IMG/VR virus record: IMGVR_UViG_3300005732_000005 | Location: 1-64,000 of that record | Reading direction: 5' to 3' (one strand) | Source: a virus | Length of the DNA: 64,000 bases | Part shown: in pieces, positions 1 to 64,000 of the stretch | Numbering within the stretch: the stretch's first letter is position 1 | Layout of the letters: each line of letters opens with the position of its first letter | Notes under the pieces: model-generated | Seen by the model: the letters and a program-made list of their open reading frames with translations, nothing else | Databases searched by the model: none | What the model was told of the DNA's origin: nothing | Translations under genes and position numbers: made by a program

Positions 1-26
1 GAAACAAAACAACTTAAGAGAACATT

Positions 27-269
27 ATGAAAGTTAAAAACTTAGAGTCACTAAAAGAATTAATCTTTAATGAAGATGTTGTAACTATCCCGTTAGGTTT
101 TACTTATACAGGGTCAGACTGTTACGGGTGCTATCAAGACTTGGTTACAAAAGAGATCTATGTTAGACACTCAGAGAATAGCTTTTATAAATACAATTCT
201 GTAGAAGAAACTATTGCAGAATATAAAGAATTAGGTTATCTAGTTAGTTTTAATTTATTGGATAAATGA
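27..269 (+). CDS. Small hypothetical early protein, 80 aa
   Basis: No domain is recognised. The protein is short, acidic and aromatic, with no signal peptide or membrane segment. The ATG follows a TAAGAG ribosome site about 8 bases upstream. It is the first of several small rightward orphan genes separated by control regions, an arrangement usual for phage early or host-takeover genes. That role is inferred from position only. Confidence 0.7.
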   Translation: MKVKNLESLKELIFNEDVVTIPLGFTYTGSDCYGCYQDLVTKEIYVRHSENSFYKYNSVEETIAEYKELGYLVSFNLLDK

Positions 270-272
270 ATA

Positions 273-328
273 GTTGCTTTGTTGGGTCGTTTTATAATAA
301 AATGCCTCTTAACAAGGTAATTTAATTT
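273..328 (+). repeat. 56-bp leader repeat, copy 1
   Basis: The stretch begins GTTGCTTTGTTGG, runs through an AT-rich dyad and ends TTAACAAG-N2-AATTTAATTT. It is nearly repeated at 587-643, and each copy lies just before a small gene. TTGTT and AACAA at the ends can pair, and the inner arms (CGTTTT/AAAATG) form the rest of an imperfect hairpin. A TATAAT at 293-298 could be a -10 box but has no well-spaced -35. It may be a terminator, a promoter or an operator. Confidence 0.6.
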
Positions 329-348
329 AACTTAAAGAGGGTAATAAA

Positions 349-579
349 ATGACTAATAATAATGAACAGATGTACTTATTGAATGAAAACAGATTTAATA
401 AACCAGCTTTGAATGCCGAAACTAAAGAAGAAATGAAAGGATTAATTAGTCTAGGTTATGGTAATTTTGTAAGAGTACTTGATGACATCTTTGTAACATA
501 TATATCTATAGATCCAATTAGTTGGGAAAAAGAAAGTGTTAGGATGTACAAGGCTTATTTAAACTCAGACATTTTTTAA
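349..579 (+). CDS. Small hypothetical early protein, 76 aa
   Basis: No family is recognised. The protein is soluble and mixed-charge, with a tryptophan/tyrosine-rich C-terminal half. A good AAAGAGGG ribosome site lies 7-13 bases before the ATG. It sits between the two copies of the 56-bp leader repeat, so it is probably expressed as a unit with its neighbours of the same style. Confidence 0.7.
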   Translation: MTNNNEQMYLLNENRFNKPALNAETKEEMKGLISLGYGNFVRVLDDIFVTYISIDPISWEKESVRMYKAYLNSDIF

Positions 580-586
580 ATAAAGG

Positions 587-643
587 GTTGCTTTGTTGGA
601 GCATTTTAAATAAAAATGCTTCTTAACAAGACAATTTAATTTT
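587..643 (+). repeat. 56-bp leader repeat, copy 2
   Basis: This copy shares GTTGCTTTGTTGG, the central AATAAAA-ATGC arm, TTCTTAACAAG and AATTTAATTT with copy 1 at 273-328. Here the dyad is cleaner: GAGCATTTT pairs with AAAATGC-TTC across an AT-rich loop, and TTGTT pairs with AACAA outside. The repeat ends just before the gene at 656. Confidence 0.6.
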
Positions 644-655
644 TGAGAGAATATT

Positions 656-826
656 ATGAAAAATAAACACTCTTCTAAGCGCCTAGAGCGTCTATTCAAG
701 TTAACAGATACATTACAAGAGAGGACACTTAGAACTAAGTATCTTTTAACCAAACAGGGGCTTTCTAAGGGTGCAGAATTGTATAAGCCGAGGGCTATTG
801 TTAAAACGGTTATTGTGAGGGGCTAA
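656..826 (+). CDS. Small basic hypothetical protein, 56 aa
   Basis: This ORF reads from an ATG with GAGAGA upstream to a TAA. The product is strongly basic (about 16 Lys/Arg in 56 residues) with KRLERLFKL and KYLLTKQGLSKG stretches, so it may bind nucleic acid. No family is recognised. It follows copy 2 of the leader repeat. Its C-terminal motif LYKPRAIV resembles KMYNPRSS in the decayed gene just downstream, so the two may be related. Confidence 0.55.
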   Translation: MKNKHSSKRLERLFKLTDTLQERTLRTKYLLTKQGLSKGAELYKPRAIVKTVIVRG

Positions 827-828
827 GT

Positions 829-1024
829 ATGAAAATTAATCTAGGGTGTGACGAGTTTACAGCAGATTATTGAGCCTAATCCACATTTTCATTCAGGGAC
901 TAAAATGTATAACCCAAGGTCTAGCTAGCTTTTTCATTCAATAGCTGATTCTAGAAAGGATAATTTCTATAGAGAAAATGGTTTTCATTTGACAGGGGAT
1001 TCTGCAGGAATTAAGGATTTATGA
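829..1024 (+). pseudogene. Decayed small gene with frameshift and nonsense codon
   Basis: An ATG two bases after the previous stop gives MKINLG and then terminates after 14 codons. Removing one G from GGGTGTG restores a reading frame (GVTSLQQIIEPNPHFHSG...) that runs to a TAG near 927-929. The same frame continues sensibly (LFHSIADSRKDNFYREN...) to the TGA at 1024. A +1 insertion plus one nonsense mutation therefore explain the stretch better than chance. Function is unknown. Confidence 0.5.
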
Positions 1025-1042
1025 GATAATCTCAATTTTTCT

Positions 1043-1145
1043 AAATGTTAATTGTTTGTTGTTAGATGTTAATAAATTGTTAACAAGGCTAACAGGAGTT
1101 AACAATTTTAAAATGTTAATCTATTGTGACAAACAATTAACATTT
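1043..1145. repeat. 17-bp inverted repeat with nested TTAAC repeats
   Basis: AAATGTTAATTGTTTGT at 1043-1059 is exactly complementary to 1129-1145. Between the arms are further GTTAAC/GTTAAT elements, including ATTGTTAA facing TTAACAAT around CAAGGCTAACAGGAG. The arrangement resembles clustered protein-binding sites or a small origin or operator region. No gene is seen between 1025 and 1232. Confidence 0.6.
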
Positions 1146-1232
1146 TATTAACAATTACATACATTGAAAACAGGTTACGAATGATGGGGAAAGAATTGTT
1201 AAAAGTCAATACTTAATTAGAGGTAAATTAAA

Positions 1233-1421
1233 ATGTACGTTTTATATGATGGTATGCAAGAATCAAGCCAAGATGTTAAAATATACTGCCCTACGTTAAA
1301 GGGTGATTTCTATCTAAGCCCGTGGTTTGCGAGTTACCCAGTTTGGGATAATGATAATTTCTTTTTTATAGAGGGGTTAGGGAATGATGAGTTAAGACTA
1401 TCTACAATGTTAGAGTTCTAG
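1233..1421 (+). CDS. Small hypothetical protein, 62 aa
   Basis: The ATG follows AGAGGTAAATTAAA, with AGAGG as ribosome site. The protein is acidic and rich in Tyr, Phe and Trp, with no membrane segment or known motif. It lies just downstream of the TTAAC-rich inverted repeat, which is its likely control region. Confidence 0.6.
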   Translation: MYVLYDGMQESSQDVKIYCPTLKGDFYLSPWFASYPVWDNDNFFFIEGLGNDELRLSTMLEF

Positions 1422-1786
1422 TAAGTATCATGCCAAAAAGATTAATTTTGTTAGAATAGTTTAGTCCAGAAAATCACCTGTATATAACAAAAATACATAT
1501 ACTGCTGAGACGTCCTGAGAGCCATTCTGAGGGGTTTTTGTGTTTACCCTAACATTGACAGTTTGAAGAGGAGATCTCAATTCGCCAATATATTGGCGGT
1601 GGACATTTGACAAAGTGGCACAGTATTTGCCAGTAAGGGTATTGAGAACAATTCTCATCAAAAAGTGTGCCAAAAATAAATTAAAATAATTTGTTGAAAG
1701 GGGTTGCCTGTTTTCAAAATTTAGTGCTAAGATCACCCCATCAAGGCAATAAAGCTTTTAACATATTCTATATAGGAATCATTATC
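1422..1786 (+). promoter_or_regulatory. Control region with operator-like palindrome, 6-3-6 hairpin and promoter motifs
   Basis: No gene is supported here. CGCCAATATATTGGCG (1583-1598) is a perfect 16-bp palindrome, followed 8 bases later by TTGACA (1607-1612). TGGCAC-N5-TTGC (1616-1630) fits the sigma54 -24/-12 pattern. TGAGAA-CAA-TTCTCA (1643-1657), followed by TCAAAAAG, is an outlying member of the stem-loop family found at 3.5-4.6 kb. The stretch ends with the promoter at 1704-1733. Confidence 0.55.
1704..1733 (+). promoter_or_regulatory. Early sigma70-like promoter
   Basis: TTGCCT and TAAGAT are separated by 18 bases, within the context GGGGTTGCCT...TTAGTGCTAAGAT. It matches the promoters at 2391 and 2731 in the preceding GGGTTG and in TGC just before the -10. 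Transcription would begin near 1740, so the gene must start at the ATG at 1787. Confidence 0.65.
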
Positions 1787-2341
1787 ATGTTATCACTAAA
1801 TGAAAAAGCAGCTCACTCAGTAACATACTTTGAAGCATTGCAAGCTAACCCAGATAATACAAAACAGTTTGCTATTGAAAAGCTAGGGTATTCAAAAGGT
1901 GAAGCTGAAGAAGTGGTGAAAGTATGGTGTGATTGTTTTGTAGAATTATCTAACGTTATGGAATGGGATCAGATTGTAGAGCTATCACAGGAAACAATCA
2001 CTGAAGAAGAGATCGCCAAGTCACAAAAACAAGATACAACAAAGTCAATTGTTAAGCAATTTATGAGTGACTGGGACAAAGAGTATAAAGCGATAAAGAG
2101 AGTTCAGAAATTACAAGAGGATCTAGACTGGGTTTATAAAACAGAAAAACCATATGAAAGAATTGCTAACAGTTTGAAGCTATGGAAACAAAAACACACC
2201 GATGCTTTCCAAGTGATTAAAGACAAAGTGGTAAAAGGATTGTATACAGAATCAACACTTGATAAGGCTATCGAATTGCACGGAAAGAATGATCTGGGGT
2301 ATGTAATAGACTGTTTTATGGACATGTTAGAAGAGGCATAA
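1787..2341 (+). CDS. Hypothetical helical early protein, 184 aa
   Basis: The start is placed at the ATG at 1787, downstream of the promoter and an AGGA ribosome site; upstream codons overlap the promoter. The protein is highly charged and largely alpha-helical, with heptad-like stretches around residues 75-120. No catalytic motif or family is recognised. It is the longest gene of the left-end early block. An early host-modifying role is inferred from position only. Confidence 0.75.
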   Translation: MLSLNEKAAHSVTYFEALQANPDNTKQFAIEKLGYSKGEAEEVVKVWCDCFVELSNVMEWDQIVELSQETITEEEIAKSQKQDTTKSIVKQFMSDWDKEYKAIKRVQKLQEDLDWVYKTEKPYERIANSLKLWKQKHTDAFQVIKDKVVKGLYTESTLDKAIELHGKNDLGYVIDCFMDMLEEA

Positions 2342-2390
2342 AACCTTTTCTTTTATAACTTTTTATTCTAAGTGAATTTGCTGAAGAGGG

Positions 2391-2418
2391 TTGCACTGCC
2401 CCCAGAATTTGCTATTAT
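2391..2418 (+). promoter_or_regulatory. Early sigma70-like promoter
   Basis: TTGCAC, a 16-base spacer and TATTAT, with TTTGC directly before the -10 box, preceded by GAGGG. It is nearly the same design as the promoter at 2731-2758. Confidence 0.75.
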
Positions 2419-2489
2419 TTATATCAAGCAAGGGGGAACAGAGATACACCCCCTCCAAACGAGAATTATTATCAAATAGGAATATTAAG

Positions 2490-2711
2490 ATGAATAAGCA
2501 AGAAACATACCAAATTATCGAACGTTTTTCTAAATTAGTAGATAAATATGAAAACAAACCAAAGTGGCACACTCTTTGCAAGGATGTAGTTTTCTGTGCG
2601 GAGTCTCTAGCACAACAAATCAATCTTGGCAAGGATAAATTTGAAATAAAAGAATATGTTGAAGATGTTAATAATGCAATTGAGAATTGTTATCAACAAG
2701 AAATAATTTAA
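2490..2711 (+). CDS. Small hypothetical early protein, 73 aa
   Basis: The start at 2490 is chosen because the promoter at 2391-2418 overlaps the upstream part of the open frame. AGG lies about 11 bases before the ATG. The protein is helical and charged with three cysteines; no family is recognised. It sits as a single-gene unit between two matching promoters. Confidence 0.7.
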   Translation: MNKQETYQIIERFSKLVDKYENKPKWHTLCKDVVFCAESLAQQINLGKDKFEIKEYVEDVNNAIENCYQQEII

Positions 2712-2730
2712 AATAAATGTGTTTTGAGGG

Positions 2731-2758
2731 TTGACACCCTCAACCAGTTTGCTATTAT
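2731..2758 (+). promoter_or_regulatory. Early sigma70-like promoter with consensus -35
   Basis: TTGACA, a 16-base spacer ending TTTGC, then TATTAT. The GGGTTG start and TTTGC-TATTAT end are shared with 2391-2418. This is the best sigma70 match at the left end. Confidence 0.8.
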
Positions 2759-2799
2759 ATACACATAGACAAGGCGAACAACAAACAGGAAAAAACATT

Positions 2800-3051
2800 A
2801 TGCTTAAATTCAAAAAACACTTTGCGGGTCGTTATATTGCAACACTAGGAACAGCAGTTATAGTAGTTGAGAAGCTGGAAGGGGAGTGGACATCATACCT
2901 TGAAGGGGACATGACAAGGGACACACAAGAGTTCTACCATACAAAAAAGCAAGCTATTGAAACAGTTAACTGCTATGCAAGTAATCCTGACAATGTGAAG
3001 GAATGGCAAGAATACTTAACTGAAGAAGAGGTAAAAGTTTTTCAAATCTAA
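2800..3051 (+). CDS. Small hypothetical early protein, 83 aa
   Basis: The ATG at 2800 lies about 40 bases after the -10 box, behind an ACAGGA ribosome site. The product has a basic N-terminus (LKFKKHFAGRY), a short hydrophobic strand (ATLGTAVIVVE) and an acidic C-terminal half. No family is recognised. It is the last gene before the gene-free region and is closed by the terminator at 3071. Confidence 0.7.
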   Translation: MLKFKKHFAGRYIATLGTAVIVVEKLEGEWTSYLEGDMTRDTQEFYHTKKQAIETVNCYASNPDNVKEWQEYLTEEEVKVFQI

Positions 3052-3070
3052 ATAAGAATCATTATCAACA

Positions 3071-3100
3071 AATGCCACTGTAAAATGTGGCATTCTTTTT
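3071..3100 (+). terminator. Rho-independent terminator
   Basis: AATGCCAC pairs perfectly with GTGGCATT across an 8-base loop and is followed by CTTTTT. It lies 20 bases after the stop of the gene at 2800-3051 and ends the left early block. Confidence 0.8.
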
Positions 3101-3102
3101 GC
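3088..3102 (+). promoter_or_regulatory. Sigma54-like -24/-12 match
   Basis: TGGCAT-N5-TTGC with GG and GC ten bases apart fits the RpoN consensus. It overlaps the right arm of the terminator at 3071, so it may be fortuitous. Similar matches occur at 1616-1630, 3368-3382 (GTGC variant) and 3826-3840 (TGGTAT variant). Confidence 0.3.
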
Positions 3103-3110
3103 ATACTAAA

Positions 3111-3130
3111 TGTTATGTTATAACATAACA
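3111..3130. repeat. Perfect 20-bp palindrome
   Basis: TGTTATGTTA is followed directly by its complement TAACATAACA. It lies just after the terminator of the left early block and opens the structured gene-free region. Confidence 0.7.
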
Positions 3131-3367
3131 AAATCTCTATTCACTTAATGAATAATTCCCACCTATAGCAAGTATCTAGCAAGCTACGTGCCAACTTGAT
3201 TTTACTAAAACACACTCCCTCTGAAAGCCTTATAAATAAAGGGCTAGAGACTTACGTCCTCAAAAGCAATTCCTGAGCATATGCAACACTACCCAATACA
3301 CTAGCTCAGGTTAATTAACCTTGCTCATACAGGCTCTCTCAAGGCGTTATATCTATATAAAACACTT

Positions 3368-3382
3368 TGGCACAGTATGTGC
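3368..3382 (+). promoter_or_regulatory. Sigma54-like match in a repeated motif
   Basis: TGGCAC-AGTAT-GTGC repeats the motif TGGCAC-AGTAT-TTGC at 1616-1630 with one change. GG and GC are ten bases apart as in RpoN promoters. No gene follows for 1.6 kb, so any transcript would be non-coding. Confidence 0.3.
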
Positions 3383-3548
3383 ATATGAATAAACCTTGCA
3401 TATGTATGCAAAAAGTGAATAATTGAGAATAGTTTGCATTTAAAGGTTAATGCATACCTATGCACAAATTGTGCATAAATATCTACCCATTATCTACTAC
3501 GTAGATGCAAGTAGTTCTCATTTACAAACAGTTATTAACCATAGGTTA

Positions 3549-4538
3549 AATGATAATTATTCTTATTACACTAGAACACACATAAATCTAAATGATAATC
3601 ATTACTAAATACGAATAGTTATCATTAATAAACTCTAATAATATCAATAATCTAAATGAGAATTGTTTTTATTTGCAATGTGCAAATGAGAAGTGTTATT
3701 GTTTAAGAATTAATCTTATTTAGAAATGTTAGCGTTTGTTAACATAAATAGTAATTATTCTTATTTAGATTACTTTATTAATCTTTTTAATGAGAATGAT
3801 TCGTATTAATTGATAAATTAAAATGTGGTATGTTGTTTGCATGTAATGCAAGAAGGATACCTCTTTGTTGCTATGCAACATATATGCCAAACTACCTTGA
3901 AAGCCTTTATTTATATAGCCATGGCTATATGAGAGTGATTGTTATTTGCAATTGCAAATTAAAGTAGAATGTTATGTTACATAGTAACAAAAGGGGGATA
4001 TTCGTCAACCTTGTTGACAAAGACAGGGTATTGTGAGAAGGGATAATTGGGGAAGGGGATTGCTGTAGTGGGAGTTGTGGGGGAGAGGGGTTTAACAAAC
4101 CACGAACACTAACACGACAACAACACAAGACCATTCACCTACTGTTACATAGTAACAAAAGTAAACACCATCTATTGCGTAGCAATAAAAGTACACTCTC
4201 TGTTAACATCGTTAACAAATATATAACCTTTCAAACAATAATCCTCTCACAAGCAATAATATCTCTGATGTAAATTAATTGTTAATAAAAGGTATGTTCT
4301 CGTTAACGTAGTTAACAAAGTGTAAACCCCCTTTACAAAATACAACTATTCATCATATCTATGATAAGAAGTATTATATTCATCTAACTAATACGACATA
4401 ATATAGAATATGTTAAATATAGATGAGAATGATTCTTGTTTGGAGGGAATACTTATTCAATAGGAATTGTTGTTATTTGAGAGGGATTCTCATCAACTAC
4501 GTTGATAAAAGAGATACTTGTTGAGAGGGGTTCTTATT
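3549..4538. promoter_or_regulatory. Cluster of Fur-box-like 19-mers
   Basis: Imperfect dyads resembling the gammaproteobacterial Fur box lie at about 3549-3567, 3591-3605, 3614-3630, 3655-3673, 3685-3703, 3747-3765, 3789-3807, 3929-3947, 4422-4440, 4459-4477, 4477-4494 and 4521-4538. The best are AATGATAATTATTCTTATT (3549) and AATGAGAATGATTCGTATT (3789). Two further partial copies lie at 1774 and 3053. Several may be by-products of AT-richness, but the AATGAGAAT core recurs too often to ignore. Confidence 0.45.
3826..3840 (+). promoter_or_regulatory. Weak sigma54-like match
   Basis: TGGTAT-N5-TTGC keeps the GG-N10-GC spacing but has T for C in the -24 element. It lies between Fur-like boxes and the stem-loop at 3867. 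No downstream gene is seen. Confidence 0.25.
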
Positions 4539-4976
4539 TGAGGGAGTAGGATATTTTATACGGAAAGTAGGTTGTTATGTTATAGTATAACAAACGTTGA
4601 GCAATGCTCACTTTACTTTCCACTTTTCCATAAATATCATTTACTTACAGATATTCTTCTCCAGATATTTCCACCCTCATACAAGGATATTTCTCCCCCC
4701 AAAATTTTATTTTTGTAATATAGGATATTTTTATATACTCCGTATATAGAGTGTGGTATGCTTTAAAAGGAGGTTAGTATTTTTATTATTTTTAGTATAT
4801 TTACTAAAGGCAAGCCTATTTTTCCTTAATTAAAACAATAACTTACAGAGAGGTTTAGACAAAATAATTTCATTTTGTAGGAGATATTTTTAATGGTTGT
4901 ATATATTTGAAAGTATGTTATTATTAAGAGTAGGATATTTTATTTTTAAAACACACTTAACAGAGGAGAAATATTT

Positions 4977-6257
4977 TTGAAGATAGAACTTATTGATTAC
5001 ATGATGGGTACAGGTAAGAGTAGTTATATTTTGGACAAGGTAGTTGATTGGAGTAATGAAGGTCTTTATGAACAGTTTATCTATATAAGTCCATTACTAA
5101 GTGAAGTAGGTGGTAAACGTAAAGAGAAAGGTAAAGGTTTCTTAAGAGGAAGAGTTCAAGAGAAAGCAGATTGTATGGACTTTAGATACCCTCTTAATAT
5201 ATCAAGTTCAAAACTAGATAGTTTTAGAGATTTACTTTTAAAAGGTAGTAATATTAGTGCTACACACAATGTATTTACAAACCTAACACCTTTAGATGTA
5301 GACCTTATTAAGGAGAGGAAGAATGTTCTCATCATTGATGAGGAAGTACAAGCTTTAGATACATATACAGATTTAGGTGTAAAGCATTTACAAGTATTAA
5401 TCAATGGTGGACAGGTTTATAAGGATGAAACTAACAGGTTATGTTGGAATCACAGATTGTTTCCGCAAACAGAAGATTTCCTAAATAACCCTTCAGAAGA
5501 TACATACTCTAAAAACGATTTACAGTTATCTAAATTCATTAATTTGTGTGATGGTGGTTACCTTCATTCGGTGAATGATAAGATTATGATCTGGGAATAC
5601 CCTATTAGTGTTCTAGAAGCTTTTGATAAAGTTATTGTCATGACTTATATGTTTGAAGCTAGTCCTATGTACTCTTGGTGTAGGATGAATAACGTTGATA
5701 TTGTCAGACTAGATATACCAGAACTTAAATCCAGAGAGGATGAGATAAAAGCGTCTCTAAAGGATTTAGTAACTGTAGTAGAAACCAGTAAGATGAAGAC
5801 AATAGAGAATTTTGGGTATAGTTATTCTTGGTGGAAAGGTACAGGTAGTAACAAAACTTACACAGCAAAGGTTAAAAATGTTTTAGAGGATTGTGTACAG
5901 AACCAATTAAAAGGTTTAAGTTACAAGGACTATATATTCACCTGCCCAGAGAATAGTTTCCCCAAAATTAAGGGTAAGAGATACAGCAGGAGTGACTGGT
6001 TGTATAGTGATTGTAAAGCTACCAACGATTATGCAGACAAGAAGGTTATGTTCTACCTTTACAGTAAGTTCCCTAATGTGTTTATTAGCCCTTTTTGTAA
6101 AGAGAAAGGTGTGAGTATTGACGAAGACATGTATGCCCTCAGTTCTATGCTACAGTGGTTGTGGAGAGGGTGTATCAGGAAAGGAGAACCTATGAAAGTG
6201 GTGATATTAAGTAAGAGAATGAGGGATTTGTTTAAGGAGTGGTTGGATGGAGAATAA
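4977..6257 (+). CDS. P-loop NTPase, SF2 helicase-like replication protein, 426 aa
   Basis: It starts at TTG behind a strong GAGGAG site. A Walker A-type loop (MMGTGKSS, residues 9-16) and a Walker B-type strand with acidic triad (VLIIDEE, about 116-122) mark a P-loop ATPase. The C-terminal part (LQWLWRGCIRKGEP...LSKRMRDLF) resembles motif VI regions of phage SF2-type or origin-binding helicases. It probably unwinds DNA or opens an origin. It is the first gene after the gene-free structured region, consistent with a replication-start role. The stop overlaps the next gene by 11 bases. Confidence 0.55.
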   Translation: MKIELIDYMMGTGKSSYILDKVVDWSNEGLYEQFIYISPLLSEVGGKRKEKGKGFLRGRVQEKADCMDFRYPLNISSSKLDSFRDLLLKGSNISATHNVFTNLTPLDVDLIKERKNVLIIDEEVQALDTYTDLGVKHLQVLINGGQVYKDETNRLCWNHRLFPQTEDFLNNPSEDTYSKNDLQLSKFINLCDGGYLHSVNDKIMIWEYPISVLEAFDKVIVMTYMFEASPMYSWCRMNNVDIVRLDIPELKSREDEIKASLKDLVTVVETSKMKTIENFGYSYSWWKGTGSNKTYTAKVKNVLEDCVQNQLKGLSYKDYIFTCPENSFPKIKGKRYSRSDWLYSDCKATNDYADKKVMFYLYSKFPNVFISPFCKEKGVSIDEDMYALSSMLQWLWRGCIRKGEPMKVVILSKRMRDLFKEWLDGE

Positions 6258-6993
6258 ATACTATGTCTACCAAGTTGTTCACGAAGGAGAAGTAATCTAT
6301 GTGGGTAAGGGTAAAGGTGGCAGATACAAACACGCAACCTCAGGTAAAAGTCATAATTATAAACTAAATGAATTCCATTTTAAACATAAGCTCCTTGGAG
6401 ATGTGTTGCCAGAAGTTGACATTATAAAGTATTTTGAAGAAGAGAAGGATGCTTTAGCTTACGAGTCAAAACTTATACTAGAACACTACCCTTATTGTAA
6501 CATACAGAAGAAAGAGAACGCATTAGATTTGTTTAAGGTCGAGCCTGTTAAAGATGGTGGTACGGAAGGACAAGATTATGTCCCTGTATATGAGGAAGGT
6601 GGGACAGAAAAGGAAGAGTTGGTTTTTCTTCCCACTACTGTAGAAGATGTGGATGATTTAATGAAGAAAAGATATGAAATCTATCTCGAAAACACAGAAC
6701 TTCTACGACCAAATACTTATCGGACATTCTTGAGTAGTCTTTTGTTCAACAAATCTTTGAAGTGGCGCGATATATCGCACCTCATTGAGGAATTGGTAGA
6801 ATCTATCCCAGATATGAGGAAAGATAATGGTGGACATAATAAGAGGGAGTTTGCAATTAAGTATGGTTTGTCTGAAAAAGAGGCTAAGTGTATTAACAAC
6901 AGGACAAATTATCTTAAAAAGAAAGGTAAACCTGTAACAGAAGAAGATTTATTAAAGACATTAGAAAAGTTTAGGAGGAAAAATGGAAAATAA
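6247..6993 (+). CDS. GIY-YIG endonuclease-like protein, 248 aa
   Basis: The N-terminal 95 residues are a GIY-YIG-type nuclease domain: YYVY strand, VIYVGKGKGGRYKH (catalytic Tyr and Arg/His region) and the later AYESKLI helix with the metal-binding Glu. A charged C-terminal region follows, with a helical domain at about 130-248. Such proteins cut DNA at specific sites and act as homing endonucleases or DNA-processing enzymes. It overlaps both neighbours and is paralogous to the next gene. Confidence 0.65.
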   Translation: MENKYYVYQVVHEGEVIYVGKGKGGRYKHATSGKSHNYKLNEFHFKHKLLGDVLPEVDIIKYFEEEKDALAYESKLILEHYPYCNIQKKENALDLFKVEPVKDGGTEGQDYVPVYEEGGTEKEELVFLPTTVEDVDDLMKKRYEIYLENTELLRPNTYRTFLSSLLFNKSLKWRDISHLIEELVESIPDMRKDNGGHNKREFAIKYGLSEKEAKCINNRTNYLKKKGKPVTEEDLLKTLEKFRRKNGK

Positions 6994-7528
6994 GTATTAT
7001 GTGTATACGGTTAGTGTTGACAATGAAGTGGTTTATGTAGGTAAAGGTAAGAATGACAGAGCTGAGCACGTAACATCAGGTTGCAGTCACAACAAAGGAT
7101 TGAATGAACTTTATTTTAGACATAAGTTGTTAGGAGAAGATTTACCCTTGGTAGAAATTTATTCCTCAGTGTCAGAAAATGTTGCACTAGCAGAAGAGCA
7201 TTTGCTTGTGAAACGCTATAATCCACGATGTAACTCAGCACTTAAAAATACTGATGTTAAACTTTATAATCATTGGGATGATGGAGATATTCTTAGGTAT
7301 ATGGAAGAAAATTGGGACACTAGATCTTTCAGAGACATACCTGAATCGACAGGATTGAGTAATGACCAAAAAGATTGGATTTACGAGAATATTTGTGGAC
7401 ACGAGATTCTTTATGACGAGGAAATACTTTCTATAGCGGTATCTCATAGTAATCTATACGGGAAAGAGATAAGTTGTGAGTTTGTAAGAGCATTGTCTCA
7501 AGTTAGGGATACTAGAGAAGGGAGGTAG
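6983..7528 (+). CDS. GIY-YIG endonuclease-like protein, paralogue, 181 aa
   Basis: It begins MENKYYVY like the preceding protein and shares VVYVGKGKNDRAEHVTSG, the NELYFRHKLLGEDLP stretch and the ALAEEHLLV acidic helix. These mark a tandem duplication of a GIY-YIG domain gene. The C-terminal part is different and shorter. The start overlaps the upstream stop by 11 bases, as the upstream gene overlaps the helicase, so all three are probably co-translated. Confidence 0.65.
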   Translation: MENKYYVYTVSVDNEVVYVGKGKNDRAEHVTSGCSHNKGLNELYFRHKLLGEDLPLVEIYSSVSENVALAEEHLLVKRYNPRCNSALKNTDVKLYNHWDDGDILRYMEENWDTRSFRDIPESTGLSNDQKDWIYENICGHEILYDEEILSIAVSHSNLYGKEISCEFVRALSQVRDTREGR

Positions 7529-7578
7529 AATCCCTTCCCATCCCACCTATGTGTTTTGAGTAATTACAGATAACAAAA

Positions 7579-7596
7579 AGGAGGCTCACGCCTCCT
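7579..7596 (-). terminator. Rho-independent terminator of the leftward operon
   Basis: AGGAGGC and GCCTCCT form a perfect 7-bp stem with a 4-base loop; read leftward it is followed by TTTTTGTT. The stop codon of the gene at 7586 lies in the loop. It may also stop rightward transcription from the GIY-YIG genes. Confidence 0.8.
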
Positions 7597-7981
7597 CTAC
7601 AACCTCCATCACATCTCCCAAACATTCCCTAATCTTTCGGAACAAAGACTTTCTATTACTAAGTTTTACACTCTCAGAATAACCTACACAGAAACCATGA
7701 TTAGCTCCTAAAGTTTCCGTCACCTTAACACCATTAACTTCAACTAAATATATCCAAGGTATGTTTCCTTTCAATTCAATATCTATACCTATAGAGTTCA
7801 ATCTCCTTTTTAACCTAGTTAAAGGGTGTGTGTGGAACGTATTCACCTCATCACCAACTTCAAGGTTTCTATAATTACTGGACACTTTTGTAAACCTTTC
7901 ACATTTAGATTGTAAATAGTATTCTTTATAAGCTCCGAACCTTGTAGGAATGGTTTCTATTGCTGTTACATAGAATTTCAT
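7586..7981 (-). CDS. Hypothetical protein, 131 aa
   Basis: Last gene of the leftward operon that starts near 13604. The protein is basic and beta-rich in its first two thirds, ending in an acidic helix (DVMEVVEEA). No family is recognised. The start overlaps the upstream stop (ATGA), so translation is coupled. Confidence 0.7.
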   Translation of the reverse strand: MKFYVTAIETIPTRFGAYKEYYLQSKCERFTKVSSNYRNLEVGDEVNTFHTHPLTRLKRRLNSIGIDIELKGNIPWIYLVEVNGVKVTETLGANHGFCVGYSESVKLSNRKSLFRKIRECLGDVMEVVEEA

Positions 7982-8244
7982 ATCACCTCCTCTCCAAACC
8001 TTCTTTCATACTCAAATTTAAATTTTCCAATCAATACTTCATCTAAGGTAGTATCTTTACAAAACTTCTCTACTTCCCAAGCAGCTATGACATATTTAAT
8101 ATCGTGATACAACCCTTCGTCCACCCATTCGAAAGAGTACTCCATTGCATCAATGTCTGCAAATTTACTACGTGTAGAAAGGGTTACATCTTGGTTGCTG
8201 TATTCGTTACAAGCTTTAATAATTTTTAATGTATCGATATTCAT
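7978..8244 (-). CDS. Hypothetical protein, 88 aa
   Basis: Acidic, soluble and helical. Both ends overlap neighbours by 4 bases, the ATGA coupling used throughout this operon. No family is recognised. Confidence 0.65.
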   Translation of the reverse strand: MNIDTLKIIKACNEYSNQDVTLSTRSKFADIDAMEYSFEWVDEGLYHDIKYVIAAWEVEKFCKDTTLDEVLIGKFKFEYERRFGEEVI

Positions 8245-8480
8245 TTAGTTTCTCCTACAACAAATATTTCTAAAATTTTCTCTTTTGTATAATAACCTTC
8301 GCCATAATATCCCATTCCAACAATCCAATCTTCACAAAGTTCTTGTCTTCTAATAGACTTCTTGTGTTCAGGGAATAATTCATCAAACACTCTAAATAAT
8401 TTTTCCCGTTGTTGCTTGTTGAACTGTGATAATCTTACAGGGTTATCTTTGTGAAGGTGTTTATGGTAGTAAATACTCAT
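8241..8480 (-). CDS. Hypothetical protein, 79 aa
   Basis: Basic N-terminal half (HKHLHKDNPVRL, KQQREKLF) with a helical middle. A GGAGGAC ribosome site precedes the ATG. No family is recognised. Confidence 0.65.
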   Translation of the reverse strand: MSIYYHKHLHKDNPVRLSQFNKQQREKLFRVFDELFPEHKKSIRRQELCEDWIVGMGYYGEGYYTKEKILEIFVVGETK

Positions 8481-8489
8481 CTAGTCCTC

Positions 8490-8708
8490 CTACCAAATCT
8501 TACTTAGGAATTTATCCCTGATGATATCAAATCCTTCGGGAAAACTGCAAGTACTATCTCCAACTCTTCTGAAATATTCTTGGATAGAAATTTCCTCTTG
8601 TTCCCAAGAATACTCGTAATTGGTTCTATCCCAACCATCAGGGTCAAGGACAATAATTTCTTTGACAATAGATTGCCACTCTTTAGATGTTTTGTTTCCT
8701 GTTAACAT
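8490..8708 (-). CDS. Hypothetical protein, 72 aa
   Basis: The ATG at 8708 overlaps the upstream stop in TGATG; a GTG one codon earlier is the alternative. The protein is acidic and Trp-rich (DGWDRTNYEYSWEQEE). No family is recognised. Confidence 0.6.
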   Translation of the reverse strand: MLTGNKTSKEWQSIVKEIIVLDPDGWDRTNYEYSWEQEEISIQEYFRRVGDSTCSFPEGFDIIRDKFLSKIW

Positions 8709-8917
8709 CACACCATCTCCCAGAAAGTAATATCTTTAGGTACAGGGCATTCTCCCCAATCAAAGAATTTATCTTGGTATCCCATAACCTCCGTCACAAT
8801 ATCCCCTCTTTCATCCAACCAAACTTCTTCGTATCTTCTAGAGTTTGTGGTTGTACAAGTGTATGCCACTACATAAAACTTATCTTGTTCAAGGTGTGCT
8901 TCGTCAATTTGTTTCAT
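8708..8917 (-). CDS. Hypothetical protein, 69 aa
   Basis: The start at 8917 is preferred over an upstream codon because GGAGGAAG lies just before it. The protein is an acidic small alpha/beta type (YVVAYTCTTTNSRRYEEVWLDE). It overlaps the end of the upstream gene by 14 bases. No family is recognised. Confidence 0.6.
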   Translation of the reverse strand: MKQIDEAHLEQDKFYVVAYTCTTTNSRRYEEVWLDERGDIVTEVMGYQDKFFDWGECPVPKDITFWEMV

Positions 8918-9134
8918 TTTCTTCCTCCAATTCTTTAGCCCTCTTAGCCAATTCTCCTGTTGCAATCAATGTATTCTCAGGAAGGTGCTTAATTAAGGTA
9001 ATTCTGACTCCCTGATAAGTTATTTCTCCACAACTCAAGTTGTAAGTGTTCAACTTATCGAAGACATCTTGTGAGGCGTAGAATTCTCCTTGAGGAGGTA
9101 CATAGTCTACGGTATTGTTTTCAAAATGTGTCAT
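8904..9134 (-). CDS. Hypothetical protein, 76 aa
   Basis: A small beta-rich protein with an acidic helical tail (AKRAKELEEENETN). The ATG overlaps the upstream stop by 4 bases. No family is recognised. Confidence 0.6.
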   Translation of the reverse strand: MTHFENNTVDYVPPQGEFYASQDVFDKLNTYNLSCGEITYQGVRITLIKHLPENTLIATGELAKRAKELEEENETN

Positions 9135-9661
9135 ACTTTCTCCTTCAATGTTGGAGGTGATTTAAGTTTAACAGTTTCTATAGATCTGTCTATATCTTTT
9201 AACAGTCTTTCTTTGATGGTAATAAACTTCTTATCTATATCTTCTGAAGTCATCTCCTTATCTGATAACAATTGCCCTTCTACTTGATCCAGTATAATTT
9301 TAAAATCTTTAAGGGAATCTTCAACCCCTGATAACCACATCTCCTTTGAACCTGCAGGGCAATATATGTCTGAACTATCTACTACAATAGTTCCATTTCC
9401 TACCTCCCCTATATAAATATCTCCTTTGTCGAACATTGCATTTGCATCCTCCATTAAACAACCCATATAAACACTTTCCCCCTTTTCTGTTTGCTTTTTG
9501 AATAATTCGTTTATATTTTCTGACATCTCTAGGTTGTAAGTGCATATGAAGTTTTTGTCAACCTCACTTACAAAGAAACCAATTCTGTTACTTGGACACT
9601 TCTCCATAAGATTATTGAGTTTTTTAATCCAGCCCGCTTCAGCCCTTGTCAGTTTACTCAT
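9131..9661 (-). CDS. Hypothetical acidic protein, 176 aa
   Basis: Helical N-terminal and C-terminal thirds flank a beta-rich centre (YMGCLMEDANAMFDKGDIYIGEVGNGTIVVD). The C-terminus looks coiled-coil forming (KKFITIKERLLKDIDRSIETV). No catalytic motif or family is recognised. It is one of the larger genes of this accessory operon. Confidence 0.65.
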   Translation of the reverse strand: MSKLTRAEAGWIKKLNNLMEKCPSNRIGFFVSEVDKNFICTYNLEMSENINELFKKQTEKGESVYMGCLMEDANAMFDKGDIYIGEVGNGTIVVDSSDIYCPAGSKEMWLSGVEDSLKDFKIILDQVEGQLLSDKEMTSEDIDKKFITIKERLLKDIDRSIETVKLKSPPTLKEKV

Positions 9662-9686
9662 ATTCCAGTCATCTCCTCGATCAATC

Positions 9687-10118
9687 TCATACTATCTTCA
9701 CCACTTCATATCCTAATTCTTTAGCTTCTCTTAAGAAACGATTTTCTTCTGAATACTTGGCAACTTCTTGAGTGATTCTACTTTTCTTTAACACATATTT
9801 GGTGATAGATTCTTCATCTCCGTCAAACCACTTTCTTACAATATCGTAAGGGATAATAATATTTGAGCTAGAGTAAAAACCATCGTAATCATCTTCATAT
9901 TCCAACACAATCTGAACAGAAGTGTTGTTGAATTCTACAAATGTAACTGTCTCACCATAACCTACTCGGAAAGGATTATAATCGTGAAAAGAAGTATTCC
10001 TACTTTCAAGAGTAACACCACTCAGGAAATCACATAACTCTTGAAAAACACCCTCCACTTTTGACAAAGTTTCTTGTGCTGAAAGGTATTCTTGTTTAAG
10101 AGTTTCTATATCTGTCAT
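9687..10118 (-). CDS. Hypothetical protein, 143 aa
   Basis: Helical ends (LKQEYLSAQETLSKVEGV and EVAKYSEENRFLREAKELG) bracket a beta-rich core with repeated Tyr and Phe. AGGAGA lies upstream of the ATG. The heptad-like ends suggest an oligomer. No family is recognised. Confidence 0.65.
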   Translation of the reverse strand: MTDIETLKQEYLSAQETLSKVEGVFQELCDFLSGVTLESRNTSFHDYNPFRVGYGETVTFVEFNNTSVQIVLEYEDDYDGFYSSSNIIIPYDIVRKWFDGDEESITKYVLKKSRITQEVAKYSEENRFLREAKELGYEVVKIV

Positions 10119-10130
10119 AAACCTATTCTC

Positions 10131-10577
10131 CTATTTATCAATATAAACAATAACATTATCTGGTAGTGATTCTAGCAAAGGTAATATTTCCTGTAAAGAT
10201 CTTTTTCCATGATTTATTGCTGGACAGGGAAGATGGAATATCCAGTCAGGTCTTCTCTCGGCATACCATTTTAATTGGCGAACACTTTCTTCAACTACGT
10301 TGAGAGGACTTTCCTTTTGCCAATGAATCTTTGTTTGAAAAGCCCCTATCCACTGTTGTCCGTGTTGAATAAACTTCACCCCAAAGATTTCTTGATCATC
10401 AATAGCCTCTCCGAAAAGTTTATCTATGTTGGAATATGTATCTCTTACAACACGAGCCGTTCCTCTTCCCATAACTAATTTGCCAGATTTTGTTAGAGTG
10501 GAATTAGCTGTGAAGAGGAAGATTTCTTTCCCGACATATCCGCTTTTGTAAATGAGTCTTTTGTTTTTAATCTTCAC
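10131..10577 (-). CDS. Macro-domain-like protein, 148 aa
   Basis: The early NSTLTKSGKLVMGRGTA segment fits the macro-domain loop that holds ADP-ribose, and the later FQTKIHWQ and LPCPAINHG...PLLESL stretches match the second half of small phage macro domains. Such proteins bind or hydrolyse ADP-ribose derivatives, so it could counter NAD-dependent or ADP-ribosylating host defence, or recycle ADP-ribose; both are inferences. It starts at a GTG overlapping the upstream stop (TAGTG). Confidence 0.5.
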   Translation of the reverse strand: MKIKNKRLIYKSGYVGKEIFLFTANSTLTKSGKLVMGRGTARVVRDTYSNIDKLFGEAIDDQEIFGVKFIQHGQQWIGAFQTKIHWQKESPLNVVEESVRQLKWYAERRPDWIFHLPCPAINHGKRSLQEILPLLESLPDNVIVYIDK

Positions 10578-10957
10578 TATTTAATCCCCAACTTACCTTT
10601 AACATATTCAATAAACAAACCTCCTGAAATAGAAGCCTCTTTGACTTTAGTTTCCAACTCCTCCCGAAGTTTTCTCTCTCGGTTAAGTGCTTGTTGGAGT
10701 TGTTGCATTTCTTCTCTTGCGGATTTATTTTCTATGATACGTTCATACCTATTCAGGTCTTCTACTACTTGATCTTCCATCCAATCTAAGGCAATCATCA
10801 GATTTTTGTAAGCAGAGCTTCTTCCTAGAAATGTTTCTTCTCTTCTTAGTGCATAACTAACATCATTAAGTTTCCACAAAATCTTATCAAGTGATTTCCT
10901 TTTCTCAGCTAACCTTTCTTCTCTACGTTTCTTTCGTAAGTCTGTGTTGTCTGTCAT
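10577..10957 (-). CDS. Coiled-coil hypothetical protein, 126 aa
   Basis: Very charged; the N-terminus is rich in Arg and Lys (KKRREERLAEKRKSL). A long heptad-bearing helix (SAREEMQQLQQALNRERKL...) precedes a short C-terminal GLFIEYVKGKLG. It is probably a coiled-coil dimer. The start overlaps the upstream stop (TTATGA). Confidence 0.65.
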   Translation of the reverse strand: MTDNTDLRKKRREERLAEKRKSLDKILWKLNDVSYALRREETFLGRSSAYKNLMIALDWMEDQVVEDLNRYERIIENKSAREEMQQLQQALNRERKLREELETKVKEASISGGLFIEYVKGKLGIK

Positions 10958-11223
10958 AACAATCCATACCTCTCATAAATTTCTCTAACTTGTTCGTTTT
11001 CTAGGTCAGGAGGGTAGCTGTAATCAAAACCAAAACCTTGTGTGTATGAATAAATTATCATAGCTTCGTACAACTCAGCCGCCTTTGTCTTGGTAGGGTT
11101 CTTTAGTAATTCAAAGCAATGGTCGTCTAAAACAAAACCCCCTGATAGGTCGTAAACATCATTGCCGTGATACTCTTTCAAAAACTCATAATCTTTTCTT
11201 GCTTGTTGGTATCTTTTAGTCAT
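10954..11223 (-). CDS. Hypothetical protein, 89 aa
   Basis: Aromatic-rich acidic protein with a central helix (KTKAAELYEAMIIYSY). Four-base overlaps at both ends. No family is recognised. Confidence 0.65.
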   Translation of the reverse strand: MTKRYQQARKDYEFLKEYHGNDVYDLSGGFVLDDHCFELLKNPTKTKAAELYEAMIIYSYTQGFGFDYSYPPDLENEQVREIYERYGLL

Positions 11224-11630
11224 AAAGGTGTCTCCGCTGTAACTGCAATTATTAATCTGTCTCCTTCACAAGCAAAAAATACGTCTTCTATATCAGTATT
11301 CTCTGCCATAACATCTTCGTCTTTATAGCTTACGGTAACAGTCATATCTAACCCTTTTAAGAGGTCATACATAAACCATTCAGGTTCTTTAGTATTATTG
11401 TTTACATGATTAATTACTAAACCTTCTAAAGTATTGTCCTCTAAAACTGGTTCTAAAGTAGTTTCTGCCACTTCAAGTCTAATTCCGTCTTGGTAAAGGT
11501 AGTGTCGTATAGTAGGTTGATTTAAGTCAGGAACACCTTCAATCATTACATAACCATGCTCCTCAACATACCACCCTTCAATTTCTCTTCCCGTATCTAA
11601 TTCTAGACCTTTGTGTTTAATTTTAGTCAT
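11220..11630 (-). CDS. Hypothetical protein, 136 aa
   Basis: The ATG at 11630 overlaps the upstream stop as TAATG, so it is preferred over a TTG two codons earlier. The protein is acidic and beta-rich throughout. No family is recognised. Confidence 0.65.
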   Translation of the reverse strand: MTKIKHKGLELDTGREIEGWYVEEHGYVMIEGVPDLNQPTIRHYLYQDGIRLEVAETTLEPVLEDNTLEGLVINHVNNNTKEPEWFMYDLLKGLDMTVTVSYKDEDVMAENTDIEDVFFACEGDRLIIAVTAETPL

Positions 11631-11992
11631 TACCAATCATCCTCTCTATATCTTCGTAAATTTCTATCTTGAATTCTACTTAACTTATTTAAATTGTCAA
11701 ACTCTTTTTCTTTCTGACGTAACCTTTCTCGAAGCATTTCATTTTCCAGTAAGAGGTTTGTTTCCTTTTGAGAAGGTGATCTTTTGTTCCAAGCTTCTAT
11801 CACTTTCTTGATTATAATATCACAAGATTCTTTATCTAAGTTATCCGACCAAAATAGTTCAGAAGAAGCTTCACAACCATTACACTCTACTTGAGCATTG
11901 TCTATGCTCCAGCTAATATCCATAGAAGATTCGCAATTTAAGTCTACATCTTCACTCCCACAAAAAGGACATGGTAAAAGTTTTTCCATCAT
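11630..11992 (-). CDS. Lar-like restriction-alleviation zinc-ribbon protein, 120 aa
   Basis: LLPCPFCGSEDV (residues 5-16) and VECNGCEAS (about 35-43) make a four-cysteine zinc ribbon, followed by AIxxWNxR-type VIEAWNKRS. This is the pattern of Lar-family proteins, some of which reduce host type I restriction. The C-terminal third adds a long coiled coil (LLLENEMLRERLRQKEKEFDN) not typical of the family. An anti-restriction role is inferred from the family. Confidence 0.6.
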   Translation of the reverse strand: MMEKLLPCPFCGSEDVDLNCESSMDISWSIDNAQVECNGCEASSELFWSDNLDKESCDIIIKKVIEAWNKRSPSQKETNLLLENEMLRERLRQKEKEFDNLNKLSRIQDRNLRRYREDDW

Positions 11993-12237
11993 AATCTCCC
12001 TTCAATATCCACCACATCGGTATCACATTCAATCCAGACTCTTCCTCCACAACCTAGAGGCTTGTCTGGAGAATATATCACCCTTGCCACAACAACTCCT
12101 TCGTGAATAATATCCAACTCGTTAAAGTAATTATTCTCTTTATAAGTTTTACTTGTGATAACAGGTTTTCTTTCTTCAGGAGAACATTTTATATTGTGGC
12201 GAATGTTATGTTGATTAATGTGTATAATGTTTTTCAC
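11989..12237 (-). CDS. Hypothetical protein, 82 aa
   Basis: It starts at GTG overlapping the upstream TAG. The protein is beta-rich with a conserved-looking GCGGRVWIECD segment. No family is recognised. Confidence 0.6.
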   Translation of the reverse strand: MKNIIHINQHNIRHNIKCSPEERKPVITSKTYKENNYFNELDIIHEGVVVARVIYSPDKPLGCGGRVWIECDTDVVDIEGRL

Positions 12238-12404
12238 TATTCCACCTCCTCCAACTTAATATCATACCCAACAACGTATACCATTAAAGAAGAATCTTCG
12301 AATCTTAAGTGTATATGTGTAGGGCAGATTGCTTGTTTCATACCTGTCACGTTTTCAAAAACTTCTACCACTTCATTGTCTTTTAATTTAGTAACTTTTA
12401 ACAT
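12237..12404 (-). CDS. Small hypothetical protein, 55 aa
   Basis: The frame reads from an ATG with GGAGGAA upstream to a TAG that overlaps the next gene's GTG. The protein is compact and beta-rich (MLKVTKLKDNEVVEVFENV...). No family is recognised; the operon spacing supports it as real. Confidence 0.6.
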   Translation of the reverse strand: MLKVTKLKDNEVVEVFENVTGMKQAICPTHIHLRFEDSSLMVYVVGYDIKLEEVE

Positions 12405-12406
12405 AA

Positions 12407-12607
12407 CTATTCCTCCAATAATTCAATATCATCGCCAAAACTTAACACTTCATCAGTATCCCAAGCATATTCGTTAGGAGCTTTCTTGTCAAGCTTAATT
12501 ACGTAATAGTCCTCTTCATAAGTGTCTATTATTCTCAAAATATAACCATCACCGAGGAAAGGTTTATCTGTGAAACGTACTCTTTGTTTAAGTTTAAATT
12601 TGACCAT
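12407..12607 (-). CDS. Small hypothetical protein, 66 aa
   Basis: The beta-rich sequence (FKLKQRVRFTDKPFLGDGYILRI) is suggestive of a small SH3-like barrel. This is a guess from strand pattern only. It overlaps the upstream gene by 14 bases. Confidence 0.6.
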   Translation of the reverse strand: MVKFKLKQRVRFTDKPFLGDGYILRIIDTYEEDYYVIKLDKKAPNEYAWDTDEVLSFGDDIELLEE

Positions 12608-12866
12608 TGTGATCTTGCTCCTCTAAATAATCTAATAACCGACTAGCTTCTTGCTGCATCCAGATATTACCTGTAATAATATGTACATCATCTTGATGAC
12701 CTACAGGTTCTAAACCATTAATCACTCTAAAGTAATTATAGTGCTGTATAACATAGATAGGTCTTGCACCAGTTTTAATGTCCAGTAAATCCATTCTAGC
12801 AGGTTCAACTACTTCCCACTCATCCCAATCTTGTAACATTGTTTTGTTTGTGTACGGATTAATCAT
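12594..12866 (-). CDS. Hypothetical protein, 90 aa
   Basis: The start at 12866 is chosen for its AAAGGAAAAGAA leader; upstream codons lie within the preceding gene. The protein is acidic with many Trp and Tyr. No family is recognised. Confidence 0.6.
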   Translation of the reverse strand: MINPYTNKTMLQDWDEWEVVEPARMDLLDIKTGARPIYVIQHYNYFRVINGLEPVGHQDDVHIITGNIWMQQEASRLLDYLEEQDHNGQI

Positions 12867-13140
12867 TTCTTTTCCTTTTCTGTAATATTTTAGAACTAAA
12901 ATTATAAAAGTTTGTAAGGGTGTCTGCAATTTCTATTTTAAAACTACCGACACACAACACCTTCTCGTCACCATTATGGTAAACTCTAGAGCAAGTGATT
13001 CTGGTTATATCATAACCACACAAGCCTATTGCCTCATCTAATGTAAAACTCTTACTTAACGGGGAGAATATTTTTCGTAACATTATTAAATCTTGTCTCA
13101 TTTGTCTTTCGAACTGTATACTTTTGAAAGCTTTACTCAC
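12859..13140 (-). CDS. Hypothetical basic protein, 93 aa
   Basis: It starts at GTG overlapping the upstream TGA (GTGTGAG), with AGGAGGTGG in front. Helical basic N-terminus (KAFKSIQFERQMRQDLIMLRK). No family is recognised. Confidence 0.6.
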   Translation of the reverse strand: MSKAFKSIQFERQMRQDLIMLRKIFSPLSKSFTLDEAIGLCGYDITRITCSRVYHNGDEKVLCVGSFKIEIADTLTNFYNFSSKILQKRKRND

Positions 13141-13357
13141 ACCACCTCCTCATAACTTCCCCACAAATAAATACCTTCTGGATTAAAATGTTCTTCCAAT
13201 CCACCTACTCGGATAAATTCCTTTCCTTTAATATAGACACCTTTATTAGAAGGGTAATATTCTCCCTCAACAATTTCTCCCCAAGATACTTTATCTGAAG
13301 GAAGTCCTGTGTAGATACCAGCATCTGTGGAAAGGGTTTTAGTAATTTAATTTTCAT
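13137..13357 (-). pseudogene. Frame-broken small gene (about 72 aa when repaired)
   Basis: The ATG at 13357 (AAAGGAG upstream) opens MKIKLLK and then runs into a poor frame. The -1 frame from that point reads TLSTDAGIYTGLPSDKVSWG... for about 65 codons to the TGA at 13137, which overlaps the next start. Adding one A to the AAAA run joins both parts. This is a mutation, a sequencing error in a homopolymer, or an unproven -1 slip at CTAAAAC. Confidence 0.6.
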
Positions 13358-13510
13358 AAGTTTCTCCTTTTGACATGTACCATCCGTAAACATAGTTTAC
13401 ATAATAACTTGCCACACATAAAGCTTTATATGCAAAAACATATACATTTTCTGAGTAGAAATCTTGTGCCAAAGAAATTGCTAGACAGATGAATAGTATA
13501 CTGTAAACAT
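13347..13510 (-). pseudogene. Frame-broken small membrane gene (about 54 aa when repaired)
   Basis: The ATG at 13510 behind GGGGGAAT opens MFT and soon stops. The neighbouring frame reads SILFICLAISLAQDFY...YVNYVYGWYMSKGETYEN to the TAA at 13347, with two hydrophobic stretches, and overlaps the next start as expected for this operon. One extra T in the TTT run would join them. It has the same kind of lesion as the gene just downstream. Confidence 0.55.
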
Positions 13511-13511
13511 A

Positions 13512-13604
13512 TTATTCCCCCTTACCTTTAAGTACATCTACCGCTAAACGTATTAAGATGATAGCTGATATAAATAACACTAAACCTACCACGATATGTA
13601 ACAT
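13512..13604 (-). CDS. Single-pass membrane peptide, 30 aa
   Basis: The ATG follows TTGAGGAG. The peptide is a single hydrophobic helix (HIVVGLVLFISAIILIRL) with a short basic tail, so it probably sits in the inner membrane. It is the first gene of the leftward operon. Confidence 0.6.
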   Translation of the reverse strand: MLHIVVGLVLFISAIILIRLAVDVLKGKGE

Positions 13605-13632
13605 ATTTTCTCCTCAAAAATTAATTTCCACC

Positions 13633-13661
13633 ACTATACCAACCCACATTCACAAAAGCAA
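13633..13661 (-). promoter_or_regulatory. Leftward sigma70-like promoter
   Basis: Read leftward: TTGCTT, 17 bases, TATAGT. It lies about 30 bases before the start at 13604 and probably drives the operon down to 7586. It is back to back with the rightward promoter at 13686. Confidence 0.65.
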
Positions 13662-13685
13662 CCATTATTTTAAAATTAATTCCTC

Positions 13686-13714
13686 TTGCCAAAGGATAAT
13701 CTTTTTGCTAAAGT
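13686..13714 (+). promoter_or_regulatory. Rightward sigma70-like promoter
   Basis: TTGCCA, 17 bases ending TTTTTGC, TAAAGT. The TTTGC before the -10 matches the early promoters at 2391 and 2731. It rules out the upstream TTG as start of the next gene. Confidence 0.65.
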
Positions 13715-13747
13715 TTGTCTGTGTTCAATAACAAGAGGAGATACACA

Positions 13748-13966
13748 GTGGAATATAATCAACAACAGAGGGATGCTTTTAAAGAGGTAACTCATATAGG
13801 GAAATTTACTGGGACAATGTTCCGTATTAAAGAGGATTCTTCTTTAGCAGATTTCTTGTGGCAAAACCAAGCATACTGGCAAAGAAGTGATGTTACAAAA
13901 GAGATGATTCTTACGGAAGATAAATATTTTGAAGAGTTTACATTTAATGAGGAGGATTTTGTATGA
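13748..13966 (+). CDS. Hypothetical acidic protein, 72 aa
   Basis: It starts at GTG behind AAGAGGAG; earlier codons overlap the promoter. The acidic C-terminus (FEEFTFNEEDFV) follows a helical middle. It overlaps the next gene by 4 bases. No family is recognised. Confidence 0.65.
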   Translation: MEYNQQQRDAFKEVTHIGKFTGTMFRIKEDSSLADFLWQNQAYWQRSDVTKEMILTEDKYFEEFTFNEEDFV

Positions 13967-14196
13967 AAGAGTGGGAAAATGAAATTGTAGGTGACCCTGT
14001 AATGGAAGATGGTTATCTAGTGTATTATAACTTTAAAGGAGAGGTGGTTTGTAAATTAAAAGAGGATGTTGCCAAGGTATTAGAAGATTACCACAAAAGA
14101 TTATACAAGGTTAAGTGTGAATCTAGTGCTGAGATGATTGAATCTTTGGCAAAAGGTTTACTTGAGACAGCTAATAATGTTCGTAAGGAAGTATAA
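13963..14196 (+). CDS. Hypothetical protein, 77 aa
   Basis: Beta-rich first half (VGDPVMEDGYLVYYNFKGEVV), helical second half. ATGA coupling with the previous gene and a one-base overlap with the next. No family is recognised. Confidence 0.65.
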   Translation: MKEWENEIVGDPVMEDGYLVYYNFKGEVVCKLKEDVAKVLEDYHKRLYKVKCESSAEMIESLAKGLLETANNVRKEV

Positions 14197-14462
14197 TGGG
14201 TTATGATGAAAAGGCTATGTTGAAGTTGTTCAACGATATTCAACAAGAGAATGATAAAAGGAAGGATGTTGTGAAGGAGAAACCTGTTGTGAAGAAGAAT
14301 GTTCTTCCTTGGGAGGAATTACTTGAAGAAGAGTTGGAACTTTTCAACGACGTTGTAGATGATATTTATAAAAGTGAACTTTACAGGGAAAAGAATGTTC
14401 GTTCTTTAAGGGAAATTGGACTGGAGGTGTGGAATGGTTGGCAGAGAGGAAGATTTAAGTAA
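14196..14462 (+). CDS. Hypothetical helical protein, 88 aa
   Basis: Highly charged helical protein (KRKDVVKEKPVVKK, LEEELELFNDVVDD). Last gene of the short rightward trio, ended by the bidirectional terminator at 14473. No family is recognised. Confidence 0.65.
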   Translation: MGYDEKAMLKLFNDIQQENDKRKDVVKEKPVVKKNVLPWEELLEEELELFNDVVDDIYKSELYREKNVRSLREIGLEVWNGWQRGRFK

Positions 14463-14472
14463 GGGATAATAA

Positions 14473-14494
14473 AAAGGAGGCTTTCGCCTCCTTT
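14473..14494. terminator. Bidirectional terminator between convergent genes
   Basis: AAAGGAGGC and GCCTCCTTT form a perfect 9-bp stem around TTTC, with A-rich and T-rich flanks on either side. It serves both the rightward trio and the leftward genes beginning at 14493. Confidence 0.85.
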
Positions 14495-14639
14495 ATTTTT
14501 GCCTAATATTCTTTATAGAAACAAACTTTTCTTCGCCAGACTTACTCTCCACAACACATTTATTCTTGCCAATGTATTTTACTTGGAAAGGGGTGTCTCC
14601 TGAACAAACAAGTTTTACGAAAGAGTCGATATTAATCAT
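14493..14639 (-). CDS. Small hypothetical protein, 48 aa
   Basis: The start at 14639 is favoured because the upstream reading is the out-of-frame end of the next gene. Small and beta-rich (FQVKYIGKNKCVVESKSGEEKFV). No family is recognised. Confidence 0.5.
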   Translation of the reverse strand: MINIDSFVKLVCSGDTPFQVKYIGKNKCVVESKSGEEKFVSIKNIRQK

Positions 14640-14847
14640 AATCTTCCCATTTATCAATTGTTTCTTCCAGAACATCAACCATATCAGACAAAGATGTAAC
14701 CTTCTCATCAGCAAGTTCTAGTGCAACACGTAATACATCTTCGTAAAGATACCCGTTTGAAAGGATATATTGGTCAAGAGTTCCTTTTTGAGACATAGTG
14801 TTGATTTCTTCAAAGGAAAGGTTTATTGGTGGTGTGTAATCACTCAT
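14632..14847 (-). CDS. Hypothetical acidic protein, 71 aa
   Basis: Acidic helical protein (RVALELADEKVTSLSDMVDVLEET). It overlaps both neighbours by 8 bases. No family is recognised. Confidence 0.65.
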   Translation of the reverse strand: MSDYTPPINLSFEEINTMSQKGTLDQYILSNGYLYEDVLRVALELADEKVTSLSDMVDVLEETIDKWEDYD

Positions 14848-15034
14848 CAGTCGTCACCTCAATAATATATCCTTTTGCAGGAAACATAATAACATCTTTG
14901 TCACGTTGCATGGTTAAGAAATCTTTATTCTCTGCAAAAGCAAAATCTCTTACATTTGAGTAACTGTATACCACCCTTTCTGAAGTAGGACATCGGAAGC
15001 TAATTGTTAAATTTTTAATTATAGGTGTTGTCAT
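14840..15034 (-). CDS. Small hypothetical protein, 64 aa
   Basis: Beta-rich small protein with LTISFRCPTSERVVYSYSN near its start. No zinc-binding set is complete. A GAGGGG site precedes the ATG. No family is recognised. Confidence 0.6.
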   Translation of the reverse strand: MTTPIIKNLTISFRCPTSERVVYSYSNVRDFAFAENKDFLTMQRDKDVIMFPAKGYIIEVTTDE

Positions 15035-15046
15035 TTTATTCCCCTC

Positions 15047-15418
15047 TTAGGTTATAATTAAGTAAATTATCAGGTAATGTGTCAAGTGGTGTGTCATTTG
15101 ATCAGCTCCTAGACACCACCAAAATTTAGGATTATCTTGTGTATATCTTCCACCAATATCGGGATGAGCTTTTAATCTATCAACAACAAAATGTACTATT
15201 AAATCTAACATCCCTAATAAATAACCTAATACGATATCTCCTGTGAAGATTGTTGTTATGAGGGATGTTCCTAGAGCATGTATCGCACTGTGAGACAATA
15301 AAGGAAGTTCCCAGTCACTCTTTTTAAACTTACCTAGCATATAAGTGTTTTGTAAAGGATAATCGCACAGGAAATGTTTCACTTGGAATAGTATCAATAG
15401 TGAAAATATTTCATTCAT
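15047..15418 (-). CDS. DUF3307-like membrane protein, 123 aa
   Basis: Several hydrophobic helices (residues 3-18, 43-60, 64-80, 110-122) with conserved-looking HFLCDYPLQ, LLSHSAIHALG, DLIVHFVVDRLK and CLGADQMTHHL. These histidine/aspartate-bearing helices fit the DUF3307 family found in phages and bacteria, whose function is not known. It probably lies in the inner membrane. Confidence 0.6.
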   Translation of the reverse strand: MNEIFSLLILFQVKHFLCDYPLQNTYMLGKFKKSDWELPLLSHSAIHALGTSLITTIFTGDIVLGYLLGMLDLIVHFVVDRLKAHPDIGGRYTQDNPKFWWCLGADQMTHHLTHYLIIYLIIT

Positions 15419-15429
15419 TTTAGTCTCTC

Positions 15430-16299
15430 TTAATTATGTATACAAACTTCCAAAGTGATTTTATCTTCTCTTTGGTAATTACAACCTTTAGAGTTATCAC
15501 CTAGAGAAATATGATTATATTTGTTCATCCAATCAGATATTAAGGTGTTAGCCTTACCATTAGATAACACTTCTTCAAACAATATAAACTTACCACCATT
15601 CTTTGCAAACTTATCTACCTTTTCAAGTAGGTCTTTGGTATCTTGTTCTGTCCATCCACCCTTTTCATTATAAACCGCATTCGTAAGGACGTATGGGCTA
15701 TCTACAATAATGAAACTATACTCCAAGAAATCAATATCTCGGAAGTCTTTACTCATCCAAACAACTTTCTTTTTCTTAGAGAGACGTTCTTTCCAGTTGA
15801 TAAGCTTCTTACGCATATTCTTGTTGAATGTTCTCTTACCAAAAGGTATATTCCACTCACCTTTATCGTTGAAACGAATATAGTTTGAGAAAGAGTGGCA
15901 TAAGAGTAGGTAGAACAGATAACCTCGTGTAGTTTCTTTCAGATAATAACTATCCACTGAGCCTAATTGGCACTGAGAGTTGAAGAAACTCTTCAAGTTT
16001 TCGTATCCCTCTAAAGACTCCTTACTTAATGAGTAAAGTTCCATAGTATTGTCTAAATTAGAGAGTAGTATCTCTACATCAACAACCCCAAAAACCTCGT
16101 GACAGTTAATCAATTCTTTACACTTATCATTAAAAGTAAGTTCCCAATTATCAGGTAACATACTTCCTAGACTATTACCACCTGTAAATACATCCAGACA
16201 AGTGTGAAACTCATCTTCTGGCAAAAGGTGCTTAATCTTGTCATGGAATCTAGCCTTACTGCCAGTATAATTCATATAACAACCATTATCTCTTGTCAT
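15430..16299 (-). CDS. D12-class DNA adenine methyltransferase, 289 aa
   Basis: NYTGSKARF (residues 10-18) is the N-terminal YxGxK element. DVFTGGNSLG (36-45) is the SAM-binding motif I. VDSPYVLTNAVY is the catalytic motif IV, with DSPY in place of the usual DPPY. It would methylate N6 of adenine in specific sites, often protecting phage DNA from restriction. The D-S-P-Y variant means activity should be tested. The start follows GGAGGAGA and overlaps the upstream stop. Confidence 0.75.
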   Translation of the reverse strand: MTRDNGCYMNYTGSKARFHDKIKHLLPEDEFHTCLDVFTGGNSLGSMLPDNWELTFNDKCKELINCHEVFGVVDVEILLSNLDNTMELYSLSKESLEGYENLKSFFNSQCQLGSVDSYYLKETTRGYLFYLLLCHSFSNYIRFNDKGEWNIPFGKRTFNKNMRKKLINWKERLSKKKKVVWMSKDFRDIDFLEYSFIIVDSPYVLTNAVYNEKGGWTEQDTKDLLEKVDKFAKNGGKFILFEEVLSNGKANTLISDWMNKYNHISLGDNSKGCNYQREDKITLEVCIHN

Positions 16300-16580
16300 T
16301 TATCTCTCCTCCATAAATTTATACCCACTTCGGTAAGTATTCTACTCCAATAAACCAAGAAAAGATACCCTATAAACACATAAAACCATTCTTTTGTGAG
16401 GACATCATTATTTATAATGGCAACACTAAGATTCTCCCATAGTCCTAATAGCTTGAAAAGGTATCCGTATACAATAAGGTAGAGAGGGATTGAGATAGCT
16501 AAAAAACTATCCCAATTAAATACCTCTTTAAGAGATTCCTCTACTAACTTAACCTTCTTAGAGAAATGCTTCTTGAGCAT
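16296..16580 (-). CDS. Two-helix membrane protein, 94 aa
   Basis: Hydrophobic helices at about 28-48 and 66-85, with a basic N-terminus (KKHFSKKVK) and basic C-terminus (RRDK). Probably inner membrane. It overlaps the ClpP-like gene by one base and the methylase by 4. No family is recognised. Confidence 0.6.
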   Translation of the reverse strand: MLKKHFSKKVKLVEESLKEVFNWDSFLAISIPLYLIVYGYLFKLLGLWENLSVAIINNDVLTKEWFYVFIGYLFLVYWSRILTEVGINLWRRDK

Positions 16581-17614
16581 TATTCACCGCTTTCCCAAAT
16601 TTCTTGTAAACGCTTCTCAATTCGGGCAATAATCTTTTCCTCAGACTTAATATTGTGAGGAAGTTTTACCTTGAACAGTGTACATAGTTCTGAAAGGTCG
16701 GTATAAGTGTATACCTCTTCTGCAGGAATACCATCTAAGAAGAAAGTATCTTCCTGTTTAGTAAGAACCCACACATTATCTGCAGTATCTTTGAAATTAA
16801 CAACTTTACTGTAGGTGGTTTGTTGTTCCTGAAGAACAAACTTACCCAAACTACCTTCTTCCTGAGATTCTTCTTCCATTAAAGAATTAAACTCTTCATC
16901 AGATAAGCTTCTATCAAAGGCAATCATCTCTTCCTGAACTTTCTTGTAGACAGATAGTTCTTCTTCGGAAAGTTTCTCTGTTTCTAAAAGTTTCTTCTGG
17001 ATAACAGATTCCATTTTATCCATCTGAGCTTCTTGTTCTGAGAATAGGTCTTCTAGGGAAGAGGATTGCTGTGATTGGCGGTGTTTATACATAGCTTGCA
17101 ATCTTTCTCGAATCTCCTCTGCACTGAATATATACTCTTTATCGTGTTCAATCATAAGATCAAGTTCTTCGTCAGTGACGAAACCTTTATAAACTGTTTC
17201 GAACAAAGCCTTTACTTGTCGTTTATAACTTTCAGCACGTTTAACACTTTGAGCAGGTGTTCCGCCTGTGCCACCACCGCCTGAATGTAACAACATCTCT
17301 GAAGCAATACCAACTTCGTGTGTGTCACATGCTAAGAATACAATACTTCCACAAGAATGACTGTTGGCACGTAGGATTCCGTGAACAGGTGATTTACACT
17401 GAAGAATTTCATTTGTAAACTCGATACCTGTTGCCAGAGAACCTCCATCAGTGTTAATTGTGATTTCTACCTTATCGTTTTCGTTTGCACGTTGTAAGGC
17501 TTCTATTTCAAAACGGTAATAACTTGGATGAACAACGTCATCATCAAATCGTAATTTGTAAAGACCTGCAATTGGTTCATACACTACTGAGTTATTAACT
17601 GATTCTGTTTGCAT
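16580..17614 (-). CDS. ClpP-like serine protease, 344 aa
   Basis: The first 180 residues follow the ClpP/crotonase fold: ITINTDGGSLATGIE, then NSHSCGSIVFLACD with Ser87 as likely nucleophile, then MLLHSGGGG with His110. A long acidic coiled-coil tail (180-340) is added. In phages such proteases often mature capsids, but this gene lies 44 kb from the capsid module, which has its own XkdF-like protease, so another substrate is likely. Confidence 0.7.
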   Translation of the reverse strand: MQTESVNNSVVYEPIAGLYKLRFDDDVVHPSYYRFEIEALQRANENDKVEITINTDGGSLATGIEFTNEILQCKSPVHGILRANSHSCGSIVFLACDTHEVGIASEMLLHSGGGGTGGTPAQSVKRAESYKRQVKALFETVYKGFVTDEELDLMIEHDKEYIFSAEEIRERLQAMYKHRQSQQSSSLEDLFSEQEAQMDKMESVIQKKLLETEKLSEEELSVYKKVQEEMIAFDRSLSDEEFNSLMEEESQEEGSLGKFVLQEQQTTYSKVVNFKDTADNVWVLTKQEDTFFLDGIPAEEVYTYTDLSELCTLFKVKLPHNIKSEEKIIARIEKRLQEIWESGE

Positions 17615-17630
17615 GATTATTCTCCTCTGG

Positions 17631-18287
17631 TTATTTATTAAAGATGGCTAAGTCGTCAATATACTTATCGAAGTTGTCTAGGTAATAGATTGCCCTTTCG
17701 TCAACCTGTCCTCTGTAAGTATCTGCTAAAATCTTTGCCAGTTTTATCTTATGTGCTCGGTAAAGTTGATAACCTTCTTCAGCGGTGTCTGTTCTGCCAA
17801 GAGTCTTATTCTTACCGTTCAACTCTGCACAAGAGACTATGAATTTACCTCCTGATTTAGTGTAAGTGCTTTGCCAAGAGACACCTGCATAACCTGTGAC
17901 ATTCTTAGCTCCTTTTCTAAAAGTAAGGAAGCTGTTCAGGGTTGCAGGAATAAACATACAAGTTTCAGGAGAGTATATCTTCTTACCCTTATCTAAAAGA
18001 TGGCATCCAATATCCTTATCTAGGCTCCAACCTTCCTCATTAAAACCTACTTGATGCCTTGCCCATTCTACAAAATAATTATAACTCTTAAATCTATTGT
18101 CTAGCACTACTTCAAGGTAATTAGGTCTGTGTTGTTGGGTTTTCTCGTTATTACACCTTACAGACATCTTATGAAAATAGGAATACTCTTTAGTTTTATA
18201 ATTTTTACCCCCTTCTTTGTAGGACTTAGTGTAATTTCCATCAATCCTTAATTCAGATAACTTCCGCACTCTGTGATCTTTTCTCAT
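17631..18287 (-). CDS. HNH/AP2-type homing endonuclease, 218 aa
   Basis: The WSLDKDI...YSPETCMFIP block (near the middle) and the C-terminal GYAGVSWQSTYTKSGGKFIV / GRTDTAEEGYQLYRAHK region are typical of phage HNH endonucleases with an AP2-like DNA-binding end. Such genes are selfish and insert between phage genes. The start at 18287 immediately follows the phoH stop (TAGTATG) and has only a weak ribosome site, fitting a later insertion. Confidence 0.7.
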   Translation of the reverse strand: MRKDHRVRKLSELRIDGNYTKSYKEGGKNYKTKEYSYFHKMSVRCNNEKTQQHRPNYLEVVLDNRFKSYNYFVEWARHQVGFNEEGWSLDKDIGCHLLDKGKKIYSPETCMFIPATLNSFLTFRKGAKNVTGYAGVSWQSTYTKSGGKFIVSCAELNGKNKTLGRTDTAEEGYQLYRAHKIKLAKILADTYRGQVDERAIYYLDNFDKYIDDLAIFNK

Positions 18288-18288
18288 A

Positions 18289-19092
18289 CTACCAATTACC
18301 ATCTTCTTCAAATACACGAGTCAAGTGGGCAGTGATACCTTCACGACAACTATCTTTAGGTGTGAACCTTACAATACCTGCAAGTTCGTGAGGATGTTCT
18401 TCTAACTTCTCAGAAAGATATTCTAAACCATTCTTTTCTTTTAAGGCAGATTGCAAATTGTCCCCACAAAGTAAAAGTTGGCAACCAAATTCCAATCTCG
18501 TTGTTACAGCTTTTGCTTGTGCAATGGTACAAGATTGAAATTCATCGCAAATAATGATTGTCTTTTCGTTAAAGGACATACCTTGTATCTTTTCTACAGG
18601 GACAATCTGAATACCATCTGCATCTGCAAACAGTTCATCAAAACCATCAAGCTTAAAGTTGTTCCGTAAGATACCTACGCCTAAATACTTCTTAATCTTC
18701 ATAAGCATGGACATACAGAATGGAAGTAATTTTTCAGCATCGTTACCTTTTGTAGCACCATAATCTGCCCCTAAGTGCTTATACGGACGAGTTATTACAA
18801 TATTATCAACACTTCCCTCTAACCAGCGTTTACAGGCCCACCAAACAGCTAATTCTGTTTTACCAACACCACTGCTACCAAACAAACCGATAAGTTGTTT
18901 TTCTTTAAACATATTCAGTGCAATCTTCTGGTTCTCACTCTTGGCCGTCAGAGGTATAATAGATTTTACACGATCTTCTTGGAACTTCTCCTTCACCACA
19001 CGACCACCTCCATCATTTTTCTCGCTTTTAGGTTTTCTGTTTTGGTGTCTAGTCACTTGTGAATCATTACTGTTTCTTTTCTTACGTCCCAT
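18289..19092 (-). CDS. PhoH-like ATPase, 267 aa
   Basis: Walker A GSSGVGKT (72-79), the ITRPYKHLGADYGATKG loop, Walker B IIICDEFQ and the GDNLQ sensor are those of PhoH-like P-loop ATPases, common in marine phages. A lysine/arginine-rich 45-residue leader precedes the core. Their function is unsettled, with RNA-related or phosphate-stress roles proposed. It lies in the metabolism operon above the HNH gene. Confidence 0.8.
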   Translation of the reverse strand: MGRKKRNSNDSQVTRHQNRKPKSEKNDGGGRVVKEKFQEDRVKSIIPLTAKSENQKIALNMFKEKQLIGLFGSSGVGKTELAVWWACKRWLEGSVDNIVITRPYKHLGADYGATKGNDAEKLLPFCMSMLMKIKKYLGVGILRNNFKLDGFDELFADADGIQIVPVEKIQGMSFNEKTIIICDEFQSCTIAQAKAVTTRLEFGCQLLLCGDNLQSALKEKNGLEYLSEKLEEHPHELAGIVRFTPKDSCREGITAHLTRVFEEDGNW

Positions 19093-19102
19093 AATCTTCT
19101 CC

Positions 19103-19585
19103 TCAAAAAGGTTGTTTTATATAAGATTCATCTTTGATCTCGATATACACATCATAATCGTTTTCTAAATAATCACTCATCTCCTTCCATACTCTTTCAA
19201 AACAAACCTTACTGTTCCAAACTTGAAACTCAGGATACTTATCTAACAGCCCCTCACCTACAATAATGCAGGCACTACTTGAGTCTGAGTCGACCCCATT
19301 ATGGAGATATACATACTCAAAGTTAGGAACGTCCTGCAACTCAAGATGCCAATCGAACCAATCCCTTGTCGCACGATACCTCTTTGTCATAGGTGACAAC
19401 GCTTTACGCTTCTTTACAGAGTATACTCCTGCAGGAATACGTGTCTCATGCATAACCTTTTCTTCTTGATACTGGTCTTCCACTGTGAAGCACAGAAAGT
19501 TCATATCATTATCGTAAAGAATACCTCCCGTCGCACTACCTGTATCGTGAAACCTCACTAATGTGTAAGTAACTTCATTATTCAT
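19103..19585 (-). CDS. DUF5675-like protein, 160 aa
   Basis: LVRFHDTGSATGGILYDN, LCFTVEDQYQEEKVMHETRIPAGVY, VYLHNGVDSDSSSACIIVG and the spacing between them fit DUF5675, a family linked to murein-peptide-type folds in phages and mobile elements. Activity is unknown. The ATG at 19585 overlaps the upstream stop; a GTG one codon earlier is possible. Confidence 0.6.
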   Translation of the reverse strand: MNNEVTYTLVRFHDTGSATGGILYDNDMNFLCFTVEDQYQEEKVMHETRIPAGVYSVKKRKALSPMTKRYRATRDWFDWHLELQDVPNFEYVYLHNGVDSDSSSACIIVGEGLLDKYPEFQVWNSKVCFERVWKEMSDYLENDYDVYIEIKDESYIKQPF

Positions 19586-19763
19586 CACTCAACCCTCTAC
19601 TCAAGTCAAACACCTCTCCCAAACGTTCTATCAACTCTACAGGGTCAACATTGTCAGGGATATTCTCCTTACATTCAAAGTTAACATTCTCTCCAACACG
19701 TTCATAACGGAAATAATCACTCTCGGCAACCATTACGTTATTGCAAATTTCAATCTTCATCAA
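19578..19763 (-). CDS. Small hypothetical protein, 61 aa
   Basis: Acidic protein with GGAGAGGAG upstream of the ATG. A beta-rich start and helical end (VDPVELIERLGEVFDL). No family is recognised. Confidence 0.6.
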   Translation of the reverse strand: MMKIEICNNVMVAESDYFRYERVGENVNFECKENIPDNVDPVELIERLGEVFDLSRGLSDE

Positions 19764-19875
19764 TGTTCTCCTCTCCAGAAGGTTGTTGTTTAGAAGAAGC
19801 CCTTTTCAGAGCTACCTCCAGTAATCGTTTTCGGCAAAGTTTCTTTTGCTTCTTACGTTTATGCTTCGTATTCAA
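19750..19875 (-). CDS. Possible small basic protein, 41 aa
   Basis: The frame begins at TTG inside the nrdB end and fills the gap between nrdB and the gene at 19763. The product is highly basic (HKRKKQKKLCRKRLLE, KRASSK) with an acidic tail. Overlaps at both ends fit the operon style, but the TTG start has only a weak AGAAG site. Confidence 0.35.
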   Translation of the reverse strand: MNTKHKRKKQKKLCRKRLLEVALKRASSKQQPSGEENIDED

Positions 19876-20950
19876 ATTTTAAATCTTCTGGAACATCATT
19901 AACAAAACCTTTAGCTACATAATTTGCATTTTGTGCCTCTTGGTTTGCTACAGCAATAATATCTTGTTGAATATAGTTCTTAATCCAAGGAAAAGGGTTT
20001 TCCGTTACAACTTTAAATTTAAACGGTAACTCTAGTCTGTCGTAAACTTTCTTGGCTAACATGAGAACATAATCTTTTAGTAAAGAAGAATTAAAACCTA
20101 CAACACCGTTCACATTATCAAAAAGAGTATCTGCCCAAGCTAGTTCGTGTTCTACGAAAGTGTCAAGTATCTTTGCAATCCCTGCATCATCCCATTCTTG
20201 CCACTTTTCCTTGTTCTTAATAATGTTTAATTGAAGAACCACATTATTAACGTGGCTAATAGCTTCATCATTATTAATTAGTGCAACAGCCTTGCCAATA
20301 CCATTAAAACGGTTAGTGCTTTCACACAAGGCAAATGTTGCAGCAAAGCTTGATAAGAACATAATACCTTCTAGTCCTAATAAAGATACTAATGTCTTAA
20401 GGCAAATCTTCTTTTTCTCTGATTCTGAATACTTGCCAGTATCTAAATTATCTACCATATCCATATGGTCTTTGAAAGCATACAACACTTTGCCTAGTCT
20501 ACGAATAACATCTTCATCTTTCTTGATACGTTCAATCATCTCATTAGGATCATCAAAGCACTGTGCAATAATACGTCCGTAAGTATCCTCGTGAACGTAT
20601 TCAGAATCTCCGTGATAAGAAATCAAACCTTTCAGGTAAGGATTACTTGCGATAGGCAGGAACAGTTGTTGAATAGAACCTGATGCAATGCTGTCTGCTG
20701 CCATCTGGAAAGATAATGTTCTTATCATCATCTCTCGCTCATCTTCAGTGACCTTCTGCATATCTTCGTAATCTGTTGTGAAGTCAATTTCATCACTTGT
20801 CCAGAAAAGTGACCTTTGTTCTTGGTCTGCTTCTCTAATTTCAGGATAAGGGATGTTAAAACTGTCAAATATACCTAAGTCTTCTCCAAAATACAAAGGA
20901 TAGTTTCCTGTCTGGTTACCTGAATTATTGATATTGAAATTCTTACTCAC
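19859..20950 (-). CDS. nrdB: Ribonucleotide reductase beta subunit, class Ia, 363 aa
   Basis: It supplies the tyrosyl radical for NrdA to reduce ribonucleoside diphosphates. LFWTSDEIDF and the E-Y-V-H-E-D-T-Y segment match the iron ligands Glu-x-x-His and, four residues on, the radical tyrosine of class Ia NrdB. The helix QEWDDAGIAKILDTFVEHE supplies a later ligand. The usual length is kept. It follows nrdA by about 15 bases and forms an operon with it, phoH and downstream genes. Confidence 0.9.
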   Translation of the reverse strand: MSKNFNINNSGNQTGNYPLYFGEDLGIFDSFNIPYPEIREADQEQRSLFWTSDEIDFTTDYEDMQKVTEDEREMMIRTLSFQMAADSIASGSIQQLFLPIASNPYLKGLISYHGDSEYVHEDTYGRIIAQCFDDPNEMIERIKKDEDVIRRLGKVLYAFKDHMDMVDNLDTGKYSESEKKKICLKTLVSLLGLEGIMFLSSFAATFALCESTNRFNGIGKAVALINNDEAISHVNNVVLQLNIIKNKEKWQEWDDAGIAKILDTFVEHELAWADTLFDNVNGVVGFNSSLLKDYVLMLAKKVYDRLELPFKFKVVTENPFPWIKNYIQQDIIAVANQEAQNANYVAKGFVNDVPEDLKFEYEA

Positions 20951-20965
20951 TTAATACTCCTCTAA

Positions 20966-23610
20966 TTATAATGAACAACTTTCACAATCTGGTGCTTTAC
21001 CTTCGTCACCTCTTCCTGTCTTACTCACAGAGTAATATAATGTTTTAACACCCATACTATTTCCATAGTAGAAGTTTTCGTGCATCTCTTGCTTAGATTG
21101 CTTCTTGTTCTTGTATTTACTGAAATCTACATAAGTATCAGCACTGATAGTTTGGTCTGTAAATTTCTGAACAATAGCATAAAGGTTTAGAATATCTTTG
21201 TGATCTAAGTCATAAGCAATCTCATAATTATACTTATCACTATCAGGTGCAAAGAACTGAACCTTACCTTTCTTACTATCTTTATATACAAGAGTGTTTC
21301 TTGCTGGATAGATACTGTTTAATCCACCAGAAGCTAAACTACTTGACTCACAAGGCATATGGCAAGCAATAACACTAAACCTTACACCACTCTCCTTAAT
21401 ATCCGCTGCTAAAGATTTCCAGTCATAAATATAGTGGTCTTTAACAAGCTTGTCAACATTCTTATTGTAAGTTTCTAATGGTGTCCAACCTTCTGACCAC
21501 TTAGTCTTATCAATGAATTCAAAAATGCCACGTTCTTTAGCAAGCTTCACACTAGCTTTTAATAGATAGTAATAATGCCTCTCTGACACTTCGTGTAAGA
21601 ATTGTAAATCTTTATAAGACTTACCTTCTCGTGCTACAAGTGTTGCTAAGTTTGTCATACCTACTCCAACACTACGATAAGCTTGTGCTGTAGCGCGTAA
21701 TTGAGGGAAAGGGTAATCCATATTCTCAATTAGATTATCTAAACTCTTTAATACAATGTAAGCCGTTTCCTCATAATCTTTGTCATCTTCGATGTTAGCA
21801 ACATCAATAGCTGATAAGAAACACTGTGCTGTAACACCGTCACCTTCTTCATACTCTGTTTTATACAACTCTGTAATATGATTATAAGGTTTTGTTGGTA
21901 ATAAAACTTCCTGACCATTTATCCCTCCATTTTCATGGGGCGTGGACTATATCATCACCTGTTCTAGGTGTTGGGCGCTAATGTGGTTATTAAGCTCTCA
22001 AGCTCCACTAGTCTCTGAACGTTCTCTATCCTTAGAGCTTCGCTGCTGATTGGCATAGGTAACCCCTTAGCTTTCCAGCAATTCACCCAATTTTTCAATA
22101 CATATTCCTATGTAAAGCTGCGTCAATTTCACAGATTTGAAAGTCTTATTGTTTCTTTAAAAGGTGTATGTCGATTACCTTCTGTTACGTTATATCTGTA
22201 AAGTCTTCCTGTCTCAGATCTAACCTCTAAGTAAAGATCTACAATGTCATAAGCACTTACCTCTACTTTCCTTGCATTATCATCTGCAAGTATATTGTCC
22301 ATAATCTCTGTAAAGCGAGTTAAATCTTTAGAATAAAACTCTTCGTAAAGTTCAGGATAATCTGCACGACTTACTAAAGCTACCTTTTCACGTCTAGCTG
22401 CTCTACGTAACACATCGTGATTCACTCGGAAAGAGTAATCTAACAATTCAATTCTACGTTCTTCTGGACTACGTGGGAGCTTCAATCGTAACAAGTTTTT
22501 AATCTCAGGGTCAATACATTCGAAGCTCACTGTCGCACTACCACCTCTGGCAGATTGTGTCACCTCTTTCACGATACGGTTAAGAGTTTTATAATGTGGA
22601 AGTTTGCCACCTGCCTTAGCATAACCATTTCTGACATCATCTTTTGGACTACGGACATCGTATTCAACACCCAAACCTGCACTAGATGCTGTTGCCATAA
22701 AGGCTACGTGCTTAGAAGCTTCAATACCGTGTAAACTATCGCCTGCAGTTGTAATAACACAACTTACTCCGATGTTACTCTTTGTTCGTTGACCTGATAA
22801 TACTGGAGATGGAATGTTAATCTTATTACTACGTGCTTTATGGTAATACATAATAACATCATCTAAGCTATCTTTTTCCATCAAACTCATAGCAACACCC
22901 ATATACATATACTGAGGTAGCTCTACAAGCTGGCCTTTACCGTCATATTTTAAATATTTATCTATAAATTGACGAATAGTTGGGTAACCGTAGTTAAGGT
23001 CGTAATCGTGGTCAATGAAAGATGCTAAATACTCAATATCTTCTTCGGAGTAATTCATCTCTCTCCAATGACCTTCTGAAACAGCCCACTCATAAAAGTC
23101 CACAAAATCTTTGGGGGCAATTGAACTATTTCGTAAATCACCTAGTAACAAACGACCTGCAACTTTATTGTGTTGATAATCTTCTTTATCTAAACAAGCT
23201 TGGATTAAAGCATCTTGAACAGTTTTAGAAGATACAATACCATCTGGTAACTTCCTAACTGCACTCATAGCAATAGATGACCAATTAACATTATCTGTAT
23301 TTGCTACTGCCCATACTGCCATAGAATTTAGCTTATCTGCTGACCATTCTTCTTTACTGCCGTCACGTTTTAATACGACACGTTTATTAAGCAAATCACC
23401 CACAGTATTAGCACTGTCGCTTTCTCCGTGATATTCACCATTAACAAAAATTTGTGGAACAGTTCGGAAACCTTGGTTACGGATAAACTCAAAAGAATCT
23501 ACATCTTCTGAAATGTCTACATAGTTGTATTCGATACCTTTACTATCTAAAATATTTTTAGCCTTATCACAGAAAGGACAATTCGGTTTACCATATACAA
23601 CTACTTCCAC
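20966..23610 (-). CDS. nrdA: Glutaredoxin-NrdA fusion, ribonucleotide reductase alpha subunit; two exons, 809 aa
   Basis: Exon 1 is 23610-22131 and exon 2 is 21915-20966; joined they keep frame. Residues 1-75 are a glutaredoxin (CPFC, then TVPQIFVNG). An ATP-cone follows (VVLKRDGSKEEWSADKL), then the R1 barrel (GVSCVITTAGDSLHG with the first redox Cys, SNL-C-QEVLLPTKP with the radical Cys, AQCFLSAIDVA with the second) and a C-terminal CESC swivel pair. The intron splits the radical-Cys codon. Fusing the electron donor to NrdA is uncommon. Confidence 0.9.
21916..22130 (-). ncRNA. Group I intron in nrdA, 215 nt, no ORF
   Basis: Removing these bases joins CTG-T to GT-CAG and restores SNLCQEVLLPTKP. 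Exon 1 ends in T and the intron ends in G, as group I splicing requires. GAGACTAG and GATATAGTCC are the paired P7-type elements, and GCTGGAAAGC...CAATCAGC makes the P4-P6 core. It is too short to encode an endonuclease, so mobility would need one supplied in trans. Confidence 0.85.
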
Positions 23611-23843
23611 TATTCTACCTCCCCAAAAATACCCATTTCAGCCAAAGTTCTCATTACACTAAGATTTACCCATACAAATTTTTCTTTATTTTCCCAAGCT
23701 ACTTTAATATCTTCCACCAAATCATCAATATCCTCTTTGTAGTTAAGGTTTTCGATATCATCTGACATTGTGTAAAAGGTATCTAAACTTTTCAACACTG
23801 GATTAAAATATTCACTTGTTAATTCAAACTTATCTTCCATCAT
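23610..23843 (-). CDS. Hypothetical acidic protein, 77 aa
   Basis: Acidic and helical. Its stop overlaps the nrdA start by one base, so it may aid coupled translation of nrdA. Two adjacent ATGs can start it. No family is recognised. Confidence 0.6.
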   Translation of the reverse strand: MMEDKFELTSEYFNPVLKSLDTFYTMSDDIENLNYKEDIDDLVEDIKVAWENKEKFVWVNLSVMRTLAEMGIFGEVE

Positions 23844-23849
23844 ATACTC

Positions 23850-24032
23850 CTATTGTTCATCCCAACTCTTTGCACAGTATTCTTGCATATCATCTGCCCA
23901 CTCTACACTACCACGTTTATTAAAAGCTTTCCACCCTTCAAAGTGAGCCTTATCTGTAAAAAGGTGGCTACTTCGGGGAATAACTATCTGCCGTTCACCG
24001 CTCATACTACTCAATTCTAATTTGCTTTCCAT
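23850..24032 (-). CDS. Small hypothetical protein, 60 aa
   Basis: The ATG at 24032 is preferred for its CAGGAG site and its position after the promoter at 24062-24089. The sequence includes VIPRSSHLFTDKAHFEGWKA; no family is recognised. Confidence 0.6.
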   Translation of the reverse strand: MESKLELSSMSGERQIVIPRSSHLFTDKAHFEGWKAFNKRGSVEWADDMQEYCAKSWDEQ

Positions 24033-24061
24033 AATTCTCCTGTTCTGTAAGTGGACAAGTA

Positions 24062-24089
24062 TTATTACATTAAGAACAACACTTGTCAA
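24062..24089 (-). promoter_or_regulatory. Leftward sigma70 promoter before the nrd operon
   Basis: Read leftward: TTGACA, 16 bases, TAATAA. It lies about 30 bases before the start at 24032 and probably drives nrdA, nrdB, phoH and downstream genes. Confidence 0.7.
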
Positions 24090-24114
24090 GATAGTTTTTG
24101 TGATTAAGAGTTAC

Positions 24115-24348
24115 TTACAGCAAATATGTTCTAACTTCTTTACCTGTGCTGACAGCTTCACCTTTTATCACTAAAAGATCATCCTCTCGCCAATAGTTAG
24201 TATCGCCTAGTAAAGTCTCGTCTACATTGTAATAACCACCACCATCTTCATTAAGTTTAGTTTCTAATTCAGATTTGGTCATCACTTCTACATGAGTATC
24301 TCCGTCACTGTTACTTATTACAAAATAATTATCTTCTTTCACAATCAC
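24115..24348 (-). CDS. Hypothetical protein, 77 aa
   Basis: Acidic, with repeated short strands and the segment NEDGGGYYNVDETLLGD. ATGA-type overlap with the upstream gene. No family is recognised. Confidence 0.6.
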   Translation of the reverse strand: MIVKEDNYFVISNSDGDTHVEVMTKSELETKLNEDGGGYYNVDETLLGDTNYWREDDLLVIKGEAVSTGKEVRTYLL

Positions 24349-24593
24349 ACCTCATAAACATCTAAATAAAAAGAACCTTTAAGTTTATCATACACTACAA
24401 AGGTTTCTACCTCACCACTACCAGATTGTTCTTTAAACCTGTTAATCCTAGTTTCCCATTTGGTATCTTTAATACTTACTTTAATAGATTCTTCTTTTAA
24501 TAACTTATTCAGGTTATTATCACCAATTAACTTTTCTACATCTTTCAATTTAACAATGTATGAAATTTCTTTGTTCACATTTTTCTCCTCCAC
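24345..24593 (-). CDS. Hypothetical protein, 82 aa
   Basis: Lysine/glutamate-rich start then short strands (FVVYDKLKGSFYLDVYEV). It overlaps the DHFR gene end by 19 bases. No family is recognised. Confidence 0.6.
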   Translation of the reverse strand: MEEKNVNKEISYIVKLKDVEKLIGDNNLNKLLKEESIKVSIKDTKWETRINRFKEQSGSGEVETFVVYDKLKGSFYLDVYEV

Positions 24594-25081
24594 ACTTGCA
24601 CACTTGCTTCAAGTTCACCATTACCCACATCAAGTTCTTCCCCAACTTTCTCAAATTCAGAGAGGTCTGGTTTGAAGAAAGTATCTGCTTCTGGGTAAGA
24701 TTGTCTTACTGTTGTTATATGGTATTCGTCAATAAGGTGTTCCATTTGTTTGTAAACACTACCACCACCTATGAGGTATAAATCCTCGTCAGGATCTATC
24801 AACATACCTAAGATTTTCATATTACAAAATTCTGTAAAATATCCATCCCCGTGACTTACACTTCTTGTATTATGGTCGTTTGTTAAGACTATATTATACC
24901 TAATAGGGAGTCCTAAGTTGAAAGGTAAACTTTCAAAAGTCTTTCTCCCCATCAAAATAGTTTCACCAATAGTCTGCTCCTTAAAATATTCCAAATCTTT
25001 CGGCAAACTTCTTCCCCAAGGCATATCACCTTCCTGACCAATTTCTCCATTGAGGCCGTGTGCTAAGATTGCTTTAATCAT
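24575..25081 (-). CDS. Dihydrofolate reductase, 168 aa
   Basis: It reduces dihydrofolate with NADPH, regenerating the cofactor used by ThyA. MIKAILAHGLNGEIGQEGDMPW, the DLEYFKEQT helix, ILMGRKTFESLP and LYLIGGGSVYKQM are the standard DHFR substrate and cofactor motifs. The length is normal. It lies one small gene downstream of thyA, so dTMP synthesis genes are together. Confidence 0.9.
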   Translation of the reverse strand: MIKAILAHGLNGEIGQEGDMPWGRSLPKDLEYFKEQTIGETILMGRKTFESLPFNLGLPIRYNIVLTNDHNTRSVSHGDGYFTEFCNMKILGMLIDPDEDLYLIGGGSVYKQMEHLIDEYHITTVRQSYPEADTFFKPDLSEFEKVGEELDVGNGELEASVQVWRRKM

Positions 25082-25277
25082 TGTGCAGAGTTACCTTGTG
25101 CTCTAGTCCATAACAAAGACTGATAAAATCTTCGGCATAATAGAGGTTTTCGGGGTCATCTAAGGATTGCACAATATATTGTGAACCTTGATTATCTTCC
25201 CACACTAATCTTCTTGCAATATCGTCGGTCTCATCACCTTTGAAAACTTCTATAATTTTAAAATTCTTGTCCATCAT
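25074..25277 (-). CDS. Small hypothetical protein, 67 aa
   Basis: Acidic beta-rich protein between thyA and DHFR. Overlaps DHFR by 8 bases. ATGATG gives two possible starts. No family is recognised. Confidence 0.6.
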   Translation of the reverse strand: MMDKNFKIIEVFKGDETDDIARRLVWEDNQGSQYIVQSLDDPENLYYAEDFISLCYGLEHKVTLHND

Positions 25278-25283
25278 CTTCTC

Positions 25284-26120
25284 CTAATCAGTTATCATTT
25301 CAAAACCAATCTTACCAAGATGTTCATAACCTGTCAACTTAAAATATTCTCGTGCATGCCAATCTGGTACATAAATATCTGACATCATATTGATTTTAGA
25401 GTTTACTTCAACAACAGGATTGATGTCAAGCGGTTTACGCTTCAACATTTCATAGACACCTTCCAAATGTGGCTCGTAAATGTGTGCGTTGGTTATATTA
25501 TGTTTCACAACTCCTTGTTCCAAACCTGCAATATGGGAGAGTATCTTATTCTCAATCCATAAACTGAATGCGTTAAAAGGTTTCCCAACCGCATAATCTG
25601 CAGATCTTTGCGTTGCCCTTGTATGTAGCTTCCCGTCTAGAATAGTATAAATTGTTTGGAACAAGCATGGGCGTAGACATCCCTTGTCAAACAACTCTGG
25701 CCTCCAGAAATTCATTATCAGTCCACGGTCATCTTCGTGCATAGCTATCTTATTCAACAATTCTGGAATTTCATGAGGTTCTGTAGCCGCACCATACACT
25801 CGACCCATATCGTCAACACCTTTACAATAAGGTTTATTTTGCCACGAATCTTTGTTGGCATCCTTGAACCAAGTAGGGCTACCTATATCTGCAAACTGTT
25901 GTGCATTACAATAAGCTCTCCAATACCCAACCCTCTCTGCCCAACTGCTTACTGGGAAGCATTGTTTTACTGTTAACAAAGACACATCTTCAGGTTTGTA
26001 GGTGAAATCTAGGAAAGGAACTGTTAAACAATCCACTCCTGTTCGCTGATTCTTAATCCACTTACCTTCATCTAAGATATACTGTAACGCATCTAGATAA
26101 TCTTTTTCATATTTTAACAA
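25284..26120 (-). CDS. thyA: Thymidylate synthase, 278 aa
   Basis: It makes dTMP from dUMP with methylene-tetrahydrofolate. LRPCLFQ (Cys152 nucleophile), TQRSADYAVGKPFN (phosphate and base contacts, keeping the Asn that selects dUMP) and IYEPHLEGV identify ThyA. RGLIMNFWRP lies just before the active Cys. The kept Asn argues against a dCMP hydroxymethylase. It groups with DHFR and the reductase genes. Confidence 0.85.
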   Translation of the reverse strand: MLKYEKDYLDALQYILDEGKWIKNQRTGVDCLTVPFLDFTYKPEDVSLLTVKQCFPVSSWAERVGYWRAYCNAQQFADIGSPTWFKDANKDSWQNKPYCKGVDDMGRVYGAATEPHEIPELLNKIAMHEDDRGLIMNFWRPELFDKGCLRPCLFQTIYTILDGKLHTRATQRSADYAVGKPFNAFSLWIENKILSHIAGLEQGVVKHNITNAHIYEPHLEGVYEMLKRKPLDINPVVEVNSKINMMSDIYVPDWHAREYFKLTGYEHLGKIGFEMITD

Positions 26121-26420
26121 CTACATTCTCTCCTCAATAATCCAGTTAATACTTAAGAACTCAAACTCTTTCAAATTATAAAATTCTGGGTCGTATGGGT
26201 TCTTTGTAAGATTTTTCTCTATCATCAAGTCATACCTATTATCCTGACACCATTTCGTCCAGACATCCCAACAATCTATATGGATCACTATCTTTGTAAA
26301 GGTATCTAACTCTACTCGATATGTGTTGTTTCTAAAAGGTAATAACTTATGTGCAATATCTATTGTCTGGTCAACGATGTCAATATAACCTAGACAATCT
26401 TCAAATTTTTCAATCTTCAT
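26121..26420 (-). CDS. Hypothetical protein, 99 aa
   Basis: The start at 26420 is chosen for the AGGAGAAG leader. Acidic with several Trp; IDIVDQTIDIAHKLLPF helix near the start. It abuts thyA directly. No family is recognised. Confidence 0.6.
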   Translation of the reverse strand: MKIEKFEDCLGYIDIVDQTIDIAHKLLPFRNNTYRVELDTFTKIVIHIDCWDVWTKWCQDNRYDLMIEKNLTKNPYDPEFYNLKEFEFLSINWIIEERM

Positions 26421-26525
26421 TTCTTCTCCTAACAAATTAATTAAAGGGACAAGACAAGCTTGCCCGTTATTGTAAAGTTACACCCCAATCCCCTCAACCA
26501 TTCACCCTTTTAAGGAGTAAATTTT

Positions 26526-26792
26526 ATGGAACACAAGATAAACCCTGACGATATAACTAACTTTTATCTAGTAAATGTTGAAACAGGTAAACATTTCGAG
26601 GGTTTCGATAAAGATACTGTAATATCTTCCCCGCTACCACCTAAAACAGGTGAATACTTAAATCAATCAGGTTGTTATTTTGAGGTTGTAGGTATTCTTC
26701 AACACTTTGATCAGAACCTTGTAGAAGTTTTCGCAAAAGGTTTAGGTGATAGCTCGGCTTTTCTAAGATACCTACAAAACAAAGTTCAGTAA
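26526..26792 (+). CDS. Hypothetical protein, 88 aa
   Basis: The ATG follows AAGGAG. Small alpha/beta protein (FYLVNVETGKHFEGF). It diverges from thyA's upstream gene and converges on the gene at 26786-26965. No family is recognised. Confidence 0.65.
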   Translation: MEHKINPDDITNFYLVNVETGKHFEGFDKDTVISSPLPPKTGEYLNQSGCYFEVVGILQHFDQNLVEVFAKGLGDSSAFLRYLQNKVQ

Positions 26793-26965
26793 GTCCAAGT
26801 AGGACTTTTTACTGCGTGTCTATATAATTCTTCATAGGCACGTTCATTCACAGTTTCACGGTACTCTGTGAGCAAAGGTACAACCTTATCTAAGATTTCT
26901 TTTTGCTCTAAAGTTTTCTTACCAAGAGCTTTTTGTAAATCTAATAAAATATGATCTAATTGCAT
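26786..26965 (-). CDS. Small helical protein, 59 aa
   Basis: Read from an ATG with AGAGGAA upstream to a TGA. Helical, with alternating charged and leucine-rich stretches (LLDLQKALGKKTLEQKEIL). Its end overlaps the convergent gene by 7 bases, including the shared terminator hairpin. No family is recognised. Confidence 0.55.
   Translation of the reverse strand: MQLDHILLDLQKALGKKTLEQKEILDKVVPLLTEYRETVNERAYEELYRHAVKSPTWTY
26791..26810 (+). terminator. Rho-independent terminator
   Basis: AAGTCC and GGACTT pair around AAGTA and are followed by TTT. It ends the gene at 26526-26792. It lies inside the end of the convergent gene on the other strand. Confidence 0.7.
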
Positions 26966-27066
26966 AATAAATTTTCCTCTAAATAAATTAATAAAAGTGT
27001 AATCTATTGTAATAAGTGTTTGTTTTAACTTGTGGTAAATTGTTCGCTTTAAATGGAGCTTTTGTT

Positions 27067-27453
27067 ATGAAAACCCTTTATAAAATAGACAAACACTTAT
27101 CAGACAAATTACTAAAACATATGTTTAACTCTTATGTTAATCACAGAGGAGAAACAACAGGAAGTCTATCTGACTATTGCTTCAACCCTCTATCTGAAAA
27201 CACAATACCTGAGTTACTTACAACCAATGAAAGTGGTAATTCTGTTAATAAAACCTCTGATTATTTCAGGGACTTTGAAAAACGTGGCTTACTTACTCAA
27301 AACGGAGTTTGTTATTACTTGACTGAAGAAGGTTACAAACAAGGTCTAAAGGTAAGTCAGCCTGTAAAACAATTCTTAAAAACACAGTGGAAATGGTATT
27401 TACCTGTAGTCCTTTCTTTAGTTGCCGCTACCACAGGAATACTACGCTTATGA
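27067..27453 (+). CDS. Winged-helix-like protein with C-terminal membrane anchor, 128 aa
   Basis: The ATG at 27067 with ATGGAG upstream is preferred; a -35/-10 pair (TTAACT, 17 bases, TTTAAA at 27025-27053) overlaps the earlier codons. NSVNKTSDYFRDFEKRGLLTQNGVCYYLTEEGYKQG reads like a winged-helix recognition helix and wing. Residues 110-127 (WYLPVVLSLVAATTGIL) form one membrane helix. It may be a membrane-tethered regulator. It lies just before the first attC site and could itself belong to a cassette. Confidence 0.5.
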   Translation: MKTLYKIDKHLSDKLLKHMFNSYVNHRGETTGSLSDYCFNPLSENTIPELLTTNESGNSVNKTSDYFRDFEKRGLLTQNGVCYYLTEEGYKQGLKVSQPVKQFLKTQWKWYLPVVLSLVAATTGILRL

Positions 27454-27511
27454 TAGTTATTGCACACATCCACCAAGCTATGTAGACATCTTCATCCTCT
27501 TTCTTACTCAA
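27428..27511 (-). CDS. Possible antisense membrane peptide, 27 aa
   Basis: A TTG start behind TAGGGGT opens a 27-residue frame with one hydrophobic stretch (IAWWMCAITIISVVFLW). It overlaps the end of the gene on the other strand. Weak evidence only. Confidence 0.2.
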   Translation of the reverse strand: MSKKEDEDVYIAWWMCAITIISVVFLW

Positions 27512-27553
27512 AATATACCCCTATATATAAATTACATAAACAAATATAATGTG

Positions 27554-27612
27554 GTGTAACAAGTGGTTAAACTAGGAATCGCTTCGCTCTCCTGTTAACC
27601 AAGCGTTATAAC
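27554..27612 (+). other. attC-type integron recombination site, copy 1
   Basis: TAACAAGTGGTTAA (27557-27570) pairs with TTAACCAAGCGTTA (27595-27608) except at the AAG/GCT step next to the outer box, as in attC sites. Inside, AGGA/TCCT pair and a GCTTCGC loop lies at the tip. The right end is GCG-TTATAAC; strand exchange would fall after 27605. The outer boxes do not match RYYYAAC/GTTRRRY at every base. Confidence 0.75.
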
Positions 27613-27643
27613 CTACACTATCAACCCTGAAAGGAGTTTTAGA

Positions 27644-27886
27644 ATGTCCTATTACAAAGAACCTTACCATTTCAAGGCAGGTTTCCATCCAAAATGTCCC
27701 AACTCAGAATGTAAGAGTACTAATATAGATATATCACTTTCCGAACACCTGTACGGTCCTGCTAATGGTAATTATGAAGTAATATACTGTAAAGACTGCC
27801 ATACATTCTTAGGTGCTCATCCTGTAGTAATTCAAAATCTACATCCAGATATTAAAGATGAGGATAAGATCAAACTGGGTGACTAG
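27644..27886 (+). CDS. Zinc-ribbon-like cassette protein, 80 aa
   Basis: The ATG follows AAAGGAG. HPKCPNSECKS (residues 17-27) and VIYCKDCHTFLGAHP (about 46-60) supply two cysteine pairs in a zinc-ribbon arrangement. No family is recognised. The gene starts 32 bases after attC copy 1 and reads toward attC copy 2, exactly as a gene in an integron cassette does. Confidence 0.65.
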   Translation: MSYYKEPYHFKAGFHPKCPNSECKSTNIDISLSEHLYGPANGNYEVIYCKDCHTFLGAHPVVIQNLHPDIKDEDKIKLGD

Positions 27887-28034
27887 GCTGTTTAGTTGCC
27901 GTATTTGCTTTGGCTAGTGCTAATAAAGCTTCAATCCTGATAATTCTCTGGGTTTCTGCTGGTGTGTTTTCTAAACTTCTACAATCATTAGCCAAAGCAG
28001 CAATTGCTGCAAAGATGTCTCTGTTGTTCATAAT
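27870..28034 (-). CDS. Small alanine-rich helical protein, 54 aa
   Basis: The ATG at 28034 follows TAGGAGAAA. IFAAIAALANDCRSLEN and IRIEALLALAKAN suggest two helices. It is antisense to the cassette's main gene at the 3' end and lies wholly between the two attC sites. No family is recognised. Confidence 0.45.
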   Translation of the reverse strand: MMNNRDIFAAIAALANDCRSLENTPAETQRIIRIEALLALAKANTATKQPSHPV

Positions 28035-28060
28035 TATTTCTCCTATTTTCAATTTAGGGT

Positions 28061-28122
28061 GTTATAACAAGTTAATTAAGCGGACTTGCTTCGCCTGCCG
28101 CTTATTAAGGCGTTACTTTAAC
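28061..28122 (+). other. attC-type integron recombination site, copy 2
   Basis: TAACAAGTTAATTAAGCGG (28065-28083) pairs with CCGCTTATTAAGGCGTTA (28098-28115) except for the AAG/GCC step and one unpaired T in the left arm, the expected extrahelical base. The tip carries GCTTCGC, as in copy 1. Both copies face the same way. Strand exchange would fall after 28112, giving a 507-bp cassette. Confidence 0.85.
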
Positions 28123-28132
28123 AAAACTCGAA

Positions 28133-28387
28133 TCAGTTGTCAACACTTCCAACACTACTTTCTTCAAGCCATTTATCAAAATCGTCGTCTCCAGAGTAAT
28201 CTACTTCTCGATTAACAAGGGTATACATTTCCTGAGAAGCTGCTAACCACATTGCTGCCTCTAGAGCATTATCAAACTCTTCAATGACTTCCTTTGTCTC
28301 AAAGTTGATTAGTGCAGAAGGTTTGTTCTTTCCTACACCAAAATCTACTTCAATAAGGTTATTTTCTTCCACAATATTATCGCTCAA
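28133..28387 (-). CDS. Hypothetical acidic protein, 84 aa
   Basis: A TTG start at 28387 behind ACGAGGTG is preferred, since upstream codons overlap the previous gene in another frame. Strongly acidic C-terminus (YSGDDDFDKWLEESS). Helical centre (ALEAAMWLAAS). No family is recognised. Confidence 0.5.
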   Translation of the reverse strand: MSDNIVEENNLIEVDFGVGKNKPSALINFETKEVIEEFDNALEAAMWLAASQEMYTLVNREVDYSGDDDFDKWLEESSVGSVDN

Positions 28388-28517
28388 AAGAAACACCTCG
28401 TTTAGTAAGTTCATTAATAATCTTAACTTTCTGACCACCTGTTGCAGAAGGTAATTTCTGAATAAGGTCTTTTGTTGAAAGTTGTGCTACTTTTACTAGG
28501 TTCTTTTGTTTTGCCAT
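28377..28517 (-). CDS. Small basic protein, 46 aa
   Basis: The ATG follows GAGGAGAAACAATA. Basic and helical (KQKNLVKVAQLSTKDLIQKL, TGGQKVKIINELTKRGV). It overlaps the next gene's TTG start by 11 bases. No family is recognised. Confidence 0.55.
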   Translation of the reverse strand: MAKQKNLVKVAQLSTKDLIQKLPSATGGQKVKIINELTKRGVSFER

Positions 28518-28705
28518 TATTGTTTCTCCTCGTTAAAAACCACTTTTCGGGTAGATTGGAATAATGTAGAAAGATTACTACTTGTATGATAGTTATTCAC
28601 ACTACCAGTCCAATGCTTTCCAATATAACCACACCTTGTTAAACGTTCATTTTGTGTATATTCATTTAGCTCTTGTGCTGTTTTACATTGTTTGTATGAT
28701 GTCAT
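28517..28705 (-). CDS. Small hypothetical protein, 62 aa
   Basis: The start at 28705 has GGAGGAAC just upstream. Polar, with NERLTRCGYIGKHWTGSVNNYHTSS in the middle. It overlaps the endonuclease VII gene by 4 bases. No family is recognised. Confidence 0.6.
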   Translation of the reverse strand: MTSYKQCKTAQELNEYTQNERLTRCGYIGKHWTGSVNNYHTSSNLSTLFQSTRKVVFNEEKQ

Positions 28706-29199
28706 AGTTCCTCCAACCACAGTTTAATATATTCTTGGACAAGAGATTTCTTATCCAAGCCAGAAATTCTTTTTCCAAAGTCTGTGAGTATCTTATCCTC
28801 AACTTTATCCTTTGTCAAACGATCTATTTTCTTTCTAACCTCGTTCATATAAGCATAGTGATAAGGTTTATCAGAATTATCTTTCTTAAGGTAGTTTCCC
28901 ATTCTAACAAGGAATTCTGGAAAGTCAATATCATATTTCTGCTCAATCTTCATTTTCTTAAATAACCCTAAGAAACGTCCTTCTAGCATATTAACTTCAC
29001 TTGTCAGAAGACCTCTTACCTTTCCATCACATCCTATCCCATTATCGTGGGTATGGTCAAGGACTAAATTTCCCGAATGACCAGTTATTTCACACAATTG
29101 TTCCAGAGAGTCTTTATATTCCTTAACACCCTTTGCGTTACGTAACCAGTCTTCGGGAAGAGAAACCCCTTTATGAGGTTTCTTTCTTCTTTTTGTCAT
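28702..29199 (-). CDS. Recombination endonuclease VII-like protein, 165 aa
   Basis: It probably cleaves branched DNA such as four-way junctions before packaging. LVLDHTHDNG, GKVRGLLTSEVNMLEG and the surrounding spacing match the His-Me finger core of T4 endonuclease VII. The usual N-terminal CxxC zinc pair is not complete. It lies directly after the RuvC-like gene, with a 29-base overlap. Confidence 0.75.
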   Translation of the reverse strand: MTKRRKKPHKGVSLPEDWLRNAKGVKEYKDSLEQLCEITGHSGNLVLDHTHDNGIGCDGKVRGLLTSEVNMLEGRFLGLFKKMKIEQKYDIDFPEFLVRMGNYLKKDNSDKPYHYAYMNEVRKKIDRLTKDKVEDKILTDFGKRISGLDKKSLVQEYIKLWLEEL

Positions 29200-29755
29200 A
29201 AATCATTTGTCCTAAGAAGTAACTGTCTGTTAAGTCATCTAGCCCTGTAGAGTAATTGTACTGGGAGAACATGTCTTGTCCACAAAACTCCCTTACTGCT
29301 TCTACCATTTTCTTCTTATCCATTTTAATCTTCTTAGGCTTACCAGCTTTGGTCATTCCATCCCACTTACTATGCTCAGGTAAGAATTGGTGTGCGAAAG
29401 ATTTAAGTGAAGTGGGTGCAATCTCTTCAACTTCAATATCTGGAAATTCACAAATCAACCTTTCACGAATAGCTCCGAATAAGCAAGCTAAGTCGCGAGT
29501 AGCATTCCCAGCACTACCAAAGGATAAAGCTTCAAAAACAATAATATCTGGCTGAAACTCTTTCACTTCACCAATAACATCTTCGCAAACGTGGTGTATT
29601 TGTTTATGAAGATTATCATAGTAAGTTGTATCCTTTCGTTTTGTCTTTACGGAACTTTTACCTGTCTTGGAAAGTTTCTCGACTAAGAAAGTCCCATTCT
29701 CTTGTCTAGTGATAGCACACTTAGAGAGGGATTGGTCAATAGCTAATACTTTCAT
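29171..29755 (-). CDS. RuvC-like Holliday-junction resolvase, 194 aa
   Basis: VLAIDQSLSKCAI (Asp at residue 6), DIIVFEALSFGSAG (Glu in the second strand) and GLDDLTDSYFLG (C-terminal acidic pair) are the RNase H-fold catalytic sites of RuvC-like nucleases. It would resolve replication and recombination junctions. Having both this and an endonuclease VII is somewhat redundant. Confidence 0.7.
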   Translation of the reverse strand: MKVLAIDQSLSKCAITRQENGTFLVEKLSKTGKSSVKTKRKDTTYYDNLHKQIHHVCEDVIGEVKEFQPDIIVFEALSFGSAGNATRDLACLFGAIRERLICEFPDIEVEEIAPTSLKSFAHQFLPEHSKWDGMTKAGKPKKIKMDKKKMVEAVREFCGQDMFSQYNYSTGLDDLTDSYFLGQMIYDKKKKETS

Positions 29756-29939
29756 GTAACCTCACTAGATGTTTATTTACCGAACACTTAACTTTACTCA
29801 AACCCTCTTCGTTGTAGGGGACACTTTTCTCTACCCTCAACAAAGTATTAAGAGAGTCGGTACACTTTTTCTTAGTAATTATTGTTCTGAAGTTTTCACT
29901 AGTATCCCACATCATTTGTTGTAACGGTTTACCTTTCAC
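29736..29939 (-). CDS. Small basic protein, 67 aa
   Basis: It starts at GTG overlapping the upstream TGA. Basic, with TKKKCTDSLNTLLRVEKS. It overlaps the RuvC-like gene by 20 bases. No family is recognised. Confidence 0.55.
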   Translation of the reverse strand: MKGKPLQQMMWDTSENFRTIITKKKCTDSLNTLLRVEKSVPYNEEGLSKVKCSVNKHLVRLHESISY

Positions 29940-30166
29940 TCTCTAATCCTATAAACATTAGGTTTCCAAACATAAGGGTGTAATCCATCTTTAGGAAAAC
30001 TTTCATACAGAGTCACCGAGGCCACAACAGAATCCCAACCTTCTCCTACAGAAAAATCATGATACATTCCTGTTGGAGGTTCTGACATGCCTGATACATT
30101 ATACTCTAAGTGGCTAGGGTAATTCTTTTTCCACTCTAAGAACTCTTCTTTGGTTACTTCTTTCAT
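29936..30166 (-). CDS. Hypothetical protein, 76 aa
   Basis: The start at 30166 has GAGGAGTAG upstream. Helical start (MKEVTKEEFLEWKKNYP), beta-rich remainder with GMYHDFSVGEGWDSVVASVTLY. No family is recognised. Confidence 0.6.
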   Translation of the reverse strand: MKEVTKEEFLEWKKNYPSHLEYNVSGMSEPPTGMYHDFSVGEGWDSVVASVTLYESFPKDGLHPYVWKPNVYRIRE

Positions 30167-30170
30167 AAAA

Positions 30171-30395
30171 CTACTCCTCAATAATCACGTGGAAAGACAA
30201 CTCAACATCGTGGTAATCTAATTCTAACCAATCATCCGTGCCCTTGTCAATAAGAATGCTGTTATTAAGATAATCCATTTCCAATACCCTTGCTGTCTCG
30301 AATGAAACCTTTCTGGTATCAAGGTTATACCACCCATAGGTAATCCAATCACCTACTTCCAAAGGTTCACCATTCCAATCCTTCAATACTTTCAT
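30171..30395 (-). CDS. Hypothetical protein, 74 aa
   Basis: Beta-rich; the strands (GDWITYGWYNLDTRKVSFETARVLEMDY) suggest a small barrel. ATGA overlap with the gene above. No family is recognised. Confidence 0.6.
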   Translation of the reverse strand: MKVLKDWNGEPLEVGDWITYGWYNLDTRKVSFETARVLEMDYLNNSILIDKGTDDWLELDYHDVELSFHVIIEE

Positions 30396-30592
30396 ACATT
30401 ACCCTCTTCATAAGATTGCACTTTCTCTAAATCATTTACGTCTGCCACAAATTTCTCTCCAGTGCAAATTTCTCTGTAGAAAACATTCACCCCATCAAAA
30501 TCTGTTGGACGGGTAAGCATATCCTCTATAAAAAGTAAATCTGCTTCCGAGATAGCTTTATTGATAAGGATTATTTTATCTCTATTGGTCAT
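30392..30592 (-). CDS. Small acidic protein, 66 aa
   Basis: The start at 30592 is chosen for AAAGGACA and its overlap with the upstream stop (ATGA). Acidic and helical (LINKAISEADLLFIEDML). No family is recognised. Confidence 0.55.
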   Translation of the reverse strand: MTNRDKIILINKAISEADLLFIEDMLTRPTDFDGVNVFYREICTGEKFVADVNDLEKVQSYEEGNV

Positions 30593-30756
30593 TGTTTGTC
30601 CTTTTTGCAAAGTTTCAGTAATACTTCCAATTCTTCTGCGCTTAGTTCTACCGCACAACTACCACTGTATTCTGAATCGAAAACAGTGTCCATTCCGAAC
30701 TCTATACCGTTGCCTGTAATTCTATACTCGATACCGTCGGAAGTTTCTTTAATCAT
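30589..30756 (-). CDS. Small acidic protein, 55 aa
   Basis: Reads from an ATG that overlaps the upstream stop to a TGA overlapping the next start. Beta-rich start and helical end (SAEELEVLLKLCKKD). No family is recognised. Confidence 0.55.
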   Translation of the reverse strand: MIKETSDGIEYRITGNGIEFGMDTVFDSEYSGSCAVELSAEELEVLLKLCKKDKQ

Positions 30757-31064
30757 TACATATACTCCTCATATTTGTCCCAGAAGTCGTCTTCTGTCAG
30801 TTCTCTACTCTCTTCAAATATCCCTGTTTGCCAACATCCTGTTTGAGTATCTAGGTTTGCTATAAAATAACCATCCTGTCGAGTAAATCCTTCTGGCAGA
30901 TAACAACTGTAACCTGAAAGCTCTATAGCTTTATAAGGACTCACCCACTTAACCTCTCTTTCACAATCAGACAAACACCAAGCTTTGCAATCAGATATCC
31001 CAATCAATACTGGATAATTCACCTTCCTAAGAAACTTTTCTAGTAACCCTACTTCTAATCTCAT
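30756..31064 (-). CDS. Hypothetical protein, 102 aa
   Basis: Contains a paired Cys region (ISDCKAWCLSDCER) and SGYSCYLPEGFTRQDGYFIANLD. The four cysteines might bind a metal. Helical acidic C-terminus. No family is recognised. Confidence 0.6.
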   Translation of the reverse strand: MRLEVGLLEKFLRKVNYPVLIGISDCKAWCLSDCEREVKWVSPYKAIELSGYSCYLPEGFTRQDGYFIANLDTQTGCWQTGIFEESRELTEDDFWDKYEEYM

Positions 31065-31744
31065 AACAACTCCTTCACATCAACAAATACACTTGGCTTC
31101 AAATATTTACCATTTGGGAAACGTTCATTATGCTCTTTATCGTATTTACTCTTGAAGATATAAACCTTCTCACCAAGCAGTTCACCTTCTTCAAAGTATA
31201 CGTCTGTGTAGCGACCTTTGCTCTCGATATAATCACACTCTGATTCAGGGTCAACTGTTCCTACGACAGGGAACTTTGATTTATTACTGGTATTTACTGC
31301 ATCAAAGTATTTAACAACCTTCTCCACATCGATATCAGAAGCATTTGTTAAATCACAAAGAACATCTACAGCACTTTGGAAATGTCGAACACTGTGTTTT
31401 GTTGATAAGAAATAACTTTGTGCTTCGTGAAGCAAATCATTAAAGTCCATACCCTCAGGGTTCAAGTCGTAATCATATGTGCCATCAAGAAGAGACTTAT
31501 TACCAGCATACATCATTGCACAAGGAATAACTGTGACATGCAGATCAATTAATCCGTCGTATTTCTCTTCTTCATCATTATCCTTGATGGCCAACATACC
31601 TTCACAAAATTCTGAGTATGCGATATTAATCTGGTGCGGAAGTTGTTCATCTGAGTCAGTGGTAAGTCCTACGGCAACATTAATCTCGTCGGAAAGTTCC
31701 CATGTCTCAAGGATTTTTTGTTTAAGGGTGGTTTGTTGTGTCAT
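31061..31744 (-). CDS. Possible MazG/PRA-PH-like nucleotide pyrophosphohydrolase, 227 aa
   Basis: Mostly helical. EFCEGMLAIKDNDEEEKYDGLIDLHVTVI (near residues 45-75) carries the spaced Glu/Asp helices of all-alpha NTP pyrophosphohydrolases. A second helical half follows, then a beta-rich tail (YTDVYFEEGELLGEKVYIF). It may cleanse or adjust nucleotide pools. The acidic pattern is suggestive, not complete. Confidence 0.4.
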   Translation of the reverse strand: MTQQTTLKQKILETWELSDEINVAVGLTTDSDEQLPHQINIAYSEFCEGMLAIKDNDEEEKYDGLIDLHVTVIPCAMMYAGNKSLLDGTYDYDLNPEGMDFNDLLHEAQSYFLSTKHSVRHFQSAVDVLCDLTNASDIDVEKVVKYFDAVNTSNKSKFPVVGTVDPESECDYIESKGRYTDVYFEEGELLGEKVYIFKSKYDKEHNERFPNGKYLKPSVFVDVKELL

Positions 31745-31756
31745 ATTATTTCTCCT

Positions 31757-32080
31757 CTATTCGTAAACGGTTGTAACAACTTCTTTCGGGAAAACTTCCC
31801 AAACATCTTCTAAGGTAATCGGAGTTAAATCCATATCACTCGGAGAAAGATCACCTGTTGTATGGTAAGATGGTGTTTTAAAGAAACGTTCTTCTCCATC
31901 AATATCGACTTTTATAACTTTCTCATAAATATCATACCATCTTCGAGAATCTACCTTCTCTGAATGAACGTCTTTAAAACATTCCACTAAAGATTCATAC
32001 AAACCTTCTTCGCAAATACTCCACCCTTCAGAATTATTAAATTCTGTAAGGAATTCTCTTAAAGTTTTCTTATTGCTCAT
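31757..32080 (-). CDS. Hypothetical protein, 107 aa
   Basis: Acidic; helical start then a loop-rich centre with SRRWYDIYEKVIKVDIDGEE. GGAGGTGAAAG precedes the ATG. Overlaps the flap nuclease end by 11 bases. No family is recognised. Confidence 0.6.
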   Translation of the reverse strand: MSNKKTLREFLTEFNNSEGWSICEEGLYESLVECFKDVHSEKVDSRRWYDIYEKVIKVDIDGEERFFKTPSYHTTGDLSPSDMDLTPITLEDVWEVFPKEVVTTVYE

Positions 32081-33605
32081 CTTTCACCTCCACAATTTCA
32101 CCTGTTTGTTTATTACGTTGAACAGTTTTAAACATATTCTTCTGAATATATTCAATCATCATATCTACTTTCTCCAAAGATGAATCCAATCTTTCAACAA
32201 GTCCATCTTTCTTCAAAGATTTGTATGACTTAAGTTCATTATCTTTTAAACTAGATAATAATGCTAAGGATTCTCCAACAATTTCTTCTGACATTTCTTC
32301 ATTGAATATCTGATATGGTGCTGTCAACAGATTATTATTTTCAATCTTAGAAGTATCTACTTTGAAAGATTTGCACAACTTAAAGAAGTCCATTTGGTCA
32401 TCTAATGATCGTAACATGTATGCTGTTCTAAAGTAGAAATCTATATAAGTCAAAGTATCTACATCTTGCGGATCACCTTTATGGTCAGTATATTGCACTC
32501 CGTAAGGAAGTAGTTCTGCAAAAATATCGATAGTTGTTTGCAAAGATTCTTTGGCCGTTTTACAAGGTTTTAATCGTTTATAAACACTGTCTGCACCAAA
32601 ACCCATACCTCCGTTCAAATGACCTAATGCACTATAAAAATCTGCCCCATCTCCGACCAAAATTTGCCACAATAAACCTTTAAAACCAATAAACTTATAG
32701 TCCGCAGATGTCTCTTTAGGAATAATTTCTATATCCCCTGCCGACTCATTTGTATTAGGTACGCGGAAAGGTTGTGGAAATTTAAACTTACCCTTCTTAG
32801 GATGTTCCCCTGAATATGTGTCTGGATTACAAATCAACTTTGCAGAGTTATTACCATCCTTATCACTAAGGATACAAATTTTATTGAACTTACCTGTCTT
32901 GTTGTAATTGATAGCACCTAACCACCCCATCATATCCACGTAGTCATCAGTCTCAATGTTTCCGTGGATAGGTGATTCAGGTGTCTCTATGGCCAACCCT
33001 TCCTCTACTGCCCACTGTCTCAATTCTTTTAGAAGAATAGGAGGAAGACTGTCTTTACGATTACCTTTGTATGGTTTGCAAAGCGGAATTAAGTTCCTGA
33101 AATTCTCACCAGAACCGATTACAGTTATGACTTTATTAAGCCCGAATTGTTGCCTTACACGTTTAAGTTTTGTATTAACTTGGATCTGTGCTTGCTTGAA
33201 ACACGCTGACTTTTCACCTTTCAACTTAGAATGCTCTTCTATTGTGAAATCTTCTAAATTGTAAGGTTCTTTACCAGAAGTTTCTCGTTCCAAATTTTTA
33301 AGCCATAACCAAGAGTCCTTTTTAATACCTTTACCTAGCCCCTTAAAAACTTTGATACCTGCTAATTCTTCTGACCAACCATCTTTGTGGATCACCTTGA
33401 TATACTTGGTCTCTTGGTTCTTAGCAGCTTGGAAATACAATGTATCTGCATCGTAGTAAGCTACACAATCATCAGTGATAATATCCTTTAGGTTATCGAT
33501 TTGCCACTCTTTGAATATTGGATTATCACTCTCGTCCCTTTCAAAAGGTTTCTCCTCCTCAACAACACTCTGCTGCGAAGGGGTAAATTTCTTTGTAAAC
33601 GCCAT
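32070..33605 (-). CDS. 5'-3' exonuclease / flap endonuclease-like protein, 511 aa
   Basis: VAYYDADTLYFQAA, GNIETDDYVDMMGWLG, KICILSDKDGN and ILVGDGADFYSALGHLNGG are the successive acidic motifs of FEN/PIN-type 5' nucleases, ending in a helix-hairpin-helix-like segment. It would remove RNA primers or resect 5' ends. It is longer than usual, with an extended C-terminal helical region. It is the first gene after the leftward promoter at 33639. Confidence 0.7.
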   Translation of the reverse strand: MAFTKKFTPSQQSVVEEEKPFERDESDNPIFKEWQIDNLKDIITDDCVAYYDADTLYFQAAKNQETKYIKVIHKDGWSEELAGIKVFKGLGKGIKKDSWLWLKNLERETSGKEPYNLEDFTIEEHSKLKGEKSACFKQAQIQVNTKLKRVRQQFGLNKVITVIGSGENFRNLIPLCKPYKGNRKDSLPPILLKELRQWAVEEGLAIETPESPIHGNIETDDYVDMMGWLGAINYNKTGKFNKICILSDKDGNNSAKLICNPDTYSGEHPKKGKFKFPQPFRVPNTNESAGDIEIIPKETSADYKFIGFKGLLWQILVGDGADFYSALGHLNGGMGFGADSVYKRLKPCKTAKESLQTTIDIFAELLPYGVQYTDHKGDPQDVDTLTYIDFYFRTAYMLRSLDDQMDFFKLCKSFKVDTSKIENNNLLTAPYQIFNEEMSEEIVGESLALLSSLKDNELKSYKSLKKDGLVERLDSSLEKVDMMIEYIQKNMFKTVQRNKQTGEIVEVKDEQ

Positions 33606-33638
33606 CTATTCTCCTCAAAATTTCTTATCCCATAATTA

Positions 33639-33667
33639 ATCTTACCAAAATAATCTCTTTAAAGCCA
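33639..33667 (-). promoter_or_regulatory. Leftward sigma70-like promoter
   Basis: Read leftward: TGGCTT, 17 bases, TAAGAT, about 35 bases before the flap nuclease start. The TAAGAT box recurs in the leftward promoters at 35216 and 45151. Confidence 0.5.
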
Positions 33668-33696
33668 GAACTTTTTGCAAAAAGATTACTTTGAGA

Positions 33697-33716
33697 AGGG
33701 GAGATCATTTGTCTCC
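33697..33716 (-). terminator. Possible terminator after the SPFH gene
   Basis: GGGAGA and TCTCCC pair across a 7-base loop. Read leftward it is followed by CTTCTC, only weakly T-rich. It lies between the SPFH gene and the promoter of the flap nuclease. Confidence 0.4.
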
Positions 33717-33727
33717 CACAGGGGTTA

Positions 33728-35182
33728 TTAGTTACTAGATTTATTACCCTTAATTACATCTTGGACAAGTTTTGTTGATAATAAGTCACTCACTTGATTG
33801 CCACCAGTATTACCACCCATAACAATGTCTGGAGTGTCAATCTTAACTTGAGGTAATACTTGTGCAATAGCTTTAGCTTCTTCAAGAGACAACTCTGCAA
33901 GATAGATCTTTTCATTAGATGACTTTGCTTCTAGCTTAGCTTTAGCAACAGCAGCCTCTGCAAAACCTTTTTCTTTAGTAGCTTTAGCTTCGTAAAGAGC
34001 GGCTTGGTAGTTAGCAGCTTGAATACCCTCGTTTGCTTCTGCGATTTGCAATTCACGTTGTTTATCAATAATTGCCAGATTAGCTACCTTTTGACGTTCT
34101 ACAGTTTCAATAGCTTCATTATCTTTTGCAATCTGTAACTCACGCTGCTTATCGATCACAGCAAGGTCTGCAACTTTCTGTCGTTCAACCTTCTCTTTAT
34201 CAGCTTGAATTTGAGCTAACTCTACTTGTTTCTGAGCTTGAATTACTTCACGGTCTTTCTCCATAAGTGCTCGGTTCTTGGCGCTGATTCGTGCTGTCTC
34301 ACCTTTAAGTTGTGCGTTTACCGCTGCTTCTCGTTCTTTCCGTTGATCAGCAATCATGTCTGCACGTTCTTTCTCTCGACGTTTAATGGTGGCTACATAC
34401 TCTTGTAAATCAGTCATCGGTGCAAACTCACCCAAATCCACTTGAGAGATAGTGATACCATATTTAGTCAAAGAGTGTGGACGACGAAGAGGAATTCCTT
34501 TATCATCAGTCTGAATCACAACTTTATACTGGAACTGTTTCGCAGTCGCATTCTGGTCACGATTACCTGTTAAAGATTGGTCTGCCACTTGATCTTCAAC
34601 TTCCACCTTCTCTCGACGAGTTTGTAACATACCATTATCAGCTTGGTCTTGTAAACGCTGCTTGAAAGCACCTTTACCACCTTGCATGAAATCTTGTGCT
34701 AAGAATTGGTCGGTTGTTAAACTAAGCATATCTTTGGCAAATGTCTGGAATGTGTTACCTTCTAGATTACGTTGAGATTTAACTTCTTGGTGCATCTGCT
34801 CAAGTTTGTCAGGTGATGTTGAAAGACGTACTCTCCAACAAGCCTCCATCAAACCACCATAGTTGTCTGCAAAAGTGACCATTAACGGAGCACGTACTGC
34901 ACTCGCTGTATTAACAATCTCTTCATCATCACTAACACAAATTGTAGAGACAGCGTTATAAGTATCTACACGAGAGAAGAATGGTACTTTAAATTTCATA
35001 CCCTCTGTTTGATGCCATTCATATTTACCATTCATTGTGTTCTGGATACGGACCATCTCACCACTACTTACTGTTGTGAAACTGCTCATGCCTGTAATAA
35101 ACAAACCTAGGCCGATAGCAACACCCGTTCCATATTTCTTGACTGTTTTCATTACATCTTGTTGCTTAACTTGTTCGTTCAT
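33728..35182 (-). CDS. SPFH/Band 7 membrane protein with repeated coiled coil, 484 aa
   Basis: A membrane helix at about 18-40 (GVAIGLGLFITGMSSF) is followed by an SPFH-like domain (VSSGEMVRIQNTMNGKYEW...). A long coiled coil from about 270 to 440 contains two copies of a VERQKVA-LAVIDKQRELQIA unit. SPFH proteins form membrane scaffolds and influence proteases and membrane order. Phage versions are less known. It is probably anchored in the host inner membrane. A promoter lies just upstream. Confidence 0.75.
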   Translation of the reverse strand: MNEQVKQQDVMKTVKKYGTGVAIGLGLFITGMSSFTTVSSGEMVRIQNTMNGKYEWHQTEGMKFKVPFFSRVDTYNAVSTICVSDDEEIVNTASAVRAPLMVTFADNYGGLMEACWRVRLSTSPDKLEQMHQEVKSQRNLEGNTFQTFAKDMLSLTTDQFLAQDFMQGGKGAFKQRLQDQADNGMLQTRREKVEVEDQVADQSLTGNRDQNATAKQFQYKVVIQTDDKGIPLRRPHSLTKYGITISQVDLGEFAPMTDLQEYVATIKRREKERADMIADQRKEREAAVNAQLKGETARISAKNRALMEKDREVIQAQKQVELAQIQADKEKVERQKVADLAVIDKQRELQIAKDNEAIETVERQKVANLAIIDKQRELQIAEANEGIQAANYQAALYEAKATKEKGFAEAAVAKAKLEAKSSNEKIYLAELSLEEAKAIAQVLPQVKIDTPDIVMGGNTGGNQVSDLLSTKLVQDVIKGNKSSN

Positions 35183-35215
35183 ATTTATTTCTCCTCTATC
35201 TAGTTAAGAGACCCT

Positions 35216-35243
35216 ATCTTACCAGAGCCTCATTTATTGTCAA
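35216..35243 (-). promoter_or_regulatory. Leftward sigma70 promoter for the SPFH gene
   Basis: Read leftward: TTGACA, 16 bases, TAAGAT, about 30 bases before the ATG at 35182. Strong consensus match. Confidence 0.75.
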
Positions 35244-35262
35244 TAATTATTTATTGAAAAAT

Positions 35263-35652
35263 TTAATCCCAACCACCTGACGAACTACTACTATCATAGC
35301 TGCTTGAAGAATCTCCCCAAGAACTTGAGCTTGAAGAAGGACTATAACTCGAAGGTGTATAAGACTCTGTAACGTGTGTTTCTACAAAATCATTTAACTT
35401 TGGCTCGTAACTAGAGTTTGAAAGTGTATAACCTCCTTTATCATCTTTATCATAACCTACTTCCTCGAAAGAATTGAAGTCTACAACATAATCTGTATCA
35501 TCCATAATCATTGACCAAAGCAACCACTGATTTAAGCTTGAATCGTACACTTCACGGTGACCGTTGTTATTAATACGACTCTTAGTAAAGTTCTTTGCCT
35601 GATACTTAGGTTTCTTTTTAAAACCGAAAATCTCTTTTAACTTTGTAAACAT
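35263..35652 (-). CDS. Serine-rich-tailed hypothetical protein, 129 aa
   Basis: A basic N-terminus (KLKEIFGFKKKPKYQAKNFTKSR) precedes a compact middle and a C-terminal 35 residues made mostly of Ser, with Tyr, Gly and Trp. The tail is low complexity and probably unstructured. No family is recognised. Confidence 0.6.
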   Translation of the reverse strand: MFTKLKEIFGFKKKPKYQAKNFTKSRINNNGHREVYDSSLNQWLLWSMIMDDTDYVVDFNSFEEVGYDKDDKGGYTLSNSSYEPKLNDFVETHVTESYTPSSYSPSSSSSSWGDSSSSYDSSSSSGGWD

Positions 35653-35663
35653 ATACTCTCTTA

Positions 35664-35765
35664 TTATTTATTGAAAAATTTCTCTTGGCAACTCAGAACT
35701 AGATTACCAACACTCACCACTACCATTACAAATATTACAAAACTTACAATAATGTCTAGCAGCAT
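35664..35765 (-). CDS. Single-pass membrane peptide, 33 aa
   Basis: The ATG overlaps the upstream stop (TAATG), with GAGGT in front. Residues 2-27 are hydrophobic (LLDIIVSFVIFVMVVVSVG); the tail is short and basic. Probably inner membrane. Confidence 0.5.
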   Translation of the reverse strand: MLLDIIVSFVIFVMVVVSVGNLVLSCQEKFFNK

Positions 35766-36670
35766 TAATAATCTACCTCAGTAGCTTCCTTCTCCAAGCT
35801 ATTCACCACTTTCAAAAGGGTTGGTAGTTGGATGATATATTGTCCCATAAAGTTTGCACTTGGAGTAGAGTCTTCATCTTGCTCAAAAGCGTGGTCTTCT
35901 TTAAACTTGATGCCTTTAATCTCAAACTTATTTGTCACCTCAAGCTCTACTACACCATCATAATCTAGCTGAAGTAATTTTACCACTTTGTTACGATTAC
36001 TGATGAACGCCAACACTTCATCATCAGCAGGGTATTCCTTCTTAACACTGATTGTCACTGACTTAGGACTCTTCTCAAACTCACTTTTATCACCAAGGGA
36101 TACCTTCTCCACAAGCATAAATGGATCAGGAAGATGCTTACTTTCGTTGATGATATAGTTTGTCAAAAGCTTCTCTAAAATAGGTGCTTCAAACTCTACA
36201 GGAAGAACATTCTCATAATCACCTTCCATTGCACCAAGAATATAACTCATAACATTATCGACTTTCTTAACACCACCTTCTACCAACAACTTGCTTGTCT
36301 GGTTATCCAGAACAACTAAACTCTGTTGGATAGGTTTGAATCCTTGATAAGGGAGATATTCTTCTCGAAGTTGTAGAATCTTCTCATCAAGTTCCTCATC
36401 TGTATAAGTGTCACCTTCTTTAACTTCACTCTCTAGTTGAGATTTAGCTTCCTGTTCAAGCTGTGTTAGGTCAGGTTCTTTTCGTTCCTGATAAGCCACT
36501 TTGATTAAATCAAAACGGTCAACCTTCTGAACAAAAGTATCATCGAACAAAGGAACAAAACCTAACATAGAGACTTGATTGTTCGTCATTTGACGAAAAT
36601 GGTGTTGTTCGATAAAATCTTGGTTGAAAGATGCTTTGCCTTCGAATTTGAATGTTGTGATTTGCTTCAT
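35765..36670 (-). CDS. Hypothetical acidic protein, 301 aa
   Basis: Soluble and acidic, alternating helical (TQLEQEAKSQLESEVKEGD) and beta-rich segments. No catalytic motif is seen. It sits in a group of small genes between the SPFH gene and the exonuclease at 37186. No family is recognised despite its size. Confidence 0.65.
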   Translation of the reverse strand: MKQITTFKFEGKASFNQDFIEQHHFRQMTNNQVSMLGFVPLFDDTFVQKVDRFDLIKVAYQERKEPDLTQLEQEAKSQLESEVKEGDTYTDEELDEKILQLREEYLPYQGFKPIQQSLVVLDNQTSKLLVEGGVKKVDNVMSYILGAMEGDYENVLPVEFEAPILEKLLTNYIINESKHLPDPFMLVEKVSLGDKSEFEKSPKSVTISVKKEYPADDEVLAFISNRNKVVKLLQLDYDGVVELEVTNKFEIKGIKFKEDHAFEQDEDSTPSANFMGQYIIQLPTLLKVVNSLEKEATEVDY

Positions 36671-36695
36671 ACTACCATTTCTCCTTATATTAATT

Positions 36696-36917
36696 TTAAA
36701 CGTCTGAGGTAACTTTTGCGATTGTAAGTAAAATGATACCTACAACAGTCTGCAATAACCAATAACCTGCATTAGGTAATACAATCTCAAAGAAACCTTG
36801 TTCTGTCTTCACCATTTCGTAGATACTGTAACCTACCCAAATAACAGTGCTTGTTGTTGCTAATAGCCCACCTAATACTAAACTGATGCTTGCAATTAAA
36901 ACTCTTAACACTTCCAT
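36696..36917 (-). CDS. Two-helix membrane protein, 73 aa
   Basis: Hydrophobic helices at about 4-30 and 48-68 (YWLLQTVVGIILLTIA). AGGAGAAAG precedes the ATG. Probably inner membrane. No family is recognised. Confidence 0.6.
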   Translation of the reverse strand: MEVLRVLIASISLVLGGLLATTSTVIWVGYSIYEMVKTEQGFFEIVLPNAGYWLLQTVVGIILLTIAKVTSDV

Positions 36918-36933
36918 AATCTTTCTCCTTATA

Positions 36934-37122
36934 TTAATCTTCTAATAAACCTGAATCTACTAAAGCAACTATCATAGCCGTCATTGCAGCAATATTATCA
37001 TTCTCTTCGGGTGTGGTCAAATACTTTGTAAACTCTTTACGTAAATATTCATACTTCTGCTGCACAGATTCATCTTGCTCAGACATAATACCTTTAGCCA
37101 TAAGTGCGTACATTTCAATCAT
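36934..37122 (-). CDS. Small helical protein, 62 aa
   Basis: Acidic and helical throughout (QKYEYLRKEFTKYLTT). Follows the promoter at 37155-37182, so it heads a leftward unit with the membrane protein. No family is recognised. Confidence 0.6.
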   Translation of the reverse strand: MIEMYALMAKGIMSEQDESVQQKYEYLRKEFTKYLTTPEENDNIAAMTAMIVALVDSGLLED

Positions 37123-37154
37123 ATTGTTTCTCCTTTGTTGTTAAGATAGCGCCC

Positions 37155-37182
37155 ATTTTACAGGACGCTGATTGTTTGTCAA
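37155..37182 (-). promoter_or_regulatory. Leftward sigma70 promoter
   Basis: Read leftward: TTGACA, 16 bases, TAAAAT. It lies about 30 bases before the gene at 37122 and just after the exonuclease stop. Confidence 0.75.
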
Positions 37183-37185
37183 GGG

Positions 37186-38157
37186 TTATTTTGTTACATT
37201 TCTAAAATAATTCTTACGGTCTTCAACTGTGTTTAAGTTGCCACCTTTACGTTGAACCTTACCACAATCTCCACATCTCACTGCCTCAAACACACTTACA
37301 TCAGTATAAGCACGTTCAGTAAGGTCTTCTAAATCTTCACTACCACATACACGGCACGAGGGTTTATCAGAATCTTTATACAAAGAGACATTGGGATGAC
37401 TAGGAATCCATGTACGAATCTTTTTGTAAAGTTCCATACAAGTAGGTATATCCCCTTCATTATACTCATACATAAGATTAAAGGCATCTTTATCGCCATG
37501 CATACAACGTATCCAAAGGTCAATACCATCGTGCTTACGTTTCATATAATCTACTTCAAAGTAACGTGTTGCATAGTCTAAACTATTTGAGGGTAAGCTA
37601 AAAGCTTTCTTCAAACCTTTTGCTGTGCAGATTAACTTATACGGACTTGTTTCAGGGAATCCGTGAAAGGCACATCTCTGGGCAAACCAACCTTGGTCAA
37701 ATTTGGAATTATGTGCAATGGCAATATTACACTCATCCAACACTTTCCACAAAGCTTCTACTAAGAAATAGTCATCAGTGTGGTCATTGTCAAAATGTTC
37801 TTCATAGTCTGTCAGTTTTGCACCAAATACATTATCAGGGTCGCTCATCCAAGCTGCAGCCCATGTAAGCATATAAGGTCGTTGGATAACGTGATCAGGT
37901 GAACTAAAGTGTTTGAACATACTAAACGCTGCTACAATACTTGCACTAACCTCACAATCAAACACTACAATTTTTAAATCTTCTTGATTCTTCTCTGTCT
38001 TAAGAATATTTCCTTTCTTAATATTGTATCGAATAGTGGACTCTTTGGTTCTAGAGCCTAATACTTCTTCCGCAGCATCTCGATGACTACCACCTTTGTT
38101 AAGAATATACTCAATTGCCTCAATCATTTCTTGTGATAAAACTGTTTTTCTTCCCAT
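37186..38157 (-). CDS. DnaQ-like 3'-5' exonuclease with zinc ribbon, 323 aa
   Basis: The start at 38157 is chosen for its GAGGAG site. A short helix-turn-helix-like N-terminus (LSQEMIEAIEYILNKGGSHRDAAEE) precedes the exonuclease fold: VVFDCEVS (Exo I), IAHNSKFDQ (Exo II) and YNEGDIPT (Exo III). A C-terminal four-cysteine ribbon (CRVCGSEDL...CGDCGKV) may bind DNA. It could proofread or process DNA ends. Confidence 0.75.
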   Translation of the reverse strand: MGRKTVLSQEMIEAIEYILNKGGSHRDAAEEVLGSRTKESTIRYNIKKGNILKTEKNQEDLKIVVFDCEVSASIVAAFSMFKHFSSPDHVIQRPYMLTWAAAWMSDPDNVFGAKLTDYEEHFDNDHTDDYFLVEALWKVLDECNIAIAHNSKFDQGWFAQRCAFHGFPETSPYKLICTAKGLKKAFSLPSNSLDYATRYFEVDYMKRKHDGIDLWIRCMHGDKDAFNLMYEYNEGDIPTCMELYKKIRTWIPSHPNVSLYKDSDKPSCRVCGSEDLEDLTERAYTDVSVFEAVRCGDCGKVQRKGGNLNTVEDRKNYFRNVTK

Positions 38158-38168
38158 TTTATTCTCCT

Positions 38169-38483
38169 CTACCAAATATTCTGCATACCGATTAATCTTG
38201 CTTTAGTTCCTGATAATTTCTCGAACTGTTCAGCCTTCTTTTTAATATCTTGTAACCATTCTTCAAAACCTTCCGAGGCTACAACAACATCTGCAACTTT
38301 AAAACCTACCGTACAGTTTGAAACATCTGCATCATACCAAGGACTCATTGTTTCTAGGTCATACTGATCCAACCACTCCCACATACAGAAATGTTCATCT
38401 TCTAATTCATCTTCTGGAATATCGAAATCACACTCACCAAATTCCGCACCCACAATCATATTACCTGAATAATCAATACCCAT
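38169..38483 (-). CDS. Hypothetical protein, 104 aa
   Basis: Acidic N-terminal half (DFDIPEDELEDEHFCMWEWLD) and helical basic C-terminus (LQDIKKKAEQFEKLSGTKAR). No family is recognised. Confidence 0.6.
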   Translation of the reverse strand: MGIDYSGNMIVGAEFGECDFDIPEDELEDEHFCMWEWLDQYDLETMSPWYDADVSNCTVGFKVADVVVASEGFEEWLQDIKKKAEQFEKLSGTKARLIGMQNIW

Positions 38484-38580
38484 TACCTATTAATAAGTAA
38501 CAGGTTAAAAGTGTAAGTAATAATCCTGTTGTCAATGTATTATATACGCTTTTCACGGAACAGCTTTTATAAATGTTCAC
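38473..38580 (-). CDS. Single-pass membrane peptide, 35 aa
   Basis: A GTG overlapping the upstream TGA opens a frame with a hydrophobic helix (LTTGLLLTLLTCYLLIG) and a basic start. Its stop overlaps the next start. Overlaps at both ends support it. Confidence 0.45.
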   Translation of the reverse strand: MNIYKSCSVKSVYNTLTTGLLLTLLTCYLLIGNGY

Positions 38581-38678
38581 TTTCTATTCTCCTTCTTCCA
38601 CTCATCAATCATTTTTCTTAAATTAACCCTTAAGATTTCAAAATCTTTTTCTGTCCAACTAGAATCTTTGCTTGGCAT
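38577..38678 (-). CDS. Small basic helical protein, 33 aa
   Basis: The ATG follows AGAGAGG and overlaps the previous gene's end. Helical and charged (EKDFEILRVNLRKMIDEWKK). No family is recognised. Confidence 0.45.
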   Translation of the reverse strand: MPSKDSSWTEKDFEILRVNLRKMIDEWKKENRK

Positions 38679-38841
38679 AAGAATACCTCTCTAAATCATT
38701 AGTAAGTTGTTCGGAAAGTGATTTTACTACAGATTCAATATCTACGTCAATAGCATTCCTCTTGCCAAGAGAAATCCCCTTTAGGACAGCTTGTTCCATT
38801 ACGTAGAGTATTGTATCTTTAGTTGCTGTGATTTGTTTCAT
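38659..38841 (-). CDS. Small helical protein, 60 aa
   Basis: Helical (KDTILYVMEQAVLKGISLG). Start overlaps the upstream stop by 4 bases. No family is recognised. Confidence 0.55.
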   Translation of the reverse strand: MKQITATKDTILYVMEQAVLKGISLGKRNAIDVDIESVVKSLSEQLTNDLERYSYAKQRF

Positions 38842-39215
38842 AATAAATAATCCTCACAATCAAAATAGGTTATCTTCTTACCAATACGTTCGGCATGTTT
38901 AATTTCATCTTGGATACCTGTAGATTTAGTCCAGCACCCACCATAACTGTCACTCATCTTCAGAACATACACTTCCGAACAATGGTCTATTGCATTACGG
39001 TCAATCTTTTTCCAGAAATCATATTCCTTAGGTAAGCCATACTTACGAGAAATCTCGTGACAATGTAATATTGGTGAATAAACATACTTTCCCTCAAGTA
39101 ACCATTCGTGAACACGTTTCATTGTGTAATCAACTCTTTCGTCAAGAACGTTATCTTGTTCACGAGGATCTAGTTTGGAAATACCGTTGCTGTAAAGTGA
39201 ACATACGTAAATCAT
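38838..39215 (-). CDS. DUF1937/DUF4406-like protein, 125 aa
   Basis: A Rossmann-like start (MIYVCSLYSNG), the RVDYTMKRVHEWLLEGKYVYSPILHCHEI helix-strand block, and SEVYVLKMSDSYGGCWTKSTGIQDEIKHAE resemble phage nucleoside-deoxyribosyltransferase-like DUF1937/DUF4406 proteins. A nucleotide-salvage role is possible but unproved. Confidence 0.5.
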   Translation of the reverse strand: MIYVCSLYSNGISKLDPREQDNVLDERVDYTMKRVHEWLLEGKYVYSPILHCHEISRKYGLPKEYDFWKKIDRNAIDHCSEVYVLKMSDSYGGCWTKSTGIQDEIKHAERIGKKITYFDCEDYLL

Positions 39216-39484
39216 TTATTATCCTCCAAACAATTGATATAAGGCCAAACCTCATCACCATACACAAACTCCATCAAAGCTTCATATGCATAGCGTGTAT
39301 CAATCTCTAGGACATCTTCTCCCTCTTGTAAGAATGTCTCTGCCAAATCAACTAAGCCTTGTATGCCAGAACAATTTATTGAACAAACAACCTTTGGACG
39401 TAAAGGTATTTTCTCTTGTTCACGTTTATTTTCTGCAAGTTTATATAACTCTTCTGAAGTATATTCTTCAATAGGTTTACTCAT
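39212..39484 (-). CDS. Hypothetical protein, 90 aa
   Basis: Charged start (EEYTSEELYKLAENKREQEK) then VVCSINCSGIQGLVDLAETFL. Four-base overlaps at both ends. No family is recognised. Confidence 0.6.
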   Translation of the reverse strand: MSKPIEEYTSEELYKLAENKREQEKIPLRPKVVCSINCSGIQGLVDLAETFLQEGEDVLEIDTRYAYEALMEFVYGDEVWPYINCLEDNK

Positions 39485-40245
39485 CGGTTAAATACCTCCA
39501 CTTGTTTATCAACATAATATTTACATTTAGTAGCATCATACTCAAAAGTGTTACCTTCCTTTCCACCGCCTTGTGTCATATCGAACATACGTTTTTGGGC
39601 TTTAAATATGTTGGTGAAGTTAAAATCGTTTTGGAATAAAACTTCTGCCAAATCCTCCAACATTATTTTACCATTTAATTTATGCTTTTCCATAAGCCAT
39701 TCAGGTAATACCACATCGTAATATTTACTTTCCCCGCCATCACTTTTCACAGGAGATTTCTCTTTTTCTCTCTTAATCTTCACACACTCCTCCAAACTCT
39801 CTTTCAACTCTTCATACAAATCTCGATCACCATCTTTAGAATGACAACTATTTTGCACAGAGGCGATCATCTCTTCATCATAATATTCTTCCAACAAACC
39901 ACGATAATAGTTAGCAACACCCTTATCTGGCAACAAGTCCATTTTATCAAGATTCAAGCTTACATAAAGTTTCTCTTTCTTCCAATTCTCAGATGGACGT
40001 TTCCGAGAAGGGTTATTTGGAACAACAGGATCTTTCTTGATGTAGAACCAGTTTTTATATGTATCAACACAAAAATTATGTATAGCAAATCTATCATCTT
40101 TTATAGAGAAGAATCCATCACATACATAAATATCTTGGAAAGTAGAATACTCTTCACCTTTGGTGCAAAACCTTACACCACTTTCTTCCATAAAACCATC
40201 TCTCCAAGCAACCAACACTTTCCCAACTAAATCTTCCGCTTTCAT
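39481..40245 (-). CDS. Hypothetical protein with DUF3310-like end, 254 aa
   Basis: The C-terminal 80 residues (YYDVVLPEWLMEKH, FNFTNIFKAQKRM, YDATKCKYYVDKQV) resemble DUF3310, a short phage domain of unknown role. The N-terminal part is beta-rich and resembles nothing known. A linker rich in Lys and Glu joins them. Confidence 0.45.
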   Translation of the reverse strand: MKAEDLVGKVLVAWRDGFMEESGVRFCTKGEEYSTFQDIYVCDGFFSIKDDRFAIHNFCVDTYKNWFYIKKDPVVPNNPSRKRPSENWKKEKLYVSLNLDKMDLLPDKGVANYYRGLLEEYYDEEMIASVQNSCHSKDGDRDLYEELKESLEECVKIKREKEKSPVKSDGGESKYYDVVLPEWLMEKHKLNGKIMLEDLAEVLFQNDFNFTNIFKAQKRMFDMTQGGGKEGNTFEYDATKCKYYVDKQVEVFNR

Positions 40246-40259
40246 AATTTCCTCCTATT

Positions 40260-41618
40260 CTAAACTTTCACTTTAATTCTTTGTTTATCTAAAATGTCTT
40301 CGTAACAATCACATTGTTCAGGTAGTTTATCATAACGAGGACGTTTGTAAATAGGTAAGAACAAGCTTTGTTGTTTAGTTCTCTTATCTTCTGTAATAGA
40401 GTCATACTCGACCTCAATAACTGGAGGAGGATTATCTAAATACTCTTTACGTTCCTCATCACTAAAACCACTGCCCACATTCACCTTGATACGTCCACAG
40501 GTCGATTCGCAATGAAATCCTCCTAACAAACCTTCATACTTTGAACCTACTTCTGCAGGATATGTTCCTACCACTTTTAAGTCGCAAGGCTCCTTTCTCT
40601 TAACCTTGATACAGTAAGTTGGTTTACCATTATCTTTCCAAGTGGCATCCATATCCTTTACAATAGCCCCTTCAAAACCATCACGCACATAACCTTCAAA
40701 GATTTCAAAAGCTTCTTCTACAGAGACATTCTCTTTACGAGGAATAAGTAGAATACGATTACGAACACCATTCTCAACACACCAACCGTTGTACTCCGCT
40801 ACCATAAGCTCTAAGAGTTCTCTTCGTTCTATATTGGTAAATGGGTATTCTCCTTTTGGTTCGTAGTAACTTGTATCGATACAATCCCAAACTTGATAAT
40901 ATACGTTATCTAAATGTTCTTGAGAAGCTGTTCCTTTCACAATACGTGTAATATGGCCATTACCTTCTTCACGAGTAGCCTTTGTTGGATCATAAATTAA
41001 TTCACCTTCTAATGCAAACCCATTAAAAGCTCCTGAAGATAAATGTTCTTGTAAAGAGTTAATCTCCAAAGGATTACCATTACGGGACATCATAGTAGTA
41101 TCTTCACCACAAACACTTCCCGCATAAGAACCATCTGACTTAAGTTCAATTGCAAGATTTTTAATGGTTTCCATTTTCTTCAGGGACTTCTCATTCATAG
41201 AACAAGCACCCATTCTGGGCGGCTTAACAATAAGATTCTTCCAAACTTTGTTAATTGTAGAAGCACCAATACCACACTTAAGATCTTTCTGGATAATACG
41301 GTAAACTACTTCCGCAATCTCGTGGTCACAACAAGAAAGGATACCATTAATCAGATAGTCAATAGCTTTGTGACCAGTTATTTCTCTTGAAGATAGTTTA
41401 TTTAGTTTCTGAAAAATAACTTCCCAATTAGGTTCTACCTTTTCGGTATGTTGCCAGCCATCAGGAACTTTCTTAATATAGAACTGCACTGTAGGTGAGT
41501 ACGCTAAACGACAAACTTCTTTCAGATATCCATTACTTTTCTGAGACATTAGAATCTCTAGCTTTTCATTACCTTTTGCCTGTTCGATCTGATTTAATAC
41601 TTTTAAAACTTTACTCAT
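40260..41618 (-). CDS. ATP-dependent DNA ligase, 452 aa
   Basis: It seals nicks in duplex DNA. IELKSDGSYAG contains the adenylated Lys160 (K-x-D-G). FALEGELIYD (motif III), EGAIVKDMDATWKDN (motif IV) and CIKVKRKEPCDLKVVG (motif V) follow in order. The helical N-terminal 150 residues form a DNA-binding domain as in T4-type ligases. Good ribosome site GAGGAGAAAGG. Confidence 0.85.
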   Translation of the reverse strand: MSKVLKVLNQIEQAKGNEKLEILMSQKSNGYLKEVCRLAYSPTVQFYIKKVPDGWQHTEKVEPNWEVIFQKLNKLSSREITGHKAIDYLINGILSCCDHEIAEVVYRIIQKDLKCGIGASTINKVWKNLIVKPPRMGACSMNEKSLKKMETIKNLAIELKSDGSYAGSVCGEDTTMMSRNGNPLEINSLQEHLSSGAFNGFALEGELIYDPTKATREEGNGHITRIVKGTASQEHLDNVYYQVWDCIDTSYYEPKGEYPFTNIERRELLELMVAEYNGWCVENGVRNRILLIPRKENVSVEEAFEIFEGYVRDGFEGAIVKDMDATWKDNGKPTYCIKVKRKEPCDLKVVGTYPAEVGSKYEGLLGGFHCESTCGRIKVNVGSGFSDEERKEYLDNPPPVIEVEYDSITEDKRTKQQSLFLPIYKRPRYDKLPEQCDCYEDILDKQRIKVKV

Positions 41619-42082
41619 AATAATCCTTTCTCCTCTAATTTTAAAATTGCCGTCATTAAACTATGTGCCTGAGAATTTGTCTTGGAGATTAAATCTTTCT
41701 TGTGTTTCACAAGTTGAAGATCTTTCTCCACAAGTTTCTGTTCGGCAAGAATACTATTCAAAGAGTCAGTTAATTTGTTTGTCAAAAGTTCCAGTTCTTC
41801 TGTTAAAGGGTTTGATTCTTTCTCTCCATCATCCAGATAACTTGCAGCAATGTATAATGTGCCGATACCTTTCTTTTTGATAGGAATACTGTAGACAAAA
41901 TCCCCCTTCTTGATAAGGTTACCACTTACGTCGCAAGTTTTACTTTCCTTTGACATAAATACGCTTTTCTTCAAGGCACGTCTAAACTCACGACCATCCT
42001 CTACTTTGAAAGTGATGTAATCTCCTTCAGGTAAGTACTCTCGTGTAATAATATCTGTAATAGGACTTAAATTATGACTCAC
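41615..42082 (-). CDS. Hypothetical protein, 155 aa
   Basis: It starts at GTG right after the upstream TAA, with GGGAGGAG in front. A beta-rich N-terminal half precedes a helical coiled-coil half (LTNKLTDSLNSILAEQKLVEKD). It overlaps the ligase start by 4 bases and may be co-translated with it. No family is recognised. Confidence 0.6.
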   Translation of the reverse strand: MSHNLSPITDIITREYLPEGDYITFKVEDGREFRRALKKSVFMSKESKTCDVSGNLIKKGDFVYSIPIKKKGIGTLYIAASYLDDGEKESNPLTEELELLTNKLTDSLNSILAEQKLVEKDLQLVKHKKDLISKTNSQAHSLMTAILKLEEKGLL

Positions 42083-42205
42083 TTATCTCTCCTCCCAATT
42101 ATACATTTCAATCTTATCACTGGCATAATCACCAAACAAATACTCTGAAAAAGTTAAGTCTTCTCCGTAGTCATTATCTTTCTCTAGGTTATATTCCTCT
42201 AACAT
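42083..42205 (-). CDS. Small acidic protein, 40 aa
   Basis: The ATG follows TAGGAGAATAACG. Acidic (EEYNLEKDNDYGEDLTF), ending NWEER, where GGGAGGAG also serves as ribosome site for the next gene. No family is recognised. Confidence 0.55.
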   Translation of the reverse strand: MLEEYNLEKDNDYGEDLTFSEYLFGDYASDKIEMYNWEER

Positions 42206-42218
42206 CGTTATTCTCCTA

Positions 42219-42578
42219 CTACTTTTTCTTAGGGCTTAGAATAGCAAACTCTTTCTTGCTAATCAACCCTTTTCTATATCTACCTTTAATTAATTGGTTC
42301 TCAATATAATCACTCAATACAATCAAATCATATTCTTTCGAAGGATTCCATTTTCGCGTATATTGGAATGTCTTGTCAAGTCTTTCTTTCAACCATTTTG
42401 TTTCTACTTCAATTGTATACTCTTGTTCTTTAGGAGGATCTACCCCACCATTATCCTCTAATCGAGTTCTCTTTACAAAGTAAGACACTACTTTTGCATA
42501 AGGAGCATCTTCTTTGAAACAAGGTTCATTGAGGTAAGACTTCCATCCATTCTCCCTAAAATCTTCATACTTCTTCAA
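42219..42578 (-). CDS. Hypothetical basic protein, 119 aa
   Basis: Basic with repeated aromatic residues; DNGGVDPPKEQEYTIEVETKWLKERLDKTF in the centre. It overlaps the upstream gene by 14 bases. No family is recognised. Confidence 0.6.
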   Translation of the reverse strand: MKKYEDFRENGWKSYLNEPCFKEDAPYAKVVSYFVKRTRLEDNGGVDPPKEQEYTIEVETKWLKERLDKTFQYTRKWNPSKEYDLIVLSDYIENQLIKGRYRKGLISKKEFAILSPKKK

Positions 42579-43056
42579 AAGATTCTTCTCCGTAGTCTAG
42601 ATAATCAAAATCACTTAGGTAACACAACTCTACAAGCTCCTGTATGGCTTTAGGGAGAGAGTTGTAATATTCTGATACGATGGCTTCACTATCATACAAA
42701 ACACTCTCAAAACGCTTCCTGTTGCTTATATAGTAGCATTTCTCTGACATAAAGCGGATTTCTAAAAGTTGTTTCTCTGTATCAGTGAAAAGTTCTACAT
42801 TAAAACTTTCTTGCTTCAAGGCATACTCTTCTTCCCACCAATACTCCACTAGAGAAAGATTATCCCTTGATAAAATAAGTTGGAACACTATACCAGCATT
42901 ACCCCATTCTAGGCAAGGGAGTGTTTTATCACCACCTTCCAACTTAACGTGTTTTCTGCATTTATGACTCTTTCGTTTAAACTTTCTTTCATATCCAACC
43001 TCCTCTGCCAGAACAGGGAATGGTAGTGATGTGTCTAGTGGTTTAAAGTTTTTCAT
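42565..43056 (-). CDS. Hypothetical protein, 163 aa
   Basis: Basic near the start (YERKFKRKSHKCRKH), beta-rich centre, strongly acidic helical end (LCYLSDFDYLDYGEESFEEV). AGGGGAGG precedes the ATG. No family is recognised. Confidence 0.6.
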   Translation of the reverse strand: MKNFKPLDTSLPFPVLAEEVGYERKFKRKSHKCRKHVKLEGGDKTLPCLEWGNAGIVFQLILSRDNLSLVEYWWEEEYALKQESFNVELFTDTEKQLLEIRFMSEKCYYISNRKRFESVLYDSEAIVSEYYNSLPKAIQELVELCYLSDFDYLDYGEESFEEV

Positions 43057-43265
43057 TTCGTGCCTCCCCTTCTGTTAATTTTCTCATTAGCCTCTATAAA
43101 CCAAAGGAACTTTGAAAGTTCTTTTATATCCTCTGAACCGTAATCATGCAGGTAAGAAATCATATCCACCCTGACACCTCCTCTTTCTTTACACCATCCA
43201 ATCATGCCTACATCCTCACCTTTATATAATAACTTATTACCTCTCTTATTCCAGATATTTTTCAT
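43053..43265 (-). CDS. Small basic protein, 70 aa
   Basis: Basic (IWNKRGNKLLYKGEDVG...RINRRGGTK ends) with GAGGAGG upstream. Overlaps both neighbours by 4 bases. No family is recognised. Confidence 0.6.
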   Translation of the reverse strand: MKNIWNKRGNKLLYKGEDVGMIGWCKERGGVRVDMISYLHDYGSEDIKELSKFLWFIEANEKINRRGGTK

Positions 43266-43471
43266 AAAACAACCTCCTCTTTAATAATCTCAAATTTCCA
43301 CGTATCATAATCCATATCACAAATTAACTTATGAGAATTCTTCTCAAGCCAAGATGCCTTTACGTGATCGTGTGTCTGTGTGGGCAATATCACCTCATCA
43401 AAGACAACCTTGTCAAATAAATCTTCATATAAAGATGATAATGTAATTTTAATAAAGTATTTTGTTTTCAT
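43262..43471 (-). CDS. Small hypothetical protein, 69 aa
   Basis: Beta-rich start (KYFIKITLSSLYEDLFDKVVFDEVILP) then a short helix and strand. AGGAGAAAC precedes the ATG. No family is recognised. Confidence 0.6.
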   Translation of the reverse strand: MKTKYFIKITLSSLYEDLFDKVVFDEVILPTQTHDHVKASWLEKNSHKLICDMDYDTWKFEIIKEEVVL

Positions 43472-43482
43472 AAAAGTTTCTC

Positions 43483-43929
43483 CTAAACGTAACCATTAAA
43501 GAGAGCATACCCTCTTACAAAGTAAAAGTAAACCTTTCTTAGAAAATAATTTACCTTATATTGTTTCATTTGATCAAGGAATATCTCATCAATAACTTTT
43601 CTTGTGTAAAATTTATAATCCTCTGTTCCATGAAACATTTGACAAAGAACATCATGCACACAAGAAGGTTCTTTCAAAATTTGTTCACCATTGTCATCAA
43701 GGTATCCATCCCAAACACCAACCTTTACCCCAAGGATATTAAATTTAGGAGAACATCCATCCCAAGAGTAACCTTTGTAGATATGGAGAATACCTTCGTG
43801 AGAGATTTCTGCCAAGAGTTGTTTTGTTTTCTTTCTGTAGATATATCTTGCCTCCCCATTATATTCTGGTAGGTGAAATTTTAAATCTTCTTCAAGGGTG
43901 AATTTTTGAGTGATACGTTTTATTGGCAT
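43483..43929 (-). CDS. DUF1353-like protein, 148 aa
   Basis: The start at 43929 is chosen because CAGGAGAA precedes it and the longer frame reads through the promoter at 43964-43992. YKGYSWDGCSPK and EPSCVHDVLCQMFHG match the conserved core of DUF1353 phage proteins. The function is not established. Helical C-terminal tail. Confidence 0.55.
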   Translation of the reverse strand: MPIKRITQKFTLEEDLKFHLPEYNGEARYIYRKKTKQLLAEISHEGILHIYKGYSWDGCSPKFNILGVKVGVWDGYLDDNGEQILKEPSCVHDVLCQMFHGTEDYKFYTRKVIDEIFLDQMKQYKVNYFLRKVYFYFVRGYALFNGYV

Positions 43930-43963
43930 GGATTTTCTCCTGTTTAATACGTTGTTAGGGGAG

Positions 43964-43992
43964 AGTTTATATTGGTGAGAGGGTGTTGTCAA
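43964..43992 (-). promoter_or_regulatory. Leftward sigma70 promoter
   Basis: Read leftward: TTGACA, 17 bases, TAAACT (or TATAAA after 15). It lies just beyond the terminator at 44011, so it restarts leftward transcription. Confidence 0.65.
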
Positions 43993-44010
43993 GGAAATTT
44001 AGGTAATAAA

Positions 44011-44042
44011 AAAGCCCGAACCTTTTTACAGGAACGGGCTTT
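44011..44042 (-). terminator. Rho-independent terminator
   Basis: AAAGCCCG and CGGGCTTT pair, with a CC/GG inner pair near the loop; read leftward it is followed by TTTTTTATT. It ends leftward transcription from the gene at 44170. CAACTT/AAGTTG makes a second small hairpin near 44055. Confidence 0.8.
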
Positions 44043-44169
44043 CGGAGGAGAAGCAACTTTACGCAAGTTGTCAGCGAAGAGGGAGAAGGAGAGAAACCCC
44101 TCTTAAAGTGGATGTCTGGGAGGAGAAATCAGACAAAGAGATTATTGTTATTATTAAGGGAGAAATATT

Positions 44170-44388
44170 TTAGTAAAGGTCATCTGGTAGGATAGGTAAG
44201 TCTAACCCTAAGTCAGAAAAGTTAATCTGTTCTTCTTCAACATAAGATTCGGATTTATTCTGGCAATTGTTACAATAAGGATCATCTACTGTAATAACCT
44301 TATATTTGCCAGATTTCTCTGGATGAGGGACTTTTACCTGCCTAGTGGGATAACCTATTTTTGCATTACATGCGATACACGTTGGCAT
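44170..44388 (-). CDS. Zinc-ribbon protein, 72 aa
   Basis: CIACNAKIG (residues 4-12) and DPYCNNCQNK (about 36-45) form a four-cysteine ribbon. The C-terminus is ac­idic (LGLDLPILPDDLY). It may be a small RNA- or protein-binding factor. It is flanked by the terminator at 44011 and the dyad at 44413. Confidence 0.6.
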   Translation of the reverse strand: MPTCIACNAKIGYPTRQVKVPHPEKSGKYKVITVDDPYCNNCQNKSESYVEEEQINFSDLGLDLPILPDDLY

Positions 44389-44412
44389 AAGGATTCCTTT
44401 TTTAGGAGTAAA

Positions 44413-44493
44413 TTTGTTTAAAGAAAGTCTCTATTTAGAAACTTTAGTTTTTAGGAGGGTTATTATGAAAACAAGAAATTTTCTTTAAACAAA
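44413..44493. repeat. 14-bp inverted repeat around a seven-codon ORF
   Basis: TTTGTTTAAAGAAA (44413-44426) is exactly complementary to 44480-44493. Between them, rightward, TTAGGAGGG precedes ATG AAA ACA AGA AAT TTT CTT TAA. A leader peptide or a protein-binding dyad is possible. Confidence 0.4.
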
Positions 44494-44553
44494 CTTTTCA
44501 ATTTATAATTAATGATAACAGTGTTTTTGAAGTGTGTCAACTGTTTTGGGAAT

Positions 44554-44628
44554 TGGAGCGACATATCGGTTACGATCCGATGACTCCGACTTGGAAGGAC
44601 GGGATTTTTCCAATTAAACTAATGTCGC
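44554..44628 (-). tRNA. tRNA-Gly (anticodon TCC), CCA encoded, atypical
   Basis: The 7-bp acceptor stem GCGACAT/ATGTCGC is perfect, followed by discriminator T and CCA as in bacterial tRNA-Gly. The D-arm GTTT-AATTGGAA-AAAT fits. The anticodon loop is CTTCCAA, closed by CCGTC/GTCGG with one T-T mismatch. The T-stem ATCGG/CCGAT is perfect but its loop ATCGTAA lacks the usual TTC and A58. Could be functional or decaying. Confidence 0.65.
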
Positions 44629-44838
44629 AATGTTGGAGATTTTTATAACCGTGATCTCCTGAGCTACCAAACTTATTTAAATTTAATCCATAGGTGGCTG
44701 GGTTAATACTTCCCCATTTACTGACTCCGACAACTAATGTTCCCCGACTCACTACTTTACTACAGTATCTCTTGCCTGTCACACACTTACTCGCACACGG
44801 GCTGAACCTTAGGATTAAAACTTTTTATTCAGGTTTAT

Positions 44839-44991
44839 CTAGTCCCACAACTCTTCATTCCAAACAAAGACACCATCTTCAATCTCAGAATCATCTAACT
44901 CCTTAAAAAGTTCATAACTCTCCAAGAATCTTTGTTTCTGATCTTCTGCTATTTCGTCAAGACGTTCTTTTGTGAAAATATTATCTTCCAT
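44839..44991 (-). CDS. Small acidic protein, 50 aa
   Basis: The start at 44991 follows AAAGGAGGT, an ideal ribosome site. Acidic and helical (LDEIAEDQKQRFLESYELFKELDDSE). It lies beyond a leader with a perfect 8-bp hairpin and precedes the tRNA by about 210 bases, in which no gene is supported. Confidence 0.65.
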   Translation of the reverse strand: MEDNIFTKERLDEIAEDQKQRFLESYELFKELDDSEIEDGVFVWNEELWD

Positions 44992-45015
44992 AGTAACCTC
45001 CTTTAAAGAATTTGT

Positions 45016-45045
45016 TTCTTGAGAGTTAGACACCTTACTCAAGAA
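45016..45045 (-). promoter_or_regulatory. Leader hairpin
   Basis: TTCTTGAG and CTCAAGAA form a perfect 8-bp stem in the roughly 110-base leader of the gene at 44991. It may influence stability or translation of that message. Confidence 0.4.
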
Positions 45046-45525
45046 TTGTGTCTCTCAGAAATACATCTAGGCACGTAAGTCCTAAAGTGGGCTGAGAAAT
45101 TACTTTAGTTTCACACTTGACGGTAGTGACTCACCTAAAACAACCTATTCATCTTACAATAAGAGATTACCTCGGTCAATGGTAATTTTATGATTATTTA
45201 TTTAACCCATCTCTTTTAACGTCAAGTTAGGGTAAGCAGTTTTTCTCTGCAATAACTCTCTCACAATGAGATTCTGGACGGTATTGGTAAATGTGTGGAT
45301 TGCATACCAAAACAATCATTATGGCGAACTAATTCATCCATAATCACATCTTATAATTAATCATAACAATATTATTTCTGAATGTCAAATAGTTTCTGTA
45401 GAAATCCCTAAATAATCCAAACCTTGGTCCTCACCTTTCATATTATACTCCTGTAAAACCGTTGTAAACACGAATATCTCTCATAACCATCTCCTCTTTT
45501 TGTTAATGTATGATTTATTATCGCA
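45043..45525 (-). other. Intergenic stretch with promoter and two mini-ORFs
   Basis: No full gene is seen. It contains the promoter at 45151-45179 and, read leftward, two tiny frames with good ribosome sites: 13 codons at 45484-45443 (GAGGAGAT upstream) and 18 codons at 45441-45385 (ACAGGAG upstream). These may be leader peptides or gene remnants. Confidence 0.4.
45151..45179 (-). promoter_or_regulatory. Leftward sigma70-like promoter
   Basis: Read leftward: TTGACC, 17 bases, TAAGAT. Transcription would start about 150 bases before the gene at 44991 and probably continue through the tRNA. Confidence 0.6.
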
Positions 45526-45759
45526 TTACTTTTTCAAGAGTGCAACCTCTTTCTCTAAAGATTCTATTCTTTCTAGAAGACTACTACCTTCCACTATATC
45601 GTGGATCTTATCCTTACAAGTGATATCTATCTCCAAGTAGTCCAATATTCGCTGAACACCTTCTGACATAAAAGCTTTCTCTTTGTTACAAAGTTTGCTT
45701 GAAGAAAGGGCGTTGTTTTTGGAGAAGTCTTGCTTCATTTGTTGTATTGTATCTTGCAT
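45526..45759 (-). CDS. Small coiled-coil protein, 77 aa
   Basis: The end (LLERIESLEKEVALLKK) is a leucine-heptad coiled coil; the start is helical and polar. Overlaps nothing; lies 5 bases after the GIY-YIG gene. No family is recognised. Confidence 0.6.
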   Translation of the reverse strand: MQDTIQQMKQDFSKNNALSSSKLCNKEKAFMSEGVQRILDYLEIDITCKDKIHDIVEGSSLLERIESLEKEVALLKK

Positions 45760-45764
45760 ATATC

Positions 45765-46403
45765 TTACTCTCCAACATAATACCTGTCTAGTAGATCTTC
45801 ATTAACTATGAAGTTTAAATCTTCACCTATTACAGAGAATTTGTCCAGTTTTAGTTTCCGCTTTGACTTCCCTTGTGATCCAACTTTATGACAAAAGAAT
45901 CTAACCTCTTTTCCAGCATACTCTCCACCTTCATACCTTCTTGCATTACTTAGATTTACAGATTTATTGTATCTCGGCTTATATTGTAATATGAAATTAT
46001 CCTCTGCCAAAGAAGTTTCCTTTTCTGTATCAAAGTACTGTATAAATATCCTATTATAGTCTTTATTATTGTGACCAATGATTCTAGAGAAGATGTTACA
46101 AGATTTCCCTATATAATTAACATTCTCATCTTTCTTTAGGAAATAGACTACATTAGCTTTCATATATTGTAAAGACATATACACAGCTTTTATACCCTGC
46201 GATATAGGGAATCCATTATTTTGTGTAGCTGTAAGTATTGTGCAATAGTCTGCCAAAACTTTATCCATCTCAGCTCCAAGCAAAACTAAACCTCGAAGGT
46301 CTTTACTAATGATTTCCTTGTTTCTTACACCGTCCCTTGTTTCATTATAAAGGTTATCCATAACCCTTAGATATTCATCTTCACTAATACTCTCACTTTT
46401 CAT
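45765..46403 (-). CDS. GIY-YIG endonuclease-like protein, 212 aa
   Basis: VVYFLKKDENVNYIGKSCNIFSRIIGH (about 84-110) is a GIY-YIG core and LAEDNFILQYKPRYNKS its acidic helix and closing strand. The N-terminal 80 residues are helical; the basic C-terminus (GKSKRKLKLDKF) may bind DNA. AGGAGT precedes the ATG. Likely a free-standing homing or DNA-processing nuclease. Confidence 0.65.
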   Translation of the reverse strand: MKSESISEDEYLRVMDNLYNETRDGVRNKEIISKDLRGLVLLGAEMDKVLADYCTILTATQNNGFPISQGIKAVYMSLQYMKANVVYFLKKDENVNYIGKSCNIFSRIIGHNNKDYNRIFIQYFDTEKETSLAEDNFILQYKPRYNKSVNLSNARRYEGGEYAGKEVRFFCHKVGSQGKSKRKLKLDKFSVIGEDLNFIVNEDLLDRYYVGE

Positions 46404-46568
46404 ACATACTCCTCATATTCTTATTAAATGGTTGCTCCTTATCAGTCGACATTTAGGATCTCCGCTCCTAATGGAAAGTCTCAAATTTTTCAACCAAGAA
46501 AACACCACTTAAATCATAGACTTAGGCAGTGTTTTTACGTGTTACACAATGTGATAAACAGGGGATTT
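46404..46568 (-). promoter_or_regulatory. Structured leader of the GIY-YIG gene
   Basis: No gene is seen. Read leftward it carries a long AAAACAC/GTGTTTT dyad around 46496-46540 and, nearer the gene, CATTTAGGA facing TCCTAATGG around a 7-base loop (about 46454-46478). These strong stems suggest transcript-level control or a second terminator. Confidence 0.4.
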
Positions 46569-46587
46569 TCAAGAGGATAAAATCCCC
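46561..46587 (-). terminator. Terminator-like hairpin at the exonuclease end
   Basis: GGGGATTTT and AAAATCCCC form a perfect 9-bp stem with a 9-base loop. It overlaps the stop of the gene at 46569; the trailing sequence read leftward is TGTTTATC, only moderately T-rich. Confidence 0.55.
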
Positions 46588-47450
46588 TCGACATACTCCA
46601 ACTCCCCTCCCTTCAAATACCCTTGCTGGATAAGATAATTAACATAATCAAGATCCTCTCTCACCACGACAGACCACTCTACTCCAAAATATTTCTTCTT
46701 ACTACAAATTTTATATTGCTCAAGTTTAACACTCTCATACTCAGAAAGCAACCCTTCTAAATAATCTAATTCTTCTTGGTCAAGCTCTACATTGTTGAAA
46801 GTGTATTCTACGTAATCATAATCATTGTGTTTAAGAATGATATCTTCCCAACGTGTACCTCTTGGATATTTCTTCCCACCCTTACAAGTTGAAGGATCGT
46901 ATAACATTTCCCAAGCTTGATCAAGAGTTAGATTGTGGTCACGTAACATATACTCTAAAACTAAACCATTTACCAGCGTATCTGATTTTGCACTATGAAG
47001 ATGGATACTATGCTCATCTAAACGTCCATCCTTATACAAACCCCACTGATAATACAATACTCCAAGTTTATGACTCTCAACTTCTTCCTTAGAGTATAAT
47101 ACACGAGCAAGTTTCAATGTGCAAAGTTGTCTAACATTCTCAGGGAAATAATCCTCTGGTAAAACTGCTTTCTCATAAGAGAGGTTGTGTGCGAATACAT
47201 ACTGTTTTCCTTCAAGAGAGTGTTCTTTCAAAACTCTTTCTAAAGAGGGTGCATCTTTCACATCTTCCTCTGTCACCCCGTGAATAGCCATTGCTTCGAA
47301 AGTGATCGGTTCTTGTGGGTTAATCATTGTCCCTCTAGAATCTACTACTTTAAAAGTGCCATCCTTTGTCACACGGAAAATAGTTTCTCCGAATTCACAC
47401 ACCTTACCTTTCATATGTGTTGTTTCTGTATCAATTCCTGATATTAGCAT
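46569..47450 (-). CDS. DnaQ/ExoX-like 3'-5' exonuclease, 293 aa
   Basis: GIDTETT (Exo I, residues 5-11), YVFAHNLSYEKAVL (Exo II) and HSAKSDTLVNGLV (Exo III His and Asp) give the DEDDh catalytic set. An extended C-terminal helical domain follows. It may proofread, degrade host DNA or trim ends. GGAGGAG precedes the ATG. Confidence 0.75.
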   Translation of the reverse strand: MLISGIDTETTHMKGKVCEFGETIFRVTKDGTFKVVDSRGTMINPQEPITFEAMAIHGVTEEDVKDAPSLERVLKEHSLEGKQYVFAHNLSYEKAVLPEDYFPENVRQLCTLKLARVLYSKEEVESHKLGVLYYQWGLYKDGRLDEHSIHLHSAKSDTLVNGLVLEYMLRDHNLTLDQAWEMLYDPSTCKGGKKYPRGTRWEDIILKHNDYDYVEYTFNNVELDQEELDYLEGLLSEYESVKLEQYKICSKKKYFGVEWSVVVREDLDYVNYLIQQGYLKGGELEYVEGILSS

Positions 47451-47713
47451 AACAACTCCTCCTTCAAAATCCTAATCAAATTATCTTTCATATCCCTTGC
47501 CGCAGACATTTCCTTTTGTGTGACATAACAACTCATACAACAAGGATAATTTTCTAGACGTTCAATTGTTGCAAGGATTCTCTCTTGTTGTTCATTCCAA
47601 GAATTCTCTGCAACACACTTTACATCATATACATCTATATCTAAACAGTCATCTGAGTAACCATACCAATTGTGGTGACTGTAATTTTCTTCCCACCAAC
47701 CTTCAAAACTCAT
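47444..47713 (-). CDS. Hypothetical protein, 89 aa
   Basis: Trp/His-rich start (FEGWWEENYSHHNWYGYSDD) and a cysteine pair (YPCCMSC). Could bind metal. Overlaps the exonuclease by 7 bases. No family is recognised. Confidence 0.6.
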   Translation of the reverse strand: MSFEGWWEENYSHHNWYGYSDDCLDIDVYDVKCVAENSWNEQQERILATIERLENYPCCMSCYVTQKEMSAARDMKDNLIRILKEELLC

Positions 47714-47907
47714 AATAATCTCTCCTCGTAATGTTTCAAATAATCAACAGCACCTATATAAAAATCATCGTACTCAGAAAACTCTCCTGAATAGTATAAT
47801 TCCCACTTCAAACTCTCTACACCTGTTGCATCATCTTCAAAGAAAATACCTTCCTCTATAAAGTTCTCCGCCCACAACAACCCTTTCATCCATTGTGATT
47901 GTTTCAT
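47710..47907 (-). CDS. Small acidic protein, 65 aa
   Basis: Acidic and aromatic (WAENFIEEGIFFEDDATG...YYSGEFSEYDDFY). Overlaps both neighbours by 4 bases. No family is recognised. Confidence 0.6.
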   Translation of the reverse strand: MKQSQWMKGLLWAENFIEEGIFFEDDATGVESLKWELYYSGEFSEYDDFYIGAVDYLKHYEERLL

Positions 47908-48164
47908 ACATTACTTCTCAAAATAAACCTAACCTTGTCCCAGAATTTCATTTTTCCTGAAACGTTCTTAATCTGCTTACCCTCTGCAACTGTAAAATGC
48001 CAGTTCAAATCTACAAGTTTATACTCTATCAAAGGACAATGTTTCTTGTCAATGTTTTTGACTAACAAATGGTAACCATCTACCGAAATAGGGTATACAT
48101 CTACCCATACACCGTTTATGTAAAGTTTCATTGGTGCGAGAAGGTCTAGTGTTTGGTATTTCAT
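47904..48164 (-). CDS. Hypothetical protein, 86 aa
   Basis: Beta-rich (MKLYINGVWVDVYPISVDGYHLLV) with a basic C-terminal end. Overlaps the next gene by 4 bases. No family is recognised. Confidence 0.6.
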   Translation of the reverse strand: MKYQTLDLLAPMKLYINGVWVDVYPISVDGYHLLVKNIDKKHCPLIEYKLVDLNWHFTVAEGKQIKNVSGKMKFWDKVRFILRSNV

Positions 48165-48167
48165 ATA

Positions 48168-48380
48168 TTACTCCTCATAAACTAAAATATAATCAAAACA
48201 AAATTTACCACGAATATTTTCTCCCGTCAAATCTTCTAGCAAAGAAATTTCATCTTCGTTGCCAAGCAACATAAAGGATGCCTTTGTTGAAGTGGAGTTT
48301 CTCATTTCCAAAGGTATCTTGTCGATAATATCTTTTGGTAAGATACATTTTAGGAAGACACCTTGTTGTTTAAGGATCAT
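48168..48380 (-). CDS. Small hypothetical protein, 70 aa
   Basis: Alpha/beta protein (GVFLKCILPKDIIDKIPLEMR). ATGA overlap with the upstream gene. No family is recognised. Confidence 0.6.
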   Translation of the reverse strand: MILKQQGVFLKCILPKDIIDKIPLEMRNSTSTKASFMLLGNEDEISLLEDLTGENIRGKFCFDYILVYEE

Positions 48381-48658
48381 TCTTCTTCCAAATTTACTAG
48401 TTGGTCAGTAAGGTTTTGCAACAACTGATGAACCTTTTGTCGATCTTTCTTACTTTCATTTCGATATTCGAAATAGTCATCAGTATTGTTCACAAAGTTT
48501 CTGTATACCCGAAGGTATCTTTCGTTGAGATTATTTTGCTCAAGAAGTTCTTCGTATGTTGGGTAACGTTTATATTTGTTGCAACTACCTTTCCCACAAG
48601 TGGATGTATATTCTACAAGCTTACCACATGGGTAAGTGGATTCTAGTTTATCGATCAT
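48377..48658 (-). CDS. Hypothetical helical protein, 93 aa
   Basis: The start at 48658 overlaps the upstream stop (AAATGA). CGKLVEYTSTCGKGSC holds three cysteines; the remainder is helical with a coiled-coil end (VHQLLQNLTDQLVNLEEE). No family is recognised. Confidence 0.6.
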   Translation of the reverse strand: MIDKLESTYPCGKLVEYTSTCGKGSCNKYKRYPTYEELLEQNNLNERYLRVYRNFVNNTDDYFEYRNESKKDRQKVHQLLQNLTDQLVNLEEE

Positions 48659-49221
48659 TTCAACCACTCCCTCACACGTTCACGGTGTTCAGGTAAATAC
48701 AGATTAAATATTTCAACTCCGTGTTTCTGACCTAAAACACAGGCTGTCCGAGTTCCACCCTTCGGAATTACACTACCTTCTTTTTCACTCTTTCCGTAGC
48801 ATAATATAAACCTGCTCGGTGTGTCAAGATCTTTACCTAAAATCTGCATCGTATTCCTAGCGTGTAAACTTTTAGCGCCATTAGAGCACTTACTCCAAGC
48901 AGGGTGTGTTTCCTCTGCTAACTGGTAAGCTTTGCTTTTAAAAGGTAAATCATTTAAGGTGTAGTAACCATCGTCATCACTATCACGCTTGTTGAAATCA
49001 TTCCAAGGTAAATAAATTTCCATTAAAGATTCTTGTAGGTACATACCTAAATTATTATCTCTGAGATATTGTTTAACACCTTTTTCTAAACAGGTATCCG
49101 CTCCATCAGCTCCACCAGAACGTCCAATATAACCCTTTGAAGCTGCTTTGTATGCGAACTTTGTCATAAGGTCTAAAATATCTTCTGGTGTACTTCTACT
49201 TCCAATAAGTGTATAAATCAT
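48655..49221 (-). CDS. SLOG/DprA-like Rossmann protein, 188 aa
   Basis: MIYTLIGSRSTPED and YIGRSGGADGADTCLEKG form the nucleotide-binding start of SLOG-superfamily proteins; the second half has FILCYGKSEKEGSVIPKGGTRTACVLGQ. Related proteins bind ssDNA or nucleotide signals such as ADP-ribose or cytokinin. Which ligand applies here cannot be read from sequence. Confidence 0.65.
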   Translation of the reverse strand: MIYTLIGSRSTPEDILDLMTKFAYKAASKGYIGRSGGADGADTCLEKGVKQYLRDNNLGMYLQESLMEIYLPWNDFNKRDSDDDGYYTLNDLPFKSKAYQLAEETHPAWSKCSNGAKSLHARNTMQILGKDLDTPSRFILCYGKSEKEGSVIPKGGTRTACVLGQKHGVEIFNLYLPEHRERVREWLK

Positions 49222-50753
49222 TGTTTCCTCCTCTCATTAAATTCTGCTACACATTCCCACCAATAATCAATAGATTCTCTACAAACCTTTATATGTTTCT
49301 TCTCAATGGGGCGTTTTAATTGTATATGGTCGATACTTGTAAATCTACCTAAAGCTACAAATAATCCTGCAACCATATAATCAGGCATCCTTTTCCAAGT
49401 GTAGAAGTAATCTTTCTCAGGATCACCTACATCAATCAAACCTTTCCTGTTAAATGTTTTGCCTTGGCATCTCGCACAAACAAATCCTGCACTTAACTTT
49501 ACAGGAAGCATATACGCACTGTCAATGTGAACTCTGTCTTGCTGCTTAACTTTATCCTTAACGTGAACATTATAAAGTTTATTCAGTTTCTCCCTGCCAA
49601 GATTTTCAGGGACATTCGCTAAACCAAGAGCTTTCACAACTTCTGACCTTAGTTCATAAATATTCAAACTTTCTACAGGAGTCTCGTGGAACTCAATTTC
49701 TTCTTGTTTGAACTCGTGTATTGGGACAAATATTTCTTCACCAGAATCCTTTACCCCAAAAATACCTTCTCCTACAAGAATACCTGTCACAGTGATCTCT
49801 GTACCGTTTTGGTAATTACCTTCAGGGTCGTTTACGAGACAAATACATTTACAACCTTCGGCAAGAGTTACTTCCCATTCCATAGGGAAATCTTTCTTAT
49901 CATACTTAGCACCAAACTCTGCCTTAAAGGTTAACTTAGGGTTAGGATTCTTTTCCAAGTATTCTAGGTTGTATGCATCTACAAGAGCATTTGTTGGTGC
50001 AATATATACACTACCCTCCTCATAATTATCCCCTACTACAAGCTTATTCAAGCCCTTTAAAACAGTGTCATAATGTTGCTCCAATCCGTATCGTATAACA
50101 TAGAGAGCTTTCTTAAACCATATATCTTTAGGAGTCTCTCCTGATTGCCTTTTAACTTCTTGGAATACGTAGTTTGTAAAATTAAACTGTTTCCACAAAT
50201 AGCTACGGAACATCAAATAGTGCCCATACTTACGGATAAGTTTCTCTTTAAGTTGGTCTTCTACAATAGGAAGTCTTTGTAAATTATCTCCAACCAAGAG
50301 TAGTCTAATATTACGCTGTCTTCGTTTGGAATTCCCTTTATTCAGTTTCCTAATCTGATTAAGGATCTGATCCAAGTCTTGACTGTTGTAACAGAAAGCT
50401 TCATCTAAAACAATTATCTTAATAGTGTCACTGCTTGTTAAAGCTCTGATCGCACTACGTTTATAATCTTTAGGTATAGCCTCTCCAACACTCAGGTTGA
50501 AAATCTTATGACCTGTTGCCAAACCAATGTTATCTGGTAAGTTAACAGTTGCAACACCACTACTTCCTCCAAAGATAATTTCTGAACCATAATACTGTGC
50601 CAGAATCCACATCACTGTACTTTTGCCCGTACCAGAGTCACCGTTGAGTGCAGCATGACCTCTTCCAGATACAAAATCTCTTAAAAAGAAATCTTGTTCT
50701 TCTGTTAAAGTGAATGGTAATCCGTCAATAATCTTTTGCAATCTTTCGTTCAC
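49218..50753 (-). CDS. SF1 DNA helicase (Pif1/RecD/Dda-like), 511 aa
   Basis: LTEEQDFFL (Q-motif-like), GDSGTGKS (Walker A, 38-45), IIVLDEA (Walker B), LLLVGDNLQRLPIV (motif III), FQEVKRQ (motif IV) and KLSAGFVCARCQGKTF (motif V) appear in order. A beta-barrel-like insert (GTEITVTGILVGEGIFGVKD) is as in Dda/RecD2. It starts at GTG after the upstream TGA. A 5'-3' replicative or recombination helicase is likely. Confidence 0.8.
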   Translation of the reverse strand: MNERLQKIIDGLPFTLTEEQDFFLRDFVSGRGHAALNGDSGTGKSTVMWILAQYYGSEIIFGGSSGVATVNLPDNIGLATGHKIFNLSVGEAIPKDYKRSAIRALTSSDTIKIIVLDEAFCYNSQDLDQILNQIRKLNKGNSKRRQRNIRLLLVGDNLQRLPIVEDQLKEKLIRKYGHYLMFRSYLWKQFNFTNYVFQEVKRQSGETPKDIWFKKALYVIRYGLEQHYDTVLKGLNKLVVGDNYEEGSVYIAPTNALVDAYNLEYLEKNPNPKLTFKAEFGAKYDKKDFPMEWEVTLAEGCKCICLVNDPEGNYQNGTEITVTGILVGEGIFGVKDSGEEIFVPIHEFKQEEIEFHETPVESLNIYELRSEVVKALGLANVPENLGREKLNKLYNVHVKDKVKQQDRVHIDSAYMLPVKLSAGFVCARCQGKTFNRKGLIDVGDPEKDYFYTWKRMPDYMVAGLFVALGRFTSIDHIQLKRPIEKKHIKVCRESIDYWWECVAEFNERRKQ

Positions 50754-51317
50754 TCACACCTCCTTTAAACTAATTCTTGGGAAAGCACAACCTGTCCCAT
50801 AAACATAACCTGTGCCGTCAAGCATTCTACGGTAACCATAACTACCCAACTCAACATTGTGTCTGTTGGTTAAATCAATCTCGTTATCGTTATTCCACTC
50901 AGTTACATAATGCCCTTGTTTAGAATAAAATTCTCTTGCATCATCAGCGACATTTTCAATAATATCGTCACAGTTTCCAAAAGTAATGCCACCAACAACA
51001 ATCAACTCTAGTTTCATAAACATCAGGTAGTGTGTATTACTGGTGAAACGTTCATGACGGTAGCAAGGTGTCACTGCCATATATTTACCGTTTGGAAGTT
51101 TACCTTCTTTGTGTAACTGAATGAAACTCTGTTCGGCACTGGCAATATACACTTTATGATCATCACCAACCTTACCGTGATACAGTTCAGGAACACCCTT
51201 TGGTTTGGTGTGCTCACTCACATCCATATCTACTACAAGAGGAACATCTATTGGAACATAACCTTTGCTTGAGTAAAACCGTAGTGCTTCCATAAGTATA
51301 CTTGTTGAAATGTTCAT
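50754..51317 (-). CDS. Class II aminoacyl-tRNA-synthetase-like core, 187 aa
   Basis: VPIDVPLVV, YIASAEQSFIQLHKEGKLPNGKYMAVTPCYRHE (motif-2-like R-x-E loop) and ELGSYGYRRMLDGTGYVYGTGCAFPRISL (motif-3-like) resemble the catalytic core of class II synthetases or AsnA. There is no anticodon-binding domain. It may join an amino acid or similar to a non-tRNA acceptor. Substrate unknown. Confidence 0.5.
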   Translation of the reverse strand: MNISTSILMEALRFYSSKGYVPIDVPLVVDMDVSEHTKPKGVPELYHGKVGDDHKVYIASAEQSFIQLHKEGKLPNGKYMAVTPCYRHERFTSNTHYLMFMKLELIVVGGITFGNCDDIIENVADDAREFYSKQGHYVTEWNNDNEIDLTNRHNVELGSYGYRRMLDGTGYVYGTGCAFPRISLKEV

Positions 51318-51568
51318 TATCTTCTCCCGTTATCAAAAGCTCTTTCTGTAATATCTTTCATCTTAATAAGATCCGTAAGTGTGAGATTGTAACTATCTTT
51401 CACGTAATGGTCAATAGCTCCAAGTAAGTCACTTAACTCAACAAGTTCCATTACAACACAATCTTGGGCAACACTATCTTGCCACTCAGTAAACTCTTCT
51501 ATAATCTTACTTCTCTCACCAAGAACACCTTTCTCGATATCTTTCAAATGGTAACCTACCTTCTCCAT
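51317..51568 (-). CDS. MazG-like nucleotide pyrophosphohydrolase, 83 aa
   Basis: The start at 51568 is preferred for its GGAGGAG site. GERSKIIEEFTEWQDS...VVMELVELSDLLGAIDHYVKD carries the E-x-x-E and E-x-x-D metal ligands of all-alpha MazG-like enzymes, ending RAFDNGRR. It would hydrolyse (d)NTPs or alarmones. First gene of the leftward programme from the divergent promoter. Confidence 0.65.
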   Translation of the reverse strand: MEKVGYHLKDIEKGVLGERSKIIEEFTEWQDSVAQDCVVMELVELSDLLGAIDHYVKDSYNLTLTDLIKMKDITERAFDNGRR

Positions 51569-51579
51569 AATCTCCTCCA

Positions 51580-51608
51580 TTGCCCATATAAGGCTTTTCT
51601 GTTATAAT
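51580..51608 (+). promoter_or_regulatory. Late rightward promoter
   Basis: TTGCCC, 17 bases ending TGT, TATAAT (51603-51608). The same TGT-TATAAT end recurs at 59471 and 61072. Its -10 box overlaps that of the leftward promoter at 51604. Confidence 0.75.
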
Positions 51609-51632
51609 AACCTATGTTACATCTCCAACCAA
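51604..51632 (-). promoter_or_regulatory. Leftward promoter overlapping the late promoter
   Basis: Read leftward: TTGGTT, 17 bases, TATTAT at 51609-51604. Its -10 occupies almost the same bases as the rightward TATAAT, so the two promoters should exclude each other. Confidence 0.6.
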
Positions 51633-51704
51633 GGAATGTATTCTGGAAGTGAGTGTAGCAAACCAAAACACGATAAGCAACAACTATTTTAAGGTTATTT
51701 AAAA

Positions 51705-52013
51705 ATGACAGAATTAGGAACAATGCTTGCAATACATTGGTGGAAGGCTGTCATTGCGTTCGCTATGGGTATTCTAGGTTTTAAGTTCCAGAATGACTAC
51801 AAGGAAAAGTCAGACAGGATACGTAATCTAGAGACAAACCAGAACGAAATGAAAGAGCAGTTAGCTGTCAACAAGAGTGAGCACGATACACTTAAGTCTA
51901 ACTTTGAAAAGTTTCTTGAAAGGCACGATAGATTGTCAGAAGACATTTCTAGCATAAAAACAGATACCGCAGTTATTAAGAATGATATTCAACACATCAA
52001 AGAGGATAAATAA
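51705..52013 (+). CDS. Membrane-anchored coiled-coil protein, 102 aa
   Basis: A hydrophobic N-terminal helix (WWKAVIAFAMGILGF, 12-26) is followed by a long charged coiled coil to the end. The pattern fits phage lysis-accessory or spanin-like inner-membrane proteins, but no family is recognised. First gene of the late rightward programme. Confidence 0.6.
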   Translation: MTELGTMLAIHWWKAVIAFAMGILGFKFQNDYKEKSDRIRNLETNQNEMKEQLAVNKSEHDTLKSNFEKFLERHDRLSEDISSIKTDTAVIKNDIQHIKEDK

Positions 52014-52014
52014 T

Positions 52015-52077
52015 ATGATTAATTCAATCACAACTAAAGATGCACCAGATTTACCAGATCCTAAAAAAGAAAAGTAA
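52015..52077 (+). CDS. Possible 20-aa peptide
   Basis: ATG behind AGAGGATAAATAAT, 20 codons, TAA. Proline/lysine-rich (DAPDLPDPKKEK). Sits between two late genes with tight spacing. Weak support. Confidence 0.3.
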   Translation: MINSITTKDAPDLPDPKKEK

Positions 52078-52083
52078 CCTTTT

Positions 52084-52536
52084 ATGGAAACTTACTATGC
52101 TGTAATATTCTTTATTGCGGCAATATTCCAAGAACACGTAGAAGGTTTTTCTGTAGCAAGTTTCTGTACGGCAATAACCCTGTATAATGAAGCCATAGTT
52201 GATTATCTTTCTTCTCTGGGTCTTCCGTTCTTTCTCGCTCCTATACTAATCAGTGTAGGAATGGTTGTTGTGTCAGTAAGTTTTATAGGACAACGTTTTT
52301 CTAAAATACTTCTAGGGGTTTCGTTAGTTTCCATCGTAGTAAACATCTTCTTCTGGGTACACTACAATCCAGAAGGAGCTTATCTTTACCAAATAATACA
52401 ACCATACTACAAATATATCAATATTATTCTCCTAGAGATTCTTGTTTATAGTTGCCTAGCTCATTCAAGACTAGTTCCTCTTGGGAAAGAATATTTCATG
52501 AAAGCGAGGAGTTGGTATGCTGCCCGTAATAATTAA
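52084..52536 (+). CDS. Four-helix membrane protein, possible holin, 150 aa
   Basis: Hydrophobic helices at about 4-18, 45-70, 75-95 and 110-128, with a basic cytoplasmic tail. Its place among late genes before another membrane protein suggests a lysis or envelope role; no holin family can be named. Overlaps the next gene by 20 bases. Confidence 0.5.
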   Translation: METYYAVIFFIAAIFQEHVEGFSVASFCTAITLYNEAIVDYLSSLGLPFFLAPILISVGMVVVSVSFIGQRFSKILLGVSLVSIVVNIFFWVHYNPEGAYLYQIIQPYYKYINIILLEILVYSCLAHSRLVPLGKEYFMKARSWYAARNN

Positions 52537-52984
52537 AGGCTTGATTACAGGTGGATGGACTTTCTTCACAAAATGGAAAGAAGGTAAGCACAAGGAAGCT
52601 TTAGAAGAACTATCTATCAAGAAAGAAGAGAGATCTGCTCAAAATAAGATACGTTTAGAGAATGCCCGTTCTGGGAATAATAATACTTCTGAACGAATTA
52701 AACAAATGGCAAACAGTTTTAAAGATGAATTCACTATGGTAGTTATCTTTGCTCCGTTTGTCACATCAATCATATCCCCTTACCTAGACTTATATTTTGC
52801 CTTAAAAGATTCTTCTTACCAGCAAGGTATGTTGGCAGATGCTTCTCTGCAAGCTGTACAGTCTCTCAACGAGTTCCCTTTGTGGTATGTAATCTTGGTG
52901 ATTCTAATGGTGCTATGGTCGTGGGGAGCTTCTAAGGAAGTAATAAACAGGTTTTTAGATATGATCCCTAAGTGGAGGAAATAA
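52517..52984 (+). CDS. 3TM-holin-like membrane protein, 155 aa
   Basis: A short N-terminal hydrophobic stretch, a charged middle (KWKEGKHKEALEELSIKKEERS) and two C-terminal helices (VVIFAPFVTSIIS, WYVILVILMVLWSWGA) resemble the holin family of three-helix proteins found in phages and gene-transfer agents. Probably inner membrane and lysis-related. Confidence 0.5.
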   Translation: MLPVIIKGLITGGWTFFTKWKEGKHKEALEELSIKKEERSAQNKIRLENARSGNNNTSERIKQMANSFKDEFTMVVIFAPFVTSIISPYLDLYFALKDSSYQQGMLADASLQAVQSLNEFPLWYVILVILMVLWSWGASKEVINRFLDMIPKWRK

Positions 52985-53166
52985 TGGCTGTTAAGTTAGT
53001 CAATGCAGAAGTTATTATGCAAAGTAAGGCATCTGCTCAATCAGAAAAGAAAGATAAGGATTTGCAAGAAGCTGCTTTATCAGATGAGTTTCGTCTAGAG
53101 AACATTGGTGATTCTGGAGAGTTTTATTCTCAAGCGGGTGACCCTTTAATGCAATCGGGCAATTAA
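52984..53166 (+). CDS. Small acidic protein, 60 aa
   Basis: The start at 52984 follows GGAGGAAAT. Polar and acidic with ASAQSEKKDKDLQEAALSDEF. Between the holin-like gene and the tail spike. No family is recognised. Confidence 0.6.
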   Translation: MAVKLVNAEVIMQSKASAQSEKKDKDLQEAALSDEFRLENIGDSGEFYSQAGDPLMQSGN

Positions 53167-53196
53167 TAGAATTAATAATAACAATAGGAAATTTAG

Positions 53197-55164
53197 ATGA
53201 GAGATTTACAAGTAACTCGTCCTACTCAAGTAGATGCTGATGCAGCTTTCCCTGTGTCTGGTAAGGCGAGAAACATTGTCACAAGTGGTGATAATACAGG
53301 TACTCCTTGGATAGAGGATGTAATCAATGACCGTAGCTTTGGCTGGCAAGAGAATGTTCTGAAAAGAGCAGGTATTGTTCCAAACGGTAACCCTGAAGAT
53401 GCGGATGACAGTCAGATCGCAGAAGCTGTTGAGCGTGTGAGTGCTGTTAAAGCACAAGGTAAGAATCTTGCTGGCAGTAGTCGTTATGGATGTACATTAA
53501 CCTCTGAAGAGGATTGGGTTGTTGATAACTCAGGTTCATATTGGAAGTGGGGCGGTAGTTTTCCTAAGAATGTTGCTGCAGGAGAGATTCCTAGTGTTGG
53601 GAATGGGTTTATTGTAGTGGTGTTTGGCGGTGCAGATTTAGTTGTAGATTCAGAAGGAAGTAACGTACAAGACTACATAAATAAAAACTTAACTCCGTTC
53701 AAAAACGTTGCTGAAATGGTAGCTTATGACTATACAGAAATTCCAGCGGATTCAAAGATAGAGTGGCAAGGTTACTACGCACAGTCGGACGGTGGAGGTA
53801 ACAGAGGTGTACTGAAGAAAGGTGATAGTACATCATTAGCAGATGATGGTGGTTCGATATTCATCATTGTTAACGACACCGTTAACGGTGTCTGGATTGA
53901 ATCTAGCCACCTAAAAAGTGAGATAGCAATAGAAAAGTTTGGTGGCAAACCTGACGATGTGCTTGTAGATAATGCAGAAGTTGCAAATAGAATCTACACA
54001 TACGCAACAACAAAACTAGCCAGAAATGGCATAAAAATAACACTGGGAAATGGTAGGTATAATGCTCAAACATCTGTTAACCAACTATCTTACTGCGAGA
54101 TGGAGGGGTTAGGTCAAACCGTTTCTCAGTGGTACGTGCTAAACAAGGTTGATGCGTTTGTAAGACCAGCAGACTGCCGTAATGCCAAGTGTACAAAAAT
54201 GTCTATAACATCTGTTTTTGTTGAGTCGGATGGAACAACAAATGAGCACGATGCTATAAAATACGATTTGACAGGTGGTGCTGAGGGCTGTTTTGACAGT
54301 AACTTATCAATAAATGAATTTAGGTATGGCATAAGATGCGGAAATATCTGGTGGAATAACTCTGTTCATGAAGTTAGGATAAACAGATGCTGGGAGTCAA
54401 TATACAATGATAGTACAGACGGTCTTTCTATAAATAATAGTTTTTATAAAGTATATAGTAACGAACCTTTTAATCGAGGGTGGAGGATAGGCGCTGTTAA
54501 AAATACACTTGCTACTCTGTGTAATTTTGGTGGTCGCACCGACGGTGCTGCATCTAAATACCTGTCTATATTCGGACCAAACGCCACAGGTATAACATTT
54601 GCAGCTTGCAACTTTGAAAATATAGAGATTACTCAAGATTCAGGAGCGATTGAAATCTGGTCTAACAGCAGAGTTAATTTTATTAATGGTTGTACTTTTG
54701 TTGACAATGGTCCGAACACCAGTGGAGGTGCTAATAGGTCTTTTGAAATTAAATCAAGAGATACTGCATTTGTAAACATATCAAACTGTATACAATTACA
54801 ACCTAAAACTGGGCAAGGGTTTTTAACAGCTACAAATTCTTCAATCATCAAAACAACAGATAATGATATTTCTTCTGTAACGAATAACCTCGTATTCAAT
54901 GACGCAGAAGTAATAAAAGGTGACGAAAGGGTCTACAAAGGTAGCTCCACAGGGGTAACAAGCGGTGATTTCATCGACACAGGAAAAGGTTCGGCTGTTT
55001 CACAGTTCTTCCCAAGCCTTGTTGTGGCAGATGGTGCATACCCTACTGTCGCGGTTGCAACTGACGCACGTAATGGTAGCGGCTCTGTTCGAGTCAGGTT
55101 CGTTAACATAGTAGATGGAACTAATAACTTTGGAACACACGACTTAGATTGGTTGGCCTATTAA
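53197..55164 (+). CDS. Tail spike with beta-helix domain, 655 aa
   Basis: The N-terminal 110 residues (RNIVTSGDNTGTPWIEDVIND, FGWQENVLKRAGIVPNG) form a capsid- or baseplate-binding region. VAEMVAYDYTEIPADSKIEWQGYY leads into a right-handed beta-helix with repeated short strands (INNSFYKV, ITFAACNFENIEI, VNFINGCTFVD). The C-terminus is beta-rich. It would bind or degrade host surface polysaccharide. It lies upstream of the terminase genes rather than with tail genes. Confidence 0.75.
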   Translation: MRDLQVTRPTQVDADAAFPVSGKARNIVTSGDNTGTPWIEDVINDRSFGWQENVLKRAGIVPNGNPEDADDSQIAEAVERVSAVKAQGKNLAGSSRYGCTLTSEEDWVVDNSGSYWKWGGSFPKNVAAGEIPSVGNGFIVVVFGGADLVVDSEGSNVQDYINKNLTPFKNVAEMVAYDYTEIPADSKIEWQGYYAQSDGGGNRGVLKKGDSTSLADDGGSIFIIVNDTVNGVWIESSHLKSEIAIEKFGGKPDDVLVDNAEVANRIYTYATTKLARNGIKITLGNGRYNAQTSVNQLSYCEMEGLGQTVSQWYVLNKVDAFVRPADCRNAKCTKMSITSVFVESDGTTNEHDAIKYDLTGGAEGCFDSNLSINEFRYGIRCGNIWWNNSVHEVRINRCWESIYNDSTDGLSINNSFYKVYSNEPFNRGWRIGAVKNTLATLCNFGGRTDGAASKYLSIFGPNATGITFAACNFENIEITQDSGAIEIWSNSRVNFINGCTFVDNGPNTSGGANRSFEIKSRDTAFVNISNCIQLQPKTGQGFLTATNSSIIKTTDNDISSVTNNLVFNDAEVIKGDERVYKGSSTGVTSGDFIDTGKGSAVSQFFPSLVVADGAYPTVAVATDARNGSGSVRVRFVNIVDGTNNFGTHDLDWLAY

Positions 55165-55169
55165 TAAAT

Positions 55170-55198
55170 AGAAGGTCATCTGAAGAAGATGACCTTCT
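55170..55198 (+). terminator. Terminator-like hairpin after the tail spike
   Basis: AGAAGGTCATCT and AGATGACCTTCT form a perfect 12-bp stem around GAAGA, 4 bases after the tail-spike stop. It lacks a T-run, so it may be an RNA-stabilising hairpin rather than a terminator. Confidence 0.55.
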
Positions 55199-55199
55199 C

Positions 55200-55228
55200 T
55201 ACCACACCCCTCCTAAAAATGTTATAAT
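55200..55228 (+). promoter_or_regulatory. Possible late promoter before the TerS gene
   Basis: TGT-TATAAT at 55220-55228 matches the late -10 core; the -35 (TACCAC) 17 bases upstream is poor. Position before the packaging genes favours it. Confidence 0.45.
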
Positions 55229-55282
55229 ACCTCATAAACTATAATTTTACAATAAGATTATTTATCCACGAGGAAATATATT

Positions 55283-55846
55283 ATGGCGAAAAAGTCCGAT
55301 AAAGAATTAAAGAAAGTTGCAACAAGACATTTCTTCCCCCAAGAGATTGCTCTAACAGGTTGCCCTACTAAAGAACAAAAAGCTCACAATGATATGGTGA
55401 AGAGCTATCTTGCCGATTATAGGAAAGCTACAAATCAAGCTCAAATGGGGGAAGATATCTTTAACTGGATATTAACTGATATTCATACAAGTTTCAACCC
55501 TGCAAATATGGGTAAGGCAGAAGTTATTGAGGTTGAGAATCCTGATTTTGATAATAGCAAGAAACCTTCTAAAGATAATCCTCTGACAATACAAGTTTAT
55601 CGCCACATGTATGATCCTGCAAGATATAAAGAAAATACGGCACGAGAAGTTGCTAAAGAAGCTATCCGTAAACGTGATGATTATATCAAGATGTGCCAAG
55701 AGCATGAGAAGCAGGAACAAATTTTGGCGGCGAGAGAGTTGCGTGAGAGTGAGGGTGTTGTGAGTGAGGGGGATGATGTGGGTGGTGTGAGTACTGGTTC
55801 CCTTATCACAATTGATTTTGAAGAAGATGGGACTACTTTGAATTGA
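55283..55846 (+). CDS. Putative terminase small subunit, 187 aa
   Basis: Charged and helical, with ALTGCPTKEQKAHNDMVKSYLADYRKATNQAQ and VYRHMYDPARYKENTAREVAKEA. It lies before terL in the usual TerS place and is of TerS size, but no helix-turn-helix is plain. The call rests on context. GAGGAAA precedes the ATG. Confidence 0.4.
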   Translation: MAKKSDKELKKVATRHFFPQEIALTGCPTKEQKAHNDMVKSYLADYRKATNQAQMGEDIFNWILTDIHTSFNPANMGKAEVIEVENPDFDNSKKPSKDNPLTIQVYRHMYDPARYKENTAREVAKEAIRKRDDYIKMCQEHEKQEQILAARELRESEGVVSEGDDVGGVSTGSLITIDFEEDGTTLN

Positions 55847-56007
55847 TAATTATTCTGTAAAGTGGTATCATTAAATAAGGGCGATATTTTAGGACAGGAG
55901 TAGCTACCTGAAATAAGTATTGAAAAGAGAGTCTGCAGGAACTACCTCACTTGCAGATTCCCCTTTATTTTAATACGAGGTAGATAGTTTGAGGTAAGAA
56001 TTGTAGT
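55847..56007 (+). promoter_or_regulatory. Structured leader of the homing endonuclease gene
   Basis: AGTCTGCA pairs with TGCAGATT around a loop containing ACTACCTCA, followed by CCCCTTTATTTT, a terminator-like shape. The loop's TACCTCA is complementary to TGAGGTA at the ribosome site of the next gene, so it could mask that start. Confidence 0.4.
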
Positions 56008-57237
56008 ATGAAAAGCACAATATACACATATGAATTTTTAAAGCGACATGAGATTGTTAAAAGTAAGAGAGCAACGGCCGATCACGGTTATTATGGTGAG
56101 GGTATAACACTGATGTTCCCTGTAGATATTCCCGATAAAACCAAAGGTTTATGGGCAACTAAATGCTTGTGCGGTAATTATTTCACCTGCCAACCCAGTG
56201 ATGTATATCATGCTAGGATTAAAAGCTGCGGCTGCCACATTAAAAGACGTAACAGATTAAAATATACTCTAGAAACAGTATTGTGGAGTATAAAACGAAA
56301 TTATACGCTAGGTTCTTTACCTTCAGAATATAAGAGTAGAGATATAAAATTAAAGTGTAATACTTGTGAAGTGGCTACAGATAAAGGTAATTTAACAGAG
56401 CACCTTATAGGCAACAGGCTTTTCTGTAGATGCGGTAAGACCTACAAAAGATCCTTCTCAGAAGTAAAACATGATTGCGAGGAGTACTTAAGAGAAAATC
56501 CCGAATCACCTTGGAGTATAGAGTCTTATCCAGAAGAAGAATTTACTAGTGTAAAAGATGTTAGGATATCTTTGAAGTGTAACATTTGCTCTCACGAAGT
56601 TGATATGTTATTTGGCAATTTTGTAAGGGGAAAGGGTTGTCAAGGTTGTAGCGATATAGCTTTAAAGAAAAGGATTAGCAAAGACTTGTCGTACTTCTTA
56701 GAAAAGTCTTACGAAACTCATGGTGATAGGTACGATTATAGTAAAGTTGTATACACTAAATGTAGAGAACCTGTTGAAATAGTTTGTAAAGAGCATGGTT
56801 CTTTTTGGCAATCTCCTGATAACCATTACAACAAGGGAAAGGGTTGTAGGAAATGTAACGGTAATAGGTATGTAAACTTTAAAAGAGTTTCTGTAGAAGA
56901 TAATAAAGATTTCTTAAAAAGTAAAGATTCGGGTGTATATGTTCTAAAATCTAACCTAGTAGAAGATTTGTATAAAATAGGTATAAGTGTCGTACCAGAA
57001 CGAAGGTGTAAAGATGTATCTTCGGAAAGCAAACTTGACTTCGAAGTTTTCCACTACAAACCTCTGGACATGTATAATGCGTATATATTAGAGAACAATC
57101 TACACACCGCGTATGATAGTCTTAACTGCAGAGATGATTTCGATAACAAGTTCGCAGGTTATACGGAATGTTTTATATTAGAAGAACAAGACCTGACTGA
57201 TGTAGTAAAATTAATAGATAATTATAAAGAAGGATAA
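56008..57237 (+). CDS. Free-standing homing endonuclease with zinc fingers and GIY-YIG end, 409 aa
   Basis: Four to five Cys-pair zinc modules (CLCGNYF...CGCH, LKCNTCE, LKCNICSHEV...CQGC, IVCKEHGSFWQ...GCRKC) recur through the first 290 residues. The C-terminal 120 residues are a GIY-YIG/T5orf172-like domain (SGVYVLKSNLVEDLYKIGIS...ERRCKDVSS). Such genes cut at intronless sites. It lies between terS and the intron-bearing terL, where it could mobilise the introns. Confidence 0.75.
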   Translation: MKSTIYTYEFLKRHEIVKSKRATADHGYYGEGITLMFPVDIPDKTKGLWATKCLCGNYFTCQPSDVYHARIKSCGCHIKRRNRLKYTLETVLWSIKRNYTLGSLPSEYKSRDIKLKCNTCEVATDKGNLTEHLIGNRLFCRCGKTYKRSFSEVKHDCEEYLRENPESPWSIESYPEEEFTSVKDVRISLKCNICSHEVDMLFGNFVRGKGCQGCSDIALKKRISKDLSYFLEKSYETHGDRYDYSKVVYTKCREPVEIVCKEHGSFWQSPDNHYNKGKGCRKCNGNRYVNFKRVSVEDNKDFLKSKDSGVYVLKSNLVEDLYKIGISVVPERRCKDVSSESKLDFEVFHYKPLDMYNAYILENNLHTAYDSLNCRDDFDNKFAGYTECFILEEQDLTDVVKLIDNYKEG

Positions 57238-57240
57238 TTC

Positions 57241-59338
57241 ATGTCAAAAGATAAACAAGAACCTTTCTTTAAACCTGCAAGTAAAAAACAAGCTCTTATG
57301 TTAAAAAGAGCTTCTGATACTCAAATATTGATTATCGGTGGGGCTTAAAAATCCAGTGGTCACACCTTAAACTATCCTGCTAATTCGGTGGAAGCTAAGT
57401 GTTTATACTAACATACGCCAATACCGAGCCGAATGATTAAATTCATGGGTGTAGAGGTCATCTCGTAAGAGAGTAGAGTTCAAGTGGACTCGAAACGTAG
57501 GACTGTATACCAATACAGAAGATATGATCCGACAACACAGGAAACTGTGGAAAGAGTGTAACGACTCTAAAACTGTCTCAGATTAAAGGCTGGTTCTGGG
57601 AAAAGTACGATATTAAATCACCTGCCTCTTATGTTACTAGATGACCCCAAAACAAACTGCATCTTGTATCGTAGGACAAATCCTCAACTGTTAGGTGGTC
57701 TTTGGCCTAATGCTAGAGGAATTTACGAAAAACTTCCAAAAGCTTATGAACCTAAGGCTATAAGAGATCATAAGATGGAAGTAGTATTTAAGAATGGAGC
57801 TAAAATAAAATATCAACAAGCGGAGAACGTGGCTAAATCTAAGAATGATGCTCAAGGTCAGGAGTTCACGTTTGTCGGAATAGATAAAATTTGTCTATTT
57901 GAAAGGTTTTTAGCATAATTATTTTAATGATTATAACCTTTCTGGAAAAATTGTGTGAATTCGGTGGAACTCTTTGTAAGACAATACCGAGCCAAGGTTA
58001 CGGGGTAACTCGTTTCAAGGTGTAACGACTAGAGAATACGAACCTAGAGGGTTTATGAATCTCGTACAGCCAAGTGGTAGCGAAAGCTTTAAATGGAAGC
58101 GCACAAACTCTAGCTAAAAGAGTAAGATATAGTCTCAACTTCTACGGTGACGTAGAGATGCAGGTAATGCTGCTGGTAAAGATTAACGAACTTTATTGAA
58201 GATATTGGAAGGTACACAATTCGAGTGGGAACAAATAGAGTACTTTATGTCACGTCTACGTTCCCCCTCAAAACACTTCTCCCGTATGGTAATCTCATGT
58301 AACCCCGACCCCGACCATTATATTAGGACGATGATCGACTGGTACTTAGACGAATCTGGTTATGCTATACCTGAAAGAGATGGGGTAGTAAGATACTTCG
58401 TACAGGAAGGTGGTGAGTATGTATGGGGTAATTCTAAAAAAGAGTTAGGTGAAAAGTTAAATTTACCTAAAGATCGTTGGGAAGATAAGATCCTCAGCTT
58501 CTCGTTTGTTAGTGGGACGATCTACGATAATCCGATTATGATGGAGATTAACCCGTCATACTTAGCTTTCTTAGAAGGTCTTAACGATGTCGATAAGGCA
58601 CAGTTACTTCACGGATGTTGGGATGCCAGACCTCAAGGTGCTAATTACTGGCAAAGAGAATGGGTAACGGAGATACAATCTAAAGATGTAGACCTAAGTT
58701 CTATGAGAAAGGTAAGAACATACGATTTAGCGGCAACAGAACGTAGTCAGGTAAATAAAAGCCCTGACCCAACAGCTTGTGCTCTTATGTGTAAAGACCG
58801 TAATGGTTATTATTACATTGCAGGTAACTATCATCCAGATTTTTATGATGACTACTATGAGATATATGGTCAATTCTGTAAACGTTCTGGGGATAGGGAT
58901 ATGCATATAATAAAACAAGGTCATCATGACACAGATGATACTGTAATCTTGTTGCCAGTGGATTGTGGCGCTGCAGGTAAGACGGCTTTCACTGCCATGG
59001 CTTCAAACTTTATGCAAGAAGGCTTTACAGTAAAGGCTGACCCTACTCCAAACAACAAGACAAAATTGGTAAAATTTCAGCCATTTGCAACGGCAACAGA
59101 GAACGGGCTTGTATATGTGTTGGTAGATACTTTTGATAAGAAGACTTTAGAGTTTATATACAAACAACTAGAAGCTTTTGATGGAGAAAGGTCTACAGCC
59201 ACAAAACATGATGAATTTCCAGATCTATTGGCGAGCGGGTATAACTATCTCTCAAGAGAACGTGTCATCAAACCCTTCTCCCTTCCAGATTGTTCCTCCT
59301 CCACAAAATACACTTCTTATCGAAACTCGATAAAATAA
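57241..59338 (+). CDS. Terminase large subunit, three exons, 510 aa
   Basis: Exons are 57241-57345, 57589-57885 and 58208-59338. Joined they read IIGGA-AGSGKS (Walker A) and FVGID-EGTQFEW (Walker B), which no single frame contains. RTYDLAATE, LLPVDCGAAGKTAF and DEFPDLLASGYNYL supply the three acidic sites of the RNase H-like nuclease. It powers DNA packaging and cuts the concatemer. Without splicing the gene is broken three ways. Confidence 0.9.
57346..57588 (+). ncRNA. Group I intron 1 of terL, 243 nt, no ORF
   Basis: Exon 1 ends in T, the intron ends in G, and removal gives GGA-AGSGKS. The core AATTCGGTGGAA...AATACCGAGCC matches intron 2. GAAGATATGATCC is the P7-type element. It interrupts the Walker A loop codons. 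Too short to encode a nuclease. Confidence 0.85.
57886..58207 (+). ncRNA. Group I intron 2 of terL, 322 nt, no ORF
   Basis: Removal joins FVGID to EGTQFEW; exon 2 ends in T and the intron in G. AATTCGGTGGAAC...AATACCGAGCC repeats intron 1's core, with AACGACTAGAG and AAGATATAGTC as P7-type partners. It splits the Walker B strand from its catalytic Glu. Confidence 0.85.
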
Positions 59339-59377
59339 CCACTTGTGGTAAATCTCTCTTGTGGAAACATTCCCTTT

Positions 59378-59404
59378 GGAAGAAAGATCTCTTTTTCTTC
59401 CAAA
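59378..59404 (+). terminator. Possible terminator after terL
   Basis: TTTGGAAGAAA and TTTCTTCCAAA form an 11-bp stem around GATCTCTT; a short AT-rich tail follows. It lies about 40 bases after the terL stop and before the portal promoter. Confidence 0.5.
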
Positions 59405-59447
59405 TCCCCTCCTCACAACACTTATATCAGGGTAAGGAAACCTTGAT

Positions 59448-59476
59448 TTTACAGGGATGTATATAAGTGTTATAAT
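59448..59476 (+). promoter_or_regulatory. Late promoter of the portal gene
   Basis: TTTACA, 17 bases ending AGTGT, TATAAT. Shares AGTGT-TATAATT with the promoter at 61049. It rules out the first 16 codons of the longer portal frame. Confidence 0.8.
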
Positions 59477-59504
59477 TACTTATATTAACAAACGGAGAGT
59501 AACT

Positions 59505-61037
59505 ATGCAAGCGAAACCTCGCCAGAGAGTTTATGCTAATGTAACAAAAGCTACTTCCCCACCAACCACCACTCGTGAACAAAGAGAAGCTAAGAAGCAG
59601 AATTCTAGTGCAGCAATAGAGTTTGTTCGTAAGCAGATTAATATTCTTAAGCCTTATGAACTTAGTCAAACACAATACCTTCGCACATATCAATTAATGA
59701 TGCAAGATGATGCTGTTGCCACATGTTTCTATGCTCGGACAATGGGTGTTGCTAAAGCTCAGAAAAGAGGTAGCTTTAAACACAACCCTAACTCAGAAGA
59801 ATCTATCCAAGCAAAAGAGTTTCTGGAGTATAACCTTAATAACTTAAGAGGTCAATCTCCTTTAACAGTAGGTCTTATGGCAAGTCATATGATTCGGGAT
59901 AGATGGAGTCCTTTTGAGAATGTTTATGAGGCTGCAAGTGGTGATTGGGAAGGGATGTGGAAGCTTAAGAAATTAGCTTATGTTCATCCATTAAGTCTTG
60001 ATAAACTAAAACCTTTTGTGGTGAAAGCTGGCGGAGACAGTATTAGTCATCTTAGACAAGTTCCTGATGCTTTCATAGGAAGTGATGGTCAAGGTAGTGC
60101 TACTTTTGGACAGACAGTTGGTGGAGTAAAAGAAATCCCTTTCAACTGGGTATCTTATTGCAGTTACTCTGCTACAGATAGTCAACCTATTGGTAACAGT
60201 TTATTTGATGCAGCTTATATCCCTTGGAAAGAAAAGCAACTCTTACAAGATCTAACTCTTGTTGGTGTGCAGAAAGATTTAGCTGGTATGCCTGTTCTTG
60301 GTGCTCCGAGTAGTTTACTTGCTGCAGCAGCAGAGAACCCTGATGGTCCAGAAGCATTAATGGTTGAGCAACTTAAACAAAACCTTGCCAATCTACACAA
60401 TGGTGACCAAGCATATTCTATGATCCCAACAGATACTCACTCGGAGACAGGTAATGGTCAGAGACAGTTTGAGTTAAAGTTCTTAGGTATCGATGGTATT
60501 GGTAAACAGTTTGACGTAGAAGCTCTTGTTGAACAACGTAAACGTGCCATCTTCAATTGTTTCTCTTGTCAGAATATGCTCTCAGGGGAAAATGGTGGAG
60601 GAAGCTACAACCTCCTTGAAGGACAAACATCTCTACAAGCACACGCTGTTGAACTAGATAATATGATTGTAGATGAGATGTGGAATAAACAGATCATCCC
60701 TAAATTATTACGTCTCAACAATTGGAAACTTGCAGAGAAAGATATTCCTGTATGGCAAAGTGGTGATGTTCAAGAGATTAGTCTTGATGAATATGGTAAA
60801 GCTGTCAACCGTATGGCTAGACTATTACCTGCAACACCTGCTGTTGTTAACAGTATTCTTAAGAAGCTAGATATTCCTTTCGTTATGCCAGAGAATACAC
60901 CTGCAGAAGATATTCGAAATATGTTATTCGAGTTTAAGGAGCCTTCTAAGGTTGGGACAGGAAACGCTAGTTCAGGAACAGGAAGCACTCAAGAGGGTGG
61001 AAGCGCCAGCGACACCAATAGTGAGAATGCAGCATAA
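59505..61037 (+). CDS. Portal protein, DUF935-like, 510 aa
   Basis: It forms the ring through which DNA enters the head. The start at 59505 follows GGAGAG downstream of the promoter. LRTYQLMMQDDAVATCFYARTMGV, GLMASHMIRDRWSPFENVYE and the FNWVSYCSYSATDSQPIGNSLFDAAYIPW block fit DUF935/Mu gp29-type portals. The tail is Ser/Gly/Thr-rich and probably disordered. It follows terL as expected. Confidence 0.75.
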   Translation: MQAKPRQRVYANVTKATSPPTTTREQREAKKQNSSAAIEFVRKQINILKPYELSQTQYLRTYQLMMQDDAVATCFYARTMGVAKAQKRGSFKHNPNSEESIQAKEFLEYNLNNLRGQSPLTVGLMASHMIRDRWSPFENVYEAASGDWEGMWKLKKLAYVHPLSLDKLKPFVVKAGGDSISHLRQVPDAFIGSDGQGSATFGQTVGGVKEIPFNWVSYCSYSATDSQPIGNSLFDAAYIPWKEKQLLQDLTLVGVQKDLAGMPVLGAPSSLLAAAAENPDGPEALMVEQLKQNLANLHNGDQAYSMIPTDTHSETGNGQRQFELKFLGIDGIGKQFDVEALVEQRKRAIFNCFSCQNMLSGENGGGSYNLLEGQTSLQAHAVELDNMIVDEMWNKQIIPKLLRLNNWKLAEKDIPVWQSGDVQEISLDEYGKAVNRMARLLPATPAVVNSILKKLDIPFVMPENTPAEDIRNMLFEFKEPSKVGTGNASSGTGSTQEGGSASDTNSENAA

Positions 61038-61048
61038 ATTCCTTTGTG

Positions 61049-61077
61049 TTGCACTACCTTATTAATAGTGTTATAAT
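61049..61077 (+). promoter_or_regulatory. Late promoter of the head-gene block
   Basis: TTGCAC, 17 bases ending AGTGT, TATAAT. It lies 25 bases before the gene at 61102 and is almost identical to the portal promoter in its -10 region. Confidence 0.8.
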
Positions 61078-61101
61078 TAATTATCAATTGGAAACAACTG
61101 T

Positions 61102-61632
61102 ATGACTTACACACAAGAGTTCTCTGTCAGAGAGGGCGAAGTAATCAGATGTTTCGATGCACTTCTATATGATGCAGTTGTTAAATCTTCTGCATCTAAA
61201 GTTTCCGAGTATGTAATCTCCCTTACCACACAAGATTCTTTCAATACCTACAAAAACTATGCTTTCTCGTTAAACGAGATGGAAGCTACCTTTGATTCAA
61301 AAGATGATTCTCTTATAGAAATTGTTCTTCGTGATACAAGTGTCCATAAGAAAATTATCCTCAAGAATGATAAGTCTACGCTAGTTTACGCCAAAGGTCA
61401 AGATGTTGTTGGTAAGAACAGTGAGATTAACGATATTACTTCAAAAGAGAATATCTACTCAATAACTATTAATACTCAAGAGTTTGTTACTCCTTTTAAT
61501 GATGATAATTCTTTAGAAGATGTTTATGAACATTTAACAGGTATTAATCTTGAAGCTGCAAGAGAAGCACTTGGAGAAGATATACAAAATCATGATTCAC
61601 CGATTAATTGGTGGTCTGCATTTATAACGTGA
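61102..61632 (+). CDS. Hypothetical head-module protein, 176 aa
   Basis: Soluble, alternating strands and helices, with VREGEVIRCFDALLYDAVVK at the start. Between portal and protease, so probably a head or minor capsid protein. No family is recognised. Confidence 0.55.
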   Translation: MTYTQEFSVREGEVIRCFDALLYDAVVKSSASKVSEYVISLTTQDSFNTYKNYAFSLNEMEATFDSKDDSLIEIVLRDTSVHKKIILKNDKSTLVYAKGQDVVGKNSEINDITSKENIYSITINTQEFVTPFNDDNSLEDVYEHLTGINLEAAREALGEDIQNHDSPINWWSAFIT

Positions 61633-61640
61633 GGACAAAT

Positions 61641-62222
61641 ATGCGAGTCAACGATTCGAGTGTATTGAACAAAATCCTCAAGGGTTTACAAGCTGCAATT
61701 GGACAACAAGAACAGCCTGTAGAACAACCACTTGAAGAAGAGGTTGTTATCAAGAGTTATAATGAAATTGAAGAGTATACTGCTCTTGATTCTCAAGAAG
61801 AAGAAAGACGTTGCTTACAAATCATTATGGAGCCTTACAAACGTGATGCTCACAACAACTGGTATACAACAGAAACAATTCAGAAAGGTCGTGAATCTTA
61901 CGAGAAGAATAAAGAAAACATTCCAGCCAATTTATTCCACCTTGTAGATACAACATCTTTCGAAGTTGAGGAGACTTTCCTCCTTGAAGAAGATACTTAT
62001 TATGAAGCTATTGATGAGACCTTAGTTAAAGGTACATGGATGGCTTGGACACACTACACAGATGATGAAGTTTGGGAACTTAAGAAGTCAGGTGAAATTG
62101 GCGGATTATCTCCATCTTGTCTTGGTAGTGTTGATAAAGAAACTGGTGAGATTACTAACTTAGCTTTCACCAAAGAAGATTTCTATAAGCAAGTTGAAGA
62201 AGGACAACATAATGCCTCTTAA
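61641..62222 (+). CDS. XkdF-like prohead protease, 193 aa
   Basis: The start at 61641 follows GAGGACAA. The C-terminal half (VKGTWMAWTHYTDDEVWELKKSGEIGGLSPSCLG) matches the XkdF-type putative serine protease fold that matures phage capsids. The N-terminal 60 residues are polar and Glu/Gln-rich. It overlaps the next gene by 11 bases. Confidence 0.65.
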   Translation: MRVNDSSVLNKILKGLQAAIGQQEQPVEQPLEEEVVIKSYNEIEEYTALDSQEEERRCLQIIMEPYKRDAHNNWYTTETIQKGRESYEKNKENIPANLFHLVDTTSFEVEETFLLEEDTYYEAIDETLVKGTWMAWTHYTDDEVWELKKSGEIGGLSPSCLGSVDKETGEITNLAFTKEDFYKQVEEGQHNAS

Positions 62223-63189
62223 TATTGTTAAAGATGCTAAAGAATTTAGTCCTCACATTGCTGCTTGTTCTCATACATTAAACGATGGTGCTGCTAATAA
62301 TCGTAACATTGATTTGATTCAAAAGTCAAAGATTAAATCTGATAAAGAAATCATGTTACTTAAGATGCTTCAACAAGATACACCAGAAGTTGTTGAGAAA
62401 GCAAGTGTTCGTAATGTTGAGAAGATGCTTTATTCAGCATTGAAAGAGAAATTCACTTCTGCAGATAGTTACTCTTGGGTTTGGTTACGTGACTTTGATC
62501 ATTCTATTCCAGAGCCTGTAGCTGTATTTGAGATGGATGAGAAGATTTACCAAATCGGATTCACTCTTTTAGGTAATGGTTTACTTGAATTGAATGATGA
62601 TATGGAAGAATTAATCCATCACGATGTTTACACAACAGCAGAAGAAAATGAATTGGTTTTAAAAGGTAAGTTGGTTGAAGATGAACCTGTTGAAACTGAA
62701 AGCTCAGATAATTCTGAGGAAATTGAAGAAGAGGGAGAGCAATCAACCTCAGAAGATAATCTAGAAGAAAAAGAAGAGGAAACTATGTCTGAGAAAAAAG
62801 ACGCTCCTGTAGAGTTTTCAAAAGCTCAACTTAATCAAATCGAAGAGTTACTTAAAGCTAAAGAAGCTGAAACACTAGCTCGTATCGAAGCAGAAAACCT
62901 ACTTAAGTCAACTACTGAAACATTATCTGGTTTAGAAATGGTTGAGTCTGCTGACGTAGAAGTGCTTGCTAAAGGTATTGTTGCTAACCAAGAACTTGGT
63001 GAAGTGTTTGTTAAGTCACTAGCTAATGCACAAGAGCTTATCAAATCAGCTAAAGCTGAAGCAGAAGAAGTTCGTAAAGAACTAGGTTCACATGAGCAAA
63101 TCACTGACGAAAGTGAAGTTAAAGAACTTGAGAAAGGTACTGACACAGCTTCAGCACTTGCAGCTCAAATGGCTAAATTAAAAGCTTAA
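62212..63189 (+). CDS. Head-assembly protein with internal scaffold start, 325 aa
   Basis: The start at 62212 follows AGAAGGA. The first 160 residues are globular; an acidic stretch (ETESSDNSEEIEEEGEQ) leads to a helical scaffold-like C-terminal 134 residues. An in-frame ATG at 62785 with GAGGAAA directly upstream (just before MSEKKDAPVEF) probably yields that scaffold alone, as with lambda Nu3. Confidence 0.65.
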   Translation: MPLNIVKDAKEFSPHIAACSHTLNDGAANNRNIDLIQKSKIKSDKEIMLLKMLQQDTPEVVEKASVRNVEKMLYSALKEKFTSADSYSWVWLRDFDHSIPEPVAVFEMDEKIYQIGFTLLGNGLLELNDDMEELIHHDVYTTAEENELVLKGKLVEDEPVETESSDNSEEIEEEGEQSTSEDNLEEKEEETMSEKKDAPVEFSKAQLNQIEELLKAKEAETLARIEAENLLKSTTETLSGLEMVESADVEVLAKGIVANQELGEVFVKSLANAQELIKSAKAEAEEVRKELGSHEQITDESEVKELEKGTDTASALAAQMAKLKA

Positions 63190-63215
63190 TAAGAATAATA
63201 AAGAGGAATATTTAA

Positions 63216-63560
63216 ATGGCTACATTAAATCGTGAACAGATTGTTGCTAACGCTCTTGCAGGTCAAGGTGCTGGTGATGACATGACTCATACAACTATCT
63301 CTGTTACTAAGACAGCTACTATGGTCAATGGTACTTTGTTACTAACTAACCGTACAGAAGCTGCTACTGGTGACCTTGCTGCTAATATTGTTTATGTAAT
63401 TGATGATCCAGAGATTCAATTTGCTGCTACTGGTGCTGTGGTAGAGGTTCGTGCAGTAGAAGAGCTTGATTGGGTTAAGTTCTACGGTGATAACCTTAAA
63501 ATTGGTAGTACTGCATTAACTGCAGCTCAACAAGGCACTTTTGCTAAAAAGTACGCTTAA
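63216..63560 (+). CDS. Head decoration protein, 114 aa
   Basis: Small, neutral and beta-rich, Ala/Thr/Val-heavy (TISVTKTATMVNGTLLLTN, DLAANIVYVIDDPEIQF). Placed between scaffold and major capsid, the usual location of head-stabilising proteins such as lambda gpD. AGAGGA precedes the ATG. Confidence 0.65.
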   Translation: MATLNREQIVANALAGQGAGDDMTHTTISVTKTATMVNGTLLLTNRTEAATGDLAANIVYVIDDPEIQFAATGAVVEVRAVEELDWVKFYGDNLKIGSTALTAAQQGTFAKKYA

Positions 63561-63588
63561 TAATAAGAATAATTAGAGGAAATTTAAA

Positions 63589-64000
63589 ATGGCAGATATC
63601 CGTCAAGGCGAACAGGGTTTACAGAATTTTACACCACTTATGGACTTAGTTCCTCGCCAAGAGAACATGCTACAACGTATGGGTCTATTCTCTGTAGTAG
63701 AATACACAACTGAGAAAGTAACTGAGTTTGAACGTCGAGTTCTTGGTATTGATACTATGTACTCTGTTGAGCGTGGTGCTGATCGTCAGTATGCTGGTGA
63801 TGAAGGCGCGCAAACAGCGTTACTAAAAATTCCATTCTTCACGTTAGATAAAGTTATCAAGCCTAGCGATGTTGACCAACTACGTGAGTTCTTAACAGCT
63901 ACTGATCCAGAGACAGTTCGTAGCCGTGTTGAGAAAGTTATTGCTCGTATCCAACGTGGTCACGTAGAGTTACACAAGAATGTAATGTATGAAGCACTAG
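63589..64000 (+). CDS. Major capsid protein, gpE-like, truncated by window end
   Basis: The frame opens at 63589 behind TTAGAGGAAATTT and is open to the last base (137 codons). MADIRQGEQGLQNFTP, LVPRQENMLQRMGLFSVVEYTTEKVTEFER and DEGAQTALLKIPFFTLDKVIKPSDV fit the start of gpE/HK97-fold capsid proteins. Its place after the decoration gene supports this. Confidence 0.75.
   Translation, partial: MADIRQGEQGLQNFTPLMDLVPRQENMLQRMGLFSVVEYTTEKVTEFERRVLGIDTMYSVERGADRQYAGDEGAQTALLKIPFFTLDKVIKPSDVDQLREFLTATDPETVRSRVEKVIARIQRGHVELHKNVMYEAL

Follow-up and report, generated by a model that had tools for sequence, protein, structure and literature searches.

Clusters of attC sites lacking an integron integrase (CALINs) were described in virulent phages by Qi et al. 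2023 (PMC9892861). One of them is carried by Pseudoalteromonas phage PH101, two attCs of which recombined with attI1 via IntI1 (PMC9892861). Other cases reported in the same work (PMC9892861) are Tetrasphaera phage TJE1, Polaribacter phage P12002L and MW202573; as published, they likewise contain attC clusters without an integrase, but differ in their hosts and in their cargo, which includes DNA methyltransferases.

The window, as the DNA analysed here is called throughout, makes up positions 1-64,000 of a virus record 140,374 bases long. The named phages closest to it, from Vibrio, Pseudoalteromonas and Shewanella, have genomes of 129-141 kb. No phage nearly identical to it was found in the collections, and hence neither an excised nor an empty version of the locus. 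A group of attC sites is located between the genes encoding thymidylate synthase and endonuclease VII, over about 1.7 kb if the decayed site attC0 is counted. The interval between these two genes also occurs in the relatives, where its annotated genes all run in one direction. The region 26430-28115 is very probably a CALIN on a large marine phage, with cassettes that a host integron integrase could move. The first-pass annotation had implied that such an element was novel; attCs in virulent phages, including the relative PH101, had already been published (PMC9892861), and the present array is an additional member of the class. New are its different genome position, its different cargo and the presence of one decayed site.

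PH101 is the most similar described system. The two phages are related, similar in size and share the same block containing endonuclease VII and thymidylate synthase; both carry several co-directional attCs, mostly 51-52 nt long, along with small unknown genes and reverse ORFs starting beside an attC. They differ in that the PH101 array lies beyond the ribonucleotide reductase genes, in the cargo genes, and in the number of attCs, as four sites score in PH101 (KR534323) with the covariance model described below, against two plus one decayed site in the window. Recombination was demonstrated for PH101 attCs and is predicted for the window sites. The sedentary chromosomal integrons of Vibrio, Shewanella, Rheinheimera, Alteromonas and Pseudoalteromonas are alike in attC sequence and structure, in attC orientation and in cassette sizes; unlike them, the phage has no intI, and neither convergent gene pairs, in the bacterial cassettes sampled, nor the cassette gene P0001 were found there.

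The features of the region are the following.

25284-26120, thymidylate synthase gene, flanking the array
26430-26480 (+), attC0, putative decayed attC of 51 nt, like attC2, with intact TAAC/GTTA R boxes and an eroded right arm
26526-26792 (+), ORF P0005, 88 aa, opening the attC0-attC1 cassette, ribosome-binding site AAGGAG
26786-26965 (-), ORF of 59 aa, ribosome-binding site GAGG, tail to tail with P0005 with a 7-nt overlap
27067-27453 (+), ORF P0003, 128 aa, closest gene on the 5' side of attC1
27557-27608 (+), attC1, 52 nt, 38.3 bits, E 6.9e-6 in 203 kb
27606-28112 (+), 507-bp gene cassette, measured between the two cleavage points
27644-27886 (+), P0001, zinc-ribbon ORF with two Cys pairs, 80 aa, ribosome-binding site AAGGAG
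27870-28031 (-), ORF P0002, 53 aa, ribosome-binding site AGGAG, start adjoining attC2 on the cassette side
28065-28115 (+), attC2, 51 nt, 48.2 bits, E 3.9e-8 in 203 kb
28702-29199, endonuclease VII gene, flanking the array

Identification of the attC sites

The sites were scored by a covariance model, R1, made for this analysis and distinct from the IntegronFinder model, which was built on 49 bacterial-type attCs. Starting from the integron integrases of a Vibrio phage integron, a Shewanella prophage integron and plasmid R100, 80 bacterial integron loci were collected, from Vibrio, Shewanella, Rheinheimera, Alteromonas, Pseudoalteromonas and others; the attCs were drawn from these loci and from two prophage-borne integrons of bacterial type. 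Training sites were cut to 25 bases per end, their attC structure was assigned by hand, and the set contained no site from the window or PH101. Run on the integron loci and on plasmid controls, R1 recovers 83 sites, with scores from 18.7 to 50.6 bits. A finder demanding a minimum-energy fold missed most true sites.

The scores of attC1 and attC2 fall inside this bacterial range, and the two sites are the sole matches at E <= 1 over the whole 140-kb genome. With the filters of R1 turned off and a 5-kb target, the E-values are 9.5e-10 for attC2 and 1.7e-7 for attC1. In ten related phages (about 1.36 Mb) a single spurious match was obtained, 23 bases long and scoring 17.7 bits, so that 2 of the 12 genomes of the phage group carry attCs; as the ten other relatives have none, the array is to be regarded as an acquired insertion.

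Two co-oriented attC hairpins had been proposed in the first-pass annotation, and the model confirms both. They are separated by 456 bp, and their G^TT cleavage points fall between 27605 and 27606 and between 28112 and 28113, which makes the 507-bp spacing given there exact. The motifs that it listed, i.e. TAACAAG at the start, GCGTTA at the end, three-base unpaired steps and a GCTTCGC tip, are all present as described. In the R1 alignment the central spacer that separates the R and L boxes has three unpaired bases on each side, column 13 is an extra-helical base, unpaired in all sites, and attC1 and attC2 retain every paired position of the model. Both fold into continuous hairpins, with the bottom strand slightly favoured (-10.6 vs -8.1 and -9.8 vs -9.1 kcal/mol). 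Among the phage sites the 12-pair stem is kept with compensatory changes, 93% of cells being paired, and the covariation score is 0.361, compared to 0.121 in shuffles.

The outer boxes, GTGTAAC..GTTATAA and TTATAAC..GTTACTT, had been considered deviant, and the copies possibly old or specialised. Neither suggestion is supported: both sites contain the R boxes TAAC/GTTA with flanking triplets within the bacterial spread, marine bacterial attCs often show the similar boxes ATATAAC..GTTATAT or GTTATAA, and the scores are those of bacterial sites. attC1 and attC2 pass every attC test of sequence and structure that was run, and their identification is supported.

Comparison of the arms revealed that attC1 is identical to the first PH101 attC at 37/44 positions, against 32/44 for the best bacterial attC compared, which hints at a common phage or host source. 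For attC2 the best matches are found in Shewanella (36/44) and PH101 (35/44). A promoter-like site is located at 28115-28143 (-), with TTGACA and TAAAGT separated by 17 bases, and points leftward into the cassette from just outside attC2; such sites are no commoner here than by chance.

The third site, attC0, is weak when taken alone, with an R1 score of 12.9 bits (E 0.11 in 5 kb, 4.4 in 203 kb). It is nevertheless the best non-self match of attC2 in its own genome (34/51 over 280,248 positions), while a maximum of 31/51 was reached in 60 Markov replicas used as a control. It has the same orientation as attC2 and is located at the edge of the stretch interrupting the leftward operon. For its sequence it is read as a probable decayed attC, and this decay suggests weak selection for mobility of the array. 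Two further candidates were rejected: a possible relic at 27026-27067, directly 5' of P0003, scores 8.7 bits and has no stem, and an attC2 match near genome position 113134 (32/51; L012 9134) lacks a complementary right arm.

Cassettes and cargo genes

With attC0 counted, the array is arranged as attC0, a 1.13-kb cassette (26478-27605), attC1, the 507-bp cassette and attC2. In the latter cassette P0001 is read in the attC orientation and is followed by attC2 at the 3' end, as in a typical gene cassette. The integron-type reading given in the first-pass annotation is supported by the attC tests, the cassette size and the co-orientation of the sites; of the single gene and two sites then described, the zinc-ribbon gene stands, while the leftward P0002 and the decayed attC0 had been overlooked. 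P0001 and P0002, each with a good ribosome-binding site, are placed tail to tail with a 17-nt overlap; an extra reverse ORF of this kind is unusual in a gene cassette.

P0001 matches no family or solved structure, P0005 matches no family, and P0003 shows a weak winged-helix similarity, below cut-off. None of the cassette genes matches any known integron cassette, and no relatives of P0004, P0005 and P0007 were found in IMG/VR by back-translation. A similarity between P0005 and a cassette protein of PH101 was discarded, as it spans just 19 residues, and no cargo protein is convincingly common to the two phages.

A protein 82% identical to P0001 is encoded in a single Vibrio genome (1 of the 228 searched in the genus). 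The two genes use different codons at 38/64 identical residues, so that P0001 is to be considered an old gene, strongly conserved as a protein. No relative was found in 109 genomes from the genus of Pseudoalteromonas sp. EB27, searched with no positive control there, and none was confirmed among GTDB contigs scanned with back-translated patterns. A Vibrio superintegron had been indicated as a possible source of P0001, and vibrios as the hosts between which cassettes could pass. The results do not support either idea. The sole close relative of P0001 adjoins prophage-like genes and has no attC beside it.

A convergent gene pair is found in each of the two window cassettes and in a single intact cassette of PH101, while 0 of 74 bacterial-type cassettes, all from Gammaproteobacteria arrays, pass the same layout filter; the phage sample is small and its members are not independent. 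This layout, common to PH101 and absent from the 74 bacterial-type cassettes, may be regarded as a mildly new point and, if held in more phages, would set phage cassettes apart from bacterial ones. A second PH101 cassette would also be convergent if an in-frame TAG were read through: its ORF (L002 3138-3365, +), which meets the cassette's reverse ORF tail to tail, is open save for this TAG at codon 9, which may reflect a sequencing error, decay or readthrough. Cassettes 1 and 3 of PH101 contain different genes within the same 5' leader (L002 3053-3140, 4461-4545) and the same 3' attC with leader (L002 3560-3661, 4960-5063), a pattern of constant ends around exchanged cargo.

Origin and possible mobility of the array

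The 140-kb record, which may be a fragment, contains no integron integrase (TIGR02249), and no PF00589 match or recognisable tyrosine recombinase is encoded in the genome. The intI gene of a complete integron is thus missing. As at least two neighbouring attCs are present and no integron integrase lies in their vicinity, the region is classed as a CALIN. As the phage has no integrase, any movement must rely on a host IntI acting on a folded single strand.

The following course of events may be proposed. The phage would enter a bacterium with an active integron integrase; replication or repair would expose one attC strand as single-stranded DNA, the hairpin would fold, and the host IntI would cleave the folded attC at G^TT. 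The outcome could be a circle of the 507-bp cassette, formed by attC1 x attC2 recombination, an insertion into the host attI, or the gain of a cassette by the phage. That a host IntI would use attC1 and attC2 is expected by extension from the recombination of PH101 attCs with attI1. The phage may have first acquired the array when an IntI used a secondary site, or when ordinary recombination took place with an array of the host.

The sites could also be transcription terminators or regulatory hairpins, resembling attCs by chance. The position of attC2, flanked by two leftward genes, and a weak terminator-like pattern overlapping its right arm would suit such a role, but neither hairpin is followed by a proper T run, unpaired steps and an extra-helical base occur at the attC positions, and R1 gives E-values of 4e-8 and 7e-6. 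Hairpins acting as ordinary terminators in related phages, which had been indicated as evidence against the cassette reading, were not found in any of the ten, as no such hairpin is present in their DNA. An origin by chance is hence considered extremely improbable. A larger, though still minor, share of probability goes to the view that the sites descend from true attCs but no longer function, the array fragment that carries them having been acquired by ordinary host-integron recombination and decaying since. This view agrees with the CALIN reading about the identity of the sites, but not about their present activity. The state of attC0, the lack of an integrase in the phage and the occurrence of attCs in just two genomes of the group are in its favour; against it stand the complete pairing and bacterial-like scores of attC1 and attC2, and the recombination obtained with PH101 attCs in the published assay (PMC9892861).

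A wider proposal is that phages whose marine hosts bear integrons maintain a separate stock of two-gene, bidirectional cassettes. The host integrase would move these cassettes and phages would trade them, and both strands could be expressed in a phage operon. The proposal agrees with the convergent pairs in the window and PH101, with the presence of a separate ribosome-binding site for each convergent gene close to a cassette end, and with attC1 being nearer to a PH101 site than to any bacterial attC compared. However, phage cassettes are very few, those sharing both ends in PH101 are not independent, the bacterial comparison is confined to Gammaproteobacteria and the cargo proteins of the two phages are not convincingly shared; the proposal is therefore judged doubtful. 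If it is true, integrons would provide virulent phages, and not just bacteria, with a means of exchanging genes.

The reading of the region as a CALIN whose cassettes are movable by a host integrase remains the favoured one. After PH101, the region adds a second example, differently located, of cassettes bounded by attCs within a single group of large marine phages, and lends further weight to the published view that integron cassettes can be ferried between bacteria by virulent phages. In addition, attC1 and attC2 are two natural sites suited to the published recombination assay.

Similar sites in other viral sequences and further features of the genome

A pattern scan of IMG/VR for phage-type sites yielded PH101 as the only match. 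A looser pattern selected 14 other stretches, 9 of which pass R1 at E <= 0.01 (L116, L123, L125, L126, L124, L115, L127, L119 and L114); these nine may contain further phage or prophage cassettes.

Within the window, two group I introns were detected at the Rfam gathering threshold, at 21924-22140 (-; 95.4 bits) and 57915-58157 (+; 65 bits), one of the two being near the terminase region. A tRNA gene is located at 44557-44628 (-; 50.5 bits).
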